64,000 bases of DNA, taken from the NCBI RefSeq assembly GCF_945873775.1, contig NZ_CAMCEC010000002.1, positions 62,001 to 126,000 on the forward strand, in the 5' to 3' direction. Under the pieces are notes generated by a model, which was not told the origin of the DNA, made no database searches, and saw only the letters and a list, made by a program, of their open reading frames with translations. A program made the translations under genes and the position numbers. Shown here one piece after another: positions 1 to 64,000 of the stretch (position 1 is the stretch's first letter; every line of letters begins with the position of its first letter). The DNA comes from an uncultured Treponema sp. Lineage in GTDB: Bacteria; Spirochaetota; Spirochaetia; Treponematales; Treponemataceae.

Positions 1-780
1 GTTGAAGCCGTTGCAGTCGATTCATTTGAAGAAATTTTCCAAAGCGTTGTGGACGGAAAAGCCGACTACGGAATGGTTCCAATTGAAAACAGCCTTGCAG
101 GAAGCGTGTTCCAAAACTACGACAACTTCAGCAGATTTGAAGACGTAAGCATAGCCGGAGCTGTAACATTAAATATCCGCCACGCTTTGCTTGGAATAAA
201 AGGCGCAACAATTGCTGACATAAAAAATGTCTACTCACATCCGCAGGCATTAAGCCAGTGCAAGAAATTTTTGGACAACCACAAAAACTGGAATTTCATA
301 GACGCAGTTTCCACAGCAACCGCAGCTCAGTTTGTAGCGGAAAAGAATTCAAAGGAAAATGCCGCAATCGCAAGTTCACTCAACGCATCTCTTTACAAGC
401 TTGAAATTCTTGCGGAAGATATTGAAAATGATCCGGGAAATTTTACGCGCTTTGTTGTAATTCAGGCAAACCACACTGCAAAGCCAACTGGAGCAAAAGA
501 AGCAAATGTTCCTGCAAACATGGCAAGCTTTATCTTCAAGACAAAAAATGAGCCGGGAGCTTTGTACAACGTGCTTGGAGTTTTCAACGACTGCGGACTG
601 AACATGACACGCCTTGAATCCCGCCCGATTGCAGGACAGCCGTGGAGATACTGGTTCTATGCGGACGCTGAAATCAAAAATCAAAATGCGGCGGAATATG
701 TAAAATCATTAATGGAAAAACTTTCAGATAAAGTTGAAGAAATTCGGCTTCTTGGAATTTACTCTGAATTAGGAAAATAA
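1..780 (+). CDS. pheA: Prephenate dehydratase, 5' end outside window
   Basis: Converts prephenate to phenylpyruvate in phenylalanine synthesis. The frame is open from base 1, so the start lies upstream; the internal GTG at 49 is not a credible start. Visible: the substrate-domain motif MVPIENSLAGSV, a second lobe with HPQALSQC, the NFTRFVVI segment carrying the catalytic Thr of the family TRF motif, and a C-terminal ACT domain (roughly the last 80 residues) with the ESRP phenylalanine-binding motif, so feedback inhibition by Phe is expected. The gene is followed after 33 bases by ilvN in the same direction, so the two may be co-transcribed. Whether a chorismate mutase domain precedes it cannot be seen. 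Confidence 0.93.
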   Translation, partial: VEAVAVDSFEEIFQSVVDGKADYGMVPIENSLAGSVFQNYDNFSRFEDVSIAGAVTLNIRHALLGIKGATIADIKNVYSHPQALSQCKKFLDNHKNWNFIDAVSTATAAQFVAEKNSKENAAIASSLNASLYKLEILAEDIENDPGNFTRFVVIQANHTAKPTGAKEANVPANMASFIFKTKNEPGALYNVLGVFNDCGLNMTRLESRPIAGQPWRYWFYADAEIKNQNAAEYVKSLMEKLSDKVEEIRLLGIYSELGK

Positions 781-813
781 CATTTCCTCATTGACTTTTT
801 ATAGGAGTTTAAA

Positions 814-1305
814 ATGAAAAAGTATGTGCTTTCTGTTCTTGTTGAAAACCATGCAGGTGTATTAAGCCGCGTGTCTGGACTTTTTAGCCGCCGCGGATAC
901 AACATAGACTCGCTCACAGTTTGCGAAACGGCAGATCCTGAAAAATCCCGCATGACAATCGTTGTGCGCGGAGACGAATATATTCTTGAGCAAATTGAAA
1001 AGCAGCTTTCAAAACTTGTGGAAGTTATTTCTATTGAACACTGCGATTCTTCTTCAACTTGCCAGCGCGAAACTGCATTGATAAAAGTAAAAGCCGCCGG
1101 AGAAAACAGGGGCGTAATTATTGAAACTTGCAGCATTTACCGCGCACACATCGTTGATGTTTCAGAAAACACTTTGATTGTAGAAGCAACTGGAAGCGAA
1201 GAAAAAATCAGTTCATTGAAGCGGTTGCTTGAGCCTTACGGAATTCTTGAATTCTTAAAGTCCGGACTGATTGCAATGGATCGCGGCGAAAAAGTAATGC
1301 GCTAG
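814..1305 (+). CDS. ilvN: Acetolactate synthase small (regulatory) subunit
   Basis: Regulatory subunit of acetohydroxyacid synthase, first common step of branched-chain amino acid synthesis. The 163-residue length is normal for the family. The N-terminal ACT domain reads VLVENHAGVLSRVSGLFSRR followed by GYNIDSLTV, the valine-binding fold, and the C-terminal half (DVSENTLIVEATG, then LLEPYGILEF) matches the AHAS small-subunit C domain. An AGGAG ribosome site lies 8 bases before ATG. No large subunit gene is in the window; the neighbour is pheA, so this is a mixed amino-acid locus. The stop codon is directly against the convergent gene at 1307. Confidence 0.95.
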   Translation: MKKYVLSVLVENHAGVLSRVSGLFSRRGYNIDSLTVCETADPEKSRMTIVVRGDEYILEQIEKQLSKLVEVISIEHCDSSSTCQRETALIKVKAAGENRGVIIETCSIYRAHIVDVSENTLIVEATGSEEKISSLKRLLEPYGILEFLKSGLIAMDRGEKVMR

Positions 1306-1306
1306 T

Positions 1307-1750
1307 TTAAAGCGGCTGGCATTTGCCCCATTTTTCATCGAACAACTGCCAGCTGTTATTTTGAACTAGAACATTTCCAGTTTTAAAAACTCTGATTTTA
1401 TATGGAAAGCAGTTTTTTATTTCGTCTGAATCAAGATGAAATTCAAGGCTGCTTTTTCTTTCCCCAAGAATTTTTACAAATACAACTTTAAGATTTATTT
1501 CATTTTCTGTTCCATCTTTTAAGAAAATAATTTTTACTGGAAAAATAAATTTCTCATCTTTTAGAATCGGCTCAAGAAATTCACAGGAAATTATTTTTTC
1601 AGGCAAAGCAAAGTCAAAGAATGCCCACAGCGGAAAAACAGGAACTGCAAAAAATTCCGCAGAACAATTTGAATTGAAATTAGAAATAATTTTCTTTTGA
1701 ATTTTTGCAAGAAACAAAAGCGCGTCTTTTCCTGGAACAAAAGCGAACAT
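1307..1750 (-). CDS. Hypothetical protein
   Basis: 147 residues with no family recognised. It has no signal peptide or membrane segment, is rich in Phe, Ile and Lys, and looks like a compact cytoplasmic alpha/beta protein. It ends one base from the ilvN stop and is divergent, across 45 bases, from the lipoprotein gene at 1796. Reading-frame length, native-looking codon use and clean flanks support a real gene, but function is unknown. Confidence 0.6.
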   Translation of the reverse strand: MFAFVPGKDALLFLAKIQKKIISNFNSNCSAEFFAVPVFPLWAFFDFALPEKIISCEFLEPILKDEKFIFPVKIIFLKDGTENEINLKVVFVKILGERKSSLEFHLDSDEIKNCFPYKIRVFKTGNVLVQNNSWQLFDEKWGKCQPL

Positions 1751-1795
1751 TTTATCAGTGTAGCGTAAACTAAAAAAAAAGTTTAGTATGTTTCC

Positions 1796-3547
1796 ATGCA
1801 GAAATTTTTTTTTAAATCCTTAATATTGTTTTTGGTTATTGCATTTTCATCTTGCGCATTCAAAGCTAAAAATTCTTCAATCGGAATGAGCGGAGAAAAT
1901 TTAATTGCATTGAACAAAGCTGCGGCGGAAGCAAAAATTTCTAATCCGCAGAAAAAACAATATATGTTTTTTAAATTCACAGAAAATCAAAAGGCGCATT
2001 TTAGCAACGTCCGCTACAAAAAATCAGGCGCAGGACTTTCTGTAAGAATTTCATTTGCAAAAAATTCAATTCCAAAATCAGGAGAAAGCGTTTTTGCTTT
2101 GGGCTTTTTATTTGACGATGATTTTTCAAACGGAACTTTAAAGACATCAATATATTCAAGAAAACTTGTAACCGGAAATTTTTCAGAGTTTGAATCCGAA
2201 GATTTTAGAGTTGTATTTTCAATTGCGCAAAACGACATTGTGCCAGCCGGATTTTTTGTATACGGAAATGCAAAATTCAAAGTAACCGAAGCGCAGATAA
2301 CAGAAGCGGCTCTTGGCTGGGAAAACGAAAATATTCCGCTTTTTGCATTCGGACCGAGCGGAGGAAAAATAAAATGGGATTTTGATTCCGCGGATTTCAG
2401 TGATGCAAAAAATCTTTTTCCAGACCAAAATATTCCAACGCGCATAATGCCAAAAATTGAAATTGGAATTTCAGCTACAGACAACATCGGCACTTTTAAA
2501 AATCAAGAAAGAATAACTTTTACAGCTGGAAGTGAAAAACTTTCAATCCGGCTTTCAAAAAACGCAAGCTCAAAAACATTGCAAGCATCTGCGTTAAAAA
2601 ATCCCTTTGAAAAAATTACGCTGCAAGAAAACAAAGAACTTGTAAAAAAATTCATAATGAAATCTTCGGATTCAATTCTTGCGCAAGACACAGCCGGAAA
2701 AGTTTTGTATCCATTGAAAACTGACTTGGGACTTGTAAACAACTGGCCGGAAAAAAACTGGAGACGAAGCGACTATGAGATTTTTGAATGGGAGCTTTTT
2801 CCCGGAGTTTTGTTTTTTGATTTTTCAGATTACAAAATTCAAAATCAATTTTTTACAAGAATCGCATATTTTGTTGAAAAAGCCGGTTACAAAGGAACTT
2901 TAGTTTCTGATGATTTTGTAAAAAATAAGCACGGCTACAATGCGCACGACTACAAAGCCGATGACTTGGCGAATTTCTTTTCTTTAGTTGAACAGGAAAA
3001 TTTCCAGATAAACAGCTACGAAGAAATCCTAAAAGAAATTCTTATTGCAAATAAAATCATACAAAAAGACAAAAACGGATTTAAAGCCGGAAAAGGCGCG
3101 GTTGTTTCATTCAGCAGAGAATCTCCAGAATATCTTAGGCATACTTTTATGGCGCACGAAAGCTGGCACGGAATTTATTTTACTGATGAAGATTTTAGAA
3201 ATATCGTTGCAACTTGCTATAATATGTTCGACGAAGGCTCTTTGAATTTTCTAAAGAAATTTTGGGAAACACAACCGGGACTTGGTTATGACACAAACGA
3301 TGAATACTTGATGCAAAATGAATTCATGGCTTACATAATGCAGCAGTCTTTTTCAAATGTAAGAAATTATTTTCTTCAAGTTGCAAGACGCGGCTCAGTA
3401 AACAGAATTCAACCAGAAAGCGCGGAATATATTCAAAGCACGAATGCTCAGGCTTTTGTTGACGCGGCAGAAATTCTAAACAGCTATGCTTTTGACAACT
3501 GGGGACTTGCCTGCGGAAGAGTTGCGCTTGTTCAAAGGCTGGAATAG
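1796..3547 (+). CDS. Lipoprotein with HExxH zinc-metallopeptidase signature
   Basis: 583 residues. The N terminus is a signal peptide ending in a lipobox (AFSSC, Cys20), so the product should be a lipidated envelope protein. Near the C terminus there is a zincin motif HESWH (residues 454-458) and, about 50 residues later, NEFMAY with Glu509, a plausible third zinc ligand as in gluzincins. The roughly 430 residues between lipobox and motif show no recognised domain and look beta-rich. What it cuts is unknown; the peptidase call rests on the motif pair only. Its start is 45 bases from the divergent gene at 1750, in a spacer holding a short TAAACT/AGTTTA inverted repeat. Confidence 0.75.
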   Translation: MQKFFFKSLILFLVIAFSSCAFKAKNSSIGMSGENLIALNKAAAEAKISNPQKKQYMFFKFTENQKAHFSNVRYKKSGAGLSVRISFAKNSIPKSGESVFALGFLFDDDFSNGTLKTSIYSRKLVTGNFSEFESEDFRVVFSIAQNDIVPAGFFVYGNAKFKVTEAQITEAALGWENENIPLFAFGPSGGKIKWDFDSADFSDAKNLFPDQNIPTRIMPKIEIGISATDNIGTFKNQERITFTAGSEKLSIRLSKNASSKTLQASALKNPFEKITLQENKELVKKFIMKSSDSILAQDTAGKVLYPLKTDLGLVNNWPEKNWRRSDYEIFEWELFPGVLFFDFSDYKIQNQFFTRIAYFVEKAGYKGTLVSDDFVKNKHGYNAHDYKADDLANFFSLVEQENFQINSYEEILKEILIANKIIQKDKNGFKAGKGAVVSFSRESPEYLRHTFMAHESWHGIYFTDEDFRNIVATCYNMFDEGSLNFLKKFWETQPGLGYDTNDEYLMQNEFMAYIMQQSFSNVRNYFLQVARRGSVNRIQPESAEYIQSTNAQAFVDAAEILNSYAFDNWGLACGRVALVQRLE

Positions 3548-3549
3548 TT

Positions 3550-4116
3550 TTAAATCAAATCGATATTAAATTGCTTTTCACTTTCAATAGTGCTTGGAGA
3601 ACCGTGTCCGGGGAAAACAACAGTTCTATTAGGAAGTGAAAAAATTTTATCTTTTATTTTTTTGCAAAGAAGCTTATGGGAATACTGGCTCAAAGTGCTT
3701 CCCGTCACTCCAGAAATCAAAGTGTCGCCTGTAAAAATCACGTCTTCAATTTTATAAACCATGCTGTCTGGAGAATGCCCCGGCACAGAAAAAAATTCAA
3801 CATTGAAACCTGCAATCTTTATAATTCCATCTCCATTTAAAATCGAGCAGTCCATTCCGTAAATTCCAGCATCAGCCGCATACACTACAGGAGTATAAAT
3901 TTTTTTAAGAGTTCTAAGCCCTTGTATATGATGAGTATGTTTATGTGTAATCAAAACCGCAGACAGTTTGTAACCGCCTTCTTCAATTAAGTTTATTGTT
4001 TCCATGTCGATTTTTCCGGGATCGACAATAATCGCTTCTTTTACATCTGGACTGTCATTTAAAATCGTGTAGCTATTTGTAAATCCGTCTATGCACAAAT
4101 GGAAATAAAGTTTCAT
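3550..4116 (-). CDS. Metallo-beta-lactamase-fold hydrolase (glyoxalase II-like)
   Basis: 188-residue cytoplasmic hydrolase of the MBL fold. Metal-site motifs in order: THKHTHH (residues 57-63), PGHSPDS (His114), TGDT (Asp131) and PGHGS (His171). The spacing fits small glyoxalase-II-like thioesterase/hydrolase proteins. The first motif is odd: families normally have T-H-x-H-x-D-H, and here the Asp ligand of the second metal is His62. The start overlaps the 3' end of the pentapeptide-repeat gene by 4 bases (ATGA), so the two are probably translationally coupled. The substrate cannot be inferred. Confidence 0.85.
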   Translation of the reverse strand: MKLYFHLCIDGFTNSYTILNDSPDVKEAIIVDPGKIDMETINLIEEGGYKLSAVLITHKHTHHIQGLRTLKKIYTPVVYAADAGIYGMDCSILNGDGIIKIAGFNVEFFSVPGHSPDSMVYKIEDVIFTGDTLISGVTGSTLSQYSHKLLCKKIKDKIFSLPNRTVVFPGHGSPSTIESEKQFNIDLI

Positions 4117-4781
4117 AGCTCGTCTTCTCCTTCCGATTCCGAAAAGTCTTCAATCAAGCCGCTTTTGTTTCTGTCAATTAAAGCTTCCCGCGTATTTGAA
4201 AGCTTAAACGAAACGTGTTCCCTTGCTGAATTGTAAAATATCGCTTTTTTGAGATTGCAGTTTTTCATTGATGTGTTCATAAGAATTGCGCGGATAAAGC
4301 GGCTGTTGTAAAAATCAGAATCATCAAAACTGCATTGGTAAGCAGTTATTCCGTTGTAATTGTTATGCACCAAATCGCTTCCTGTAAAAACTACGTGAAT
4401 AAATTTCGAGCCGGAAAAAGAGGAAAACTGAATGTCGCTGTTCAGCATATCGCAATCTGAAAATGTTGAAAAATCAAGCGTGCATATTTTAAATTTTAAG
4501 CCTGTTGAATGTATGTTTGAAAAAGTTGAATGCTGAAAATTGCAGCCGTAAAATTTTTTGCCGGAAAGATCAACGCCGTTCACGGATATTCCGTAAGCGC
4601 AAAGCCCTATAATTTTTTCATGCGAATTTATATAATTCAAAAGCGATGTAAGATGACCGATTTTATCTTCCGTATGTTCAAAGCAAAAACCTGGCTCATG
4701 CGGAATAATTTCATTGTCGCGGATTACTGAAAGCGCAGGATTCTGACATTCCTTGCACTGACATTTGTTAGTCACAAACAT
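4113..4781 (-). CDS. Pentapeptide-repeat protein with N-terminal Cys cluster
   Basis: 222 residues. The N terminus holds CQCKEC plus a later CFEH, a possible small zinc site. From about residue 70 the sequence follows the A(D/N)LxX pentapeptide pattern (for example GVDLSGKKFYGCNFQHSTF, then DFSTFSDCDMLNSDIQFSSF), giving an expected right-handed quadrilateral beta helix. The last 25 residues are acidic. Function is unknown; similar repeat proteins act as protein scaffolds or DNA-gyrase mimics, but nothing here decides. It is the upstream partner of the MBL hydrolase gene, with a 4-base overlap. Confidence 0.8.
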   Translation of the reverse strand: MFVTNKCQCKECQNPALSVIRDNEIIPHEPGFCFEHTEDKIGHLTSLLNYINSHEKIIGLCAYGISVNGVDLSGKKFYGCNFQHSTFSNIHSTGLKFKICTLDFSTFSDCDMLNSDIQFSSFSGSKFIHVVFTGSDLVHNNYNGITAYQCSFDDSDFYNSRFIRAILMNTSMKNCNLKKAIFYNSAREHVSFKLSNTREALIDRNKSGLIEDFSESEGEDEL

Positions 4782-4839
4782 ACTTAACTTTACGTTATTG
4801 AAAACATTTAGTCAAATAGATTCAAAATAATTACTAAAC

Positions 4840-4940
4840 TGTCATTCCCGTACCACGATACGGGAATCTTTTATAAACTTACAATAAATTATCAATCGAG
4901 TTTTTTCAGAAACATTGCAGGGGCAAGTCTGATAATGACA
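4840..4940. repeat. TGTCATT-bounded palindromic intergenic repeat
   Basis: The element opens with TGTCATT, has a perfect 9-bp hairpin (ATTCCCGTA / TACGGGAAT, 4844-4867) and closes with a degenerate second palindrome ending AATGACA (4934-4940). The 3' part from TTCAGAAACATTGCAGG resembles 14719-14756. It lies between the divergently positioned starts and ends of the pentapeptide and deacetylase-like genes and belongs to the family also seen at 14551, 15609, 17311, 18958, 20317, 34739 and 35988. Confidence 0.85.
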
Positions 4941-4965
4941 GAAAACCATAAAACTTGAATTCTAT

Positions 4966-7188
4966 TTAATGCAAATCTTTCAACGAAACAATTTCGTAGC
5001 CGTTTTCCAAAATAGAAGAAATCAGCAAATCCAGTTTTTCGTAAAGATAATCTCGGCGTGTTCCGTCCATTTTTCCAATTGAAACTGGAATCACAATTCC
5101 GTCATAAAGATTTTCAGCAAATGAATCCACAAGAGAACTTGCATCTAAATATTCTTTGCCGCTTTCCTTGCTTTCTTCAAATGTAATTCTGTCATTGAAT
5201 TTGCTAAAGGCTTCAACATAATTATAACCAGCCTCTGCGCCCGCATTTTTCATAAGCTGATTTGAATGATAAAACGGAGCATGCCAATAAAGCGAAAGTT
5301 CTTTTCCTGTCGCAGTAAAAAATTCATCTTCATTTCTTGCAAGTCCACGCTGAACAAAATCTTTATCAACTATAAAATTATTTTCAAGCAAATCGGCACA
5401 GCTAAAAAACATTGAAGCGCATTCATTTCCAGAAAATGCAATCTGCTTTGCTTTGTGCGGATAACGCCGGATAAATTCTCCGTTCAAAAAGAAAGTTCCC
5501 TTTACTCTAAAATCATCAAGCGTATAAAGAACTTCCGCAAGTCCTTCTGAATTTTTCAATGCGTCAAAAACAATAGATGCTTTCTTTAGAGGCTCTGAAT
5601 ATTTTTCAGTTTCTTTATAAACAGAATATGTTTTTGTTTTTCCAGAAAGAGATCTTACATAAATTGAATTTGAAAATTTTGAATTCACAGAAGATCCAAG
5701 AAAAACTCTGTACCTTCCATTTTTTTCTAGCCGTGAAAAATTTTCTGTAGAGGACGGCAATGTTGCTTTCCAAGTATTTTTGTCCGCCTCGTAAACAAAT
5801 GTCTCTTTTGAAATTTCAGACTTGCATAAAATTTTTCCGTTGCTCCAATATGGCTGGCAAGCAGAAGATAAGAAAAGAACTTTTTCATCTCCGCGGAAAT
5901 TTACAAGTCTTACAGTTTCTTCTCCGCCAATATAAATTGAAAAATTTCCGTTCCAGACAGCTGAGACAATTTTTTCCGCTGGCTTTGACAAAACAATTTT
6001 CTGCGCAGAAATATCGTACACAAAAAATTTTCCAGAATCTGTATAAGCGATTTTTTTTCTATCCGGCGAAACAACTGGAGAAATGGAATTTTCAGCTTTA
6101 AACAAAAGCTCCATTTTTTCTTTTACAGAATAAGCATAGCTGACTCTCTTTGGATTTTCAAAAGAAAAAGAATCGCACCACAAAACAGGTGAAGAAGTTC
6201 CGCTCCAGAAGATTTTAAAATCATAGCCGCTTCCGTCTGTTTCTGAAAAAGGAAAAACACCTTCAGGCTTTAAATAGCTAAGTTCCTCGCTTTCCGTGGC
6301 AGAATAAATATAAAGAGTATTTTTGCTTGAAACTATCGCAAATTTTGTTCCGTCTTCATTTGTCCAAAATTTATCTTTTAGCGGATCAAATGAATTTGGA
6401 ATTCGCCCGATAATTTTTCCGCTTCCAATAAGAGATGCGTAAAGACCTCTTGTGTAAAGCTCATTTTCTTCAATTAAAAAAACAAGATCATTTGAAACGT
6501 AAATTATATTTCCATTTTGAGTCCACTGAACATTGTTGATTGTTCCGTTTCCAATTTTTCTATAGCTTTCAGGCAAATTTATTTTTTTGAAAAGCTCGCT
6601 TGGAGTTATAAAATATACACAGCCATCTTTTTCATAAAGAAGAAATTTGCTGTCTGGCGACCATTTTGCATTTATGTTTTTATAGCTAAAAGGTGTTTTT
6701 TCAAGAAGAACTTTTTCTTCCTGAGTTTTGCAGTCAACAACAAAAAGTTTTCCAGTTGTGTTTTTTGTTTTCTTCACATAGCAAAAATAATTTCCGTCTG
6801 GACTTGCAGAAATTAAATTCGCACGGCTATAGTTTTCTGGAATTCCAAAAGCAAGAGAAGTCCATTTTAAATTTTTATCTTCAACAGAATATTTTGCAGT
6901 TCCGTATCTGTTTCTAATCTGAAGAATTTTATTTTCATTGAGCAACTCCATTTTTTCCGGGAAGCAAGTCAAAATCACAGGCTCTTTTTTTATTTTTTGT
7001 TCATCAAGCTGAGTGAAAAAAAGCGACTTGTAAGAAGGCGTTCCCGGAATATTTTGTTCTGCAGAAAATAAAAGAAAATCATCATTATTTAAATCCAGAC
7101 TGCCAAATTCAATCTGAGAAAAAGCCGGGAAAATGAATGCAAAGAAAACTATAAAAGCAAAACTGCGCAACTTGAAATTTTTGTTCAT
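4966..7188 (-). CDS. Exported beta-propeller protein with degenerate NodB deacetylase domain
   Basis: 740 residues with an N-terminal signal peptide ending near PAFSQ, so exported. Residues about 60-520 carry repeated short motifs such as ISPVVSPDRKKIAYTDSG and ASPDGNYFCYVKK, typical of TolB/WD40-like propeller blades. The C-terminal 200 residues align to the NodB polysaccharide deacetylase fold: VFDAL (around Asp542), VKGTFFLNGEFIRRYP, then GNECASMFFS. The usual TFDDG is VFDAL, and the His pair expected after GxE is missing, so metal binding is probably lost. A GAGGAAA ribosome site precedes the ATG. Probably a binding or structural protein of the cell envelope. Confidence 0.75.
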   Translation of the reverse strand: MNKNFKLRSFAFIVFFAFIFPAFSQIEFGSLDLNNDDFLLFSAEQNIPGTPSYKSLFFTQLDEQKIKKEPVILTCFPEKMELLNENKILQIRNRYGTAKYSVEDKNLKWTSLAFGIPENYSRANLISASPDGNYFCYVKKTKNTTGKLFVVDCKTQEEKVLLEKTPFSYKNINAKWSPDSKFLLYEKDGCVYFITPSELFKKINLPESYRKIGNGTINNVQWTQNGNIIYVSNDLVFLIEENELYTRGLYASLIGSGKIIGRIPNSFDPLKDKFWTNEDGTKFAIVSSKNTLYIYSATESEELSYLKPEGVFPFSETDGSGYDFKIFWSGTSSPVLWCDSFSFENPKRVSYAYSVKEKMELLFKAENSISPVVSPDRKKIAYTDSGKFFVYDISAQKIVLSKPAEKIVSAVWNGNFSIYIGGEETVRLVNFRGDEKVLFLSSACQPYWSNGKILCKSEISKETFVYEADKNTWKATLPSSTENFSRLEKNGRYRVFLGSSVNSKFSNSIYVRSLSGKTKTYSVYKETEKYSEPLKKASIVFDALKNSEGLAEVLYTLDDFRVKGTFFLNGEFIRRYPHKAKQIAFSGNECASMFFSCADLLENNFIVDKDFVQRGLARNEDEFFTATGKELSLYWHAPFYHSNQLMKNAGAEAGYNYVEAFSKFNDRITFEESKESGKEYLDASSLVDSFAENLYDGIVIPVSIGKMDGTRRDYLYEKLDLLISSILENGYEIVSLKDLH

Positions 7189-7206
7189 ATAAATTTCCTC
7201 TAAAAT

Positions 7207-8415
7207 TTATTTTAAAACTGTAAGCGGATCTACAAGCTTTGAATTTTTATAAACCGTAAAATGAAGATGCGGGCCAGTAGAATATCCGGTGTTTCCAACA
7301 AGTCCAATCTTTGCGCCCTGACCAACACTCTCGCCTTTTTTTGCAATGATTTTGCTCATGTGCGCATACAAAGTCTGATAGCCGTCATAATGATTTATAA
7401 TCACATAGTTTCCAAACACAGAAGAGAATCCTGTGTATGCAACTTTTCCGCTCATAGAAGCATAAATCGGAGTTCCCGTAGGACAAGCCATGTCGATTCC
7501 AGTGTGATGGGAAGCAACGCCTGTAAACGGATCTGCGCGCGAGCCAAACCTTGAGCTAAGCCTGTATTTTGTTTTCAGCGGATTTACAAAAAGCTCGCCC
7601 ATTGCCTTTCGTAAAGAATTGCTGTCGAGCCTTGCGCCCGGAATAAAAATTTTCTGACCTTCTTGAAGTTTTTCAGATGACAAGTCATTTATGTCAAGCA
7701 AATCAGAAACAGAAACAGAATATTTTTTTGAAATAGAATCAAGAGTTTCACTTTTTAAAACCGAATGAACAAGTCCGTCTACAGAAGGAACGGAAAGTTT
7801 CTGGCCTGCATAAATTGAGCGGACGTTTCCAATATTGTTTACAGCAATCAAAGTTGAAATATTTGAAAGCCCGAACTTTGAGCTAATTCCGATTATCGTG
7901 TCTCCCGGCTTTACTGTGTAATTCTGAAAAACAACAGGCTGCTTTAATAAAACAGAATTAGATACAACCTTAGTTCCGTCTTCTGAAAAAATATTTCCTT
8001 CACTGTCAAAGTACGAAGTCCGGTCAAAAGCAAATTCGCTCATCGCATTGTCAAGAACTTGAAACTCGTCCATTGAAACAGGATTTAAATTTATATTTTT
8101 TGCAAAGCTTTCAGAAAAGGAAATAAACTTGGAAACAAAAAAAGGTGAAGCCGCGCACAAAACAAAAACAGGAACAAGCCATGCAAACCGGGAAGCAATT
8201 TTTATCCTCTTTCCTGCAACTCCAATCTGCCCACGAAGATTCTGAATAAATGAGAAAATATTAAAATCAGATCTAACTGAATTTGCGCTAAAAACATTTC
8301 GTGTTCTATAAACAGGCTTTGCAGAAGTACGAACGCTACGCAAAACATTGTGTCGAATCAAGTGTGTAGTATTTTTTCTAAAAGCAGAAGATTCCAAGCA
8401 ATTTATTATTTCCAT
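7207..8415 (-). CDS. LysM-domain M23 (LytM) peptidoglycan endopeptidase
   Basis: About 403 residues. A basic N-terminal part is followed by one membrane segment (FAWLVPVFVLCAASPFFVS), two LysM peptidoglycan-binding repeats (VKPGDTIIGISSKFGLSN..., then LKSETLDSISKKYSVS...) and a complete C-terminal LytM domain with zinc ligands in HHTGIDMA and HLHF. It should cut peptide cross-bridges in the periplasm during growth or division. The frame is open to 8454, but that start would leave no room for a ribosome site before the divergent lepB gene; the ATG at 8415 is preferred. Its neighbours are other envelope genes, signal peptidase and PBP, divergently transcribed. Confidence 0.9.
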   Translation of the reverse strand: MEIINCLESSAFRKNTTHLIRHNVLRSVRTSAKPVYRTRNVFSANSVRSDFNIFSFIQNLRGQIGVAGKRIKIASRFAWLVPVFVLCAASPFFVSKFISFSESFAKNINLNPVSMDEFQVLDNAMSEFAFDRTSYFDSEGNIFSEDGTKVVSNSVLLKQPVVFQNYTVKPGDTIIGISSKFGLSNISTLIAVNNIGNVRSIYAGQKLSVPSVDGLVHSVLKSETLDSISKKYSVSVSDLLDINDLSSEKLQEGQKIFIPGARLDSNSLRKAMGELFVNPLKTKYRLSSRFGSRADPFTGVASHHTGIDMACPTGTPIYASMSGKVAYTGFSSVFGNYVIINHYDGYQTLYAHMSKIIAKKGESVGQGAKIGLVGNTGYSTGPHLHFTVYKNSKLVDPLTVLK

Positions 8416-8463
8416 ATTTTCAATATCGACAAAAAAAGTTTTTGATATTAGCAATTATTGACG

Positions 8464-8985
8464 ATGAATATAGTAATGAAAAATAACTCACCAGAATCAA
8501 ATTTTTGGAAATATATACTCGCAGGAATTTTTATAGGAGCCGCAATAAAAATTTTCGCCTTTGACATTCTTTCTGTGCAAGGAATTTCAATGGAACCTTC
8601 AATTCATAACAACGAAAAAATTTTAGCCTGCAAGCTTTCATACGGAATCGTAAATCCATTCGGCAACTCAACTTTAATCAGATGGAAAAATGCAAAAACT
8701 GGAGACATTGTAATTTATTTTTATAAAAACAGTCTTGTTGTAAAAAGGTGTGTTGCCACAGAAGGCGACTCCCTAGAATATTCATCAGATTCAGGATATA
8801 CTTTGCACGTAGGAGAAAAAAATTACTCGCTTACAGAACTTCAGTATAATCTGATAAAAAACAGCCCTTGTGTTCCACGAGGAATGATTCTTGCAATAGG
8901 AGATAATTTTGAAAACTCAATTGACTCAAGAACTTACGGCTTTGTGGCACAGAAAAATATTTTGGGCAAGGTGATTTTTAAATGA
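8464..8985 (+). CDS. lepB: Signal peptidase I
   Basis: Cleaves Sec signal peptides at the outer face of the inner membrane. There is one N-terminal membrane segment (YILAGIFIGAAIKIFAF), then the catalytic Ser box QGISMEPS (Ser42), the Lys box VVKRCVA (Lys94), and box E GDNFENSIDSRTYG. The 173 residues are on the short side but complete. An upstream TTG (8458) is in frame; the ATG at 8464 or the next ATG at 8476 are also possible, and none has a strong ribosome site. The gene overlaps the following PBP gene by 4 bases (ATGA), indicating an operon. Confidence 0.92.
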   Translation: MNIVMKNNSPESNFWKYILAGIFIGAAIKIFAFDILSVQGISMEPSIHNNEKILACKLSYGIVNPFGNSTLIRWKNAKTGDIVIYFYKNSLVVKRCVATEGDSLEYSSDSGYTLHVGEKNYSLTELQYNLIKNSPCVPRGMILAIGDNFENSIDSRTYGFVAQKNILGKVIFK

Positions 8986-10856
8986 GTGTTTTTTTTAATA
9001 AATTCCGCATTGGATTTATTTTTTTTATATGCGCAGTCGGGCTAGTTTATGTTTATGTGAAATTTGCAAAGCTGGCTTTTTATCCGCAGAAAAAAACAAT
9101 TACAGCTCCAGTAACAATTGAGCGCGGTTCAATCACAGACCGAAACGGAAAACCGCTCGCAGTCCAGACAAATTTCTACCACTTTGTTGTAACTCCAAAA
9201 CTCATAAAATATCCAGATGAATTCGCTGAAAGAATTTGCTCTCCATTAAACATGGGAATACAAGAAATCACACAAAAAATTCAAAATGCAAAAAACGCAA
9301 ATTTCATTTATATCAAGAAAAAAATTTCCCAGGAACAATACGACGAGCTTATAAAAATAATTGATGAAAACAATTACTACAACTTCACCCGCTTTGACAA
9401 AATTCCCGGCCGGCTTTATCCAGAAAATTCTTTGGCAAGCCAGCTAATAGGCTACATGGGCGATGACGGAACTGGATTAAGCGGAATTGAATATTCCAAG
9501 CAAAACATTCTTTCTCCAGAACCAAATCCCGATGCAACTGGAACAATCCACGGAAGCAACGTTTATTTAACAATCGACTCAGGGCTTCAGTATAAACTTG
9601 AAAAAATCGCAAAGCAATCAATGGAAGAAACTCAAGCTGAAAGTCTGATGCTGATTGCTGCAGATGCAAAAAACGGAGAAATACTCTCATACATAAGCTT
9701 GCCATCCGCAAATTTAAATGAATACACTTCTGCTTCAACACAGGAAATGACAGACAGAGCATCTGTTACAGCTTACGAGCCGGGAAGCGTGTTCAAAATT
9801 TTTTCAGTGGCATCGTTCCTTGATTCAAAATCAATTACCGCTGATGACAGTTTTTTATGCGATGGAATTTATCAAAGAAAAACTACCGCAGGCGAAACAA
9901 TCAGAATAACTTGTCTTGACCATCACGGCTGGCTTAACGCAAGAAGCGCGCTGAAATATTCATGCAATGATGCGCTGGCACAGATGAGCGAAAAAATAAC
10001 AACAGAAGAATTTTTGTCTTACATCAGGCGGTTTGGATTTGGAGAAAGAACTGGCGTTGAGCTTCCGTCAGAAACAAGAGGCTCTGTAAAAAATCAGAAC
10101 GACAGATACTGGTCTGCACGAAGCAAGCCCACAATGTCAATCGGCCAGGAAATAAGCGTGAGCGCGCTGCAAATGGTTCAGGCGGCAACAGTTCTTGCAA
10201 ACAAAGGCGTTCAAATAAAACTTACATTTATAAAAAAAATAGCGGACATAGACGGAAAAACTGAATACGAGCATGAGCCGACTTACGGAAACCGCGTTTT
10301 AAAAAGTTCAACAGCGGACTATCTTTTAAGCTGCATGGAAACAACTGCAAAAAGCGGAACGGGAACAAGAGCTTCGTTAAGAGACATTTCAATCGGTGTA
10401 AAAACAGGAACTGCGCAAATGGCAGATACCGTAAACGGCGGATATAGCAATACGGACTTTCTTTCAAACTGCATGGCAATTTTCCCAATCGAAAATCCGC
10501 AGATTGTTTTGTACATCGTTATTGAAAAAGCAAAAGGCGAAACTTACGCAGGAAGAATTGTAGCTCCAGTAATTGCAAAAGCCGCTGATGAAATAATCGA
10601 TCATCTGGGAATAAACCGTGAAGGAGCCGCAAGCCTTGAACATTCAGGCCGCATCACAATAAAAGAAAATTTGCCGCTTTCAATTGGAAAAGTCGTGCCA
10701 GATTTTACAGGACGCCCAAAAAGAGATTTGATTCCGCTTTTGGCAAGAGATGACTTAAACTTTGTAATAAAAGGCGAAGGCTGGGTTGCCGATCAAAACC
10801 CAGAGCCTGGAACACCAATAACGGAGAATATGACTATTGAACTCGATTTGGAATAA
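8982..10856 (+). CDS. Penicillin-binding protein with C-terminal PASTA domain (FtsI/PBP2x-like)
   Basis: 624-residue class B PBP, the DD-transpeptidase that crosslinks peptidoglycan, probably at the septum. There is a single N-terminal membrane anchor (residues about 8-30), a dimerisation domain starting IERGSITDRNGKPLAV, then the transpeptidase with SVFK (Ser269, Lys272), SCN (327-329) and KTG (474-476). The last 65 residues form one PASTA domain (VVPDFTGRPKRDLIPLL...). The domain order matches FtsI/SpoVD-type proteins. It is translationally coupled to lepB and overlaps the next gene by 20 bases, so lepB-PBP-DUF115 are one transcription unit. Confidence 0.9.
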   Translation: MSVFFNKFRIGFIFFICAVGLVYVYVKFAKLAFYPQKKTITAPVTIERGSITDRNGKPLAVQTNFYHFVVTPKLIKYPDEFAERICSPLNMGIQEITQKIQNAKNANFIYIKKKISQEQYDELIKIIDENNYYNFTRFDKIPGRLYPENSLASQLIGYMGDDGTGLSGIEYSKQNILSPEPNPDATGTIHGSNVYLTIDSGLQYKLEKIAKQSMEETQAESLMLIAADAKNGEILSYISLPSANLNEYTSASTQEMTDRASVTAYEPGSVFKIFSVASFLDSKSITADDSFLCDGIYQRKTTAGETIRITCLDHHGWLNARSALKYSCNDALAQMSEKITTEEFLSYIRRFGFGERTGVELPSETRGSVKNQNDRYWSARSKPTMSIGQEISVSALQMVQAATVLANKGVQIKLTFIKKIADIDGKTEYEHEPTYGNRVLKSSTADYLLSCMETTAKSGTGTRASLRDISIGVKTGTAQMADTVNGGYSNTDFLSNCMAIFPIENPQIVLYIVIEKAKGETYAGRIVAPVIAKAADEIIDHLGINREGAASLEHSGRITIKENLPLSIGKVVPDFTGRPKRDLIPLLARDDLNFVIKGEGWVADQNPEPGTPITENMTIELDLE

Positions 10857-12654
10857 AAATTATTCTTTGTTTAAAGAGCGTTTTCCGGAACTTTCAAATT
10901 CACTAGAAGTTAAGTTTTCAAATGAAATTGAATTTGAAACTGCAAAAAACGGAAGCCTTACTGCAAAAAGAAAAAATCTTTTGCTTCATTCAAAATATAA
11001 TCCAGAAAAAGAAGCTGGCAGTCTTGTAAATAGTTTTGACTCAGAAAAAAAAGACACTGCGATTTTTCTTGGGTTTGGCTTAGGCTACGGACCTGTAGAG
11101 TTTGCAAAAAAAATTCCAGAGCCAACTTTGATTATCATTGAAGAAGACACTGCATCTTTTTTTTCCGCATTAAACGCAATAGACTGGTCGCCAGTTTTTG
11201 AGCATAAAAAACTGATATTCATAATTGGAGCTTCACTTGAACAAACCGCCGCATTAATTTCAAATTGCTCATATTCTAAAACTCATATTTTTAAAACCAA
11301 ATCTCATACAGCACACAATCAAGAATATTTTGATTCAGTTGAAAACATAATATTTCAGAACAAGCAAAAGGAAGAAGTCAACACAAACACTCTCGAAAAA
11401 TTTTCAAGGCTTTGGCTAAGCAACAGCTGCAAAAATTTAGGCTACATTGAAAAACTGGACGGAGTAAATAAATTTTTAAACACAGCAAACGGAATTCCTT
11501 TTGTAATTATAGCGGCAGGTCCTAGCCTAGAAAAAATTCTTCCGCATTTAAACGAAATAAAAGAAAGAGCAATAATTGTTTGCGTAGACACGGCTCTTCA
11601 TTCGTGCTTGGAATTTAATGTTGAGCCGGATTTTATAATTCTTGCCGACCCGCAGTATTACTGCTCTCTTCATCTTGAATTTTTAAAATCACCTGAATCT
11701 ATTCTTGTTACAGAAATCGCAGTTTACCCTTCCGTGTTCAGGTTTCAGTGCAAAGAAATTGTCTTGTTTTCTTCGATGTTTCCAATCGGAAAATTTTTTG
11801 AAAAGAACATTGGAGAAAAAGGCTTGCTTGCGGCTGGAGGAAGCGTAACAACAACTGCATGGGACTTTGCAAGAATGTGTGGAGCTTCTGAAATTTATTT
11901 AGCAGGAATGGACTTAGGATTTCCAAACAAAGAAACTCACATTAGAGGCTCAAAGTTTGAAGAAAAAATTCATTACGAAAGTATTCGCACAAAAACAGCT
12001 GAAACAAAAAATATTCAAACTTTGTTTTCCGCCGCGCCATTTTACGCAAAAGACTACAACGGAAACGAAATTCTAACAGATAAAAAAATGCAGCTTTTTT
12101 CATGGTGGTTTGAAAAAAATTGCACAAGCGCATCTGCTCAAGGAATAAAAACTTTTTCACTTACACCAGAAAGCCTTGCAATAAATGGAATAGAAAAATT
12201 CAGCTTGGAAGAATTTCTTTTAAAGCCAATTGCAAAAGATAGAAAAAAAATATTTTTTGAAAAGGCCCAAGAGAATAAGAAAAAACTGTCAAACTCAAAA
12301 GGAATTTCTTTTGAGCAGCAAAAAAGTCAATTTGGTGAAAACTTAAAAATCCTTGAGTCCTTTGCAAAAAGAGGAATCAATCTTTGCAACAAAGCGCTCC
12401 GCTCTCCTCTTGCAATTCCAGAAGTTTTTGGCAAGCTAAATGAAATAGATCAAAAAATCTCATCGTCTTCCGCAAAAGATGCGGCAGCCCTTGTATTTCC
12501 AACGCAAAGACAGCTCGATTCACTTTCAGAAAAAATTCCAAATAATTCAGAAGCAGAAAAAAAACTTTACAGCATACGTTATTCAAATCTGATTTACACT
12601 GAACTCTTAAAATCCATAAACCTATATAAAAAATTTTTTCCTAATTCCAATTAA
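10837..12654 (+). CDS. DUF115 / Maf-type motility-associated glycosylation protein
   Basis: 605 residues. The central part (about 220-370) carries the DUF115 / MptE-like core: FVIIAAGPSLEKILPHL, IIVCVDTALHSCLEFNVEPD, ILADPQY, and later AGGSVTTTAWDFARM with YLAGMDLGFPN. Maf flagellin glycosyltransferases and many spirochete proteins share this core, so a role in flagellin or surface glycosylation is likely by family. The start is TTG: GGAG at 10823-10826 lies 10 bases upstream, which decides it, and the gene overlaps the PBP stop region by 20 bases. The C-terminal 150 residues are Lys-rich and helical. Confidence 0.8.
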   Translation: MNSIWNKNYSLFKERFPELSNSLEVKFSNEIEFETAKNGSLTAKRKNLLLHSKYNPEKEAGSLVNSFDSEKKDTAIFLGFGLGYGPVEFAKKIPEPTLIIIEEDTASFFSALNAIDWSPVFEHKKLIFIIGASLEQTAALISNCSYSKTHIFKTKSHTAHNQEYFDSVENIIFQNKQKEEVNTNTLEKFSRLWLSNSCKNLGYIEKLDGVNKFLNTANGIPFVIIAAGPSLEKILPHLNEIKERAIIVCVDTALHSCLEFNVEPDFIILADPQYYCSLHLEFLKSPESILVTEIAVYPSVFRFQCKEIVLFSSMFPIGKFFEKNIGEKGLLAAGGSVTTTAWDFARMCGASEIYLAGMDLGFPNKETHIRGSKFEEKIHYESIRTKTAETKNIQTLFSAAPFYAKDYNGNEILTDKKMQLFSWWFEKNCTSASAQGIKTFSLTPESLAINGIEKFSLEEFLLKPIAKDRKKIFFEKAQENKKKLSNSKGISFEQQKSQFGENLKILESFAKRGINLCNKALRSPLAIPEVFGKLNEIDQKISSSSAKDAAALVFPTQRQLDSLSEKIPNNSEAEKKLYSIRYSNLIYTELLKSINLYKKFFPNSN

Positions 12655-12689
12655 AGTTTTTCCAAGCCTCACCGATAATATAAACGTGC

Positions 12690-12836
12690 AGTGATAGAAA
12701 TTTACTACGGGCGGTTCTTTGAGAAATCTTAGAGGACATCCAGACGCCTGTAAAGAATTTACATACATCTAAACAAAGATGTTAAATATCTCCGTGAGAA
12801 AAGATCAGAGGAAGTTGCCTTTGGTCTTTTCATTTT
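12690..12836 (+). ncRNA. Candidate structured small RNA ending in a strong terminator
   Basis: The 399-base gap 12655-13053 has no gene. Its first part looks like an RNA: ACGGGCG pairs with CGCCTGT downstream, short hairpins follow (GTAAA/TTTAC and CATCT/AGATG), and it ends in an excellent intrinsic terminator at 12799-12830. An AT-rich GATAATATAAA stretch just upstream (about 12676) could be a -10. No open frame fits. It does not match 6S, SRP, RNase P, tmRNA or c-di-GMP riboswitch consensus by eye. The terminator separates it from the next gene, so an independent RNA or a terminated leader is more likely than a plain UTR. Confidence 0.4.
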
Positions 12837-12840
12837 TTTA
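12799..12840 (+). terminator. Rho-independent terminator
   Basis: A 13-bp stem (AAAAGATCAGAGG with CCTTTGGTCTTTT, two G-U pairs, no mismatch), a 6-base loop AAGTTG, then CATTTTTTTA. It ends the candidate RNA or the lepB-PBP-DUF115 operon. Confidence 0.85.
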
Positions 12841-12843
12841 AAT

Positions 12844-12998
12844 AAAACTGCATGACCAGTTTTTATAAATAGCCTCTAAAAACTTCAGTTTTTAAAGGCA
12901 ACTCTGAGAATGCAATGTTTTAATTCGTGATATTATAACGAATTAAAACTTGCAGGTATCTATAAAAGCGAACTGTAAAGTGAGTTTTTATAGATACC
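12844..12998. repeat. Row of four consecutive stem-loops
   Basis: Four hairpins in 155 bases: AAAACTG/CAGTTTT (12844-12863), a 12-bp stem with one mismatch GCCTCTAAAAAC/GTTTTTAAAGGC (12872-12899), a perfect 11-bp stem TTTTAATTCGT/ACGAATTAAAA (12918-12948) and a perfect 13-bp stem GGTATCTATAAAA/TTTTATAGATACC (12955-12998). There is no coding potential. Together they fill the space before the HD-GYP-like gene. They could be repeats, an RNA array or a leader structure. Confidence 0.8.
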
Positions 12999-13053
12999 CT
13001 ATATATTAACTTTTCTAAAATTCTGCCGATAATAAAATGAATAGGAAAGAATT

Positions 13054-14532
13054 ATGGTCAAATACAAAGTTGCAGAAATAAAACCTGACACACATTTCAA
13101 CTCAGATGTAATGCTTGACTCTCTTTTTTTGCTGGCAACTCCACCGTGCGCAGTAACACCAGAAGTACTTTCATGTTTAAAAAAGTGGGGCTTTCTTGAA
13201 GTCTACAGCGAAGATGAAAAAATTCTTTCCAAAATTGAAGAAGATAAAAATCCAGAAAAAACAGAACACAAAAAAATTTCACTTGGGGAAACGGAATCAG
13301 TAGATCTTTCTGAATTTACAGATGAGGAAGATTCCGTTCCAGAAGAACAGATTCCTGAAAAATTTAAAACAAGCGAAGAAGTAGATCTTTCAGAATTTAC
13401 TTCAGACACTCCAGAGCCAGAAAAAAAAGTCCAGCCGCAAGTTCAGCCACAGCAGATTTTTCAGCAGCAAAACCCAACGCCAGTTTTTCAGAATCCAGCT
13501 GCGCAAGTGCAACCTGCTTACCAAAATTTTTCTGCAAACGCAAATCAGCAGACAGCACAGCAGCCTTTTAATTTCCCTTCCGAGCCGGCTTCTATTTCAA
13601 AAGAAGAAGACAATAGAAAACTTTTAGAATCACAAAACGCCTACGACAAATTTATGGAATTTATAAATTATGTCTACACAAAATATGCGACTCAAAAAAT
13701 AATTTCATTGCCAGAGCTAAACGGAAAAGTGCTTGAGCTTTGCAACTTTGTAAGGGAAAATAAAAAATTCCTGCTTAGAATTTCACCGAGCTTTGAAGCA
13801 AGAAATAAAAACTTTTTAATAAGCCACAGCCTTAGAACTGCGATTTTTGCAATCATAATCGGACTGCAAATAAAAATGCCTTATGAAAAACTTATAGAAC
13901 TTGGAGTCGCAAGCATTCTGCATGAAATAGGACAGATAAGACTTCCGCCTCAGCTTTACATGAACAACAATCCGCTTAGCCATTCAGAAAAAGCGCAGAT
14001 GCAAACTCATACTGTAATCGGGTATAATATTGTGAGAACCGCAGGGCTTCCGCTTACAATTCAGCTGGGAGTTTTAGACCACCACGAACGCGAAAACGGA
14101 ACTGGCTATCCGCGGCATCTTTTAAAGAACAACATTTCGCTCTACGGAAAAATAATCGGCGTGGCTTGCTCATTTGAAGCAATCACCGCTCCAAGAAATT
14201 TCAGAGAGGCAAGAACAACTTACGAAGGCATGATTGAAATGCTAAAGAACAGCAATCATCTTTATGACGAAACTGTAATCAAAGCGCTGTTGTACAGCAT
14301 TTCGCTTTTCCCAATCGGAGCATTTGTTTTTCTTTCAAATGGAAGAGTCGGACAAGTTGTTGATGTTTCTCCAACAAGCCCTAAAAATCCTATTGTTCAA
14401 ATTGTGGGAAGCGTAAATCCAGACGGAACGCCAAAAAGAATTCAGACAGATGACAATGCGATAAAAATTGTGCGCACAATGAACAAAGAAGAGTCCGCAG
14501 ATTTGCGGAAAGCCCTTGGCGACACTTTGTAA
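13054..14532 (+). CDS. HD-GYP-like domain protein with altered HD motif
   Basis: 492 residues. The N-terminal 60 residues (VAEIKPDTHFNSDVMLDSLFLLATP...) resemble the small domain that precedes HD-GYP in many proteins. A long acidic then Gln/Pro-rich linker follows with two copies of a VDLSEFT motif (around residues 85 and 111). The HD-GYP core starts with SHSLRTA (His258), then LHEIGQIRLP (His290-Glu291), HHERENGTGYP (from His343) and a closing beta domain. Catalytic HD-GYP c-di-GMP phosphodiesterases have HDIGK here; this protein has HEIGQ, so activity is uncertain and it may be a receptor. AGGAAAG precedes ATG. Confidence 0.85.
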   Translation: MVKYKVAEIKPDTHFNSDVMLDSLFLLATPPCAVTPEVLSCLKKWGFLEVYSEDEKILSKIEEDKNPEKTEHKKISLGETESVDLSEFTDEEDSVPEEQIPEKFKTSEEVDLSEFTSDTPEPEKKVQPQVQPQQIFQQQNPTPVFQNPAAQVQPAYQNFSANANQQTAQQPFNFPSEPASISKEEDNRKLLESQNAYDKFMEFINYVYTKYATQKIISLPELNGKVLELCNFVRENKKFLLRISPSFEARNKNFLISHSLRTAIFAIIIGLQIKMPYEKLIELGVASILHEIGQIRLPPQLYMNNNPLSHSEKAQMQTHTVIGYNIVRTAGLPLTIQLGVLDHHERENGTGYPRHLLKNNISLYGKIIGVACSFEAITAPRNFREARTTYEGMIEMLKNSNHLYDETVIKALLYSISLFPIGAFVFLSNGRVGQVVDVSPTSPKNPIVQIVGSVNPDGTPKRIQTDDNAIKIVRTMNKEESADLRKALGDTL

Positions 14533-14550
14533 AATCAGTTGATTTAATAC

Positions 14551-14757
14551 TGTCATTCCTGTGCCACGACAATTGTCATTTTCATGCTACGTCAATTGTC
14601 ATTCTCCAACTTGATCTGCGATGGTTGCTTAGCAAACTCGGTTAGGAAATCTAGCAGATTTTTAGATTGCCGGATCGAGTCCGGCAATGACAAAAAAAAA
14701 CAAATTATTAACCAAGTTTATTTCAGAAACATCGCAGGGTCAAGCCCGATAATGACA
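14551..14757. repeat. Cluster of TGTCATT palindromic repeats
   Basis: Two or three nested copies fill the gap after the HD-GYP gene: TGTCATTCCTG at 14551, GTCATT again at 14575 and 14597, a perfect hairpin ATTGCCGGA / TCCGGCAAT (14676-14698, loop TCGAG) followed by GACA, and a degenerate palindrome ending AATGACA near 14756. The 3' section repeats the one at 4899-4940. Confidence 0.8.
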
Positions 14758-14770
14758 TTGCTCTAACTTG

Positions 14771-15553
14771 TTAATTGAAAAAGTTCTGAACCTTTTGTAC
14801 TTCTTCTTTAAATGACTTGTCAACAACTGGCGGATGGTCGTTAAAAAAAAGAATTTGCTGAAGCTCTTCCTGAGTATGAGTTCCCCAGACAGGAACAACA
14901 TTTTCAAACTGATGCAAAAAGCCAAAAGCCAAAGGAATGTCGTTTACAACTCCGCCATTCAATGGCTGTGAAGCAATGCAGCCGACTTCTTTTTCCTGGC
15001 ACAATTTTACAAGAGCCTTCACTGAATCCGGAGAAATCATGTTGAACGGAAACTGAACAACTTCATAAAGTCCGCTTTCAATAGCTTCTTTTGCAATGTC
15101 GTAATTTTCCGTTGCAATTCCAATGTGCTTTACAATTCCTTTTTCTTTTAAAGACAAAAGCTCATTGTAAATTCCGTCCATGCCGTTTTTCTTTGGAACA
15201 ATAAGCGGATTTTCAAGCTGAAACAAATCAAGAGTGTCGCTTTCCAACGACATAAGGCTTTCATCCAAATCACGGCGGATTTCATGCAAGTCCTGGCCAG
15301 AAGTTTTTGTTGCAAGAATTACATTATGCCTTATTCCATGCAAGGCAGCTCCCAGCCGTTTTTCACAGACTGGCTTGGAATGCGATGTGTCAAAAAAATT
15401 CATTCCGCCAGCATAAGCCTGATGAACAATAGCGCAAGCCTTTTCGTCTGCATCTTCACCGAAATTTTCGATTTCCTTGCAGTCAAGGCTTTCCGCGCCA
15501 AAAGCAGTGCGGCTAACTAGAAGATTTGTTTTTCCGAGAGCAACGTATTCCAT
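14771..15553 (-). CDS. Aldo/keto reductase-fold protein with degenerate active site
   Basis: About 260 residues following the AKR (TIM-barrel) pattern: LGKTNLLVSRTAFGAES, GGMNFFDTSHS, LATKTSGQ, IKHIGIATENY-type and CIASQPLNGG segments. Of the catalytic tetrad, Asp (FFDTS) and Lys (ATK) are present. The Tyr expected in DTAxxYG is absent (DTSHSKPVCEKRLG), and the His expected in the DLFQLH position is Glu (DLFQLEN). It is therefore a member of the family with doubtful oxidoreductase activity. The start could be TTG at 15562; the ATG at 15553 is given. It is flanked by repeats on both sides. Confidence 0.8.
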   Translation of the reverse strand: MEYVALGKTNLLVSRTAFGAESLDCKEIENFGEDADEKACAIVHQAYAGGMNFFDTSHSKPVCEKRLGAALHGIRHNVILATKTSGQDLHEIRRDLDESLMSLESDTLDLFQLENPLIVPKKNGMDGIYNELLSLKEKGIVKHIGIATENYDIAKEAIESGLYEVVQFPFNMISPDSVKALVKLCQEKEVGCIASQPLNGGVVNDIPLAFGFLHQFENVVPVWGTHTQEELQQILFFNDHPPVVDKSFKEEVQKVQNFFN

Positions 15554-15608
15554 AACTTGCAACCAGCCTTAAATAAGTCTAATGACGAATTTTGCCAATA
15601 CAACTACT

Positions 15609-15664
15609 AACTGTCATTTGAAATAAGATTACCGAATCAAGTCCGGCAATGACAAATGACAGTT
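15609..15664. repeat. Palindromic repeat with 12-bp inverted ends
   Basis: Perfect terminal inverted repeat AACTGTCATTTG (15609-15620) / CAAATGACAGTT (15653-15664) enclosing a 32-base core that contains TCAAGTCCGGCAATGACA, the shared 3' part of the family. It lies between the AKR and glyQS genes. Confidence 0.85.
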
Positions 15665-15670
15665 AAACAG

Positions 15671-17125
15671 TTAGCGTTTTACAGGAACGTAAGATTTTAT
15701 TTCCTTCTGAATAAAAGGAATCAAATCGTCAAGAGAAACTCTTTTCTGCTCCATTGAATCACGGAAGCGAACTGTAACAGTATTGAAATCCGCGCTGGAA
15801 GAATCAAGCGTGTCATGGTCTACTGTAACACAGAATGGAGTTCCAATTTCATCCTGGCGTCTATAGCGTTTTCCGATTGTTCCGCTCTGATCGTAATCAG
15901 TAACAAAATCTTCTTTTAGAATATGCTGAATTTCTTTTGCCTTTTCTGCAAGTCCGTCTTTTTTCATCAAAGGAAGAACCGCAACTGTAACAGGCGCAAG
16001 ACGAGGATCAAGATGAAGAACTGTTCTAAAGTCTTCAGGTTCGCCTTCTTTTGCAACATTCTGCTCTTCGTAAGCCTCGCAAAGGAACATAAGGAAGTTT
16101 CTGTTAAGTCCGGCGGAAGTTTCAACAACGTAAGGAATGTAGCGTTTGTTTCCGTCGTCCTGATCGATATAGTGCATATCTTTCTTTGAATACTGCTCAT
16201 GCTGCGAAAGGTCAAAGTCTGTGCGGCTGTGAATTCCTTCAATTTCCTCAAAGCCAATCGGGAACTTGTACTGAATGTCGTAAGCGTCCTTTGCGTAGTG
16301 AGCCAGCTTATCGTGATGATGCCAGTTAAGATGGTCTTCTGCAATTCCGTATTTCAAATAGAAATTCCAGCGGTCTTTTCTCCAGCGTGCAAAAGTTTCA
16401 TCTTCTGTTCCCGGCTTGCAAAAATATTCCATTTCCATCTGCTCAAATTCGCAAGTGCGGAAAATAAAATTCTTGAAGATAATTTCATTGCGGAACGACT
16501 TTCCAACCTGGGCAACTCCGAACGGAATTTTCATTCTGTTTGACTGAACGATATTCTTGAAGTCTGTAAAAATTCCCTGGCAAGTTTCCGGGCGAAGATA
16601 AACCAAAGAAGCTTCTGTGGCAACTGGTCCCTGATGAGTTTTGAACATCAAGTTAAATTCACGCACATCAGTCCAAGAATGCTTTCCGCAAGTCGGGCAG
16701 TTGATTTTTTCATCAATAAAAGCCTTCATTTCTTCGTGGCTCATTGTATCAACCGGCTTTGAAGGAGTTTCGCCAGTCTTGTCAAAATAATCTTCAATAA
16801 GCTGATCAGCGCGGAATCTTGCCTTGCATTCTGTACAGTCAATCATCGGATCAGAAAAATGTCCTACATGGCCGGAAGCTTCCCAAGTTGTGTGATGCTG
16901 AAAAATCGCAGAATCAAGACCAACAACATCATCATGAAGCTGAGTCATATAATGCCACCATTCGTTCTGAATGTTGCGCTTGAATTCAACGCCAAGAGGA
17001 CCGTAATCCCATGCGCCAGCCATTCCGCCATAAATTTCAGAAGCCTGATAAACAAATCCTCTTCTCTTGCAAAGACTGATGATTTTGTCCAAAGTGCAAG
17101 CATGCACATCTTTTTCTTTTGCCAT
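15671..17125 (-). CDS. glyQS: Glycyl-tRNA synthetase, single-chain dimeric type
   Basis: 484 residues of the alpha2 (eukaryote/archaea-like) GlyRS, class II. The N terminus is DKIISLCKRRGFVYQASEIY then GGMAGAWDYGPLGVEFKRN (motif 1 region). A Cys pair (CTECKARF, CPTCGKHSW) lies in the insertion, and motif 2 FRNEIIFKNFIFRTCEFEQME is followed by VVETSAGLNRNFLMFL (motif 3 region). An anticodon-binding domain lies at the C terminus (LAPVTVAVLPLM...). It charges tRNA-Gly. No T-box was seen upstream. The upstream 293 bases contain only repeats and unremarkable sequence. Confidence 0.96.
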   Translation of the reverse strand: MAKEKDVHACTLDKIISLCKRRGFVYQASEIYGGMAGAWDYGPLGVEFKRNIQNEWWHYMTQLHDDVVGLDSAIFQHHTTWEASGHVGHFSDPMIDCTECKARFRADQLIEDYFDKTGETPSKPVDTMSHEEMKAFIDEKINCPTCGKHSWTDVREFNLMFKTHQGPVATEASLVYLRPETCQGIFTDFKNIVQSNRMKIPFGVAQVGKSFRNEIIFKNFIFRTCEFEQMEMEYFCKPGTEDETFARWRKDRWNFYLKYGIAEDHLNWHHHDKLAHYAKDAYDIQYKFPIGFEEIEGIHSRTDFDLSQHEQYSKKDMHYIDQDDGNKRYIPYVVETSAGLNRNFLMFLCEAYEEQNVAKEGEPEDFRTVLHLDPRLAPVTVAVLPLMKKDGLAEKAKEIQHILKEDFVTDYDQSGTIGKRYRRQDEIGTPFCVTVDHDTLDSSSADFNTVTVRFRDSMEQKRVSLDDLIPFIQKEIKSYVPVKR

Positions 17126-17310
17126 AAAAACCTCATCTTCGACACTGGTGTGTGCCGCATAAAATTCAATTTGCAGATTTTAACACATAAATTGATTTTT
17201 GCCTATATTCGCAAGGGTTTTCAGCAGGACAAGGAAATTCGCTGTTATACTTGCCGCGATAATTTGAAAAATCTAACAGCTTTTATGACAGAATGTAAAG
17301 GTATCTTTTA

Positions 17311-17396
17311 TGTCATCTTCAGGCTTGCCACCATGTCATACTCCGGCTTGACCGGAGTATCTATTTCAGATTCCCACATCAACTGCGGGAATGACA
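17311..17396. repeat. Palindromic repeat, left flank of the lipoprotein gene
   Basis: Bases 17311-17362 are the same as 19018-19069 except at two positions (52 bases, same orientation). The copy contains a perfect hairpin ATACTCCGG / CCGGAGTAT with loop CTTGA (17338-17360) and is followed by a second half ending GGGAATGACA. It lies between glyQS and the frameshifted lipoprotein. Confidence 0.85.
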
Positions 17397-17418
17397 GTTT
17401 TCAGGCAATATAGTTGCT

Positions 17419-18917
17419 TTATTTTTCGCCTTCACATGCATTGTAACTGCTGCTTGCTTGGATTGTATACGAGTCTGTGCTGCCACCGCTGATCATCAGG
17501 TCTTTGAACTTTAGCTCGCTTTCACTGAATTCTTTTTTGCAGCCTATGGCAAAGTTGCGCAGGTTTACGGTCATAAGCCTGTTGTGAGCGTACATTTTGC
17601 CGTTCCTTTTGCCGTTCTTTTTGCCGTCATAATCCGGCAGGACAAAGTTTGCGCCGCAGTCTGCAATCACAAGCTCCTTAGGGCGGATTGCTACAATTTT
17701 AACCGGTCCGTAAAAGTGCGAGTTGCGCTCTTCATATTCTGGAATGTATGCTGTTATTGATGTCCACTCTGTTAGAGTGCCAGTTTGAGTATCTTTGCCA
17801 GTTGCTCTTATTTCTCTTGAAGAATCTTTCCATCCATAAACTTCATAAGTTGACAAGTCCGAAGACAAAAGAACAAGCGCGCCGCGGCTGTATACAGTGC
17901 CTTTATCTTTAAGCGACATATTGCCAAAGCCTTCTGTTTCAGTACCCACGCCAACAGAGCGCACAAGGACTGCCACTGTTCCGTCTTCAAGAACCGCCAT
18001 GTCTGTTATTGTGCCTGAAACACCAAAATCAGCTAAAGTTTTTTTCGCTTTTACTTCGGTTGTTCCACTCGCGTAGTCGAATGTCGCATATTCAATTGAA
18101 TTATCAAATGAATAATAAAGATTTTCACCTCTAACTGCGCAATTTCCAAAACTATTCTGGGTAATTCCTGTGTTATATTCTTCTTCAGAAGCGCCTTCTG
18201 CATTTTTTTTGTATAAATATAGATTACCACCGTCTGTATTACGAATAAGCCAATAAATATCTGTTGTGCTGTCATAGCAACCGTCAAAAAATCCTGTATT
18301 TGTTTTAGTAATAGTAAATTTTATTCCTTCGTTATTAGTTGTAAAGTTGTAGTTATATATTTTGTAGTTACTAGTGGATTGGTCAAGTTTCGTATAATAA
18401 ATGCTTCCATCATTGCCTTCTGCAAAATAGGAATATTGAGGAGAAATAGAATCAGTAGACCATGTTTTCTTCTCAGTGCAAGTTAAATAGTCGTAGGCAT
18501 ACATATTGCCGGAATAATCAGGAAGAAGCATATACTTTGAATAGAAAATGCCCTCAAGAATCATTTTGATGTTGCAGTCTGTAGTTTCGCCGGCTTTTAC
18601 AGTAATTTTTGCACTTCCGCTTCCTTCAAGAAGGTTTTCAGCTGTGTTCCAAGCTTCAGCTTCTGCAGTGTATTTTCCAGGCTCCAGGTCGCCAAACTCT
18701 ATTACCCCCCCAGAGAACCTTCTTCTGTTTTGTCAAAATCATCATTATAAAGGCGCACAGTGAATTTGTCTGCATTGTCTTTATTGTAGGCGGCGCGAGA
18801 ACTTCCGGGCAGAACGACACGCACAGAGCCGTTTTCGCCAGAGCCCGAACTCATATTCATGCACGAAATGAATGCGAATAAAAATGCTGGTAAAATAGAA
18901 AAAATTAGCTTTTTCAT
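17419..18917 (-). pseudogene. Surface lipoprotein gene split by a G7 tract (possibly phase-variable)
   Basis: An excellent ribosome site (TAAGGAGG) starts an ORF with a signal peptide and lipobox (FAFISC, Cys19). After 71 codons it stops at 18702, directly after a run of seven G on the coding strand. One more G would join it without interruption, through a beta-sandwich-like stretch (GDLEPGKYTAEAEAW...), to the 381-residue frame ending at 17419, giving about 499 residues. The large part looks like a beta-propeller/NHL-type fold (SGNMYAYDYLTC, GNDGSIYYTKLD, LEDGTVAVLVR). The frame is otherwise intact, so this is either slipped-strand phase variation, a fresh mutation or a sequencing error in the homopolymer. 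Confidence 0.75.
18705..18711 (-). repeat. Homopolymer G7 tract (C7 on + strand)
   Basis: Seven C on the + strand inside the lipoprotein reading frame. Seven G gives an immediate TAA stop after Leu-Gly-Gly; eight G restores the long frame. It is the longest G/C homopolymer I noticed in the window. Poly-G tracts are known phase-variation sites in Treponema pallidum. Confidence 0.9.
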
Positions 18918-18957
18918 AAAGATTCCTCCTTAATTTGTTTATAAAAACTGCACATGG

Positions 18958-19069
18958 ATTACCGGGTCAAGCCCGGTAATGACATTTCATTTTTGCACGG
19001 TAATGGCAGTTGTTCTTTGTCATCTTCGGGCTTGCCACTATGTCATACTCCGGCTTGACCGGAGTATCT
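18958..19069. repeat. Palindromic repeats, right flank of the lipoprotein gene
   Basis: Two elements: a perfect hairpin ATTACCGGG / CCCGGTAAT with loop TCAAG (18958-18980) followed by GACA, and a near-exact copy (19018-19069) of the repeat at 17311-17362. The rest of the 326-base gap 18918-19243 holds only AT-rich sequence and a possible promoter (TTGAAA ... TATAAA) just before 19244. Confidence 0.85.
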
Positions 19070-19243
19070 GCACCGTAAAGCAACAGTCTATTATAATTAT
19101 GATTCAAAATATTCTATTTGTCAGCATTGGAGGGCATTTTTTTTAACTTTTTTATTGCGCAATCTGTTTATAAATAAATCGGCTTATTTGCAAAATTCTA
19201 ATGGCATTGAAAATTATCATTGCTTTCTATAAAATAGCCTATT

Positions 19244-20308
19244 ATGAATTTTAATAAGAAAAAAAAGAATCTGCTTGTTCCTATAGCTGTTATATTTTGC
19301 GCCTTGTACATTATTTTTTCAGTGCAGCCAATGGGTTCGGAAATTCATTTTACGCCGGAATGGACAGAGGACATTTCACATATTCAAGAAAATTCAAATG
19401 ACGCAAAAAAAATTCCATTTAAGCTTTCACAAAACATAGGATATTTTACAACTGACGGAAAAATTGTTTCATCAATAACATTTCCTTTCAAGTCGGCAAT
19501 TTCAGAAAAATGGTACGCAACATTCGGGGCAAGCGGCACGAAGACTGACTTTTTTTTCGCAGACGGAACTTTGGCAGGAACAATCAACGAAGCTGGATTT
19601 CCGTTTTTTGATCAAGACAGAATTTTTGTAATGCAGCCGGGCGGAACTTCTTTTGTAAAATGCGATTCGGAAGGAAAACGCGAATGGAACTACGAGCATT
19701 ATTCGCCAATCACAGCCTTTTCATCGAGCAAAAACGGAACTGCCGCAGGATATGCAGACGGAACTGTTATTTCTTTTTTGCCGGACGGAAAAATTGACCA
19801 GAAGTTTGCGCCGGGCGGAAGCAATTGCGATGTAATTCTTGGCGTTGCAATTTCCGAAGACGGAAACAAAATCGCCTGTGTTTCAGGGCAAGACCAGCAA
19901 AGATTTATTGTTGCAGAAAAAAACGGCGGACATTCAAAAGTAATTTACCATGAGTATCTTGAGAATTCCCTTTCCCGCCAGACGCTTGTAAAGTTCAACA
20001 ACAATTCTGATTACGTTTATTTCAACGGAAAAGATTTTCTTGGAATCGTCAACTCAAAAAAATCCACAAGCAAAAAAATTCCAATTAAAGGAAAAATTTC
20101 CCAGATAGAATTTTCTGACAACAACGAGCTTGTTTTTGTTCTTAGCAAAGACGGAAAAAAATATACAGTAACAATTCTTGAATCTTTTGTTTATCCAATG
20201 GCATCGTTCAGCTTTGAAGGCGAATGCTCGTTTATTCAGACTTATGAAAATTCACTTTTCATTGGAAGAAACACAAAGATTTCAAAAATTTCAATTTCAA
20301 AAAAATAG
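19244..20308 (+). CDS. Membrane-anchored beta-propeller-like protein
   Basis: 354 residues. One uncleaved N-terminal membrane segment follows a Lys-rich start (LLVPIAVIFCALYIIFSV), so most of the protein is outside the inner membrane. The rest repeats short beta motifs with DG turns (TTDGKIVSS, FFADGTLAG, YADGTVISFLPDGKID, VAISEDGNKIACVSG), as in WD40/PQQ-like propellers. No named family is recognised. It is followed by a degenerate LytM protein with a palindromic repeat between; the pair could work together in the envelope, but that is a guess. A TATAAA box 10 bases before ATG implies a very short leader. Confidence 0.7.
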   Translation: MNFNKKKKNLLVPIAVIFCALYIIFSVQPMGSEIHFTPEWTEDISHIQENSNDAKKIPFKLSQNIGYFTTDGKIVSSITFPFKSAISEKWYATFGASGTKTDFFFADGTLAGTINEAGFPFFDQDRIFVMQPGGTSFVKCDSEGKREWNYEHYSPITAFSSSKNGTAAGYADGTVISFLPDGKIDQKFAPGGSNCDVILGVAISEDGNKIACVSGQDQQRFIVAEKNGGHSKVIYHEYLENSLSRQTLVKFNNNSDYVYFNGKDFLGIVNSKKSTSKKIPIKGKISQIEFSDNNELVFVLSKDGKKYTVTILESFVYPMASFSFEGECSFIQTYENSLFIGRNTKISKISISKK

Positions 20309-20316
20309 AAGTTTTT

Positions 20317-20377
20317 TGTCATTCCTGTGCTACGACAAAGGAATCTGTTATAAAATTTCAATAGATTGATAATGACA
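20317..20377. repeat. Short TGTCATT...AATGACA repeat
   Basis: Begins TGTCATTCCTGTGCTACGAC and ends GATAATGACA 61 bases later, a decayed copy of the palindromic family between two same-direction genes. Confidence 0.75.
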
Positions 20378-20429
20378 TAAAATTACAAAAGCTTGAAATT
20401 GAACTTAAATATTTCTTGCGGAGAAAAAA

Positions 20430-21293
20430 ATGAAAAAAATAATTTTAACTTTGGTCTGCGCATTTTTTGGTTTCTGCGGATTTTCATTCGACTGGCCGCA
20501 AAAAGAAACTCAGGCAGATTCGTTCTATTCATATTTTGGGCAGCTTCGCGGGGGCACGATAAATTCATCGTTGATTTTTAAAGATCCTTCCGAAGTCAAG
20601 GCGGCAGACAAGGGAAGAATAACCGCCATAATTTCAGACCACAGCGACGACTTTGGCTGGTTTGAATCCGCATTGGGAACTTCCGTGATTGTTTCGCACG
20701 AAGACGGGCTTTCTACAGTTTACGCAAATCTTGACGACAGCACAATTTCAAAAGAATTAGAAGAAAAGCAGTTTGTTGAATCTGGCGAATATCTTGGAAC
20801 AAGCGGAAACACAGGCTGGCAGGAAGGACAAAGCTGCTTGGAATTCAAAGTCTTTGATTCAAAAAATAATTCCGCTGTAAACCCAAGAATTCTTATGCCG
20901 CGTGCAGGAAGAGAGCTTCCGCTCACAATGGGAACAATAACTTTAACAGACAAAAACGGAGTCTCGCACAATCTTTTGAATGAACGAAGACTGCCAGCAG
21001 GAAAATATTATGTTTACAGAACCCGTCAAAATGTTGCAGTTCCATATAAAACAATCACAGCGGTAAACGGAGCGACTGTAGAAAATATTTCCTACGATGT
21101 TTTAAAAGAAAGCAACGGAAAACTTTGCGTAAAAGGAAACGAGCATTACAGCGTTAAAGAAATTTATCCAGACAGCACAAAGCAGCTGGCAGGAATTGTT
21201 CAGCTGAACAAAGGCTCTTCAACACTGACAATTACAATTGTCAACATTTTAAATTCAGCTTCAACAATTTCCTACAAACTGGACATTTACTAG
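20430..21293 (+). CDS. Exported LytM/M23-like protein lacking zinc ligands
   Basis: 287 residues with an N-terminal signal peptide (MKKIILTLVCAFFGFCGFSF). Residues about 55-155 follow the M23 fold: KAADKGRITAI, GTSVIVSHEDGLSTVYANLD, ESGEYLGTSGNTGW, CLEFKVFD, VNPRILM. The canonical HxxxD at the start of the domain is absent and HxH is replaced by CLEFKVF, so zinc binding and hydrolysis are not expected. Such pseudo-LytM proteins often activate amidases (EnvC, NlpD), which is a plausible but unproven role. The C-terminal 120 residues are beta-rich and unknown. GGAG precedes ATG. Ends overlapping mnmA by 4 bases, convergent. Confidence 0.75.
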   Translation: MKKIILTLVCAFFGFCGFSFDWPQKETQADSFYSYFGQLRGGTINSSLIFKDPSEVKAADKGRITAIISDHSDDFGWFESALGTSVIVSHEDGLSTVYANLDDSTISKELEEKQFVESGEYLGTSGNTGWQEGQSCLEFKVFDSKNNSAVNPRILMPRAGRELPLTMGTITLTDKNGVSHNLLNERRLPAGKYYVYRTRQNVAVPYKTITAVNGATVENISYDVLKESNGKLCVKGNEHYSVKEIYPDSTKQLAGIVQLNKGSSTLTITIVNILNSASTISYKLDIY

Positions 21294-22510
21294 GCTTTGA
21301 TTGCTTTTGAAATAATTCCGCCGCCAAGTGTTATTCCGTCTTTATAAAAAACAACGGACTGGCCTGGCGCAACTGCCCTCTGCGGTTCATCAAACACAAC
21401 CTTGTAAGCTTTTCCGCAAAACTCTTCATTTTCCATTGGCTGGTACGGCGCAACATGAGCTTTTACAGGTTTTGAAGCAAGACGGATTTTTACCATTGCA
21501 TCAAATTCGCAGCAAGGATCGTAGTCTGCAGGCCAAACTAAATCGTCCGCAATAAGCCCTGAACAAAACAAGTCGCTGTCTTTTCCAAGAACCACCAGAT
21601 TCTTTTCCCTGTCAATTTCAGCAACGTAAAGTGGATACGGCGCGCTCACTCCAAGTCCCCTTCTCTGTCCGATTGTATAATGCTCAATTCCCTTATGGCG
21701 GCCAAGAACTTTTCCGTCCAAATCAATAAAATCTCCTGGCACAGAAGGCTTGTCCTTGAACATATATTCAAGCATCGGAGCTGGAATAAAATCCTGGCTT
21801 TCTTCTTTTTCAGCAGCCTTTAATCCGCGTTCACGAGCCATTTTAAAAACTTCTTTTTTGCTGAAACTTGCAAGCGGAAACCTGACTTTCTCTAAAATCG
21901 CACTCGGGATTCTGTACAAAAAATAAGCTTGGTCTTTTGTAATATCAAGCGCAGTGTGAATTTGAACTGGACGGCATTTTCCCCTTTCATCTTTTGAAGC
22001 GTTTTCTCCATAAAGTGAAAAAAGCGGTTCTGTTCCGCGCACGGCTTTTGCATAATGTCCTGTACAAAAATAATCGTATTCAATTCCCAAGTCTTTTAAG
22101 CCGGAAAGCATTGCGCCAAATTTTATAAAGCGGTTGCATCTTATGCACGGGTTCGGCGTGCGGCCGTTTCTGTATTCACGCTTAAAATATTCTATTACTT
22201 CCTGCTGATATTTTTCTTTTACATCAACAACAACATACGGAATGTTTTGTTCAGCGCAAAACTTTTTATTTTCTTCTATATCTTCAACTTCCTTGGGACT
22301 GTAGCAGCTGTCTGGAATTTTATAATCATCGGGAAGATTTAAATCCGCTTCTTGCCACAAAGACATTGTTACGCAAGTTACATCGCAGCCCTTTTCTTTT
22401 AAAAGCATTGCGGTCATTGTAGAATCAACACCGCCAGAAAGTCCAACAACAACTCTGTCGCCTTTCTTCGGAAGTTCAAGTTCTTCATAAGTCATTGAAT
22501 TATAATTCAT
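21290..22510 (-). CDS. mnmA: tRNA-specific 2-thiouridylase MnmA
   Basis: About 406 residues. Thiolates U34 of Lys, Glu and Gln tRNAs. The PP-loop SGGVDST is near the N terminus, followed by NPCIRCNRFIKFG (first catalytic Cys region), FCTGHYAK, DQAYFLYRIP, the GDFIDLDGKVLGRHKG and HYTIGQRRGLG segments, and a C-terminal beta barrel (KIRLASKPVKAHV). Unusual points: the NPDxxC motif is NPCxxC, and the second catalytic Cys normally found after (E/D)SQDxC is absent (EESQDFIPAPM). The start could be 22555, 22510 or 22495; 22555 would put 15 odd residues in front, so 22510 is given. Confidence 0.88.
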   Translation of the reverse strand: MNYNSMTYEELELPKKGDRVVVGLSGGVDSTMTAMLLKEKGCDVTCVTMSLWQEADLNLPDDYKIPDSCYSPKEVEDIEENKKFCAEQNIPYVVVDVKEKYQQEVIEYFKREYRNGRTPNPCIRCNRFIKFGAMLSGLKDLGIEYDYFCTGHYAKAVRGTEPLFSLYGENASKDERGKCRPVQIHTALDITKDQAYFLYRIPSAILEKVRFPLASFSKKEVFKMARERGLKAAEKEESQDFIPAPMLEYMFKDKPSVPGDFIDLDGKVLGRHKGIEHYTIGQRRGLGVSAPYPLYVAEIDREKNLVVLGKDSDLFCSGLIADDLVWPADYDPCCEFDAMVKIRLASKPVKAHVAPYQPMENEEFCGKAYKVVFDEPQRAVAPGQSVVFYKDGITLGGGIISKAIKA

Positions 22511-22564
22511 AAGGCAAGTATAAATAGAATCAATGAAAAATTCAATTTTTCCCAAAATAAAAAT

Positions 22565-23362
22565 TTAAATAGAAAGACAGTTTCCAAAAAATCCGGACGC
22601 AGAAACTTTTTCATTTCCGCCGATTAAATGGCTTACGTCTCCCATCTGCTGAATTCTAAAAACAACTTCGCCAGGGACTCTTTCTTCTGCGCCAACAATT
22701 GTAACTGAACTTGGAGCAACAAAAAATCCCTGCCAAAGCTGAACAGGACTAATGCCCGTAAGATGGCTCAGCATAACGAACATCACGCCCAAATGACAGA
22801 CAAAAACAAGATTTTTTTCATCCAAATCTTTTTGTTCAGGCTCAAGATGCGTATCAATCAAAAATTCTTCTTTTGAAATATGCGGCAAACAATTGTACAA
22901 AGGAATTTTTGAATCAATGCGGTTGTAATCATAAGATGCTAAAATTTCATCAAGTCCGCGGCAAACTTCCTTGTAATGAAATTCTATGTTTCCGCTTTTC
23001 ATTGATTTCGTCTGGAAAAACTTTTGAACGTCTTTGTATTTTTTTTCGCCGAAATAATCACGCGGAAGCCAGTCCCATGCAATTCTGTTTTTTCCAGTTT
23101 TAAAATCTTTTATGTCGTAGCTGAATTCTCTAAGCCAAGGCAACGTTGAAACTTTCATCGGAGGCTTTGAAAAATCCGCCTGAATATTTTCCAAGCAGGC
23201 TTTTGCTGTAGCCTGAGCGCGTCCCATCGGAGAAACAAAAAATTCTGTCGCATTCAGTTTTGAAATGCGCTTGCCTAAAAGTTCTATTTCACGTTTCCCT
23301 TTTTCTGTAACAGAATCGATTGAATAATCCGGATCTCCATGACGAATAAAAATCAAATGCAT
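22565..23362 (-). CDS. Histidine phosphatase (phosphoglycerate mutase-like) superfamily protein
   Basis: 265 residues. RHG motif at the N terminus (MHLIFIRHGDPDYS, His8) with VTEKGKREIELLGKRI and SPMGRAQATA (the second Arg), and a C-terminal VFVCHLGVMFVML carrying the catalytic His. This is the broad-specificity phosphatase branch rather than a true glycolytic mutase; the substrate is unknown. AAGGAA ribosome site before ATG. The 5' end overlaps the 3' end of the YigZ gene by 10 bases, so it lies in the same transcription unit. Confidence 0.85.
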   Translation of the reverse strand: MHLIFIRHGDPDYSIDSVTEKGKREIELLGKRISKLNATEFFVSPMGRAQATAKACLENIQADFSKPPMKVSTLPWLREFSYDIKDFKTGKNRIAWDWLPRDYFGEKKYKDVQKFFQTKSMKSGNIEFHYKEVCRGLDEILASYDYNRIDSKIPLYNCLPHISKEEFLIDTHLEPEQKDLDEKNLVFVCHLGVMFVMLSHLTGISPVQLWQGFFVAPSSVTIVGAEERVPGEVVFRIQQMGDVSHLIGGNEKVSASGFFGNCLSI

Positions 23363-23940
23363 TTTATTGTTCCTTTTGAAATATTTTTTATTTGCTCAAG
23401 AAATGTATTTTTTTCGGATAAAAAGATTTCACCTTGAATTGAAATATCTGTTCCAAAATTTTCAGTCAGATTTGAAATGTTAAAGCCTTCAAATAAATGT
23501 TTTATAGTCTGATACAAATCGTAGCCGCATGAAAACGAAAATGAAGATTTTTCAACATAAGATTCCGCCTTGCAAATAGAAAGAACTTGCTTTGCGCTTT
23601 CACTGTACGCATGGACAAGTCCGCCTGTTCCTAAAAGTGTCCCGCCAAAATATCTAGTTACCGTAAGCAAAATATTTGTAATTCCGCTTCCTTTTAAAAC
23701 ATCAAGAACAGGACGCCCTGCAGTTCCGCTTGGCTCGCCATCATCGCTCATGCCAAAAGTTTCAGATTTTAAGCCAACAGAAAAAGCGTGAACCACGTGA
23801 GTCGCATCAAAATATTTTTGCTTAACTTCGTGAAGTTTTTCCCTTGCCCGCGCTTGAGTTTCAACTGGAAAAACTTCTGAAATAAAACGGGAATTTTTTA
23901 TGACAAGCTCAGCTTTTGATTCTTCAAGAAGAACCTTCAT
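23353..23940 (-). CDS. YigZ / IMPACT family protein
   Basis: About 195 residues. Family core: KNSRFISEVFPVETQ, THVVHAFSVGL, GMSDDGEPSGTAGRPVLDVL and VTRYFGGTLLGTGGLVHAYS. The C-terminal UPF0029-like domain is shorter. IMPACT-type proteins are linked to translation and ribosome regulation, with no defined reaction in bacteria. The start was chosen at 23940 because GGAG lies 7 bases upstream; the frame is open to 23955. It overlaps the upstream membrane protein gene by 17 bases. Confidence 0.88.
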   Translation of the reverse strand: MKVLLEESKAELVIKNSRFISEVFPVETQARAREKLHEVKQKYFDATHVVHAFSVGLKSETFGMSDDGEPSGTAGRPVLDVLKGSGITNILLTVTRYFGGTLLGTGGLVHAYSESAKQVLSICKAESYVEKSSFSFSCGYDLYQTIKHLFEGFNISNLTENFGTDISIQGEIFLSEKNTFLEQIKNISKGTIKCI

Positions 23941-24826
23941 TTTTATCTCCGCCAATCATTCCGTTAACGCTCAAAAATGAAAAATAGTAAATTGGAATAC
24001 AATAATAAATTTTTGCAAGAATTGTGTAATACTGAAGGAATGCGTAAAATCCGAGCAAAAGAGAAATGAAATTATTCTTTCCAGAGAGAATTGCATTAAG
24101 GAAAACCGCAACAAATAAAACCGCAAAATTTTTCAGACAGACAAAAATCACAAATCCTAAATAATGAAAATATCTTCCACGGACAATGAAAAGGCTTTTT
24201 TCAATTGCAGTTTTCAAACTGATTTTTTTATTTTCAAGAAGCGCATTCCAAACAAAAATAAATGGAAGAAAACAAAATACAAAAACCAAAAAGAAAATTC
24301 CCGTGTAAAAAAGAGCGAGCGTAAAAGCCTTTGCAATTTTTTCAAAATCAAGCTGATTTAAATTTTCATTTGAAAATGCCTGAGCAAAAAAACTTGAACA
24401 GGAAATAATTTTCTCTTTAAAAACAAAAACTAGTGCGGCAGAAACAGATGCAACAAAAATTACAACAAGCGTAAAAAAAACTGAAGAATAAAATATACGT
24501 TTTGACTTTTCAAAAAATCCGCAGAAGATTCCGCCTGGAGAATTTTTCTTGCCAAGAACAACATTTGTAAAGTCAGCGACAATTCCATAAGCAAGCGTAA
24601 AAACAACAATAAGTATCAGCGAAGTAAACACAAACGAAATTGCATATCCGGCAGCAGAACCGTTAAAAAGCATCGCAGGAGAAAATCCGCTTGTAAGCAA
24701 AAAAGACAGCATTACATTAAAAAGCAAAAGCAGCAAAACTGAACGCGCAATATTTTTTGCCAGCCGCTCCCTTAAAACCTGATACATTCTTTTATACTCA
24801 GGATTTTTTAATTTTTCCTTATCCAA
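23924..24826 (-). CDS. Multi-pass membrane protein of unknown function
   Basis: 300 residues with about six hydrophobic segments, near residues 28-50, 62-90, 115-138, 170-195, 220-245 and 255-285, and a Lys/Arg-rich N terminus. No family recognised; the overall pattern resembles DUF975-type or YciC-type inner-membrane proteins. It starts 20 bases after parC and overlaps yigZ, so it is transcribed with parE-parC. Confidence 0.7.
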   Translation of the reverse strand: MDKEKLKNPEYKRMYQVLRERLAKNIARSVLLLLLFNVMLSFLLTSGFSPAMLFNGSAAGYAISFVFTSLILIVVFTLAYGIVADFTNVVLGKKNSPGGIFCGFFEKSKRIFYSSVFFTLVVIFVASVSAALVFVFKEKIISCSSFFAQAFSNENLNQLDFEKIAKAFTLALFYTGIFFLVFVFCFLPFIFVWNALLENKKISLKTAIEKSLFIVRGRYFHYLGFVIFVCLKNFAVLFVAVFLNAILSGKNNFISLLLGFYAFLQYYTILAKIYYCIPIYYFSFLSVNGMIGGDKNEGSS

Positions 24827-24846
24827 TTTTTTGTTCCTGTTTTATT

Positions 24847-26826
24847 TTATAAATCAAGTTTTGTCTGCAAACCTGAATCTTCAACTTTTATAGAATCAAC
24901 TTCTTTGGACTCAAGCCGGACTCCGTTAGTCTTTAATCCTTTTTCTTCAAAATCCTGCGCTTTAAATTCTTGAACTGTGATTTTTACACGAGGCCTTTTA
25001 GTATAATTCAAAGTGAATTTAAATTTAGCTCTTGTATCAACGTGAAGAACTTCCATTCCGTCCGGCACAAAATTGTAATCGCGGTTCATAATCCAGCCGG
25101 AAATTCGGCAGCGTTTTATAAAGCAGAATTTCGTTTTTGGATCACGGTAAATTATTGTAAAAAGAATTTTGCTGATAATATCTTTGTCCGCATAATTGCA
25201 AAACCAAATTCCAGAATCAACAAAAAGCTTGTCCGGCACATCGCAAACGCTCCAAAGTCCGCTCTTGCGCACAATGAGGATTCTGTCAAAAGGCGTAACT
25301 TTTAAAATTTCTCTTCCGCCGTTAACAGAAGTTCCAAGGTAGCCTTTTTCATCATAACGTAACGGAGTATCGCGCTGAACAATCTGCTTTACATCAACTG
25401 CAGAAAATGAAGTTATTTTTGTCTGACGTTCAAGAAGCGCAGGGCTTATTGCCGTGTGATCCTGCTTTGGGTCTAGCGCGGAAAATCTCTTAAGCTCATC
25501 AAGAATTCCGCCAAGATATTCAACAGCGCAATCAGTCAAATGCTTTAGCCGGCGCGCAATTTCCTTTAAACGTTCATTGATGGCTTTTACCTGATCGCGG
25601 TTTTTATTTATGTCAAAAAGTGAAATTCGCCTGATTGGAATTTTTAAAAGCTTTTCAACATCTTCGTCCGTAACATCTCTTATAAGCTCATCTTTAAAAG
25701 GAACAAATCCATCTTTAACAGCTTTGTTTACAGCTTCCGCAGTTTTCATTTGCTCAATGGATTTATAAATCCGCTCTTCAATAAAAATGCGTTCAAGCGT
25801 GCGCTGATGAAGTTCTTCTGTCAAAGAACCGCGTTCAAATTCAAGCTCGTCTTTTATAATGCCGGTAAGTTTTTTTGCGTAATATTTTATAATTTCTGTA
25901 GCCGTCATTGCCACCGGCATATTGTCTTTTATAACAAGCATCTGGCAGGCAATTGATTTTTCGCAAGAAGTGTAAGCATACAAAGCTTTTTCTACATCTT
26001 TGGAATAAACGCCGCGCGGAAGTTTTATTTCAATATTGCAGTGGTCAGTTGTAAAATCTTCAACTGAACTGATTTTTATTTTTCCAGCTTTATAAGCCGC
26101 GTCAATTGAATCAAGCAAATCTTTGGAAGTTGTTTCAAGAGGAAGTTCCGTTATAACAATCTTCTTTTCGTCGCTCAAATCAAATTTTGCGCGTGTAATT
26201 ATCTTTCCGTTTCCATCATTGTAATTGCTTACATCCATCAGACCGCCAGTCGGAGAGTCAGGATAGATTTCAAACGGCTCGCCACGCAAAGCTTTTATTT
26301 CAGCATCAAGAACTTCCTTTATATTGTACGGAAGAATTTTTGTGGACATTCCAACTGCAATTCCTTCCGCTCCGCCAAGAAGAACAACTGGAATTTTTGC
26401 ACGGAAAACAACAGGCTCTTTGCTTCGTCCGTCGTAGCTTGGAACATATTCCGTAATGTTTGGATTGTACAAAAATTTTTTTGCCAGAGGATGAACGCAG
26501 CATTCAATATAGCGGGAAGCAGAAGCTGTGTCGCCAGTGTAAAGGTTTCCGAAGTTTCCCTGACGCTGAATAAAAATTTCTTTGTTTGCAAGAACAACTA
26601 ACGCCGCTCCAATTGAAGCGTCTCCGTGCGGATGAAATTTCATGCAGTCGCCTACAACGCTTGCAACCTTGTGCATTCTTCCGTCGTCAATATTAAAAAG
26701 CGTATGCATTATTCTGCGCTGAACAGGCTTAAGTCCGTCTTCCAAATCTGGAATCGCACGGTCGCGTATAACGTAGCTTGCATATTCTATAAAATTCTTG
26801 TCGAATAAATTTTTTACAAATGCCAT
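24847..26826 (-). CDS. parC: DNA topoisomerase IV (type IIA) subunit A
   Basis: 659 residues. The winged-helix breakage domain has RDRAIPDLEDGLKPVQRRIM, FHPHGDASIG and the catalytic Tyr106 in ASASRYIEC. The tower and coiled-coil (LEFERGSLTEELHQRTLERI) follow, then a short C-terminal region without the six GyrA-box blades. Length and neighbour (parE 10 bases upstream) favour ParC over GyrA. It cuts and passes duplex DNA to decatenate chromosomes. Transcribed parE to parC. Confidence 0.9.
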   Translation of the reverse strand: MAFVKNLFDKNFIEYASYVIRDRAIPDLEDGLKPVQRRIMHTLFNIDDGRMHKVASVVGDCMKFHPHGDASIGAALVVLANKEIFIQRQGNFGNLYTGDTASASRYIECCVHPLAKKFLYNPNITEYVPSYDGRSKEPVVFRAKIPVVLLGGAEGIAVGMSTKILPYNIKEVLDAEIKALRGEPFEIYPDSPTGGLMDVSNYNDGNGKIITRAKFDLSDEKKIVITELPLETTSKDLLDSIDAAYKAGKIKISSVEDFTTDHCNIEIKLPRGVYSKDVEKALYAYTSCEKSIACQMLVIKDNMPVAMTATEIIKYYAKKLTGIIKDELEFERGSLTEELHQRTLERIFIEERIYKSIEQMKTAEAVNKAVKDGFVPFKDELIRDVTDEDVEKLLKIPIRRISLFDINKNRDQVKAINERLKEIARRLKHLTDCAVEYLGGILDELKRFSALDPKQDHTAISPALLERQTKITSFSAVDVKQIVQRDTPLRYDEKGYLGTSVNGGREILKVTPFDRILIVRKSGLWSVCDVPDKLFVDSGIWFCNYADKDIISKILFTIIYRDPKTKFCFIKRCRISGWIMNRDYNFVPDGMEVLHVDTRAKFKFTLNYTKRPRVKITVQEFKAQDFEEKGLKTNGVRLESKEVDSIKVEDSGLQTKLDL

Positions 26827-26836
26827 TTAAAAATCC

Positions 26837-28942
26837 TCATGCATCGATGTCAGCATTGCTAAGCAAATGTTTTTCAATAAAAGCCCTTCGTTCCGGCGTA
26901 TTTTTTCCCATGTAGAATGAAAGAAGCTTTGGCACCATTTTAAGCTGGCTTATTTCAACAGGCGTAAGGTGAATTGTTTCCGGCGAAATAAAGTCTTTAA
27001 ATTCTGACGGACTGATTTCTCCAAGTCCTTTGAATCGCGTTGTTTCCGCAGAAGCCCCAAGTTTTTTCTGAGCCTTGTCTCGCTCCTCTTCGCTGTAGCA
27101 GTAAATATTTTCTTTTTTATTTCTTACACGGAAAAGCGGAGTTTCCAAAATAAAAATTCTGCCGGAAGTTACAAGCTCTTCAAAGTATCCAAGGAAAAAT
27201 GTCATTACAAGATTTCTAATATGGAAGCCGTCGTTATCGGCATCGGTTGCAATTACAATTTTTGAATATTTTAAATTTTCAACATCCTGCTCAATTCCAA
27301 GCGCCATCATCAGCTGGTAAAGCTCGTCATTTTTATAAATTTCGCTTTGCTTTTTTCCGTACATATTTTCAGGCTTTCCGCGCAAACTAAAAATCGCCTG
27401 GTAATCAGCGTTGCGGGAATGCGTCATCGTGCCGGAAGCAGAATCTCCCTCTGTTATAAAAATCATGCTGTTTTCGCCTTTTGCGCCATCCTGAATATGA
27501 AAACGGCAATCTTTTAATTTAGGAATTCTTATGCTGATTTTTCTTGCGGCTTCCTTAGCTTCTTTTTTTACCGCGCTAAGTTCTGTGCGGAGCTTTTCGT
27601 TCGCCTGAATCTTTTCCTGAATTTTTTTTGCAGCTTCAGGATTATGATGCAGCCAGTCATCAAGTCCGCTTTGTGTTTCTGAAACAATCCACTGGCGAAT
27701 ATCTGTGTTGCCAAGCTTGTTTTTTGTCTGGCTTTCAAAAACAGGATCCTTGACTTTTACAAGAACCGCTGCCGCCATTCCTTCGCGTATGTCTTCGCTT
27801 TTATATGAAGTTCCGTAAAAATCATTTATTCCTTTTACAAATCCTTCTTTAAAAGCCGCAAGGTGAGTTCCTCCGTCCGCAGTGTACTGGCCGTTTACAA
27901 ATGAAAAATAATTTTCACCGTAGCTATTTGTATGCGTAAAAGCAAACTTCAATCGTTCGCCCTGATAACTTCCTATCGCATAAAGCGAAGTTCCTTCAAT
28001 TTCCTTGTTAAGCAAATCGAAAAGTCCGTTGTCGCTTTTGTATTCCTGACCATTAAGTTTTAAAGTAAGCCCTGCATTTAAATAAGCGTAATTCCAAATT
28101 CGCTTTTCAACAAATTCCATGTTGAAATTGTATTTTCCAAAAATCGCTTCATCAGGAACAAATTCAAAATAAGTTCCGTCCGGCTGCTTTTGCTTTAAAT
28201 TTCCAGAACGCTGGCTTACAAGTTTTCCTTGCTCAAAAATAGCTTCCGCGCATTGACCTGCACGAACAGAAACCACACGGAAATAAGAAGAAAGCGCATT
28301 TACGGCTTTTGTTCCGACTCCGTTCATTCCAACTGAAAACTGAAAAACATCGTCATTGTATTTTGCGCCGGTATTAATTTCTGAAACGCATTCAACAACT
28401 TTTCCAAGCGGAATTCCACGTCCATAGTCGCGAACTTTTACACGGTTGTCTTTTACTTCGATTTCAATTTTTTTGCCAAAGCCCATGATAAATTCATCAA
28501 TGGCATTATCAACAACTTCCTTTAGCAAAATATAAATTCCGTCATTCTGATTTGAACCGTCGCCCAAACGTCCAATGTACATTCCAGAACGCAAGCGGAT
28601 ATGCTCAAGCGCGTCAAGGTGAATAATTTTGTCATCGCCGTAGTCTTTGCTTTTTAAGGCAACTGGCTTTGTGGAAGCTTTTACAACGGAAACGTCAGGA
28701 GTTTTTGAAACAACGTTTGTTTCTTTTTTTATTTCTGATTTTTTTAATGCAGGAATTTTCTTTACGGGAACTTTTTCTTTTGCAGCGGATTTTTTTACTG
28801 CTGTTGTTTTTTTTGCAGTCTTTGTTTCAGTTTTTGCCGCTGTCTTTGAAGTTTTTTGTTTTGGCTCAGGCTTAGATGCCTTTGAAATTTTTGCAGATGT
28901 TTTTTTTACTGCCGAAGTTTTTTTTTCAGTTTTTCCACCCAT
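26837..28942 (-). CDS. parE: DNA topoisomerase IV (type IIA) subunit B with Lys-rich N-terminal tail
   Basis: 701 residues. The ATPase (GHKL) domain starts near residue 105 with HLDALEHIRLRSGMYIG, then VDNAIDEF, RDYGRGIPLG and GMNGVGTKAVNAL. The TOPRIM domain has FITEGDSASG and DADNDGFHI. Residues 1-100 are an extra tail holding about 30 Lys with Ala, Thr, Ser and Pro, resembling histone H1/Hc1-like tails; no such extension is standard in ParE. It may add nonspecific DNA binding. Alternative internal starts without the tail exist only as non-ATG codons, so the tail appears genuine. Confidence 0.9.
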   Translation of the reverse strand: MGGKTEKKTSAVKKTSAKISKASKPEPKQKTSKTAAKTETKTAKKTTAVKKSAAKEKVPVKKIPALKKSEIKKETNVVSKTPDVSVVKASTKPVALKSKDYGDDKIIHLDALEHIRLRSGMYIGRLGDGSNQNDGIYILLKEVVDNAIDEFIMGFGKKIEIEVKDNRVKVRDYGRGIPLGKVVECVSEINTGAKYNDDVFQFSVGMNGVGTKAVNALSSYFRVVSVRAGQCAEAIFEQGKLVSQRSGNLKQKQPDGTYFEFVPDEAIFGKYNFNMEFVEKRIWNYAYLNAGLTLKLNGQEYKSDNGLFDLLNKEIEGTSLYAIGSYQGERLKFAFTHTNSYGENYFSFVNGQYTADGGTHLAAFKEGFVKGINDFYGTSYKSEDIREGMAAAVLVKVKDPVFESQTKNKLGNTDIRQWIVSETQSGLDDWLHHNPEAAKKIQEKIQANEKLRTELSAVKKEAKEAARKISIRIPKLKDCRFHIQDGAKGENSMIFITEGDSASGTMTHSRNADYQAIFSLRGKPENMYGKKQSEIYKNDELYQLMMALGIEQDVENLKYSKIVIATDADNDGFHIRNLVMTFFLGYFEELVTSGRIFILETPLFRVRNKKENIYCYSEEERDKAQKKLGASAETTRFKGLGEISPSEFKDFISPETIHLTPVEISQLKMVPKLLSFYMGKNTPERRAFIEKHLLSNADIDA

Positions 28943-29004
28943 AACGCTCTATTTTAATGTATAAAATAAAATTCTTCAATGTAAGAAAAAATTCAGTTGG
29001 ATTT

Positions 29005-29640
29005 TTATTTTTTTAAGCTTGTCATAAGCTTTTCAAAGTGATTTCTAAATTTTTCGATTTTCATAAGTTTTGGAGGCGGCCCGTAAACAGAACAAATGGA
29101 AGCAAAAAGAATTCCAAGATTTTTCTGCATTTCATCTTCACTAATTTTTTTGTATCCAGAACTGACAAAAACCGCCATGCCCATTAAAGAGCAAGATGCC
29201 ATTTTGTGAATTGCAAGCGCAGTTTCTTTTTTATAGCCATATTTATTTTCAAGTATGTCAAGAATTATAGGCATTCTAAGATTGTCAACTTGCCTTCCGA
29301 TTTTTCCGTCCACAATATAAATCTGCCTAAAAACAAAAGGATCTGCCTGAACAAATTTAAGAAACGAAAGTCCAAACGAACGGTAAACAAATTCATCGGG
29401 CTCTTCTTTACCTTCATTAGATACAGAACTGAAAATCTCATTAAGCTGACCGACAACTTTTTTTACAATGTCGTTTTTAAGCTCGTCCATATTCTTGTAT
29501 TCAAAATAAATCGGCTGTGTTGAACATCCAAGTTTAAAAGCAACACGGCGAGATGTAACAGCATCGAATCCTTCTGCCCTAAAAATTTCCAGGGCAGCAT
29601 CAACTATCATGTTTTTGGTAATTCTTTTTGTTGCCGACAT
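29005..29640 (-). CDS. TetR/AcrR family transcription regulator
   Basis: 211 residues. The N-terminal helix-turn-helix reads ITKNMIVDAALEIFRAEGFD, then VTSRRVAFKLGCSTQPIYFEYKNMDELKNDI, the TetR signature; the remaining all-helical part is a ligand/dimer domain of the WHG-like type. Targets are unknown. It sits between parE and the flagellar chaperone genes, all on the minus strand. Confidence 0.88.
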   Translation of the reverse strand: MSATKRITKNMIVDAALEIFRAEGFDAVTSRRVAFKLGCSTQPIYFEYKNMDELKNDIVKKVVGQLNEIFSSVSNEGKEEPDEFVYRSFGLSFLKFVQADPFVFRQIYIVDGKIGRQVDNLRMPIILDILENKYGYKKETALAIHKMASCSLMGMAVFVSSGYKKISEDEMQKNLGILFASICSVYGPPPKLMKIEKFRNHFEKLMTSLKK

Positions 29641-29661
29641 AATTTTTCTCTTTATAAAAAG

Positions 29662-30150
29662 TTAAACTTCAATTTGAATTCTTGTTCCAGACGAAGAAGA
29701 TTTCTGCGCATAGATTGAATTCAAAGAACGGTACGGATTTCTAAATTCTGAAATTTGCTTTTTAAGCTGAACCATTCTAACTTTTAAAAGCGAACGGTTT
29801 TTTTCATTCTGCGCAAGAACCTGGCTTTGAAGTTTGGACAAATCATCTTGAATCTGTGAAACCGGCAAAGCTTCCTTTGGATTATAAAAAGCCGCTCCAG
29901 ATTTATTGTAAAGTTCCTGCATCGGAACAATCACTTTTTGCAACGAACCGATTCCCTGAACAATCTGCGCTTCAAGCTCACTGTGCGCAATCAAGGAATC
30001 AGAATCTTCTTCTGAAATTTTATTTTCCTGAGCTTCCAGAACTTTTAAATATTCCTGGAACTTTTTTCTTTGCTGCTCAAGAAGCATTTTGAATTTTTTA
30101 AGAATCGCAACACGCTCGTCAAGTTCTTCTTTACTAATTTTTTGTTCCAT
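29662..30150 (-). CDS. FlgN-like flagellar export chaperone
   Basis: About 162 residues, almost entirely helical and Gln/Lys/Glu-rich, with coiled-coil stretches (LDERVAILKKFKMLLEQQRK) and a conserved-looking C-terminal NPYRSLNSIYAQKSS segment. Length, composition and its place directly after fliS support a FlgN-type chaperone for hook-associated proteins; the sequence identity is not strong enough to name the gene. The ATG at 30150 is chosen because GGAG lies 8 bases upstream; an in-frame ATG at 30168 lacks this. Confidence 0.65.
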   Translation of the reverse strand: MEQKISKEELDERVAILKKFKMLLEQQRKKFQEYLKVLEAQENKISEEDSDSLIAHSELEAQIVQGIGSLQKVIVPMQELYNKSGAAFYNPKEALPVSQIQDDLSKLQSQVLAQNEKNRSLLKVRMVQLKKQISEFRNPYRSLNSIYAQKSSSSGTRIQIEV

Positions 30151-30207
30151 AAAATTTCTCCGCATCAAAAATAATTCAGCAAATTCAAAGCAAACTTGCA
30201 GCTAAAA

Positions 30208-30666
30208 TTATCCTGTTATGTTAAGCGACGGCGCAGTTCCCGGAATTTTTGTCTGGGCATTTGCAGTGCTGTTTGAAGCCGAAATCCAGGAATCCTGAAG
30301 CTGGGAAAGCATATCACGCACAAACGAAAGTTTTTTCTTGTCATGGCTTATTGTGCAATCCAAGATTTGCTTGTTAAAAAAAACGTAAAGCGACATAAGA
30401 TTTTTTGCAATTTCACCGCCCTGCTCCATATTAAGGCTCACTTCAAGTTCCGTGATTATGTCCATAACTTTTTGCAGATAGTTTCCAAAATTTTCAATGC
30501 TGCCTGGTGCAATTTTTCCGTCTTCAGAAATCAGGGCTATCGCTTTTTCCAAATTTGAAACAGCACCGTCGTAAAGCATTACAACAAGTTTTCCTTGGCT
30601 GGCAGTTTTTACTCCGATTTCACGGTAAGCACTGAACCCGCCATAAGGATTGCTTCCATACGCCAT
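30208..30666 (-). CDS. fliS: Flagellar export chaperone FliS
   Basis: 152 residues. FliS pattern: NPYGGFSAYREIGVKTASQG, KLVVMLYDGAVSNLEKA, then LYVFFNKQILDCTISHDKKK. Binds flagellin in the cytoplasm before export. GGGAGG ribosome site before ATG. First gene of the minus-strand flagellar pair. Confidence 0.92.
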   Translation of the reverse strand: MAYGSNPYGGFSAYREIGVKTASQGKLVVMLYDGAVSNLEKAIALISEDGKIAPGSIENFGNYLQKVMDIITELEVSLNMEQGGEIAKNLMSLYVFFNKQILDCTISHDKKKLSFVRDMLSQLQDSWISASNSTANAQTKIPGTAPSLNITG

Positions 30667-30782
30667 TTTTTCCTCCCACAGCTTTGCTTCTGCTTTGCAA
30701 AAACAAGACTGCTACTTTCGATTATCGGAATTTTAGAAAACGACTTTAGCAAAACGGCGCGCATTTTATAGAAGACAAAATA

Positions 30783-30811
30783 TTGAACATAGGCTTGAAT
30801 TTCATTAAAAT
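30783..30811 (+). promoter_or_regulatory. proS promoter, apparently leaderless
   Basis: TTGAAC at 30783-30788, a 17-base spacer, TAAAAT at 30106+700 (30806-30811), then 8 bases to the ATG at 30820. The expected transcription start is within 1-2 bases of the start codon and no ribosome site is visible. Confidence 0.6.
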
Positions 30812-30819
30812 ATCCGATT

Positions 30820-32631
30820 ATGAAAACTTCACAAATTCCATTCAGGACACTTCGCGATTCTCCGTCAGAAGCAATTATTTCTAGCCATCAGCTTATGATG
30901 CGCGCCGACTTAATCAGAAAACTCGGAAACGGACTTTACACATATATGCCGCTCGGTTTAAGAGCATACAGAAAACTTGAAAAAATCATCAAGGAAGAAA
31001 TTGAAGCTTCGGGCGCAATGGAATTTAAGCCGACTGTAATTGTTCCCGGAGACATTTGGAAAGAAAGCGGAAGATGGGAAACTATGGGACCACAAATGCT
31101 CAAAGCGCAGAACCGCCAGCAGCAGGACATGGTTGTAAGCCCGACGGCTGAAGAGGCATACACAGCAATTATGCGCCAGGGTCTTACAAGCTACAAGCAG
31201 CTTCCAATCAACTGCTATCAGATAAACACAAAATACAGAGATGAAATCCGTCCTAGATACGGAGTTATGCGCGGCCGTGAATTCAATATGATGGACGGCT
31301 ATACTCTCAATGCTGACGATGAATCCCTTGACCAGTCATATCAGGCTTACGCAAAAGCATACCTTAGAATTTTCAAAAGGCTTGGACTGGATGTAATAAC
31401 TGTAAAAGCTGACACCGGCGCAATGGGCGGAAGCGGCTCTGAAGAATTCATGGTTGAAAGTGAAATCGGAGACGACACGCTTATTTTGTGCAAATGCGGA
31501 TATGCGGCGAATGTTGAAAAAGCTTCATGCGCAAAAGACGTTCCAGTTGATATAGACGGAAATCCTGTAAAGACAACAGAAAAAAGCTATGAGCCAATCA
31601 GTACTCCAAACGTTGGAACAATTGACGACTTGGAAAAATATTTAAAATGCTCAAAGCATCAGCTTTTAAAAACTTTGATTTACAAAGCCACAAACGTCTG
31701 CCTTGATCTTAGGGAGCTTGACTGCTGCAAAAATTTAAAGACAGTTACAGAAGGAAACATAAAATTTTATCCAGAAGTCTTTGTTGCTGTCTGCATAAGA
31801 GGCGATCTTGATATAAACGAAGCAAAGCTTGCAGGATTCTTAAAAGCGTCGGAAGTAGAACTTGCAACCGCCGAAGAAGACACAAAAATCACAGGCGCGC
31901 CAGTCGGATTCGCAGGTCCTATAAACCTTTCAAACGTGCCTATAATCGCGGACAATTCTGTGCTTGATATGCATGACTTCCTTGTGGGAGCAAACAAAGC
32001 CGACACTCATTTTGTTCACGTTGAATACGGCAGAGATTTCTCAGCATGGAAAACAGCCGACCTTAGAACTGCAAAAGCCGGAGACATCTGTCCTGTCTGC
32101 GGAAAACCGTTCTACACAACAAAAGGAAACGAGCTTGGACACATTTTCAAGCTTGGAAAAAAATACACAGAGTCAATGAACGTAACTTACCTTGACAAAA
32201 ACGGAAAGTCCGCTGTTCCGACAATGGGCTGCTACGGAATCGGAGTTGACCGCGTGCTTGCTTCAATTATTGAATCCTTCCATGACGACCGCGGAATTAT
32301 CTGGCCGATGTCAACTGCGCCTTATCAAGTTGCAATTGTTCCAATAAAATACAGCGGAGCAATGAAAGAAGCGGCAGACAAAATTTATGACGAGCTTTTA
32401 AAAGCTGGTGTTGAAGTTTTGCTTGACGATCGCGATGAACGTCCTGGTGTAAAATTCAACGACATGGATTTAATCGGCTTCCCGGTAAGAATTACAGTTG
32501 GAGACAAAAATCTTCCAAACGTAGAAATAAAAATGAGATCAAGCGAACAGGCAGAACTTGTTCCGCTTGAAAACGCCGCTGCAAAAGTTAGTGAAATTGT
32601 AAAGGCTGAATTCGACAAATTGAATTCATAA
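30820..32631 (+). CDS. proS: Prolyl-tRNA synthetase (bacterial type with editing insertion)
   Basis: 603 residues, class II. Motifs: SHQLMMRADLIRKLGNGLYT, PLGLRAYRKLEKIIKEE, PTAEEAYT, INTKYRDEIRPRYGVMRGREF and MMDGYTLN, then a YbaK-like editing insertion (around residues 225-400), GCYGIGVDRVLASI (motif 3) and an anticodon-binding domain. Charges tRNA-Pro. No T-box or ribosome site in the 150 bases upstream; a consensus-like promoter lies 8 bases before ATG, suggesting a leaderless mRNA. Confidence 0.96.
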   Translation: MKTSQIPFRTLRDSPSEAIISSHQLMMRADLIRKLGNGLYTYMPLGLRAYRKLEKIIKEEIEASGAMEFKPTVIVPGDIWKESGRWETMGPQMLKAQNRQQQDMVVSPTAEEAYTAIMRQGLTSYKQLPINCYQINTKYRDEIRPRYGVMRGREFNMMDGYTLNADDESLDQSYQAYAKAYLRIFKRLGLDVITVKADTGAMGGSGSEEFMVESEIGDDTLILCKCGYAANVEKASCAKDVPVDIDGNPVKTTEKSYEPISTPNVGTIDDLEKYLKCSKHQLLKTLIYKATNVCLDLRELDCCKNLKTVTEGNIKFYPEVFVAVCIRGDLDINEAKLAGFLKASEVELATAEEDTKITGAPVGFAGPINLSNVPIIADNSVLDMHDFLVGANKADTHFVHVEYGRDFSAWKTADLRTAKAGDICPVCGKPFYTTKGNELGHIFKLGKKYTESMNVTYLDKNGKSAVPTMGCYGIGVDRVLASIIESFHDDRGIIWPMSTAPYQVAIVPIKYSGAMKEAADKIYDELLKAGVEVLLDDRDERPGVKFNDMDLIGFPVRITVGDKNLPNVEIKMRSSEQAELVPLENAAAKVSEIVKAEFDKLNS

Positions 32632-32654
32632 AAACTGATACAAAGGAAAAAACA

Positions 32655-33713
32655 TTGAAAAGAATAATTCTGGCTTTGACATTTATTTTTATTGCATCAT
32701 TCTCTGCATTTTCTCTTCCGGGAGCAAAGCAATATATTCCCGACACTTCCGGTGAATACGTTTACTACAGAGACAGAAGCTTTAAAAATGAAGCCATAGT
32801 CGGATTTCTTTTTTACAATGAAAGCACTTACGCCGCACGCTTTTATTCTCCTGCTGATGAAAAAAACAGCACGCCGGAAAAGGACATAACAATTTATGTT
32901 TCTGTAAATCCTGAATCAAAAGCCGGAATGGAATTTACAGGTGAAAAAATTCAGGGAGCAACTTCCGAGCAAGACACAGAAATCATAAACTACCTGCACG
33001 ATTTGTTTTACGAATTCACTTCGCGCAGGCAAAAAGAAAATCTTGATTCATGCAAAAAAATCAATAGCCAGCAGGATTTTCATCAGTTCGGCGGAAACGT
33101 AAGCATTCTGTTCAATCCTTATGTTCCGATTTTCAACATTGAAGAAATAAAAGAAGCTAACGGACAGAGCATTTTTTCAATGGAAACAGCCGGCCATCTT
33201 GTGTCTTCAACTGACGAAAGCTTTTCACTCTTCAAAGGAATTGAAGGACTTCCAAAAGACAAAAAACGCAGCTTTAAGAAAACAAAATCGCAAGAAATTG
33301 CGGCAGAGTTCGGCTCGCAAAAAATCACGCTGGACTCAATGTGGAAGCAGTCAATGGAAAACTTGTGGATTCTTGAGGATTTTGCAATTCTTTCAATGAC
33401 AACAATGACAGTTCCAGAAGAACAAAAAAATCATGCGATGGACACACTTTTGCGCCGCCTTTGCCAAAGCACAGACTTGTCGTATTCAATTGCGCCGCAA
33501 AGAAAAATAACTGTAAACGAAAATAAAATTTCTGTGATGAATGTTTTTTATCAGCCTGAATCAGAAAATGTAACCCGCGATTTTAAAATCATCACACAGA
33601 ATAAAAACAATAGCACAATTTCGCTTCTTACGCTTACAATATTCGACAGCGTCTATCAAAAAAACAGAAGCTATTTTACAAAAATTTTGGAAAGCTACAA
33701 AGTTTCCGAGTAG
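32655..33713 (+). CDS. Exported hypothetical protein
   Basis: 352 residues with a signal peptide (MKRIILALTFIFIASFSAFS, cleavage near LPGA). The mature part is beta-rich with no recognised family. The start is TTG with AAAGGA 8 bases upstream. It is 23 bases after proS in the same direction, so likely co-transcribed. Looks like a spirochete-lineage periplasmic or outer-membrane-associated protein. Confidence 0.65.
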   Translation: MKRIILALTFIFIASFSAFSLPGAKQYIPDTSGEYVYYRDRSFKNEAIVGFLFYNESTYAARFYSPADEKNSTPEKDITIYVSVNPESKAGMEFTGEKIQGATSEQDTEIINYLHDLFYEFTSRRQKENLDSCKKINSQQDFHQFGGNVSILFNPYVPIFNIEEIKEANGQSIFSMETAGHLVSSTDESFSLFKGIEGLPKDKKRSFKKTKSQEIAAEFGSQKITLDSMWKQSMENLWILEDFAILSMTTMTVPEEQKNHAMDTLLRRLCQSTDLSYSIAPQRKITVNENKISVMNVFYQPESENVTRDFKIITQNKNNSTISLLTLTIFDSVYQKNRSYFTKILESYKVSE

Positions 33714-33716
33714 AAG

Positions 33717-34619
33717 CTAAAAGCTGTTGCGGTTCAGCGGAGTGCCAATCCAAACGCCTTCGCTGCCAAGGTACTCTTTCTTTTCGCCGTCCACCAAAAA
33801 CTGAACATTTTCAACAGTAGGAAACGCGGTCGCAGTAAACACAATCTGCTGAAGCTGTCCGCGCAAACCTTCAATTCCGTACTGGTTGAATTCAAAGTCG
33901 CCGCTAAAATTCAAAGTGGCAGTTCCATTTTTTACAGAAGCGCCGATAAGTTTTGTGTTTTCAGAAACGAGCGAACGACAGCCGGAATTTTCTTCAGAAG
34001 CGACAGGACCTTTTATCAAAGCGTTTATTGCATCCATGAGCGGACTGTCGGACTTTTTCATTTCGCGGGTGATTTCTTTTCTTGAAACTGAACCATCGCT
34101 GTTTATTGTCATAAAATAAAGTTTTAGCTTCATGCTGGAAGTTTTTGGTTCTGTCTTTACAGAAACTTCTTTTCTTATTGTTGTTTCTTTTTCCTCAGAC
34201 TTCTGCGCGGATTCTTTCTTTTCTGTTTTGGAATTTACTTTTTCTTCAACTGCGGCTTCCTGCTGTTTTTTTGCAGCGTCATTTTGCGCCTTTATGTTTT
34301 CGTATATATTTTCTTGAGCCGCTGACTGCGCATTTTCCTCTTCAACATGAGAGCCAACGCCGTTCAAGTCAATTTCAATAGTTTCAATAGGTGCAACTTC
34401 ATTTTTGTCAGCAATAGAAGAACTTTTTGCTTCCGCCTTTTCTACAAATTCAGGAGTCTTTAAGCCGGTCTTACTGAAAAATCCAGTCGCCTTTAAGTTG
34501 CTTGCAATTTTATCTTGATTTATAAGGAAAATTATAAGAATGAGCAGAGCAGCCAAAAGCCAAAGCGCAAGCCCTATTCCCGTTCTCTTTTTCTTTGTAT
34601 TCTTTTCCGCCATAGGCAT
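33717..34619 (-). CDS. Membrane-anchored GerMN-domain protein
   Basis: 300 residues. The N-terminal membrane segment (GLALWLLAALLILIIFLI) is followed by a Glu/Lys/Ala-rich low-complexity linker (residues about 65-165) and a C-terminal GerMN domain: MKLKLYFMTINSDGS, SPLMDAINALIKGP, GASVKNGTATLNFSGDFE, QQIVFTATAFPTVENVQFLV and GVWIG. GerMN domains are found in sporulation GerM and in envelope lipoproteins such as LpqB, where the role is unclear. Convergent with the gene at 32655. Confidence 0.8.
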   Translation of the reverse strand: MPMAEKNTKKKRTGIGLALWLLAALLILIIFLINQDKIASNLKATGFFSKTGLKTPEFVEKAEAKSSSIADKNEVAPIETIEIDLNGVGSHVEEENAQSAAQENIYENIKAQNDAAKKQQEAAVEEKVNSKTEKKESAQKSEEKETTIRKEVSVKTEPKTSSMKLKLYFMTINSDGSVSRKEITREMKKSDSPLMDAINALIKGPVASEENSGCRSLVSENTKLIGASVKNGTATLNFSGDFEFNQYGIEGLRGQLQQIVFTATAFPTVENVQFLVDGEKKEYLGSEGVWIGTPLNRNSF

Positions 34620-34738
34620 GAGTATAAACCAGACAAGTTAAATTTTCAATAATGGCAGGTTCTTTTGACACACGGATTTGAAAAGCCTAACGGCTTTTTG
34701 TATATTAAAAATTGCCAATTCCCACACGCTTGAGTCTC

Positions 34739-34828
34739 TGTCATTACTCGAATTGATTCCTCTGTCATCTTCGGGCTTGACCCGAAGATCTATTGCAAGA
34801 GATTGTCGCGTCAAGCGCGACAATGACA
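34739..34828. repeat. Palindromic repeats with two perfect hairpins
   Basis: TGTCATT at 34739, hairpin ATCTTCGGG/CCCGAAGAT with loop CTTGA (34767-34789), hairpin ATTGTCGCG/CGCGACAAT with loop TCAAG (34802-34824) and closing AATGACA. A further half copy (GTCATTCTTCAGCTTGA) lies at 34866-34882. Confidence 0.85.
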
Positions 34829-34885
34829 ATGAAAATTCAAATCCAACAACGACAAATTGGTTTGTGTCATTCTTCAGCTTGACTA

Positions 34886-34913
34886 TTGAAAGTTATTCTA
34901 TTTTCATTATAAT
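34886..34913 (+). promoter_or_regulatory. Promoter of the Cache-protein gene
   Basis: TTGAAA (34886-34891), 16-base spacer, TATAAT (34908-34913), immediately followed by a short leader containing an intrinsic terminator. Confidence 0.7.
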
Positions 34914-34929
34914 AGAAAACAATAGCAAT

Positions 34930-34966
34930 GGGGCTGTGTACACTTGGTGCGCAGTCCCTTTTTTTT
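34930..34966 (+). terminator. Leader terminator (attenuator) before the Cache-protein gene
   Basis: 9-bp stem GGGGCTGTG / CGCAGTCCC (two G-U pairs), 11-base loop, then eight T (34959-34966). It lies about 10 bases after the predicted transcription start and 22 bases before the ATG, so transcripts would end as an RNA of about 46 bases unless the terminator is bypassed. Confidence 0.75.
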
Positions 34967-34988
34967 CAGCAGATATAGGCGGAACAAA

Positions 34989-35987
34989 ATGGAAGACACA
35001 AAATCAGAAAAGCTAAGCACAGTTTTTGACGGGCTTATTCAAGACTACGAATCATTGCACAGCTCGCTCAATGAAATATACAACGAGTCGCAAAACATAA
35101 GAATTCTTTCGTTTAACTCTTCAATTGAAGCGGCAAGAGCCGGAACAGTCGGAAAAGGATTCCGCGTAATTGCAAACGAAATTAAAAACATATCCGAAAA
35201 AAACGACACGCAAAATCAGACATGCCAAAAAGTCGTTGACCAGATTGAAATAAAAATGCACAAGTTGATTGGAATAAGAACTGCGGAAATGGCGTTCGAC
35301 ACAATCGACAAAGTCGACCGAAACCTTTTTGAGCGTTACTGCGATGTTCAAGCCTGGGCAACATTCGGAAAAATAATCGACTGCCTTGCAAATCCCACTG
35401 AAGAAAAAAGAATTTCAGCAGAACACACAATAGAAAGTCTTGTAAGAATTTATGAAGTTTACCATGATATTCTTCTTACGGACACAAGCGGAATTGTTGT
35501 ATGCGTAGGTGTAAATAAAAATTTACGCGGACGTTCAATGCAGAACACAAAATGGTTCAAGGAAACATCTGAATCACAAAGTACAACTTATTCAGATATG
35601 TATTACTCTGAATCGGTAAAAGACTGGACAGTTTCGTACAGTTGTCCTGTGCGCGCCCAAGACGGAACAATTGTCGGAATAATTTCAACAAGGTTCAACT
35701 GGAAATTCATACTGAACATAATTTCAAGCGCGAAAGTTTCCCATTCAGGCGAAATATTCATAATAAATAGTGACGGACTTGTAATAGCTTCAAAAAACAA
35801 GGATGAAATTTTAAAACGGCGGCTTACAGACTGGGAAGCATTTGAGCATATTTCGCAAGGACAAAAAATGGGATTCTATACAAACAAAACCAGCAGAGCG
35901 CTTGAAGTTTTTGGATATTCAAAAACGCCCGGCTACAATTCCTACAAAGGCAAAGAATGGTCAGTTGTGATAAAAGAAAATTATTAA
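34989..35987 (+). CDS. Soluble chemoreceptor-like protein: N-terminal signalling tip, C-terminal Cache domain
   Basis: 332 residues. Residues about 36-65 are the methyl-accepting protein hairpin tip (NIRILSFNSSIEAARAGTVG then GKGFRVIANEI), the region that binds CheA/CheW. After helices to about residue 150, the C-terminal half is a Cache-type sensor: ILLTDTSGIVVCVGVNKN, GRSMQNTKWFKET, TVSYSCPVRAQDGTIVGIIS, GEIFIINSDGLVIASKN. There is no membrane segment, and the domain order is the reverse of usual chemoreceptors, so the sensor is cytoplasmic. The ATG at 34989 is used; the frame is open from 34944, but that lies inside the terminator hairpin region. Confidence 0.8.
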   Translation: MEDTKSEKLSTVFDGLIQDYESLHSSLNEIYNESQNIRILSFNSSIEAARAGTVGKGFRVIANEIKNISEKNDTQNQTCQKVVDQIEIKMHKLIGIRTAEMAFDTIDKVDRNLFERYCDVQAWATFGKIIDCLANPTEEKRISAEHTIESLVRIYEVYHDILLTDTSGIVVCVGVNKNLRGRSMQNTKWFKETSESQSTTYSDMYYSESVKDWTVSYSCPVRAQDGTIVGIISTRFNWKFILNIISSAKVSHSGEIFIINSDGLVIASKNKDEILKRRLTDWEAFEHISQGQKMGFYTNKTSRALEVFGYSKTPGYNSYKGKEWSVVIKENY

Positions 35988-36113
35988 TGTCATTCATTAG
36001 ATTGCCGATCGGCTCAAGCCCAACAATGACAATACATTTTCCTGCCATTCCAGACTTTAAGTTCTGCCATTCCCGATTTGAACTTTTGTCATTCCCGCAC
36101 TTGATGCGGGAAT
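35988..36113. repeat. Palindromic repeats after the Cache gene
   Basis: TGTCATT directly after the stop codon, a decayed ATTGCCGATCGGCTCAAGCC segment with AATGACA, then a second copy with the hairpin ATTCCCGC/GCGGGAAT (36091-36113). Between convergent genes. Confidence 0.8.
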
Positions 36114-36132
36114 CTATATTTATGACAATGTT

Positions 36133-36975
36133 TTAAAGGGCGATTTTCCAGTTCACGGAAACTGGCGTTACAGAAAAACGCACGCTTCCTTTTTTGAATG
36201 CAGTTTCTTTTTTTTCTGAATGCGAGGCAATCAGCTCATGCACAAGCGGAACTCCAATTCCGCAGACAGTGCCCAAAGCCGCGCCAAAAATTGTGTCAGT
36301 AAGAAAGTGGTTTCCGCTTGCAATTCTTAGCCCCGCCGTTCCAATAGCAACTGAGTAAGATGCCGCAATTACAGGAATTTTCCATTTTGATTCAGGAAAA
36401 TAACGGCAAAATGTATACGAAAGAAATCCTGCGCCCAAAAAAGAATCCGTTGTGTGTCCGCTTGGACTTGAAAACTCAAAGTCATAGTCGTCAAGTTTGT
36501 CTTTCGGGTAGCCATCATAATACATATAAGGGCGGACTCTTCTTATTCCCATCTTCAAAAAATTTTTCGCACCATAATCAAAAAGATAAGCTTCAACATA
36601 CATCGTAGTCAGCGTAAGAATATCTTCCGTGGAAAGAAAATCATTAAAAAATCCAGCACCATAAACTGCAAACGGAAGAGCAAGGCTCACGGTGCAAGTT
36701 GCAGTTCCAAGGTTGTCTAGAGTACGGTTGTATTTTTGGGAAAGTTTTCTGTCTATGAAATTTACTGAATCCAAATCATAGCTTCGTTCTGTATACTCAG
36801 GAAAGTCCAGAGTTTTTTCAGCAATAACCGCAGAAGTTGTAAAAGCAATTCCGGCTCCAAGAATAATTCCGTCCGCAACAGGATTTAGTTTAAACGGAGA
36901 TTTTTCTGTTTGTGCAAAAAGTTCCGCGGAAAGCAGCTGAAAAAGAAGAGAAATTAAAAACAAATACCTTTTCAT
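36133..36975 (-). CDS. PAP2-family phosphatase, exported
   Basis: 280 residues with a signal peptide (YLFLISLLFQLLSAELFAQ). Acid-phosphatase signature in order: KMGIRRVRPY, SSPSGHTTDS and RIASGNHFLTDTIFG (Arg, His and Asp of motif 3). Membrane segments frame the motifs. It dephosphorylates lipid phosphates (undecaprenyl or phosphatidate type) at the envelope. It begins 1 base after the SpoU methylase stop, same direction. Confidence 0.88.
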   Translation of the reverse strand: MKRYLFLISLLFQLLSAELFAQTEKSPFKLNPVADGIILGAGIAFTTSAVIAEKTLDFPEYTERSYDLDSVNFIDRKLSQKYNRTLDNLGTATCTVSLALPFAVYGAGFFNDFLSTEDILTLTTMYVEAYLFDYGAKNFLKMGIRRVRPYMYYDGYPKDKLDDYDFEFSSPSGHTTDSFLGAGFLSYTFCRYFPESKWKIPVIAASYSVAIGTAGLRIASGNHFLTDTIFGAALGTVCGIGVPLVHELIASHSEKKETAFKKGSVRFSVTPVSVNWKIAL

Positions 36976-36976
36976 T

Positions 36977-37745
36977 TTATTTTTTAAGCTCGTACATTAT
37001 TACAGAAGCCGCCTGCGCAACATTCAAACTGTCAACTTTAGGACCGGCTTCTCCCATTCCGGCAAAAGGAATTATTACAAGTGAATCGCAGTTCTGGGCA
37101 ACTTCTTCACTGATTCCGTTTTCTTCGTTTCCAAGCACAACCAACGCCGGTTTTTCCTGGCAAAGCGATTTCATTTCTGAAACTTTTTTCTGCGCCTTTA
37201 GTGAAGTTCCAAAACGAGCCATTTTTCCTTTCATGTCTTTGAGCAAAAACGGAATTGACCTTACAGAATAAATGTTTACAAATTCCATTCCGCCTTCTGC
37301 AACCCGGTAGCTGCTGGTTGTGATTGAAGACTGGGATTCGTCCAATGGAATTACAATATTTTTTATGCCGAAAAACGCCGCGCTTCTTACAATTGCGCCA
37401 AGATTATTTGCATTTCCAACACGGTCAAGAATCACAGCATCTTCTTTTTGTTCAACCCAGCGCGCTGTAATCTCTGTATTAAGCGGAAGAATTACAGGAG
37501 TGTCAATCATCGCAACAACGCCCTGATGGTGAACACTTCCGCAAAGCTTTTCAAGCTCAACAGAATCTGCGACTTTATTGTAAGGACGTTTTGAAGCAGC
37601 CATTTTCTTGCAAAGTCCGCCAAACAAAGGAGCTTTTTTCTTCCATAAAATATAAGCGGCGGATTTTCTGGCTGTTGATTTTTTCCAATGTTTTTACAGC
37701 TGCAAAACCGCAAACTGCAAGTTCATTTCTTTGAGTGTTTTTCAT
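36977..37745 (-). pseudogene. SpoU/TrmH-family RNA 2'-O-methyltransferase, frameshifted at an A6 run
   Basis: The C-terminal part (36977-37627) is a SPOUT methylase: LDRVGNANNLGAIVRSAAFF, LVVLGNEENGISEE, VIIPFAGMGEAGPKVDSLNV (motifs 1-3). The N-terminal substrate-binding domain is present but in another frame, starting ATG 37745: NELAVCGFAAVKTLEKI, then KIRRLYFMEEK. The frames meet at six A on the coding strand (37634-37639); five A would give one frame of about 255 residues, the normal family length. Either a recent frameshift, a sequencing error or slippage. It would methylate rRNA or tRNA if restored. Confidence 0.8.
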
Positions 37746-37801
37746 AGCAAAAATATATCCATAAGAAAATAAAAAGTCAATTCTGTTTTAAGGTTGAAAA
37801 A

Positions 37802-38458
37802 CTATTCTTCAAATTTTGAAATCTTTGACTTTCTGGAGCCGACAGCATAAACACTTCCAAGAACAGCGCATGAAAGGACAACCGCGCAAATAACTTCAAA
37901 AAATCCGTTTGTAATCATCGTTGTTGCAATAATCGCGGCAAACGCCTTGAAGCCTGAAATATTTTCTGTGCTGATTCCGATTTTTTCAATTGCGCCAAGA
38001 ACAAGCGGAAGAAAAATGTTTCCGTAGAAAATAAAAATCGCGCCCATAACAAGAACTGTATGAATAAAAGTTCCAAGTGCAGCAGCAACAGCACCGCTTA
38101 TAATTTTTGGCATACGCGGAATAAAATTGAGCAAAGTAAAAATTCCCCAGACAGCAACAGGAAAAAGAAGCCTCGGCAAAACAGAAACAAGCGGATTCAT
38201 AAAAAACGGACTCGCGGCGGCTCCAGTCATAAGATTTTTTACAAGGCTAGAAACACCGAAGATAAATCCAGTTGCAAGCCCCGGAACAAGCCCAGCCAAA
38301 AGAGTTGCAAGAATTACAGGAATGTGCATTAAAGTTATTTGAATTGCGCTTCCAAGCTGAATGTATCCAAGCGGCGTAAAACTCAAAATAATGCTAAGCG
38401 CAGAAAAAACGCCAGCCATAGCAATTTTGTAGTTCATGGAATTATTTTCGTTTTTCAT
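37802..38458 (-). CDS. ECF transporter S component (substrate-binding membrane protein)
   Basis: 218 residues with about six membrane segments and the S-component pattern: AMAGVFSALSIILSFTPLG near the N terminus, a GLVPGLATGFIFGVSSLVKN loop, and a Gly/Ala-rich middle. It would bind a vitamin or cofactor precursor and share an energising EcfAAT module encoded elsewhere. The substrate cannot be told. It starts 8 bases after the FMN-oxidase gene, in the pfkA transcription unit. Confidence 0.8.
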   Translation of the reverse strand: MKNENNSMNYKIAMAGVFSALSIILSFTPLGYIQLGSAIQITLMHIPVILATLLAGLVPGLATGFIFGVSSLVKNLMTGAAASPFFMNPLVSVLPRLLFPVAVWGIFTLLNFIPRMPKIISGAVAAALGTFIHTVLVMGAIFIFYGNIFLPLVLGAIEKIGISTENISGFKAFAAIIATTMITNGFFEVICAVVLSCAVLGSVYAVGSRKSKISKFEE

Positions 38459-38466
38459 TTATTACC

Positions 38467-39318
38467 TCAATTTTTTAAAATATTATCAAAAGAAATTTTT
38501 TTGCAAAGAGCAGAAGCAAAAGGTCGTCCAACAAGAACTTCTGAAGCTCCGTAGCTTTGGGCTTTAAACACATCGCTCCAGGAACGTATTCCGCCGTCAA
38601 CCCAAAGCTCCGCGCAGTTTGACTTTAGCATTTTAAAGTTTACACAAAGGAATTCTGCGGAACTGCCCTCACGTGTTTCAATGCGTCCGCCGTGATTTGA
38701 AACAAAAGCAACATCCGGCTTTACTTCTTTAACAAGCTCTAAATCTTCATCTGTAAAAATTCCTTTTATTACAAATGGAATTCCTTTTTTTGAAAAATAT
38801 TTTTTCAGTTCAATCAGTAAAGACGAATCTTTTTTTTCAAGATAAACTTTGTTCCGCATCGTTGCAATATTGTATGCGTCAATGTCGATTCCGCAATATT
38901 CAGAAATATTTTGCGCCCACTCAAAACGCTCAAGAATTTTTTTGTTGCTGTAAGGCTTTATAAAAACCGCCGCTTTTTTTCCTGCTGACTGAACGGCTTC
39001 AATTCCCCACTTTAACTTTGTGTCTGGAACGCCATCGCCAATGCTAAGCTTTGTTCCAAACTTTGAACATTCATTTATCAAGTCAAAGTAAAATTGCTTT
39101 TCGTCAGAGTAGCCTACATTTTCAACCGCGCCAGTCATAGGAGCAAGTCGGATTTCTTTTTTGCCAAAGTCAAACGGACCGAAATCTATTTTCTTCCAAG
39201 TGGCACAGTTCAAAATGAAATTTTTATTTACATTTACACCGCCCATTCCGGGAAGCTCGCCAGCGCAGCCAAATCCAAGGCATTCAGCGCAGAACCGGCA
39301 TTTAAAATTAGTCTCCAA
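38467..39318 (-). CDS. FMN-dependent alpha-hydroxy-acid oxidase-family protein
   Basis: 283 residues. The N-terminal Cys cluster CRFCAECLGFGCAGELPGMGG is typical of an anaerobe branch of this family. Then LAPMTGAVEN, FIKPYSNKK, VIKGIFTDEDLELV, VAFVSNHGGR (the FMN/active-site SNHGGR motif) and LWVDGGIRSWSDVFKA with VLVGRPF. A TIM-barrel flavoprotein oxidising an unknown 2-hydroxy acid. Overlaps pfkA by 11 bases, so translation is coupled. Confidence 0.85.
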   Translation of the reverse strand: METNFKCRFCAECLGFGCAGELPGMGGVNVNKNFILNCATWKKIDFGPFDFGKKEIRLAPMTGAVENVGYSDEKQFYFDLINECSKFGTKLSIGDGVPDTKLKWGIEAVQSAGKKAAVFIKPYSNKKILERFEWAQNISEYCGIDIDAYNIATMRNKVYLEKKDSSLLIELKKYFSKKGIPFVIKGIFTDEDLELVKEVKPDVAFVSNHGGRIETREGSSAEFLCVNFKMLKSNCAELWVDGGIRSWSDVFKAQSYGASEVLVGRPFASALCKKISFDNILKN

Positions 39319-40390
39319 GGCAAATACCCAAGTCTCTGGCAGTTTTTAGCATAGGATGATCAAGAGGAATATTTTTTACTTTTCCAGCAACACAGTCAAG
39401 CGGAACTGGCTTTATCTTTCCATTCTGAACCGCAACAAGATTTCCGAATTTTTCCTGAGCAAGAAAATCAGCGGCGGCAGCTCCAATCTGTGTGGAAAGA
39501 AGGCGGTCATAAGGAGATGGTGTTCCTCCGCGCTGCAAGTAGCCAACAACAGTCGCACGGCATTCAAAGCCAGTTGCTTCTTCAAGTTCTTTTGCAACTC
39601 TTGCGCCTATAGAACATTGCATTGCCGCCCTCGCCTTTTTAAAAGCTTTTTTGTCAAGCAAAGATTCTTCTTTTGACTTTGCGCCTTCTGCAACAACAAC
39701 AATCGAAAAATTCTTTCCAGAAGCTTTGCGTTCCTTTATTTTTTTTGCAACGCTGTTTATATCATAAGGAATTTCTGGAATCAAAATAGCATCTCCGCCG
39801 CCAGCAATTCCTGAATAAAGTCCAAGCCATCCAGCTTTGTGTCCCATGATTTCAACAATCATAACTCTGCCATGGCTGCAGGCTGTAGTGTGGATTCTGT
39901 CAATCGCATCAGTCGCAACATCCAAAGCTGTATAAAATCCGAATGTTACATCAGAGCCTTCAATATCGTTGTCAATTGTCTTTGGAAGTCCAATTACATT
40001 CAATCCAGACTGAAACAAAAGGCTTGCAGTTGTGTTCGTTCCGTTTCCGCCGATACAAACAAGAGCATCAAGATTCCATTTTTTGTAGTTTTCTTTTATG
40101 GCTTCAACTGGCAAAAGACCGGTCGCTTCATTCACAACAGGATTTTTAAAAGGCTTTTCCCTTGAAGTTCCAAGAATTGTTCCGCCTTGAGCTATAAGAC
40201 CAGAAAGCTCATTTTCAGAAAGAACCTTCATGTCTCCGTTTATAAGCCCGCGGTAGCCGTTGAAAATTCCCACAGCTTCCATATTATACTTATTTTTTGC
40301 GGCACGGCACAAAGCCCTTATTGCAGCATTAAGTCCAGGAGCATCTCCGCCACTTGTAAGAATTCCGAATCTTTTTACCTTGCATTCCAT
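39308..40390 (-). CDS. pfkA: 6-phosphofructokinase
   Basis: 360 residues. Fold and active-site motifs: GILTSGGDAPGLNAAIRA, GGNGTNTTA, GLPKTIDNDIEG and IVEIMGHKAGWLGLY. Phosphorylates fructose 6-phosphate. PKTIDND is typical of PPi-linked and group III enzymes, while the GGDG(S/T) phosphoryl-donor motif carries Asn for the Asp, so the donor (ATP or pyrophosphate) cannot be decided. First gene of pfkA-FMN oxidase-ECF S. Confidence 0.9.
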   Translation of the reverse strand: MECKVKRFGILTSGGDAPGLNAAIRALCRAAKNKYNMEAVGIFNGYRGLINGDMKVLSENELSGLIAQGGTILGTSREKPFKNPVVNEATGLLPVEAIKENYKKWNLDALVCIGGNGTNTTASLLFQSGLNVIGLPKTIDNDIEGSDVTFGFYTALDVATDAIDRIHTTACSHGRVMIVEIMGHKAGWLGLYSGIAGGGDAILIPEIPYDINSVAKKIKERKASGKNFSIVVVAEGAKSKEESLLDKKAFKKARAAMQCSIGARVAKELEEATGFECRATVVGYLQRGGTPSPYDRLLSTQIGAAAADFLAQEKFGNLVAVQNGKIKPVPLDCVAGKVKNIPLDHPMLKTARDLGICLGD

Positions 40391-40474
40391 AAACTGAATT
40401 ATATATCAATTATTGCATTTAGAAAAGACAAACCCATAGCGCAAAAAGTTAAAAAAAGGTTAAAAGAAAATTTG

Positions 40475-41188
40475 CTACAAACTGATGTTTCCAACTATAG
40501 TTTCATCGCTGCTGGAAGAATATTCAAGCTCATTTTCAATTGTTTTTTCCTGCTGCTTTTTCTGGGTTTGCGAAGAACGTTTCTTTGGGCAGACAAAAAA
40601 TCCAAAAAGGCTTCCGCAGATTCCAGACGCAAGCTGAATAAAAACGGGAATGCTTTCCTGCATAAATGGCATAAATCCTGAAACTTTTTTTCCGCTGAAA
40701 AGAGAGAACGCAAGATAAAGGGCAAAAATAAAAACCCATGAAACCGGAAGCTGCTTTTTTATAAACACAGAAAGAACCGAAAGAATTATCATCATAAAGA
40801 CAATTCCGCCACATCCAGAAATTCCAAATGTTGAAACGCAAGCCGTCAAAACTCCGCCCACAAGGGAAGTTATAAAAATCATAAGGGCAAGCATAACCGA
40901 GCCGTAACGTTCTTCCAATACAGGGCCGAGCAAAAGAATAAATCCAGTATTCAAAAAGAAAGAAGTTGAATTTGTGCCGCCTAACGGATAAATAACAAGC
41001 TTTACATAATCCAACGCCGATTTAAAGTCGAACGCAGGAACAGATTTTGCTCCATGGCATTCAAAAATTTTTTCGGAAACATTGAGCTTTAAAATCAAAT
41101 CAGCAACAAAAACCGCCGCTGAAACAACAGAAAAAACAAGCACAACAGGAGAATCAAAAACAACTTTCAAAGAATTTTTCTTAGCCAT
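40475..41188 (-). CDS. Rhomboid-like membrane protein without catalytic His
   Basis: 237 residues with about six membrane segments. Rhomboid-like order: FLNTGFILLLGPVLEERYGS, LMIFITSLVGGVLTA, then GISGCGGIVFMM (a GxSG serine motif). The TM6 AHxxGxxxG motif is LASGICGSLFGFF, with Ser where the catalytic His should be. It therefore looks like a pseudo-rhomboid. The tail is Lys/Gln/Glu-rich. Function unknown. Confidence 0.7.
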   Translation of the reverse strand: MAKKNSLKVVFDSPVVLVFSVVSAAVFVADLILKLNVSEKIFECHGAKSVPAFDFKSALDYVKLVIYPLGGTNSTSFFLNTGFILLLGPVLEERYGSVMLALMIFITSLVGGVLTACVSTFGISGCGGIVFMMIILSVLSVFIKKQLPVSWVFIFALYLAFSLFSGKKVSGFMPFMQESIPVFIQLASGICGSLFGFFVCPKKRSSQTQKKQQEKTIENELEYSSSSDETIVGNISL

Positions 41189-41301
41189 ATTTTAAATATT
41201 TCGGCAGATTTCCGCGGAAATTTCAGCGTAAAAACATTGCGGTTTACCAGGTGAAAAAACTAAACTATATTTTTCATTCGATATATGTTATATTTGATTT
41301 A

Positions 41302-41637
41302 ATGAAAGAAAAAGTTATAACAAAAGAAATTCAGCAAGAACTAGAAGAAATAACGAAATCAATTTTAAGTGTAGTTTCTGTAAAAGAAATATTTCTTTTT
41401 GGTTCTTATGCAAATGGAACTCCTTCAGAAAACAGCGACTTTGATATTTATGTTGTAATTCCAGACAACACAATGCGGCCTTTAGATGCAATGACCAAAA
41501 TAAACATAGCGGTAAGCAAAAACCAAAAACGACCAGTAGACATTCTAGTAGGCAGCCAAAGTGATTTTAAAAAACGAAGTTCATTGCCATATATTGAAAA
41601 AGAAGTTTTCAACAAGGGAATTAAAATATATGCCTAA
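41302..41637 (+). CDS. MNT-type nucleotidyltransferase (antitoxin of a HEPN/MNT pair)
   Basis: 111 residues. Minimal nucleotidyltransferase: EIFLFGSYANGTPSENSDFD, IYVVIP, and the third carboxylate in RPVDILV. In HEPN/MNT modules this protein adds AMP to the HEPN toxin and silences it. The frame is open from a GTG at 41251, but TATATT at 41289-41294 lies 7 bases before the ATG at 41302, which suggests a leaderless transcript starting there. Overlaps the HEPN gene by 8 bases. Confidence 0.85.
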   Translation: MKEKVITKEIQQELEEITKSILSVVSVKEIFLFGSYANGTPSENSDFDIYVVIPDNTMRPLDAMTKINIAVSKNQKRPVDILVGSQSDFKKRSSLPYIEKEVFNKGIKIYA

Positions 41638-42016
41638 TGAAATATACGGAACTGCCAAAGAATGGATTGAATATGCAAACAAAGATATATCATCCGCAAA
41701 ATATCTTTGCTCAATGCATCCAAAGCCTTTAGAAATCATTTGCTATCACTGCCAGCAATGTGCCGAAAAAGCATTAAAAGCATTTTTAATAAAAAATAAC
41801 CACGAAGTAAAAAGAACCCATGACTTAATGCTTTTACAAAACGATTGTAAAAATATTTCGAATTATTTTGACTCCTTAACGCTTGAATGCGCTGTATTAA
41901 AAAACTACTCTGTTACATCTCGCTACCCATACCCTTTGGAAATATCAGAAATTGACACCGAAAATGCCATAAAATACGCAGAAACAATTCTTGAATTTAT
42001 AAAAAAATCTATATGA
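41630..42016 (+). CDS. HEPN-domain protein (toxin of a HEPN/MNT pair)
   Basis: 128 residues, all helical: YGTAKEWIEYANKDISSAKY, EIICYHCQQCAEKALKAFLI, KRTHDLMLL, and SRYPYPLEI near the C terminus. The HEPN fold acts as an RNase toxin in type VII pairs. Start at ATG 41630, with AAGGGA about 10 bases upstream, inside the MNT 3' end; the frame is open from 41561 but that part is antisense noise. Overlaps the next gene by 4 bases. Confidence 0.85.
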   Translation: MPNEIYGTAKEWIEYANKDISSAKYLCSMHPKPLEIICYHCQQCAEKALKAFLIKNNHEVKRTHDLMLLQNDCKNISNYFDSLTLECAVLKNYSVTSRYPYPLEISEIDTENAIKYAETILEFIKKSI

Positions 42017-42390
42017 ACTTGCGCTTAAAACCATTCGACATTGTGTTTGTCTTGATTTTTTTAATTGTGATTTTTCTTTCGTTTTTCAATTTGTTCAGCA
42101 AAAAAAATGAAAAGGCGGCGGAACTTTTTGTGCAGACTCCAAGCGAAAAATTTATCTACAGCCTTTCAAAAGATGGAATTTATAAATTCAAAGGACTTCT
42201 TGGAGAAAGCTCAATTCAAGTTGAAAGCGGAAAAGCAAAATTCATAGATTCACCTTGCGAAAATAAAAACTGCATTCAAAGCGGAGAAATAAGCACGCAC
42301 GGACAATGGGCCGCCTGTCTGCCAAACGGAATATTCATTAATATAGAAGGAAAAAGCAAAGAAAGCGGTTTTGACGCAGTTTCAAATTAA
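42013..42390 (+). CDS. NusG domain II-containing membrane-anchored protein
   Basis: 125 residues. One N-terminal membrane segment (IVFVLIFLIVIFLSFFNLF), then a NusG_II domain: YSLSKDGIYKFKGLLG, DSPCENKNCIQSGEI, GQWAACLPNGIFINIEG. Such proteins often sit beside Gx transporter or redox genes; here it follows the HEPN gene with a 4-base overlap. Function unknown. Confidence 0.8.
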   Translation: MNLRLKPFDIVFVLIFLIVIFLSFFNLFSKKNEKAAELFVQTPSEKFIYSLSKDGIYKFKGLLGESSIQVESGKAKFIDSPCENKNCIQSGEISTHGQWAACLPNGIFINIEGKSKESGFDAVSN

Positions 42391-42431
42391 ATCCGCCAGC
42401 AATATTTTTGACAATATTTTCTGTCAATCTC

Positions 42432-42460
42432 TTGATAAATTATTTGATTTTTTATATAGT
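42432..42460 (+). promoter_or_regulatory. gltB promoter
   Basis: TTGATA (42432-42437), exact 17-base spacer, TATAGT (42455-42460). Predicted transcription start near 42467, nine bases before the leader hairpin. Confidence 0.75.
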
Positions 42461-42475
42461 TTAAAGAACGAAACG

Positions 42476-42532
42476 AAGGCGTTTTGTAAAATACAGGCTA
42501 AGTGTCTGTTTTTTGCAAAGCGCCTTTTTTTT
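42476..42532 (+). terminator. Leader terminator (attenuator) before gltB
   Basis: A perfect 16-bp stem AAGGCGTTTTGTAAAA (42476-42491) / TTTTGCAAAGCGCCTT (42511-42526) with two G-U pairs, extended by ACAG/CTGT inside, then eight T (42525-42532). It lies between the promoter and the gltB ribosome site (AAGGGG, 42537). A transcript would end after about 65 bases unless antitermination occurs. Confidence 0.8.
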
Positions 42533-42547
42533 ATGCAAGGGGTTACT

Positions 42548-45500
42548 ATGACTGAAAAAAACAGAACTTTGTATGATCCGTCATTTGAGCATGACGCTTG
42601 CGGAATCGGGGCGGTTGTAAACATTGACGGTACGGCGACTCACAAAATCGTGGACAACGCGCTTTGCATAGTTGAAAAGCTGGAGCACCGCGCGGGAAAA
42701 GATGCGACCGGCGAGACCGGCGACGGCGTTGGAATTCTTGTTCAGATTTCGCATCAGTTTTTTAAGCAGGCGGCAAAGCAGGAGGGAATCGAGCTGAAGG
42801 AAGCGCGCGACTACGGCGTCGGAATGTTCTTCTTTCCGCAGGACAAATACATCCGCTCGCAGGCGATGAAAATGCTTGAAGTCCTTGCAAAAAAGGAGAA
42901 CCTCAAATTTCTCGGCTGGAGAAAAGTTCCTGTAAATCCCGATGTTCTTGGTCAGCGCGCAAGAGACTGTATGCCTTGCATAATGCAGTGCTTTATCGAG
43001 CGTCCGGAAAACATCAGCCGCGGAATTGACTTTGACCGCAAGCTTTACATTCTGCGCCGTCAGTTTGAGCATTCGCACCTGAACACATACATCGCTTCGC
43101 TTTCAAGCCGCACGATTGTCTACAAGGGAATGTTCCTTGTTCAGCAGCTCAGGACTTTCTACAAAGACCTTCAGTCCGAGGACTACACTTCCTCCCTTGC
43201 GCTTGTCCACTCAAGATTCAGCACGAACACACAGCCGAGCTGGCAGAGGGCGCATCCGAACAGATTCATCGCGCACAACGGAGAAATCAACACAATACGC
43301 GGAAACGTTGACAGAATGCTGGCAAGAGAAGAAACTCTTGATTCCCCGGTTTTCAAGGACGAGGAGCTGCGTGAGATTCTTCCGGCGGTGGACGCGACCG
43401 GCTCTGACTCCGCAATGCTCGACAACACTCTGGAATTCCTTGTGATGAACGGAATGCCTCTTCCGCTTGCCGTCATGGTCTGCATTCCTGAGCCATGGAA
43501 AAACGACGGGACAATGAGCCAGCAGAAGCGCGACTTCTACCATTACTGGGCAACGATGATGGAGCCTTGGGACGGACCTGCCGCAATTCTTTTCAGCGAC
43601 GGAGATTTTGTCGGGGCAACTCTTGACAGAAACGGACTCCGCCCAAGCCGCTACTACATCACAAAAGACAATATGCTCATTCTTTCTTCAGAAGTGGGAG
43701 TTCTTGACATTCCGGAAGAAAACATCGTGAAAAAATCTCGCCTTCAGCCCGGAAAAATCCTTCTTGTTGACACAGTCCAGAAGCGTCTTATTTCCGATGA
43801 GGAAGCAAAAAAGCAGTACATAAATCTTTATCCTTACGGCGAATGGCTCAACCTGAATCTTCTGAAGCTGAAGGATCTTGTGATTCCGAACAAGAAAATT
43901 CCGGTCTACACGCAGGAAGAGCGCGACATAATGTACCGTGCGTTCGGCTGGAACTACGAAGATGTGAACGAGATGATTCTTCCGATGGCGCAGAACGGAG
44001 TTGAACCGACCGGAGCGATGGGAATAGACACGCCACTTGCGGTTATGAGCGACAAGCATCCGCCGCTTTACAACTACTTCAAGCAGCTGTTCGCTCAGGT
44101 TACAAATCCGCCGATTGATTCCCTGCGTGAAAAAATCGTCACAGACACGACAGTTTATGTGGGAACAGACGGAAATCTCCTTGAGCCTAAAAGCGCGAAC
44201 TGCACGGTTCTTGAGATAAACAATCCGATTCTGACCGGCGTCGATATGCTCAAGCTTAAAAACCTGAACCGCCCCGGACTGAAAACCGCAGTTGTTTCGC
44301 TCTTGTATTATAAGAACACTTCGCTTAAAGAGGCGCTGGACAATATTTTTGTCGCAATCGAGCGTGAATATCACAACGGAAGCAACATAATCATTTTGAG
44401 CGACCGCGGAGTTGACGAAAACCACGTTGCCGTTCCAAGCCTTCTTGCTGTAAGCGGAGTCGAGCAGTATTTGATCCGCACAAAAAAGCGCACGGCAATC
44501 TCAATTATCCTTGAATCTGCGGAAGTCAGAAACGTCCATCAGGCTGCGATGTGCTTGGGCTACGGAGCGCGCGCGGTTAACCCTTATCTTGCGCATGAAT
44601 GTATCGCCGAGCTTATTGACCAGAAGCTTTTGGACAAGGATTACCACACCGCAATCGACGACTACAACAAGGGAATCATAAACGGAATTGTAAAAATCGC
44701 CGCAAAGATGGGAATCTCGACAATCCAGTCCTATCAGTCCGCGCAGATTTTCGAGGCAATCGGAATCAGCAAGGACGTAATCGACGAATATTTTACAAAC
44801 ACAGTCAGCCGCGTCGGTGGAATCGGACTTAAAGAAATTGACGAGGACGTGAACTTCCATCACAACAAGGCATTTGATCCGCTCGGACTTGCCGTGAACA
44901 CCCACCTTGATTCGGTCGGAAACCACAAGCTGCGCCGAGGTCCTACCTGCGAGGATCACCTTTATTCACCTGAAACGATTATCGCATTGCAGGAAGCCAC
45001 CCGCACAGGAACCTACGAAAGATTCAAGGAATACACGGCACTGGTTGACGACAATTCTCATCCCCACACTTTGCGCGCGATGCTCAAATTCAGTTTCCCG
45101 GAAGGAAAAGAAATCAGCATAGATGAAGTTGAGCCGGTTTCTGAAATTGTAAAACGGTTCAAGACTGGCGCGATGAGCTACGGTTCAATTTCCGAGGAAG
45201 CGCACCGCTGCATGGCTTTGGCGATGAACCATCTGCACGGAAAATCAAATTCCGGCGAGGGCGGTGAGAAACCTGAGCGTCTTGGAACTGAGGCGAATTC
45301 CGCAATCAAACAGGTTGCGTCTGGACGTTTTGGCGTTACGGAAGAATATCTGCTGAGCGCAAAGGAAATTCAGATTAAAATGGCGCAGGGAGCAAAGCCC
45401 GGAGAAGGCGGACATCTTCCTGGAAAAAAAGTTTATCCTTGGATTGCGCAGACCCGTTATGCAACTCCTGGTGTTTCTTTGATTTCGCCGCCGCCGCACC

Positions 45501-47071
45501 ACGATATTTATTCAATTGAAGATTTGGCGCAGCTGATTTACGACCTGAAGAACGCGAACCGTGCTGCCAGAATTTCCGTCAAGCTTGTTTCTGAGGCGGG
45601 CGTCGGAACGATTGCGGCTGGTGTTGCAAAGGCCGGCGCACAGGTAATTCTGATTTCCGGACACGACGGAGGAACCGGAGCGGCTCCTATTTCTTCAATT
45701 CACCATGCGGGGCTTCCGTGGGAATTAGGGCTCGCGGAAACTCACCAGACGTTGATTCAGAACGGACTCCGTTCGCGCGTTGTGATTGAGACGGACGGCA
45801 AACTTATGAGCGGCCGCGACGTTGCAATTGCCTGTCTTTTGGGCGCGGAGGAATTCGGATTTGCCACAGCTCCTCTGATTACGATGGGCTGCGCGATGAT
45901 GCGCGTGTGCAATCTTGACACTTGTCCTTTCGGCGTGGCGACCCAGAACAGCGAGCTTAGAAAACGCTTCACCGGAAAACCTGAATACGTCGAGAATTTC
46001 ATGAAGTTCATTGCACAAGAGCTGCGCGAAATCATGGCAAAATTCGGCTTCCACAGCATTGACGAGATGTGCGGACACACGGAGCTTCTTGCTCTCAAGG
46101 AAAAAAGTGCGTTCCCTAGGGCAAACCTTGTGGACATGAGCAGAATCATCGGATGGAAAACTCCGGAAGACGCGAAGACACACTTTGAGCCAGCGGACAT
46201 TTTCGACTTCCAGCTTGAAAAAACCGTAGACGAGTCAAAGCTTTTAAAGGCATTTGAAAAGTCAAAGAAAGCAAGGAAAGGTGTTTTTGAGCTTTCAGTT
46301 TCCTCAACGGACAGAACCGTGGGAACAATACTCGGCTCGGAAATCCAGAAGAATTTCGGCTCATCGCTTGAGGAAGACAGCTACGTTGTAAACTGCATGG
46401 GAGGCGGCGGACAGTCATTCGGCGCGTTCATTCCGAAAGGCCTCACGCTGAACCTTACAGGAGACGCAAACGACTACCTCGGAAAAGGCTTGAGCGGCGG
46501 AAAAATCGTAGTCCACCCTTCAGCAAAAGCAGCTTACAAGGCCGAAGAAAACATCATCATCGGAAACGTTGCCTTGTACGGAGCGACAAGCGGAAGCGCG
46601 TTCATAAACGGAATTGCCGGCGAACGGTTCTGCGTAAGAAATTCCGGGGCGGTTGCGGTTGTAGAAGGCTGCGGCGACCACGGACTTGAATACATGACAG
46701 GCGGTACCGCAGTAATTCTGGGCGGAACAGGAAAGAACCTCTGCGCCGGAATGTCAGGCGGAACAGCTTATGTTCTGGACATGAACCACGATTTGTATTT
46801 GAGACTGAACAAGCAGCTTGTTTCAATGACAGAAGTTTCAGACAGCCACGACATTGAAATCATAAAGGACTTGATTCAGCGCCATGCAAAGGAGACCGGC
46901 TCGGAGCTTGCGAAGAAAATTCTCAAGGACTTCGACAACTACATCAGGCACTTCAAGAAAATCGTTCCTAATGATTATCAGAAGATGATGACGGAAATCG
47001 CAAAAGGCGAAGAGCGCGGTTTGAATCACGATGAGGCAGTTCTTGAAGCTTTTAAAAAGCTCACTGCATAG
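42548..47071 (+). CDS. gltB: Glutamate synthase (NADPH) large subunit
   Basis: 1507 residues. Makes glutamate from glutamine and 2-oxoglutarate. Domains in order: class II glutamine amidotransferase with the nucleophile Cys18 (EHDACGIG) exposed after removal of a short propeptide; a central domain; the FMN domain (GGTGAAPISSIHHAGLPWELG with VIETDGKLMSGRD); the 3Fe-4S Cys cluster (CNLDTCPFGVATQN); and the C-terminal GxGxG beta helix (GGGGQSFGAF, LSGGKIVVHPS, YMTGGTAVILGG). The start at ATG 42548 has AAGGGG upstream; the frame is open from 42371 but that part covers the promoter and terminator. More GC-rich than most of the window. Confidence 0.97.
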   Translation: MTEKNRTLYDPSFEHDACGIGAVVNIDGTATHKIVDNALCIVEKLEHRAGKDATGETGDGVGILVQISHQFFKQAAKQEGIELKEARDYGVGMFFFPQDKYIRSQAMKMLEVLAKKENLKFLGWRKVPVNPDVLGQRARDCMPCIMQCFIERPENISRGIDFDRKLYILRRQFEHSHLNTYIASLSSRTIVYKGMFLVQQLRTFYKDLQSEDYTSSLALVHSRFSTNTQPSWQRAHPNRFIAHNGEINTIRGNVDRMLAREETLDSPVFKDEELREILPAVDATGSDSAMLDNTLEFLVMNGMPLPLAVMVCIPEPWKNDGTMSQQKRDFYHYWATMMEPWDGPAAILFSDGDFVGATLDRNGLRPSRYYITKDNMLILSSEVGVLDIPEENIVKKSRLQPGKILLVDTVQKRLISDEEAKKQYINLYPYGEWLNLNLLKLKDLVIPNKKIPVYTQEERDIMYRAFGWNYEDVNEMILPMAQNGVEPTGAMGIDTPLAVMSDKHPPLYNYFKQLFAQVTNPPIDSLREKIVTDTTVYVGTDGNLLEPKSANCTVLEINNPILTGVDMLKLKNLNRPGLKTAVVSLLYYKNTSLKEALDNIFVAIEREYHNGSNIIILSDRGVDENHVAVPSLLAVSGVEQYLIRTKKRTAISIILESAEVRNVHQAAMCLGYGARAVNPYLAHECIAELIDQKLLDKDYHTAIDDYNKGIINGIVKIAAKMGISTIQSYQSAQIFEAIGISKDVIDEYFTNTVSRVGGIGLKEIDEDVNFHHNKAFDPLGLAVNTHLDSVGNHKLRRGPTCEDHLYSPETIIALQEATRTGTYERFKEYTALVDDNSHPHTLRAMLKFSFPEGKEISIDEVEPVSEIVKRFKTGAMSYGSISEEAHRCMALAMNHLHGKSNSGEGGEKPERLGTEANSAIKQVASGRFGVTEEYLLSAKEIQIKMAQGAKPGEGGHLPGKKVYPWIAQTRYATPGVSLISPPPHHDIYSIEDLAQLIYDLKNANRAARISVKLVSEAGVGTIAAGVAKAGAQVILISGHDGGTGAAPISSIHHAGLPWELGLAETHQTLIQNGLRSRVVIETDGKLMSGRDVAIACLLGAEEFGFATAPLITMGCAMMRVCNLDTCPFGVATQNSELRKRFTGKPEYVENFMKFIAQELREIMAKFGFHSIDEMCGHTELLALKEKSAFPRANLVDMSRIIGWKTPEDAKTHFEPADIFDFQLEKTVDESKLLKAFEKSKKARKGVFELSVSSTDRTVGTILGSEIQKNFGSSLEEDSYVVNCMGGGGQSFGAFIPKGLTLNLTGDANDYLGKGLSGGKIVVHPSAKAAYKAEENIIIGNVALYGATSGSAFINGIAGERFCVRNSGAVAVVEGCGDHGLEYMTGGTAVILGGTGKNLCAGMSGGTAYVLDMNHDLYLRLNKQLVSMTEVSDSHDIEIIKDLIQRHAKETGSELAKKILKDFDNYIRHFKKIVPNDYQKMMTEIAKGEERGLNHDEAVLEAFKKLTA

Positions 47072-47091
47072 GAAAAAGTCAGGGGTACACT

Positions 47092-48579
47092 ATGGGTAAA
47101 AACGACGGATTTATGATATACAAGCGCGTTGAGGATTCCTGGATTGAGCCATCTTCACGCATAAAGAATTTCAAGGAATTCCACAATTATCTTGACGACA
47201 AGGAACGGCGGGAACAGGCGGCAAGATGCATGAACTGCGGAGTTCCGATGTGCCAGAGCGCAATCAAGCTTGCAGGAATGGTGACGGGATGTCCGTTGCA
47301 CAACTTTATTCCTGAATGGAACGACGCGCTTTACAAAGGCCAGTACGACATGGCGGCATGGCGGCTTCTGAAAACCTCAAGCTTCTCGGAATTCACAGGA
47401 AGAGTCTGCCCCGCGTTGTGCGAAAAAGCCTGCAACTGCGGAAACGGCGGCGACATAAATGAAGCCGTAACAATCCATGACAACGAGCTTTACATAATCG
47501 AGAAGGCATTCGAGTCAGGCTACATGAAACCGCAGATTCCGAAAGTCAGAAGTGACAAAAAAATCGCGGTAATCGGCTCAGGACCGGCCGGACTTGCTGT
47601 CGCGGATTTGCTGAACCGGCGCGGACACAATGTAACCGTCTACGAGAGGGATGACAGAATCGGCGGACTTCTGATGTACGGCATTCCGAACATGAAGCTG
47701 GACAAAAAAATTGTAGAGCGCAGAGTCGAGCTTATGAAGGCGGAAGGAGTCACGTTCATAACAAACGCCGATGTCGGACGCAATGTGGATGCCAAGCAGC
47801 TTCTTTCTGAATATGATGCGGTCGCCTTGTGCTGCGGAGCAAAGAAAGCGCGTCCTCTGTCTGCCCAGGGAAGCGAGGCGCAGGGAATAATGTTCGCCGT
47901 GGACTGGCTCAAGAGCGTTACAAAAAGCCTCTTGGACTCAGACTTTTCGGACAGGAATTTCTTTGATCCTAAAGGAAAGCACGTGGTGATTCTTGGCGGT
48001 GGCGACACGGGAAACGACTGCACAGGCTCAAGCATAAGGCTCGGAGCGGCAAGCGTAACCCAGCTTGAAATGATGCCTTGCCCTCCGACGGAACGCCAGC
48101 CAGACAATCCGTGGCCGCAGTGGCCAAAAGTCCTCAAAACAGACTACGGCGCACAGGAATCAATCGAAAAGTTCGGACATGACCCGCGCGTCTACAAAAC
48201 GACAATCAAGGAAGTTTATCAGAAAGACGGAAAAGTCTGCGGAATAAAAACAGTTCAGGTTGAATTCAAGAACGTGGACGGAAAACGCACTCTCTGCGAA
48301 ATCGAAGGAAGCGAAAAAGAACTTCCGGCCGACCTGATTCTGATTGCCGCGGGATTCCTCGGCTGCGAGGACTACACCGCAAACGTATTCGGCGCACCGC
48401 TTTCCGCAAGAAACACAGTCGCAACTTCCGGCGCAAACTCATACTTCACCGGAACGGACAAAGTCTTTACCGCAGGCGACATGCACAGAGGCCAGTCGCT
48501 TGTTGTCTGGGCAATTGCGGAAGGAAGAGAATGCGCAAGGGAGATAGATGAATACCTAATGGGATATTCAAATTTATAG
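47092..48579 (+). CDS. gltD: Glutamate synthase (NADPH) small subunit
   Basis: 495 residues. Supplies electrons to GltB. N-terminal 4Fe-4S Cys groups: CMNCGVPMCQSA, GCPLHNFIPEWN, GRVCPALCEKACNCG. FAD site GSGPAGLAVADLLNRRGHNV with GGLLMYGIPNMKL, NADPH site GGGDTGNDCTGSS, and a closing FTAGDMHRGQSLVVWAI. AGGGG ribosome site; 20 bases after gltB in the same operon and with the same GC-rich codon use. Confidence 0.97.
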   Translation: MGKNDGFMIYKRVEDSWIEPSSRIKNFKEFHNYLDDKERREQAARCMNCGVPMCQSAIKLAGMVTGCPLHNFIPEWNDALYKGQYDMAAWRLLKTSSFSEFTGRVCPALCEKACNCGNGGDINEAVTIHDNELYIIEKAFESGYMKPQIPKVRSDKKIAVIGSGPAGLAVADLLNRRGHNVTVYERDDRIGGLLMYGIPNMKLDKKIVERRVELMKAEGVTFITNADVGRNVDAKQLLSEYDAVALCCGAKKARPLSAQGSEAQGIMFAVDWLKSVTKSLLDSDFSDRNFFDPKGKHVVILGGGDTGNDCTGSSIRLGAASVTQLEMMPCPPTERQPDNPWPQWPKVLKTDYGAQESIEKFGHDPRVYKTTIKEVYQKDGKVCGIKTVQVEFKNVDGKRTLCEIEGSEKELPADLILIAAGFLGCEDYTANVFGAPLSARNTVATSGANSYFTGTDKVFTAGDMHRGQSLVVWAIAEGRECAREIDEYLMGYSNL

Positions 48580-48593
48580 CTCACATAAAAAAT

Positions 48594-48641
48594 AAGCCGG
48601 ACTAGCCTAAGCATTCGCCTTGTGCCAGTTCCGGCTTTTTT
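48594..48641. terminator. Bidirectional terminator between gltD and the macrodomain gene
   Basis: 8-bp stem AAGCCGGA / TCCGGCTT extended by CT/AG, with T-runs on both outer sides (TTTTTT after the right arm; AAAAAATAA before the left arm). The macrodomain gene's stop codon lies within the loop side. Confidence 0.8.
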
Positions 48642-49438
48642 CCCAAAATTTCCCTGTAAATCTCCAAATCCTTGCTTGCGAACACGTTGAAAATTACTTT
48701 TTTTACAGTTGAGTTTTTGTTCTCATCGAGCCAGTTTTTCACGGTTTTTATGGCGATTTGTGCGGCGAGCTTCTGCGGAAATCTGAAAACACCTGTTGAA
48801 ATGCAGCAGAACGCTACGCTTTCAAGTTCGTTTTGTGCGGCAAGGTTCAAGCAGCTTGTGTAGCACGAAGCGAGCTGGATTTTGTCGCGTTCGGTTACTG
48901 CGGCGCGGATTATCGGACCGACCGTGTGCAGAACGTATTTTGAAGGCAGATTGAACGCCGGCGTGATTTTCGCGCTTCCAGTTTTTTCAGACGCGCCCTG
49001 TTTTTGCATAATCTCGTTGCACGCAAGCCTCAGCTGAATTCCGGCGAATGTGTGAATACAGTTGTCGATGCACGCGTGGAGCGGGGCAAAGCAGCCGAGC
49101 AGCGCGGAATTTGCGGCGTTCACAATTGCGTCTGCGTTCAGCGTTGTGATGTCGCCTTGCCACAAAAAAAGCCTTTTGTCCGACGGAACGCTTTTCAGCG
49201 TGGCAATATCGGTGATTCCGCGTTCTTTGTTGCGTTCTTTTAAATATTCATCCTGAATCTTAAAGAATTCTTCTGAAACCGGCCGCGGCGGACGCACATT
49301 CATCAGCGAGCGTAGCAAATCTTTTTGCACGTCTTTGCCTTCGTTCGGCGGAATCTCGATTTTTTTGTATTCATCCGGCGAATTCGGCTCGTTAAGAAGA
49401 TACTTTATCAGCCATTCGCGTCTTTCAGTCTGTGTCAT
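48602..49438 (-). CDS. Zinc-dependent macrodomain protein-ADP-ribose hydrolase
   Basis: 278 residues. The N-terminal helical part (ERREWLIKYLLNEPN...) is typical of the bacterial Zn-macrodomain branch. Macrodomain core: LFLWQGDITTLNADAIVNAA with NSALLGCFAPLHACIDNCIH, whose Cys/His cluster binds zinc, then AKITPAFNLPSKYVLHTVGP and FCCISTGVFRFPQKLAA. It removes ADP-ribose from proteins. In Firmicutes this family is encoded with SirTM; here a SirTM gene lies 8.5 kb away at 57895. Confidence 0.88.
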   Translation of the reverse strand: MTQTERREWLIKYLLNEPNSPDEYKKIEIPPNEGKDVQKDLLRSLMNVRPPRPVSEEFFKIQDEYLKERNKERGITDIATLKSVPSDKRLFLWQGDITTLNADAIVNAANSALLGCFAPLHACIDNCIHTFAGIQLRLACNEIMQKQGASEKTGSAKITPAFNLPSKYVLHTVGPIIRAAVTERDKIQLASCYTSCLNLAAQNELESVAFCCISTGVFRFPQKLAAQIAIKTVKNWLDENKNSTVKKVIFNVFASKDLEIYREILGKKPELAQGECLG

Positions 49439-49556
49439 TTTGTCTTTTCCGATTCGATTTTAATTTTCAATCAAGTTTTTGGAAGTCGTCACGCTGGTTG
49501 AGCCTGTCGAAACCGAGCGGCAACTTGCCGTCATTCCAAATCCAAAATTTTCCCAC

Positions 49557-50039
49557 TCACAAAATATATTCCAGCTGCCGCTCTTTTGTCTTTAGCCCCA
49601 TTTTCTCGTAGAATTTTTCCGCCGAAGTGTTTCCTGCCCACACATTGAGCGTAACTTCGTAGCAGCCAAGACTTTTCGCCTCGCTTTTCACGTGTTCAAA
49701 AAGTTTTTCACCGATGTGCTGGCCTCTAGTGCTTTTGTCAACGCACAAATCATCAATAAAAAGCGACTTGAACTGCACCATGTTGTTTGAAAACGGCTGC
49801 TCGCGAATCTGACAAAAAGCGTAGCCAATGCAAATGCCGTTCTCGTCTGCGGCAACATAAATCGGCTTCGACTCGTCCTTTAGCATTTGCGAAAGCTCCG
49901 CGTTTGTGTACTTTGTCATTCCCGGAATAAAAATGTCCGGCCGAATCTCCGCATGAATCTGCAGAACCTGTCCCAACAAATCAATAATTCTAGGAATGTC
50001 CTTTTCGTTCGCTCTTCGTATTGTCATTTTTTGCTCCAT
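49557..50039 (-). CDS. GNAT-family N-acetyltransferase
   Basis: 160 residues. GNAT pattern: IRRANEKDIPRIIDLLGQVL, SLFIDDLCVDKSTRGQHIGE (acetyl-CoA pyrophosphate loop RGQHIGEKL), then EVTLNVWAGNTSAEKFYEKM. Substrate unknown. The 298 bases upstream (50040-50337) hold no gene and no notable repeat. Confidence 0.88.
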   Translation of the reverse strand: MEQKMTIRRANEKDIPRIIDLLGQVLQIHAEIRPDIFIPGMTKYTNAELSQMLKDESKPIYVAADENGICIGYAFCQIREQPFSNNMVQFKSLFIDDLCVDKSTRGQHIGEKLFEHVKSEAKSLGCYEVTLNVWAGNTSAEKFYEKMGLKTKERQLEYIL

Positions 50040-50337
50040 TTTGAGTTTGTTCAGATTTTAAATTTCCGGATGGCTTTTTGTCCGCTTCATCTGCTTCGCA
50101 GTTGTATACGCAAAACTCAACCGCATATATTCAACTTTTTTATTATATCGAAAATATCGACTTTTATCAGAAACGCAAAGATTTTTTGGTATGAAAAACA
50201 CGGATTTTATTTGTGGTTTTATTAGAGATTTTGTAATTCAAATTTGTAACTTTCTTCAAGAAACTATATTTTCTGTAATGTAATCCCAAAGGCAACTGGC
50301 TTATTCTTATGACTATGCGGAGAGAATTTGGATTTTT

Positions 50338-50850
50338 TTACATTCTCAATAATTTTTTTGCATATTGACGGTACATACCTGTAGCGAGCGATTCATATTC
50401 TTGTGAATAACACCAATCTATAAAGAAATCAGATAACTGCTCTGCAGTAATAAAGACTGAATTATTTAATTGATATGAACATTTTTTACAATCATCTTTT
50501 TTATGAAAAAAACGAACAATTTTGATAATATTTGTACCATCAGAAATAACTCTTTTGTAGTTTTTTTTCAGTTCTGTTTCATCTGAATATTTTGTATCAA
50601 GGTTGTTTTCAAAAAGAACTCCCTTGTTTGCACGTTGAATAAAAAGAAAAGTTTGTTTTTCATTTGTTGTGTATTCAATATTTTCCAAATCTGAACAAAA
50701 AACATTTGTTTCGTCTTCTGTTAATCCAATAAAATTATAAAACTGTTTATAAAAATTTTCTGTAACTTGTAAATCTGAGACTGTGTAGCTGCGGCTTAAC
50801 AATGAAAATAAAATCTCACTGTGAAAATTTTTCCATTCTAAATGTTTCAT
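50338..50850 (-). CDS. Hypothetical protein, last gene of the WYL island
   Basis: About 170 residues, no recognised family, no signal or membrane segment. Cys pair DDCKKCSY and an aromatic C-terminal part (FFIDWCYSQEYESLATG). The ATG at 50850 is selected because GGGAGA lies 8 bases upstream; the frame is open to 50916. AT-rich like the rest of the island, and 101 bases downstream of the FlhA-like gene in the same direction. Confidence 0.55.
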   Translation of the reverse strand: MKHLEWKNFHSEILFSLLSRSYTVSDLQVTENFYKQFYNFIGLTEDETNVFCSDLENIEYTTNEKQTFLFIQRANKGVLFENNLDTKYSDETELKKNYKRVISDGTNIIKIVRFFHKKDDCKKCSYQLNNSVFITAEQLSDFFIDWCYSQEYESLATGMYRQYAKKLLRM

Positions 50851-50951
50851 ATTATTCTCCCATCTTATTGATATAAAATTATCTCGCCTAAATAATTGAT
50901 ATATGTAGTCATACAAAACGCAAGCATAATTTTTGAAGATGTTTCTTTTTA

Positions 50952-51731
50952 TTACGTTTGTTCACTTTTGCTCCAGAAACAAGTAATTGCAAAAAGAACA
51001 AACAAGACAATAAAAGGATATGCTGCGCCAATTGTTAATGGAATATTTTTACCAAAAGCTTCCGAGAGGATTAGTTTACGAATATACATATCAGAACCTA
51101 TTCCAGCAAAAAAATGAATTGCAGTTAAGATAATATAAGCAACCATGCATTTGAAAACTGTTTTGAATACACCGTCACGATCTGAATAATAATCTGCATT
51201 TGATTTTATCTTTTCTCTTTCATAAACTGCTTGTTCTTCTGTTAATTGAGTTTTCTTTAATCTGTTATCAATATCAATGAACATTGTATTTAATGTATCT
51301 TGAGAGAATTCTTTATGTGCCTCTGAAATATGCCGACAGGTAATACCTAAGATTGAAATCACCAAATAACTGACAATAATTAAATTTGAAAAAGCAGCTG
51401 TTATTTCATCATTTGTGCCAAGTTTGAATTCAGCTAGTTTTACTATCAGAAGATGAACATTTGATTCATGGGCTAAAAGGGTAATATGAATTACTTGGAT
51501 ATAAACAATCAATGCAAAAATTGTCAATAATTCCAAAACATCCAGTTTGATTTTTCTTTTCCTGATAAGAGCACAAATAATTATGGACAATAGGAAAAAC
51601 CCGAAAACTATTATTTCACCTAATAGTTTTGGATATGCAAACAAAATAAGAGACAAAGGAAATAAAACTCCTGCAATAATTGCGAATAATGCTTTAAAAT
51701 AATTAGTAATTGAAATAAAAAAAATTTTCAT
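50952..51731 (-). CDS. FlhA/FHIPEP-like membrane protein without the cytoplasmic domain
   Basis: 259 residues, about six membrane segments. Residues 151-196 (IDIDNRLKKTQLTEEQA, ADYYSDRDGVFKTVF) match the FlhA/SctV loop pattern of a D-x-D-L run, EEA, basic residues, ADFYGxMDGAxKFV; the following membrane segment and LSEA...PLTIG (222-235) match the next FlhA segment. The N-terminal segments and basic RKRK loop also fit. The large cytoplasmic domain of FlhA is absent and no other export genes are near. So this is a stand-alone relative of the export-gate membrane domain with an unknown job, inside a regulated accessory island. Confidence 0.65.
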   Translation of the reverse strand: MKIFFISITNYFKALFAIIAGVLFPLSLILFAYPKLLGEIIVFGFFLLSIIICALIRKRKIKLDVLELLTIFALIVYIQVIHITLLAHESNVHLLIVKLAEFKLGTNDEITAAFSNLIIVSYLVISILGITCRHISEAHKEFSQDTLNTMFIDIDNRLKKTQLTEEQAVYEREKIKSNADYYSDRDGVFKTVFKCMVAYIILTAIHFFAGIGSDMYIRKLILSEAFGKNIPLTIGAAYPFIVLFVLFAITCFWSKSEQT

Positions 51732-51808
51732 AGTTTGACTTCCCTGAAACTACAAAACAATATTCATGCAATAAGACTGTGTTGTACCTTCGCAATGAGA
51801 AATGCCAA

Positions 51809-52357
51809 TTAAACCGCCAATTGAGAATTTACGTATATTCTTGTTGCGATATAAACAACAACAGTCTGCTCACATTGGCTTCGAAAGGCGATTTCTGAAT
51901 AAATTTTTGATGTTTTACAATGTTTTTTATTCTTATCAAAATTATCGAGAATACATAAAGTTGGCAAATTAAGTTTACTTACTTGTTCTTTTAAACTTTC
52001 AAAATCTGATAATCGCTTATTCTTAATGAAGAAACTTTCCTTGCCATTTCTTTCTAACCGACGGGTAATGATTATATCTTCATCAGACGGCTCACATTTT
52101 TCACCATAAAATAACGACACCTCGGCAAAGTCTGCTTTTTGCAATTCTTCGTTACCTTGAAAAAGAATTTTATCTACAAACTTCTTTGGTGTATTGTTAT
52201 CGAATAAAACCCAATTTATAGCACTAAAAAGATTTGATTTTCCACAGCCGGATGGACCAAATACTATATTTAGGTTTTTCTGTAATTCAACTGTTGCGGA
52301 TTTACTAAAAGTTTTGTAACCAATAAGGTTCACTTTTTTCAGATAAATCTTGCTCAT
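51809..52357 (-). CDS. SMC/RecF-like ATPase, N-terminal half only
   Basis: 182 residues. Starts like SMC proteins: KVNLIGYKTFSKSATVEL, Walker A GPSGCGKSN (residues 34-42) and LFSAINWVLFD. Coiled coil, ABC signature and Walker B are missing, and the last 25 residues (SQCEQTVVVYIATRIYVNSQ) do not look like SMC. It is either a truncated gene or a short ATP-binding partner. The ATG at 52357 has AAGGTGG upstream; the frame is open to 52384. Sits between the secreted protein and FlhA-like genes. Confidence 0.65.
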   Translation of the reverse strand: MSKIYLKKVNLIGYKTFSKSATVELQKNLNIVFGPSGCGKSNLFSAINWVLFDNNTPKKFVDKILFQGNEELQKADFAEVSLFYGEKCEPSDEDIIITRRLERNGKESFFIKNKRLSDFESLKEQVSKLNLPTLCILDNFDKNKKHCKTSKIYSEIAFRSQCEQTVVVYIATRIYVNSQLAV

Positions 52358-52417
52358 AGAAACCACCTTGATTATGCGCCTCACATAGAAAAATGAAGCG
52401 CGTGCAAGTAGAAATGC

Positions 52418-52828
52418 TTACAGTTTCAATTTTTTAGCTATTGCAGCTATATCTTTTTTGTAAAGCCAGATACCAATAACTGGATTCTGTTGATAAACAG
52501 CTCTTCCAGAAAGGAATCCAACGATTGATGGATTTTTCTGGTCTTCTATGATGTAAATTACATCACCAGATTCCATAAAAGGCTGATTATTGATTACAGA
52601 TTTACCGCCTTGTTCAGAATCGATTTTTGCTTTTGTGGAAGTAAACTGTGATTTAGGGATTGTGATACGGTTTATATAACCGCCAAATAAAGTTTCTTCA
52701 ATGACAATAAAATCACCATTGAGAGTAATTGTACATGGCGTTTTATCCGCAGTTTTCAGCTCGAACTTTTGTGCAAATACTGCTGAAGCAATAAGCAACA
52801 GCCCCAACAAAGAAATGAGTTTTTTCAT
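52418..52828 (-). CDS. Small exported protein of the WYL island
   Basis: 136 residues with a clear signal peptide (MKKLISLLGLLLIASAVFAQ). The mature part is a small beta protein (KFELKTADKTPCTITLNGDF...), no family recognised. GGAGG ribosome site, preceded by a small GTTGC/GCAAC hairpin. Transcribed from its own operator-bearing promoter (52878-52913) and possibly reading on into the SMC-like, FlhA-like and last genes. Confidence 0.7.
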   Translation of the reverse strand: MKKLISLLGLLLIASAVFAQKFELKTADKTPCTITLNGDFIVIEETLFGGYINRITIPKSQFTSTKAKIDSEQGGKSVINNQPFMESGDVIYIIEDQKNPSIVGFLSGRAVYQQNPVIGIWLYKKDIAAIAKKLKL

Positions 52829-52874
52829 AAGTCCTCCAACGTTGCGAAAGCAACTATTTATTTAATGTTGGATT

Positions 52875-52913
52875 ACTTATAACAGATTCCGCTATCATAT
52901 CGCGATAGCGGAA
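52875..52913 (-). promoter_or_regulatory. WYL-type operator and promoter of the exported-protein gene
   Basis: CTATC-N7-GATAG (52892-52908) sits in a longer perfect palindrome TTCCGCTATC / GATAGCGGAA (52887-52913). On the minus strand GATAG is followed by 7 bases, then TGT and the -10 TATAAG, an extended -10 promoter. Same spacing as at 53258, 54138 and 55386. Confidence 0.75.
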
Positions 52914-52923
52914 AAAAATATTT

Positions 52924-53208
52924 TTAAATTTTTGAAAATCTTGATTTTTCACCAAATTTAGATAATTTAACCTCAGTATATCTATAAGCTAATTCAAAGA
53001 CATTTTCTTTGCTCTTATCTTTTGCTTGAATCAGTATTGGTGAATCATCTTGTTTTGCCATATTAAGTATTGCCGAATAAATCTTTTCATCACCAATTGC
53101 ACAATACTTAGCAAGCACTTCTCCTATTACAGTAGCAGAAGATACACATCTGGATTTTCCGCCACATTTTGACAATGCTTGTATGATACTCATTTCAATT
53201 CCAGTCAT
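52924..53208 (-). CDS. Small hypothetical protein
   Basis: 94 residues, probably helical with a basic C terminus (KLSKFGEKSRFSKI); the fold could be a winged helix, but this is a guess. GGAGG ribosome site before ATG. Has its own operator-bearing promoter. No family recognised. Confidence 0.6.
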   Translation of the reverse strand: MTGIEMSIIQALSKCGGKSRCVSSATVIGEVLAKYCAIGDEKIYSAILNMAKQDDSPILIQAKDKSKENVFELAYRYTEVKLSKFGEKSRFSKI

Positions 53209-53221
53209 ATTAGCCTCCGTA

Positions 53222-53256
53222 AAAAAAATGCACTGTGATAGAAAATACCACAGTGC
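53222..53256 (-). terminator. Terminator after the 53285 gene, overlapping the next promoter
   Basis: Stem GCACTGTG / CACAGTGC (53230-53256) followed on the minus strand by ATTTTTTTT. It ends the 54100-53285 gene, but the hairpin also contains the TGG-TATTTT extended -10 of the next gene. Confidence 0.65.
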
Positions 53257-53277
53257 TCTATCATATCGCGATAACGG
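53240..53277 (-). promoter_or_regulatory. WYL-type operator and promoter of the 53208 gene
   Basis: CTATCATATCGCGATAA on the + strand at 53258-53274, nearly identical over 21 bases to the copy at 52891. On the minus strand the first half-site (GATAG) is followed by 7 bases, TGG, then -10 TATTTT. Confidence 0.7.
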
Positions 53278-53284
53278 AGAAAAT

Positions 53285-54100
53285 TTATTTTCTGTTTTTA
53301 TTGAATAATACTTTCATAACAGGATTATAATAACAGTATTTGTCGCTTTTCTTGGCGGAAAAGTGATATAAGTCTATGAAATCAATCATTTTGCCATTTA
53401 AATTATACTTACCATATTCAGCGACACTTTCTCCATCATGGATAATGTGTTTGGTTTCTGGAAAATTTGACTCTGACAAACAAAGATTCATATACTCTTT
53501 TTCAATAATGTCCCATAAATTTGCGGTGATAATAACATCTGGATCTAAAATCTCTAATTCTTTTTGAAAGAAATTTGTTTTTTCCAGTTCAGAATCTTTT
53601 AAGAAGCGGTGAACTAAATTAACGTTTGTCTGCCAATTGTTTTCATCATCATTGCTGTATTTTGAAATATTGATTGAAGCAAAACCATACTTATTAGTAT
53701 CATACATTTCGTTTAGTATTTCCAAAGCATCTGGAATTTCTTCAAACTTATATTCACCCTTAGTTTTAATTCCATAGATGATATAAAGAAGATGCCGCCA
53801 CCAGTTATTGTTATTGCTATAATATTCTTCAAAAAACTCTTTAGTGGTATCTCTGAAATCATAGCCACCAATTAAACGAGTTTCTCGTCCGATAAAGCAA
53901 ACTTTTAAATTGTTTCCATCAAAATAACCAGGAAAGAAACCATCTTTTGCAAAGCAAGCAGCTGGTGAAGTTTTATCTTTGTTCCCATTATCTATGGGAG
54001 TTTTATTTTTTGAAAGCTGCTTTATCCAATCAGAGAACAAGGATTCAAGTTCTTTATTTTTCTGTTTTTCAAAGTCTGAATACTTAAATTTTTTAGACAT
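53285..54100 (-). CDS. Hypothetical protein, possible uracil-DNA-glycosylase-fold member
   Basis: 271 residues. KVCFIGRETRLIGG, FASINISKYSN, ILDPDVIITANLWDII and FIDLYHFSAKK fall in the order and spacing of UDG-superfamily strands (an FxGxEP-like turn, an aromatic/Asn motif, a LxPxVI motif and a final H-containing motif). The match is weak; the catalytic Asp/Asn is not identified. A role on damaged or modified DNA is only a hypothesis. AGAGG ribosome site. Own operator-bearing promoter. Confidence 0.55.
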   Translation of the reverse strand: MSKKFKYSDFEKQKNKELESLFSDWIKQLSKNKTPIDNGNKDKTSPAACFAKDGFFPGYFDGNNLKVCFIGRETRLIGGYDFRDTTKEFFEEYYSNNNNWWRHLLYIIYGIKTKGEYKFEEIPDALEILNEMYDTNKYGFASINISKYSNDDENNWQTNVNLVHRFLKDSELEKTNFFQKELEILDPDVIITANLWDIIEKEYMNLCLSESNFPETKHIIHDGESVAEYGKYNLNGKMIDFIDLYHFSAKKSDKYCYYNPVMKVLFNKNRK

Positions 54101-54117
54101 AAATTCTGAACCTCTAA

Positions 54118-54155
54118 AAAAATGATAACAGATAATGCTATCAAATCATGATAGA
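54118..54155 (-). promoter_or_regulatory. WYL-type operator and promoter of the 54100 gene
   Basis: CTATC-AAATCAT-GATAG at 54138-54154. On the minus strand GATAG is followed by 7 bases, TGT and -10 TATCAT, the same layout as the other three copies. Confidence 0.75.
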
Positions 54156-54162
54156 AAAGAAA

Positions 54163-55332
54163 TTATTTTGGAAAGTTTGGGTCATTTAATACTTCATTTA
54201 TACAATTACACAAATAATCTCTGAACTCTCCATTAACAATCGCTTGGGCTACACATAAATCCCATCTCAGATATTTTGAATCTAAATATTTAGAGCCGAA
54301 CGGAGTACCTTTTGATGACTTATATTCCATACATTCTAACTTTGTTTGAAGAGTTGTAATACCTTTTTTTTCAAGATAATAATATGGTGAATCTCCTTTT
54401 TCTTTGCCAAACCATATTTTAATATCTGGATTATTTTTCGGTATAAAAGCTACCCAGCAATCATTATCCCAAAGCCACCATGGATATGATTCATTATCAC
54501 CTTTACATTCACAATCTGTTTTTTTCGCAACTTCTTTTATTACTTGTTCAGCAATGCTGTAAATCCAATTATCCCAATTTTCCCAAATTGCTAACATTTC
54601 TAGATTATGATTCAACATTTGTTGCGTAATATTTTTATCCATAGTTTGATTAAGCTCCTGACCTGTAAGTTTTAAAATTAAATTTTGATATTGTTTTATA
54701 CAACCATTAATAAGTGGAAAGCTATTTGAAATATCTAAACATCTTTTAAGCCATTTAAATATTTCATTTTTATATGAAATACATTCCCAATAATGCTCTT
54801 CTGTTTTTAAACCTGTAGACCATGAAGAAGGTTCATGTCCATCTTTTGTTAAATAAAACAGAGTAAAACTATGATTTAGATGTTTAGCATAATTATTATA
54901 ACGAGCTAATTGTGCTTCTTGATCTCCAGCATCAATTTTATTTTCTATGATAATCGTGTAATTGGGAGAGAAAAAATTAATTAGAATATCAATATCTCCG
55001 CCAGTTTCTTTTATAACATCTTTTTTGCCAATATATTCTTCTTTTTTTACGATTGCGGATTTAGTATTTAATGTAGTAACATCTATATCATTCAATGGAA
55101 TGTATTGTATAAATAATCTTAAAAATTCATCTTTTAATCCATGAGAACCTTTTGGATTTAACAATTCTGCAATAAATGATGAATGTGTATGAACTTCATC
55201 CCTTTCCATATTTAATATGGAGAAAATATTAAAAAATTCACCCTTTAATTCTTTCTCTTTTCGTTGTTTTTGATTTTCAATCACAAATGGTTTGATTGAT
55301 TGGAATAACGGTTCTAAACTTACTTCAACCAT
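54163..55332 (-). CDS. PD-(D/E)XK nuclease superfamily protein (PDDEXK_4-like)
   Basis: 389 residues. N-terminal HTHSSFIAELLNPKGSHGLK is the pattern seen at the start of this nuclease family. The core is TGGDIDILINFF (Asp113/Asp115) and IIIENKIDAGDQEAQLARYN (Glu130-Asn-Lys132, the ExK), i.e. a complete PD-(D/E)XK site. The C-terminal half has aromatic WLWDNDCWVAFIP-type segments of unknown role. Such proteins are common in defence islands. ATG at 55332 chosen because a TATAAT lies 6 bases upstream (leaderless); the open frame reaches 55446, across the operator. Confidence 0.85.
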   Translation of the reverse strand: MVEVSLEPLFQSIKPFVIENQKQRKEKELKGEFFNIFSILNMERDEVHTHSSFIAELLNPKGSHGLKDEFLRLFIQYIPLNDIDVTTLNTKSAIVKKEEYIGKKDVIKETGGDIDILINFFSPNYTIIIENKIDAGDQEAQLARYNNYAKHLNHSFTLFYLTKDGHEPSSWSTGLKTEEHYWECISYKNEIFKWLKRCLDISNSFPLINGCIKQYQNLILKLTGQELNQTMDKNITQQMLNHNLEMLAIWENWDNWIYSIAEQVIKEVAKKTDCECKGDNESYPWWLWDNDCWVAFIPKNNPDIKIWFGKEKGDSPYYYLEKKGITTLQTKLECMEYKSSKGTPFGSKYLDSKYLRWDLCVAQAIVNGEFRDYLCNCINEVLNDPNFPK

Positions 55333-55338
55333 ATATTT

Positions 55339-55418
55339 ATTATAACACAATATCACAATCTTATTATGAAAAATTAATTCTTCCGCTATCACGAAATGAT
55401 AGCGAACCGTGCTATAAT
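55339..55418. promoter_or_regulatory. Divergent operator-promoter region between nuclease and WYL genes
   Basis: CTATC-ACGAAAT-GATAG at 55386-55402 within CCGCTATC/GATAGCG. Rightward: 7 bases, TGC, then TATAAT at 55413-55418, 6 bases from the WYL ATG. Leftward: TGT-TATAAT (55344-55339) ends 6 bases from the nuclease ATG. Both genes appear leaderless. The site suggests autoregulation by the WYL protein. Confidence 0.75.
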
Positions 55419-55424
55419 AACAAT

Positions 55425-56462
55425 ATGGAACAGAAACAACAGACACGCCAGTTGAATAAAAAAATGCTTGAAAGACTTATTATTATTCACAATGCTATTA
55501 AATCAGGACTTTATCCCGACAACCTGTGCTTGCAGCGGCTTTATTGTGAGCAGACAGGCTACAGCAAAGTCGGAGAGGCTACAATCAACCGCGACATTGA
55601 TATGCTTCGTACCTATTTTAATGCGCCTTTGGAGTTTGACCGGCAGAAAGGCGGCTATTATTACAGTGATGATAATTTTGAGTTCGCGCTGAACAATATT
55701 TCTTCCGAAGATGTTTTTTATCTTTCAGCCGCAAAAACATTGCTTTCTAGTTTTGAAGGCAGCCCTGTCTATAAGGCGATTTCTGATGTCATTGATTTTG
55801 TTATCGACACACAAAGAATTGGGAAAAGCAGCCTTTTGAAAAGAATCGCAGTTCCGCCAGTTCCAAAAGTTATAACAGATGAAGAAGTATGGAAAAAAGT
55901 TTTGCGTTCTTTGCAAGAAAACCTGATTGTCGAATTTGACTACAACGGCAGATGGAATTCCGAAACAACACGCCGTCGGATTGCTCCGTACCAGATTCTT
56001 ATGGATGACGGAATGTGCTTTTTATTCGGTTATGATTTGAACAAAGATGCTGAAAGAATGTTTTACTTAAACAGGATCAAAAATCTTATTATTACACAAG
56101 AGCATTTTGATTTGCCGGAAGATTTTGAATTTCATTCAAGAAGTGGCGGCGGAAAGTTTGGAGCGTTTATGACAGAAGATTCTGTTGATTTTGTAATCGA
56201 TTTTTACGGCGATGCAAGACAATATGTGAAAGATTGTATTTGGGCGGATAACCAAAAAATTACAGATATAGCGAAAGAAGAAAAAACGAGAATTGAATTT
56301 TCTGCTGCACAGTGGCTAAAGGTGAAAGAATGGATTCTGGCACAGGGAGAAAACGCAATACCGAGAAGTCCGCAGTGGTTTGTGGATAGTTGGAAGAATA
56401 CTGTTTTAGAGATGAACGAAAATCTTAAACCTTTTTATTCCGCCAGAAACGGCACGAGATAA
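55425..56462 (+). CDS. WYL-domain transcription regulator
   Basis: 345 residues. Winged helix-turn-helix at the N terminus (LIIIHNAIKSGLYPDNLCLQ, TINRDIDMLRTYF), then a WYL ligand domain: LIVEFDYNGRWNSETTRR, IAPYQILMDDGMCFLFGYD, MFYLNRIKNLII, and a WCX C-terminal extension. Relatives BrxR and CapW repress phage-defence operons by binding inverted repeats and sense a nucleotide-like ligand. Divergent from the nuclease gene; likely ligand-responsive controller of the CTATC-N7-GATAG promoters. Ends overlapping the convergent DUF4143 gene by 28 bases. Confidence 0.9.
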   Translation: MEQKQQTRQLNKKMLERLIIIHNAIKSGLYPDNLCLQRLYCEQTGYSKVGEATINRDIDMLRTYFNAPLEFDRQKGGYYYSDDNFEFALNNISSEDVFYLSAAKTLLSSFEGSPVYKAISDVIDFVIDTQRIGKSSLLKRIAVPPVPKVITDEEVWKKVLRSLQENLIVEFDYNGRWNSETTRRRIAPYQILMDDGMCFLFGYDLNKDAERMFYLNRIKNLIITQEHFDLPEDFEFHSRSGGGKFGAFMTEDSVDFVIDFYGDARQYVKDCIWADNQKITDIAKEEKTRIEFSAAQWLKVKEWILAQGENAIPRSPQWFVDSWKNTVLEMNENLKPFYSARNGTR

Positions 56463-57766
56463 AACGGTTTCAGCAGCAGATTTTCTTCGTTTCCCACGTC
56501 TTTTTGTGATATTAAATATGCCTTGCTGATATTCTGCGAAAATTTCCTGCAAAATTCGCTTATTGATTCATGCTTTCCTGAGCCGGAAGATTTAATTTCA
56601 AACGCATCTATTTTGCTTCCGTCGGAAATCAGAAAATCGACCTCGTAATAATGAGTGCTTCCGGATTTTTCCCAAGTGTGATAATAAAGTTCCCTTCCGG
56701 ACGCTGCAATCATCTGCGCAACAAGATTTTCATAGAGATAGCCAAGATTCGCCGGCAATTTATCCGAAAGAAGTTTTGCGTAAAGTTTATTTTCCGTCAC
56801 CGGTCGGTCAATAAACATCAGCGTTACAAACAAACCTGTGTCGGAAAGATACAATTTATAGCTGTTGAAGTCCTTTGTGTCGGCAAGGCTTGCTCTTGGA
56901 TTTGTGGAATTGTAGCACGGAAGAATTGTCTTGGAATCGATTAGCTCATACAGCAATTCATCCGCTTTGGTGTTATTTCTTTTTCCGATTGCCGTGGTAA
57001 TCCTGTATTTTCTTGCGTCCTTTGCCAGCTGAGCCGGAACCGCATGATACAATGCCGATATTCTTCCCGATGGATCAATCTTTTTGAAATCCTCTTCATA
57101 AAGACTGATTATCTGCCTTTTTATCATGTCAATTTCCGAAAAATTCTTTCCATTTATATATGCTTCTACCGCCTGAGGCATTCCGCCCACCGCCATGTAA
57201 ACTCTCAAATCCCTCATCAGTTTGCGGTTTGTCGCCTGACCGATTGCTCTTTTGGAACCGAAAATCTGACGCAGAAGCTCAAAATTTCCTCCTGTCGCAT
57301 CGCAGAATTCCTCGTAATCCATAGGAAAAACCTGAATTTTCATTTCCTCTGACGGAATCAGAATGTCCTTTACATTTTTCCGTATCGAAATGAGCGAGCC
57401 GGTCTCAAGATAACTGTATCTTCCGTCCGCCACGAGGTGCTTAATTGCCTGACGCGCCTTCGGAAAAAGCTGCACCTCGTCAAAAATTATCAGAGACTCA
57501 TGTTCATAAAGCGTTGTTCCTGTTTCCGCCTGAAGACGCAGAAAAAACACATCAGGATTTCCTATATCGTCAAAACATTCAAGAATATTTGCTGACGACT
57601 TCGAAAAATCTATCAGAATGTGCGATTTGTATTCATTTTTGGCAAAGTTTTCCGCAATGGTCGATTTTCCGACACGCCTCGCGCCTTCTAGCATGACAGC
57701 ATATTCAGAGGAATAATTCTTTTTCCATTCCAAAAGTTTTTGGTAGGCTTTTCTTTCAAAATACAT
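56435..57766 (-). CDS. AAA ATPase with C-terminal DUF4143 domain
   Basis: 443 residues. Walker A GARRVGKST, Walker B SLIIFDEVQLFP, a TGSLISIRKN sensor region, then FPMDYEEFCDATGG and the DUF4143 part (GYLYENLVAQMIAASGRELY, SDGSKIDAFEIKSSG), which resembles a PD-(D/E)XK fold (E...DFL...EIK). A common accessory family whose role is unknown. ATG at 57766 has GGGGTG upstream. Three direct repeats lie upstream. Confidence 0.88.
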   Translation of the reverse strand: MYFERKAYQKLLEWKKNYSSEYAVMLEGARRVGKSTIAENFAKNEYKSHILIDFSKSSANILECFDDIGNPDVFFLRLQAETGTTLYEHESLIIFDEVQLFPKARQAIKHLVADGRYSYLETGSLISIRKNVKDILIPSEEMKIQVFPMDYEEFCDATGGNFELLRQIFGSKRAIGQATNRKLMRDLRVYMAVGGMPQAVEAYINGKNFSEIDMIKRQIISLYEEDFKKIDPSGRISALYHAVPAQLAKDARKYRITTAIGKRNNTKADELLYELIDSKTILPCYNSTNPRASLADTKDFNSYKLYLSDTGLFVTLMFIDRPVTENKLYAKLLSDKLPANLGYLYENLVAQMIAASGRELYYHTWEKSGSTHYYEVDFLISDGSKIDAFEIKSSGSGKHESISEFCRKFSQNISKAYLISQKDVGNEENLLLKPFYLVPFLAE

Positions 57767-57790
57767 AATTACACCCCGGATATAATTATG

Positions 57791-57884
57791 TTGTATCATA
57801 AAATGTGCGTTTCTTCAATTTGTATACATGTCATTTTGTGCATTTCTTCAAGATTGTATAAGCAAAAATTATGCTTTTCTTCAA
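57791..57884. repeat. Three iteron-like direct repeats upstream of the DUF4143 gene
   Basis: TTGTATA...TGC...TTTCTTCAA units at 57791-57818, 57820-57851 and 57854-57884, all in one orientation and about 32 bases apart, filling the space between the DUF4143 start and the SirTM stop. They look like tandem protein-binding sites over the promoter. Confidence 0.75.
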
Positions 57885-57894
57885 AATTTATCCA

Positions 57895-58824
57895 TTAAAA
57901 CTCTATCATCCCATCAAGATTCCCAATCGTCCTGAAAATATCGCCTTTTATAAGAACCGAGCGCGCTTTTATTTCAATCGGGATTTCTTCCTTTTCCATA
58001 TTTAGCGAAACATAAAACGCGTTTTTGTTTTTGTAGGTTAGATTCCAGAACGGATATTTTATTATTCCGGGCGTGTTTCCGCCGACTCCAAGCTCCAGAA
58101 AAAGCGTTTTTGCATTCTTGTGCTTTTCAAGAAAATCCTGATAACGTCTTGCCGCTTCGTGCCAGCCGTCGTCCTCAACAAAAGTCTCATCGCAGCGCAA
58201 ATTCATCGACATCGGTTTTCCGCAGACAGGGCAGTGAGGCACAAGTTCTGATGGAATTTCCATTTTCAAAGGATTTTCCGGAAAAATAAGGCCGCCGTCT
58301 TTTTTGTTTTCGCTGTCCTTAAATTCGAATCCTTGCGAGACGAGCATTTTTTTTACAATCTCTTCGTTGTCGTAAGTTTTTTTGTGGCACGGAACGCAGC
58401 ATTGAAAAAGTCCGTAGTCGCCCTGCGTGTAAAAAAGACGCTTTTTGTCGAAGCCTGCCTTCTGAAAGCAGTGGTCAACGTTCGTGGTGATTACAAAATA
58501 ATCCTTGGCGCGCACGAGTTCAAGAAGTTTTTCGTAGACCGGAAGAGGAGCGTGCATGTAGCGGTTGATGTAGATGAACCGGCTCCAGTAAGCCCAGTTT
58601 TCTTCAAGCGAGCAAAAATCCGCAAAACCGCCGGAATACATATCATGAAAGTGATATTTCGCCTCAAAGTCCGAAAAATATTTTCTGAACCGCCCGCCGC
58701 TGTAAGAAAATCCCGCGCTTGCAGAAAGTCCGGCCCCGGCACCAACCACAACACATTCCGCAGAATCCAAAATCTCGTGAAATTTTGTGATTTCTTCGTT
58801 TGAGATGTTTTCAAATCCGCTCAA
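57895..58824 (-). CDS. SirTM-type (class M) sirtuin, protein ADP-ribosyltransferase
   Basis: 309 residues. VVVGAGAGLSASAGFSYSGG then RFRKYFSDF, DMYSGGFADF, YINRYMHAPL and ITTNVDHCFQKAG are the SirTM pattern (NAD site, substitute for the usual catalytic His). Cys groups QCCVPCHKK and CPVCGKPMS could hold zinc. The family ADP-ribosylates proteins with NAD and is paired with Zn-macrodomain hydrolases, as found at 48602. Starts with a 4-base overlap after the flavin-binding protein gene. Confidence 0.88.
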   Translation of the reverse strand: MSGFENISNEEITKFHEILDSAECVVVGAGAGLSASAGFSYSGGRFRKYFSDFEAKYHFHDMYSGGFADFCSLEENWAYWSRFIYINRYMHAPLPVYEKLLELVRAKDYFVITTNVDHCFQKAGFDKKRLFYTQGDYGLFQCCVPCHKKTYDNEEIVKKMLVSQGFEFKDSENKKDGGLIFPENPLKMEIPSELVPHCPVCGKPMSMNLRCDETFVEDDGWHEAARRYQDFLEKHKNAKTLFLELGVGGNTPGIIKYPFWNLTYKNKNAFYVSLNMEKEEIPIEIKARSVLIKGDIFRTIGNLDGMIEF

Positions 58825-59279
58825 AATTCAAACTCCTTCGGCTTGGCAAAATCCGCGCGTTTAGAAAGACCTTTTACGTGTCCAAGATTGTTCAGGCTTC
58901 CCCTGATATTTTTAAGATAGAAAACCTTGAACAGCGTATGCTCCGCGTTGTTTTCGTAAAGCTCATGCACAATCGCGCTTTTTTCCATAATTATTTTTTT
59001 GACCTCAAGATTTTCCTCAAAAACCGCCTCCGCGCTCAGACGAATCCATGTCGTCTGAATTTCGTTTTCAAGCAGCTTCGAGCCGCACAAGTCAATCCAG
59101 GGATTTTTCACAAGCTCCGCGTACATCGATTTTTTACTGTTCGTGCAGAACCAAAGCCGCCCGTCGTATTCTGCCATGAACTGAACCGGCCGCACCTTCG
59201 GCTTTCCGTCCAGTCCGACTGTCGCCATATATTGCAAGCCAACTTTTTCAAGATAAGCCGCCAGTTCGCAAAGTTCCAT
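58821..59279 (-). CDS. Pyridoxamine 5'-phosphate oxidase-like flavin-binding protein
   Basis: 152 residues, split-barrel fold: YMATVGLDGKPKVRPVQFMA, GRLWFCTNSKKSMYAELVKN, IDLCG and TWIRLSAEAVFEEN. Probably binds FMN or F420-like cofactor; substrate unknown. ATG at 59279 has GGAGG upstream; the frame is open to 59363. Translationally coupled to the sirtuin gene by ATGA. Confidence 0.85.
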   Translation of the reverse strand: MELCELAAYLEKVGLQYMATVGLDGKPKVRPVQFMAEYDGRLWFCTNSKKSMYAELVKNPWIDLCGSKLLENEIQTTWIRLSAEAVFEENLEVKKIIMEKSAIVHELYENNAEHTLFKVFYLKNIRGSLNNLGHVKGLSKRADFAKPKEFEF

Positions 59280-59507
59280 AAAAGCCTCCGTTTGTATGAG
59301 AGATAGTGTTGTAATCTTTGTTGTTACAATTAAGAAGATAATGACAGAAAAGTTAAAAGTCAAGATTTGAATTAGAAAAAAAAGAGTCTCTTCGGTTTTG
59401 ATTTTTGATGAAAATTTATGATTTTCAGAAACAAGATGATGACTTGTGAATTTTCGTGATTTTTTTGAATTGTTAAAGTAATTCTCGGTGAAATGTAGCG
59501 AGTTTGA

Positions 59508-59672
59508 AAAACGTTATTTTGATTTTTCTTGACCGCAGGCAATTTCGCTTTGTGTTATTTTAACGCTCGCCGAACTGGAACAATTTCATAAAACGTTATT
59601 TTGATTTTCTTTGACCGCAAGCAATTTCGCCTTACGTTATTTTAACGCCCGTCGAGCGGACGTAATTTCCCA
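59508..59672. repeat. Two tandem copies of an 83-base repeat
   Basis: Copies at 59508-59590 and 59591-59672, both starting AAACGTTATTTTGATTTT and containing a TTGACCGCA(A/G)GCAATTTCG block and TTATTTTAACGC. The rest of the 415-base gap 59280-59694 shows nothing coding. Confidence 0.75.
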
Positions 59673-59694
59673 AAAAGTTACGCCGCAAACGCTT

Positions 59695-60150
59695 TCACAA
59701 TTTCATCCATGCAATCGGATACGGATTTCCCTGCTCGTCGGTCGTGCTTGTCTTGTACGTCTTGAACCCGAGATGCTCGTAAAATCCCTTTGCCTTTTGA
59801 TTCTGCTTGTTCACGGTAACTTCCTCCGCCGAAAAAATTTCGATTCCACGCTGAACAAGCCTTTTGCCGAATCCTTTTCCGCGCGCGTCAGGCGAAAGAA
59901 AAAGCATCTCGATTTTTTCCCCCTCGATTCCCATAAATCCGAGAGGAGAATTTTCGCCTTTATCAAACAGAACCAAAAGCGTCTCAACACCACAAATCGC
60001 GCCCGGAACATATTCCTTAATTTTCAGGATTTCTTCTTCCGACAAAAATGCGTGCGTCGCCTGGACAGATTTTTCCCAAATCTCCAAAAGCTTCGTCACA
60101 AGATTTTCAGAACGTTCAGATTTTTTGATTTCTTCTATTATAATTGTCAT
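59695..60150 (-). CDS. GNAT-family N-acetyltransferase
   Basis: 151 residues from ATG 60150. IWEKSVQATHAFLSEEEI, then VLFDKGENSPLGFMGIEG, IEMLFLSPDARGKGFGKRLV (acetyl-CoA loop RGKGFG) and NKQNQKAKGFYEHLGF. Resembles YjaB-type acetyltransferases. The start lies 9 bases after the DUF4143 stop, so it is in that transcription unit. Confidence 0.88.
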   Translation of the reverse strand: MTIIIEEIKKSERSENLVTKLLEIWEKSVQATHAFLSEEEILKIKEYVPGAICGVETLLVLFDKGENSPLGFMGIEGEKIEMLFLSPDARGKGFGKRLVQRGIEIFSAEEVTVNKQNQKAKGFYEHLGFKTYKTSTTDEQGNPYPIAWMKL

Positions 60151-60158
60151 TTTTTTAT

Positions 60159-61361
60159 TTAAATTCCCATAAGCCATTCAATTGCGTTCTTTTTTTTGAT
60201 TCCGTCAAAGTCGGCGGTCGGGTCGTCGTCCAGCGTCAAAAGCAGCTTAGGGTAGCTGTCGCGCACAAGCTGGAGCGGCCGGAGTTCTCTTTGAAGCGTG
60301 TTTTCATCTCTTACGCTCGCCGAAACTTGAATGTACGTGTTTCCTTCCTGATTTTGTGCGACGAAATCGATTTCCATGTCGCCGATTTTTCCGACATAGA
60401 CTTTGTAGCCTCGCCTGATAAGCTCAAGATAAACCACGTTTTCAAGAATGTGGCCTGTGTCGTTTGCTTTTTGCCCCAAAAGCAGGTAGCGAAGCCCGAT
60501 GTCAACAGCGTAATATTTTTCGAGAAGTTTCAGATATTGCTTGCCTTTCACATCGTAGCGTTTTGCCTCGTAGACAATGTAGCAGTCCTGCAAAGCTGAG
60601 ATATATTTTTCGATTGTCTTTGAGTCGATTTTTCTTCCTGATGAAACCATTGTGTCTGCGATTTTTTTTGTCGAGACGGGGCTTCCTATGCTGTCAAAAA
60701 TAAACCGCACAACGCTTTCAAGCATTTTTGTGTCGCTGATTTTATAGCGCGAGACAACATCTTTCAGAACGATTGTGCTGTAAACACCGCCGAGATAGTC
60801 GAGAATTTCATTTTTGTCGCCGTCAAGGTTCATCGTGTAGGGAAAAGAGCTTTGCTCAACGTAAAGCCTGTATTTTTCGGAAAGCGAAAGCGACGGATTC
60901 TGCACGGAGGCAAATTCCTTGAACGAAAGCGGAAGCATTTCAATCGTTATGTATCTGCCTGAAAGCAGCGTTGCAAGCTCGCCCGAAAGAAGATATGCGT
61001 TCGAGCCTGTTATATAGATGTCGATTTTTTCGTTCAGAAAAAGACTGTCCACAACCCTCTGAAAATCCGTTACGTTTTGAATTTCATCGAAAAAGATGTA
61101 TGTCATTTTGTCTTTTTGGATTTTATTTTTCAGAAATTCATAAAGCGATTTCGGATTCAAAAGCTCGTAATTGTCGAAATCCTCAAAATTAAGAAAGACA
61201 ATTTGCTCTTTTGAAATTCCATTTTCAAGAAGATAATTGCGGAACATTTTCATAAGCGTTGACTTTCCGCAGCGGCGGACTCCCGTAATCACCTTGATAA
61301 TGTGCTTGTCCTTGTAAGTTTTGAGTTTTTCTAGAAATTCCAGACGCAATATATCACTCAT
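60159..61361 (-). CDS. AAA ATPase with C-terminal DUF4143 domain (second copy)
   Basis: 400 residues. Walker A GVRRCGKSTL, Walker B YIFFDEIQNV, a TGSNAYLLSG sensor, PLSFKEFASVQ, then DUF4143 with ILENVVYLELIRRGYKVYVG and DMEIDFVAQN (a nuclease-like core). ATG 61361 has no ribosome site; TATAAT lies 7 bases upstream inside an inverted repeat. Only distantly similar to the copy at 56435. Confidence 0.88.
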   Translation of the reverse strand: MSDILRLEFLEKLKTYKDKHIIKVITGVRRCGKSTLMKMFRNYLLENGISKEQIVFLNFEDFDNYELLNPKSLYEFLKNKIQKDKMTYIFFDEIQNVTDFQRVVDSLFLNEKIDIYITGSNAYLLSGELATLLSGRYITIEMLPLSFKEFASVQNPSLSLSEKYRLYVEQSSFPYTMNLDGDKNEILDYLGGVYSTIVLKDVVSRYKISDTKMLESVVRFIFDSIGSPVSTKKIADTMVSSGRKIDSKTIEKYISALQDCYIVYEAKRYDVKGKQYLKLLEKYYAVDIGLRYLLLGQKANDTGHILENVVYLELIRRGYKVYVGKIGDMEIDFVAQNQEGNTYIQVSASVRDENTLQRELRPLQLVRDSYPKLLLTLDDDPTADFDGIKKKNAIEWLMGI

Positions 61362-61424
61362 AGTTTGGATTATATTCCAAAGTTTTTGTAAAAACAAGCA
61401 AAAGTTTGGAATATAATCCAAACT
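61362..61424. promoter_or_regulatory. Perfect 20-bp inverted repeat with mirrored -10 boxes
   Basis: Left arm 61362-61381 and right arm 61405-61424 are exact reverse complements; each arm is itself a palindrome TTTGGA-N6-TCCAAA with TATAAT in its centre. The left arm abuts the DUF4143 ATG. Likely operator for autoregulation. Confidence 0.8.
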
Positions 61425-61695
61425 TTTTGTGAAAAGCTGGGGCTTGTGTTGTTTTTTGATGGAAAGAACCTGATGTGCTAAGGGTTGCAGCACTTGCGAA
61501 TCTCTCTGGAGTTTATCGGAAAAAACGATGAAGCTGTGCTAAAATCCTTGTCCGTAAATATTTTGCACTTAAATCTCTTCAATCGCCTTTTCGATTCCCT
61601 CGATGATGCCGCTTTTCAGGTCGTCTTTCAGGCGGCTGTAGATTCTTTCGGAGACGGATTCAATCTTTCATTTACAATAGTCGTAGAGGTACAAA
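61425..61695. other. Intergenic stretch with eroded sequence
   Basis: No credible gene. On the minus strand a short helical tail (RIYSRLKDDLKSGIIEGIEK) ends at 61569 but has no start within about 40 codons, which suggests the remnant of a lost gene. Confidence 0.4.
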
Positions 61696-62196
61696 ATGAC
61701 ATATGGTTATATCCGCGTGAGCACGGACAAGCAGACGGTTGAGAATCAGCGTTTTGAAATCGGAAATTTCTGCAGAAAAGAGAATCTTGAGATTGACGGC
61801 TGGATTGAGGAGACAATCAGCGGAACAAAAAATTATGACAAGCGCAAGCTCGGAGGCCTGCTGAATCACGTGCAGAGCGGCGACCTGATAATCTGCGCGG
61901 AGCTTGATGCTCTAAAGCTTTCCAAGGATTTTTTTGTAAAGATAATAATCTGCTGCAATCTGAACAGAATTTATTTTGAGAAAATTCTGTCTTTCGCTAT
62001 TCGGCATTTTGAACAACGAAAGAAAATAAATAATGAAGAAAATATCAAAGATGGACAAATCGTTTTTTTGTCCGCAATCGTTAATCAATCACAGCAAGTC
62101 ATTCAGCAGGTTCATGCAGCGGATCTTTTGTTTCAGGTTTGCGCTTCCGTAAACATTCAACGTGAACGAGACGTTTTTGTGTCCGAGAATTTCTGA
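61696..62196 (+). pseudogene. Eroded Mpi-type serine recombinase (DNA invertase)
   Basis: A good ribosome site (AGAGGTA) and an intact N terminus: YGYIRVSTDKQTVENQRFEI (catalytic Ser in RVS), then DGWIEETISGTKNYDKRKLG. The conserved ELSRLGRN motif is ELDALKLS, the middle of the catalytic domain is deleted, homology ends near 62010, and the helix-turn-helix is gone. The open frame then runs on, antisense to the integrase gene, to 62196. Confidence 0.7.
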
Positions 62197-63036
62197 AAGC
62201 GACTTGATGTCAAAGTCCGGAATTTCGATGCATCTTACGGCGAATGTGTGCCTGATTTCATGGAACTTTACCTGTTTAAGATTGTTCCGCTTTAAAAACC
62301 TGAAGAAAAACTGCCTGTATGTTCTTGGCTCTGTCGGGCTTGTTTTTCCAGTCAGAAAATAATGTTCCGGATTTTCCGTATAGAATTTTCTGACTATATT
62401 TACAAGCAATGATGGAAGCGGAATTGTCCTGACGGAACTGGAAGTTTTTGGCAGTCCGACGTTTATGTACGACTTCTGTTTTTGTTTGTTATATATGCGC
62501 TGCACAGTTCTGTTCACTGCCAAAGTTTTTTCGGCAAGCGAGATGTCCTTCATTTTTAGTCCGCACAGTTCACCGATTCTAACTCCTGTCATAAGGGCGA
62601 TTAGAATTCCTGCTGTCTTGCGGTTCAGTTTCAGATAAATGAGCTGAATCAGTTCCTGTTCCTCGTCTTTTGAAAGGGAAACTATTTTTCTGTTCGTCGT
62701 GTCCTTCGGATATTCAATTAGCTCCCAGTTCAGGGGCTGAGTCAGTTTTTCCTTGTAGGCGAAAACTAGCGAAAGCCGCAGCACAAGAATTATGTCCCGG
62801 ATTGTCTTTAGTTTTAGTCCGCCTCTTCCGTCTGTTCTGCCATTTAAATGCAGATGAAGAATAAAATGCTGAATTTCAGATTCTGTTATCAGACTGATTT
62901 TTCTTTTTCCAAAGTAAGGAACAAGATGATTTTCTGAAATAAGCACAAAATTCGCATAGGTTGATGCGGCAACCATAGGTCTCTTGCACTTTAGCCATTC
63001 GTTCACAAGAGTTTTGTATTGAGTGTTTCCTGTCAT
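62089..63036 (-). CDS. Tyrosine recombinase / integrase beside hsdS
   Basis: 315 residues. SAM-like N-terminal domain (TLVNEWLKCKRPMVAASTYA), catalytic domain with Arg in TGVRIGELCGL, HEIRHTFAVRC (HxxR), ILGHKN (His) and the nucleophile in LNVYG, so complete. ATG 63036 has GGAGG upstream. Faces away from the hsdS gene that starts about 60 bases to its right, the layout of site-specific recombinases that invert type I specificity genes. Confidence 0.9.
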   Translation of the reverse strand: MTGNTQYKTLVNEWLKCKRPMVAASTYANFVLISENHLVPYFGKRKISLITESEIQHFILHLHLNGRTDGRGGLKLKTIRDIILVLRLSLVFAYKEKLTQPLNWELIEYPKDTTNRKIVSLSKDEEQELIQLIYLKLNRKTAGILIALMTGVRIGELCGLKMKDISLAEKTLAVNRTVQRIYNKQKQKSYINVGLPKTSSSVRTIPLPSLLVNIVRKFYTENPEHYFLTGKTSPTEPRTYRQFFFRFLKRNNLKQVKFHEIRHTFAVRCIEIPDFDIKSLSEILGHKNVSFTLNVYGSANLKQKIRCMNLLNDLL

Positions 63037-63099
63037 AATTGACACCTCCATTTTGCATTATGGAGAAAAACAGGCTTAAAAAACTCTTCAAGGTGCGGC

Positions 63100-64000
63100 A
63101 AGAGCGATAACGCGCCCCGCCTCAGATTCCCGGAATTCAGCGGGGAATGGGTGGAGAAGAAGCTGGGGGAGATTGCGGAAAGGGTTACTAGAAAAAACAA
63201 AAATAATGAGACTGATTTGCCGTTAACAATTTCTTCAAAAGACGGACTTGTTGACCAGGTAACATATTTCAATAAAACAGTGGCAAGCAAAGATATGTCT
63301 GGTTACTACCTTCTGAAAAATGGCGAATTTGCATACAACAAAAGTTATTCGGTAGGATATGATTTTGGTTCTATAAAAAGACTGGATAAATATCCGATGG
63401 GCGCGCTTTCAACTCTTTATATATGCTTTTCTATAAAGAACTTTGATTCTGATTTTATGAAAGTCTATTTTGATTCTTTGAAATGGTACCGTGAAATTTA
63501 TCTGATTGCCGCAGAAGGAGCAAGAAATCATGGACTTCTTAATATTTCCACAGAAGATTTTTTTGAAACAAAACATAAACTGCCACTTGGTCTCCCCGAG
63601 CAGAAGAAAATAGCCGCCTTCTTCACGCTGCTTGACCGCCGCATCCAAAAGCAACGCCAGCTTGTCGAGTGCCTGAAGACCTATAAAAGAGGTGTGTCCG
63701 AAGCTATTTTTGAAAGGAGACTTAATTTTTCAAGTCTTGTAGCCACAGAATGGAAAAAATATAAACTAGGACAGATTGGAGAGTTTTACAATGGTCTTTC
63801 AGGAAAAAGCAGGGAAGATTTTGGAAATGGGAATTGCAAATTCATAACTTATATGAATGTTTATAAAAATATTATAGCTGATGAATCACTTTGCGAAAGT
63901 GTAAAAATTAAAAAAGAGGAGAAACAAAATCCAGTAAAATATAGCGATGTTCTTTTTACTCAGTCATCAGAAACATTGGAAGAAGTCGGCTACACATCAG
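63100..64000 (+). CDS. hsdS: Type I restriction specificity subunit HsdS, no start codon, 3' end outside window
   Basis: Open frame from 63043 to the window end without ATG/TTG/GTG before 63148. Homology starts at about 63100: APRLRFPEFSGEWVEKKLGE, first target-recognition domain to about 63590, then the conserved LPEQKKIAAFFTLLDRRI with LVECLKTYKRGVSEAIF helix, then a second domain start (ATEWKKYKLGQIGEF). The only near ATG (63060) is in another frame and stops after 16 codons. The conserved parts are GC-rich and the recognition domains AT-rich. Likely a silent or currently disconnected cassette that needs recombination to gain a 5' end. Confidence 0.8.

Follow-up and report, generated by a model that had tools for sequence, protein, structure and literature searches.

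A fixed operator-promoter layout beside WYL genes of Treponema and its probable control by WYL proteins

The window analysed here, a stretch of 64,000 nucleotides from an uncultured Treponema sp., raises the question of which protein reads a palindrome found at four of its promoters, and whether that protein turns the genes on or off. Copies of CTATC-N7-GATAG lie at 52892, 53258 (with one mismatch), 54138 and 55386, each at 7 nt from an extended -10 element. Putative WYL operator 1 (52892..52908, reverse strand) has the arrangement CTATCGCGATATGATAG-CGGAATC-TGT-TATAAG, in which TATAAG (52876..52881, reverse strand) and its TGT extension form the promoter of the probable operon that begins at 52828. 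On the same strand, putative operators 2 (53258..53274) and 3 (54138..54154) give TTATCGCGATATGATAG-AGCACTG-TGG-TATTTT and CTATCATGATTTGATAG-CATTATC-TGT-TATCAT, with the TGG-extended and TGT-extended -10 hexamers at 53242..53247 and 54122..54127, respectively. Putative operator 4 (55386..55402, forward strand) continues as CTATCACGAAATGATAG-CGAACCG-TGC-TATAAT; its -10 (55413..55418, forward strand) belongs to the gene of a WYL regulator, whose ATG follows 6 nt 3' at 55425. Taking the -10 hexamer as -12 to -7, the palindrome is centred at about -31 in all four promoters. The positions and the exact gap, as given in a preliminary description of this DNA, hold to the base, and so does its placing of the centre near -31. 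The half-sites proposed there are present but too short, extending to CTATCA-N5-TGATAG.

Four palindromes with at most one mismatch stand against 0.73 expected in the window, a number attained by one of 100 shuffles. A -10 of this quality occurs at any one spacing in about 0.7% of random positions, so that the fixed 7-nt spacing is evidence additional to the palindrome count. Operators 1 and 2 are identical at 16 of 17 bases, and the 7-nt spacers of the four operators are unlike one another.

The preliminary description had proposed a genome scan and held that a motif frequent at random sites would speak against a regulon; scans of the host genome and of the genus did not give that outcome. 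In the host genome (2.59 Mb, 49 contigs) perfect copies of CTATC-N7-GATAG occur only at WYL loci: three of the five lie in the window cluster and two at a second WYL locus on contig C1. The one-mismatch palindrome is not specific genome-wide (17 other matches vs 15 for the reversed control), and we dropped it as evidence on its own. One of the C1 sites stands immediately 5' of a WYL paralogue that is 54% identical to the window protein, P0001. This second locus (L016) repeats the layout four times with a gap of 8 nt in place of 7, at the promoters of a DnaQ-like exonuclease, a secreted-protein gene (with a weak left half), an AAA+ ATPase and the WYL gene. The spacing of 7 nt first described is thus found at all four window sites, but 8 nt is permitted as well and is the norm at the C1 locus. 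With two WYL paralogues in this genome, each having sites of its own, the signal does not belong to one protein alone across the genome. On the upstream side of the second cluster stands a D5-type primase/helicase gene (L016:1861-3300), which suggests that the cluster lies inside a phage- or plasmid-like element.

The layout recurs throughout the genus. Relatives of P0001 (E<=1e-40) were found in 53 of 146 genomes of the genus, those with names being from Treponema or Spirochaetaceae MAGs, and most have the palindrome 5' of the WYL gene. A strict pattern of site plus promoter gave 56 matches in 35 of the 146 genomes, and its reversed version none; most of the relatives come from metagenome assemblies, target starts were assigned by script, and the sampled sites are not independent of each other. 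Some sites that the script called in the opposite palindrome direction (for example L058 8202- and L059 6558+) were set aside as by-products of palindrome symmetry. Outside the genus the strict pattern is rare. Two matches in another family of the class (L135 and L136, genomes G229 and G270) stand beside a WYL gene that has the palindrome in its promoter and shares 65-66% protein identity with a genus member, which suggests horizontal transfer.

Across 42 loci, comprising the window, L016 and 40 regions around relatives, the distance from palindrome to extended -10 was 7 nt in 52 cases and 8 nt in 23, with at most 3 cases at any other distance between 0 and 21 where about 1.5 are expected per distance. 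In a further set of regions with the palindrome, 13 cases fell at 7 nt and 8 at 8 nt, and no other distance had more than 4. The scan scored TG and -10 jointly and by its construction favours good extended -10 elements, so the finding is the peak at 7/8 nt and the frequency of TG is not independent evidence. We dropped the idea that 7 or 8 nt strictly tracks the WYL clade, since several loci mix both. The extended -10 elements are close to consensus (TGN-TATAAT), the spacer between palindrome and -10 is not conserved in sequence, and a -35 sought at 16-18 bp reached a mean best match of 2.45 of 6, compared with 2.58 in random AT-rich sequence.

P0001 (55425..56462, forward strand, 345 aa) is predicted, from a model of low confidence, to combine an N-terminal HTH, a WYL domain and a C-terminal domain in a single chain. 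Foldseek placed DriD first for this model (E=1.7e-12), followed by PafBC and then BrxR and CapW; the AlphaFold model is poor (pLDDT 61, pTM 0.31), so these matches reflect local similarity. The profile ranking, which draws mainly on the WYL domain, was PafBC, DriD, CapW and BrxR. Overall, DriD and PafBC score better than BrxR and CapW.

DriD is the WYL activator of an SOS-independent DNA damage response in Caulobacter crescentus (PMC12340889, PMC4211646). Its consensus, ATACGAC-N7-GTCGTAT, straddles the -35, keeps an unvarying distance from the -10 and comes with a conserved G-14 (PMC12340889, cryo-EM preprint). When positions are numbered from the inner end of the downstream half, G falls at 14 and the -10 at 16-21 in the three DriD cryo-EM promoters (PMC12340889); the 7-nt class described here (GATAG-N7-TGN-TATAAT) is in the same register, and the 8-nt class is off by 1. 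The likeness extends to the domain order (HTH, WYL, C-terminal domain), inverted half-sites 7 bp apart, a site lying across a missing -35, the G at -14 and several scattered promoters with a nuclease gene among them. The systems differ in the half-site, CTATCA/TGATAG here, and P0001 would therefore be DriD-like in its working, not an orthologue by site. They also differ in that the Treponema genomes carry several paralogues with local islands. The fixed layout, its recurrence across Treponema and its match to the DriD layout together indicate that one WYL protein very probably controls the four window promoters.

The preliminary description had left open repression or an activator that replaces -35 contacts. 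We favour the activator and consider it fairly probable that P0001 acts as DriD does, binding the palindromes as a homodimer and supplying the missing -35 contacts. The published DriD promoters have the same gap, position and G-14, the spacing here is fixed to about 1 bp, and the -35 is no better than random. In such a mechanism each half, CTATCA or TGATAG, would take one winged-helix domain, flanking the -35 position, and the dimer would straddle the spot where sigma region 4 normally reads the -35 hexamer. It would thereby provide contacts to RNA polymerase that extended -10 promoters without a -35 lack; a dimer-polymerase contact would account for a distance held to 7 (or 8) nt across a spacer that can have any sequence. 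From the site in its own promoter, the WYL gene would be expected to regulate itself. If DriD and PafBC are a guide, the WYL domain probably responds to bound ssDNA or another nucleic acid when DNA is damaged or a phage attacks. Some observations speak against activation: the near-consensus extended -10 elements might fire unaided, unlike the poor ones of DriD; the WYL gene has an in-register site, whereas DriD reportedly does not activate its own gene; and the 8-nt spacing occurs too. The geometry suggests that DriD-style activation without a -35 extends well beyond Caulobacter.

PafBC, the mycobacterial WYL heterodimer (PMC11804915), likewise activates promoters without -35 contact and is the best profile match of the P0001 WYL domain. 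It differs in that only PafB of the heterodimer reads the -26 promoter motif, in contrast to the symmetric palindrome seen here, and the window locus has one WYL protein of 345 aa and no heterodimer partner or fusion. Some relatives do have two neighbouring WYL genes: a second, distant one (27-31% identity to P0001) adjoins or lies near the first at L078:9737-11788, L080 and L091:7502-9629, and the tandem pair of L091 could form a heterodimer.

That the WYL dimer instead sits over the -35 region as a repressor, blocking RNA polymerase at a strong extended -10 and releasing on a signal like BrxR or CapW, seems unlikely to us, even though the same near-consensus TGN/-10 elements could fire alone and a site at the WYL gene itself is what an autorepressor would have. 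BrxR and CapW (PMC9122601, PMC9122588) are also WYL regulators beside defence genes with an operator at their own promoter; BrxR represses a phage defence island (PMC9122601), and the window cluster encodes a candidate defence nuclease. Occlusion, however, needs no constancy of spacing to about 1 bp over dozens of promoters. The BrxR operator lies downstream of the -10 and is an 11-bp repeat whose copies stand 5 bp apart, a geometry not found at the window sites, and P0001 resembles BrxR less in fold and profile than it does DriD and PafBC.

A MerR-like dual switch, in which the apo-protein would repress and the ligand-bound protein activate from the same site, is a quite improbable reading. 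Fixed spacing, absence of a -35 and autoregulation are compatible with both states, and SiwR of Mycobacterium smegmatis binds its operator ligand-free yet requires its WYL domain to activate (PMC10693628). The stretched distance between -10 and operator centre seen in MerR promoters is absent here. SiwR itself, also a WYL protein, activates from a palindrome placed between -35 and -10, but this palindrome has 19 bp and is described at one operon, and PMC10693628 does not describe a multi-promoter regulon.

The reader of the palindrome can also be approached through its distribution. The strict site is present in 28 of 53 genomes with a P0001 relative and in 7 of 93 without (Fisher p=1.4e-9), a value that, owing to the shared ancestry of loci, is too small. 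The seven site-bearing genomes that lack a relative at E<=1e-40 proved to be no exceptions, since a profile search finds a WYL protein of the family in every one, which brings the count to 35 of 35. The base 3' of GATAG is mostly T or C in the WYL clade of the window and A in other clades; at non-WYL promoters A occupies this flank in 2 of 20 cases in the window clade and 22 of 26 in other clades (p=5e-7; Mantel test against WYL clade, p=5e-4), although shared ancestry inflates the covariation and makes these p-values, too, smaller than they should be. The direction of the change is what an altered reading by the HTH would give. The regulon under a single WYL protein proposed at the outset is therefore well supported in its link to WYL, through recurrence at the WYL genes' own promoters, co-occurrence by genome and covariation of the flank. 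The same three observations make it very improbable that a transcription factor other than a WYL protein reads the palindrome. A chance repeat or copied DNA without regulatory role is almost certainly wrong, as the near-identity of operators 1 and 2, one of which may have been copied from the other, is outweighed by unlike spacers, by recurrence in the genus with an empty reversed control and by the 7/8-nt peaks in both sets of loci.

The promoter layout also informs us on where the WYL message starts. In 15 WYL genes, 13 of them from the window's clade, the ATG lies 6 or 7 nt past the -10, and a Shine-Dalgarno motif is absent. This distance would place the transcription start at the AUG or 1-2 bases from it, so that WYL mRNAs of the window's clade, where most genes have the ATG 6 nt after the -10, are probably leaderless. 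Other target genes mostly have 17-50 nt from -10 to start, plus a ribosome-binding site. The window nuclease gene (54163..55332, reverse strand; PDDEXK_4) has its own extended -10, TGT-TATAAT (hexamer 55339-55344, reverse strand), likewise 6 nt before the ATG, and its mRNA may be leaderless too. By location operator 4 does lie in the spacer common to the WYL and nuclease genes, as first noted, but it is 41 nt from this extended -10, outside the fixed register.

The nuclease, of the PD-(D/E)XK type, matches the PADLOC candidate-defence model PDC-S26 (E=4.9e-92) and is a predicted antiphage candidate. On the other side, the AAA_14/DUF4143 ATPase gene adjoining the WYL gene (56435-57799) matches the PADLOC candidate PDC-S01. 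Behind operator 1, the probable operon begins with P0005 (52418..52828, reverse strand), a protein of 136 aa with a signal peptide-like start whose orthologues in L060, L065, L066, L067 and L070 share its operator. Downstream on the same strand follow an SMC head fragment (51809..52357; SMC_N, E=3.5e-19 for a frame of 191 aa with the same end), an FlhA N-terminal membrane fragment of 259 aa (50952..51731; FHIPEP) and a protein of 173 aa without an assigned family (50338..50859), to which a protein with its own operator in L067 (site 5709) is similar by eye. Operator 2 precedes P0004 (52924..53208, reverse strand), a 94-aa GyrA/ParC winged-helix fragment that retains the RYTE motif around the catalytic tyrosine, the remainder of GyrA being missing. 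P0003 (53285..54100, reverse strand; 271 aa), behind operator 3, had no Pfam match and no useful PDB match; its orthologues in L058 and L059 have the operator. The host retains long genes for FlhA, SMC and GyrA elsewhere: a full-length FlhA on C1 is 27% identical to the FlhA fragment, and a long SMC-like frame on C6 33% identical to the SMC fragment.

Across the genus, the first genes behind the sites encode, besides WYL proteins, DnaQ-like exonucleases, AAA+ ATPases, PD-(D/E)XK nucleases, HD hydrolases, RtcB, Fic/Doc, ADP-ribosylglycohydrolase and LRR or ankyrin proteins. Many predicted targets are stand-alone pieces of cell-division, replication and flagellar proteins: in addition to the 94-aa GyrA winged helix of the window, a 90-aa GyrA C-terminal piece (L121), an FtsZ GTPase domain of 215 aa (L130), the DnaB C-terminal domain (L071, L121), the PHP part of DnaE (L071), the FlhA N-terminal part (L071, L079, L081) and the FliG C-terminal domain (L120), the last in an island with further genes for a FliI-like ATPase and for cytoplasmic domains of FlhA and FlhB. 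Extra FlhA copies are moderately enriched in genomes with the WYL protein (18 of 53 vs 12 of 93, p=0.005), a few of these counts being genes split between contigs.

The targets thus point to unusual stand-alone replication, division and flagellar pieces under stress- or defence-type control. It is conceivable, though doubtful, that multi-copy and probably mobile DriD-like activators switch on such truncated paralogues of the core machinery (GyrA pieces, FtsZ GTPase, DnaB C-terminal domain, DnaE PHP, SMC head, FlhA, FlhB and FliG domains) as a checkpoint or abortive-infection programme. The WYL domain would sense damaged or foreign DNA, and the pieces, for which dominant-negative or decoy action is possible, would halt division, replication or motility, or foil phage takeover. 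A literature search on truncated housekeeping paralogues or decoys in defence islands returned nothing on point. The nearest precedent is the work of Kaur and colleagues on conflict systems whose modules, typically inactive, are drawn from cellular subsystems (PMC7159879). Such systems, the MoxR-vWA type and its relatives, are a precedent for borrowed cell-division and housekeeping domains as effectors, and a MoxR-like ATPase occurs in L120; the Treponema islands differ in that each piece is a separate gene in an island with WYL promoters, and the window showed neither a vWA nor a VMAP core. We found no paper describing a WYL regulon in Treponema in the one literature library searched. The layout provides a promoter grammar for such a regulon in spirochaetes, which can be used to list the genes under each WYL paralogue.

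A run of overlapping genes in L120:12277-16785 (genome G015, contig C3) codes for two cytoplasmic domains of FlhA and two C-terminal domains of FlhB, an unusual set of soluble parts of the flagellar export machinery; adjoining them are a MoxR-like ATPase gene and a WYL gene that has an operator of its own. RtcB RNA ligase genes with a WYL-type promoter lie at L064:13630, L131:4071 and L132:11358, and in L064 and L131 a neighbouring Fic/Doc gene has a WYL-type promoter too.
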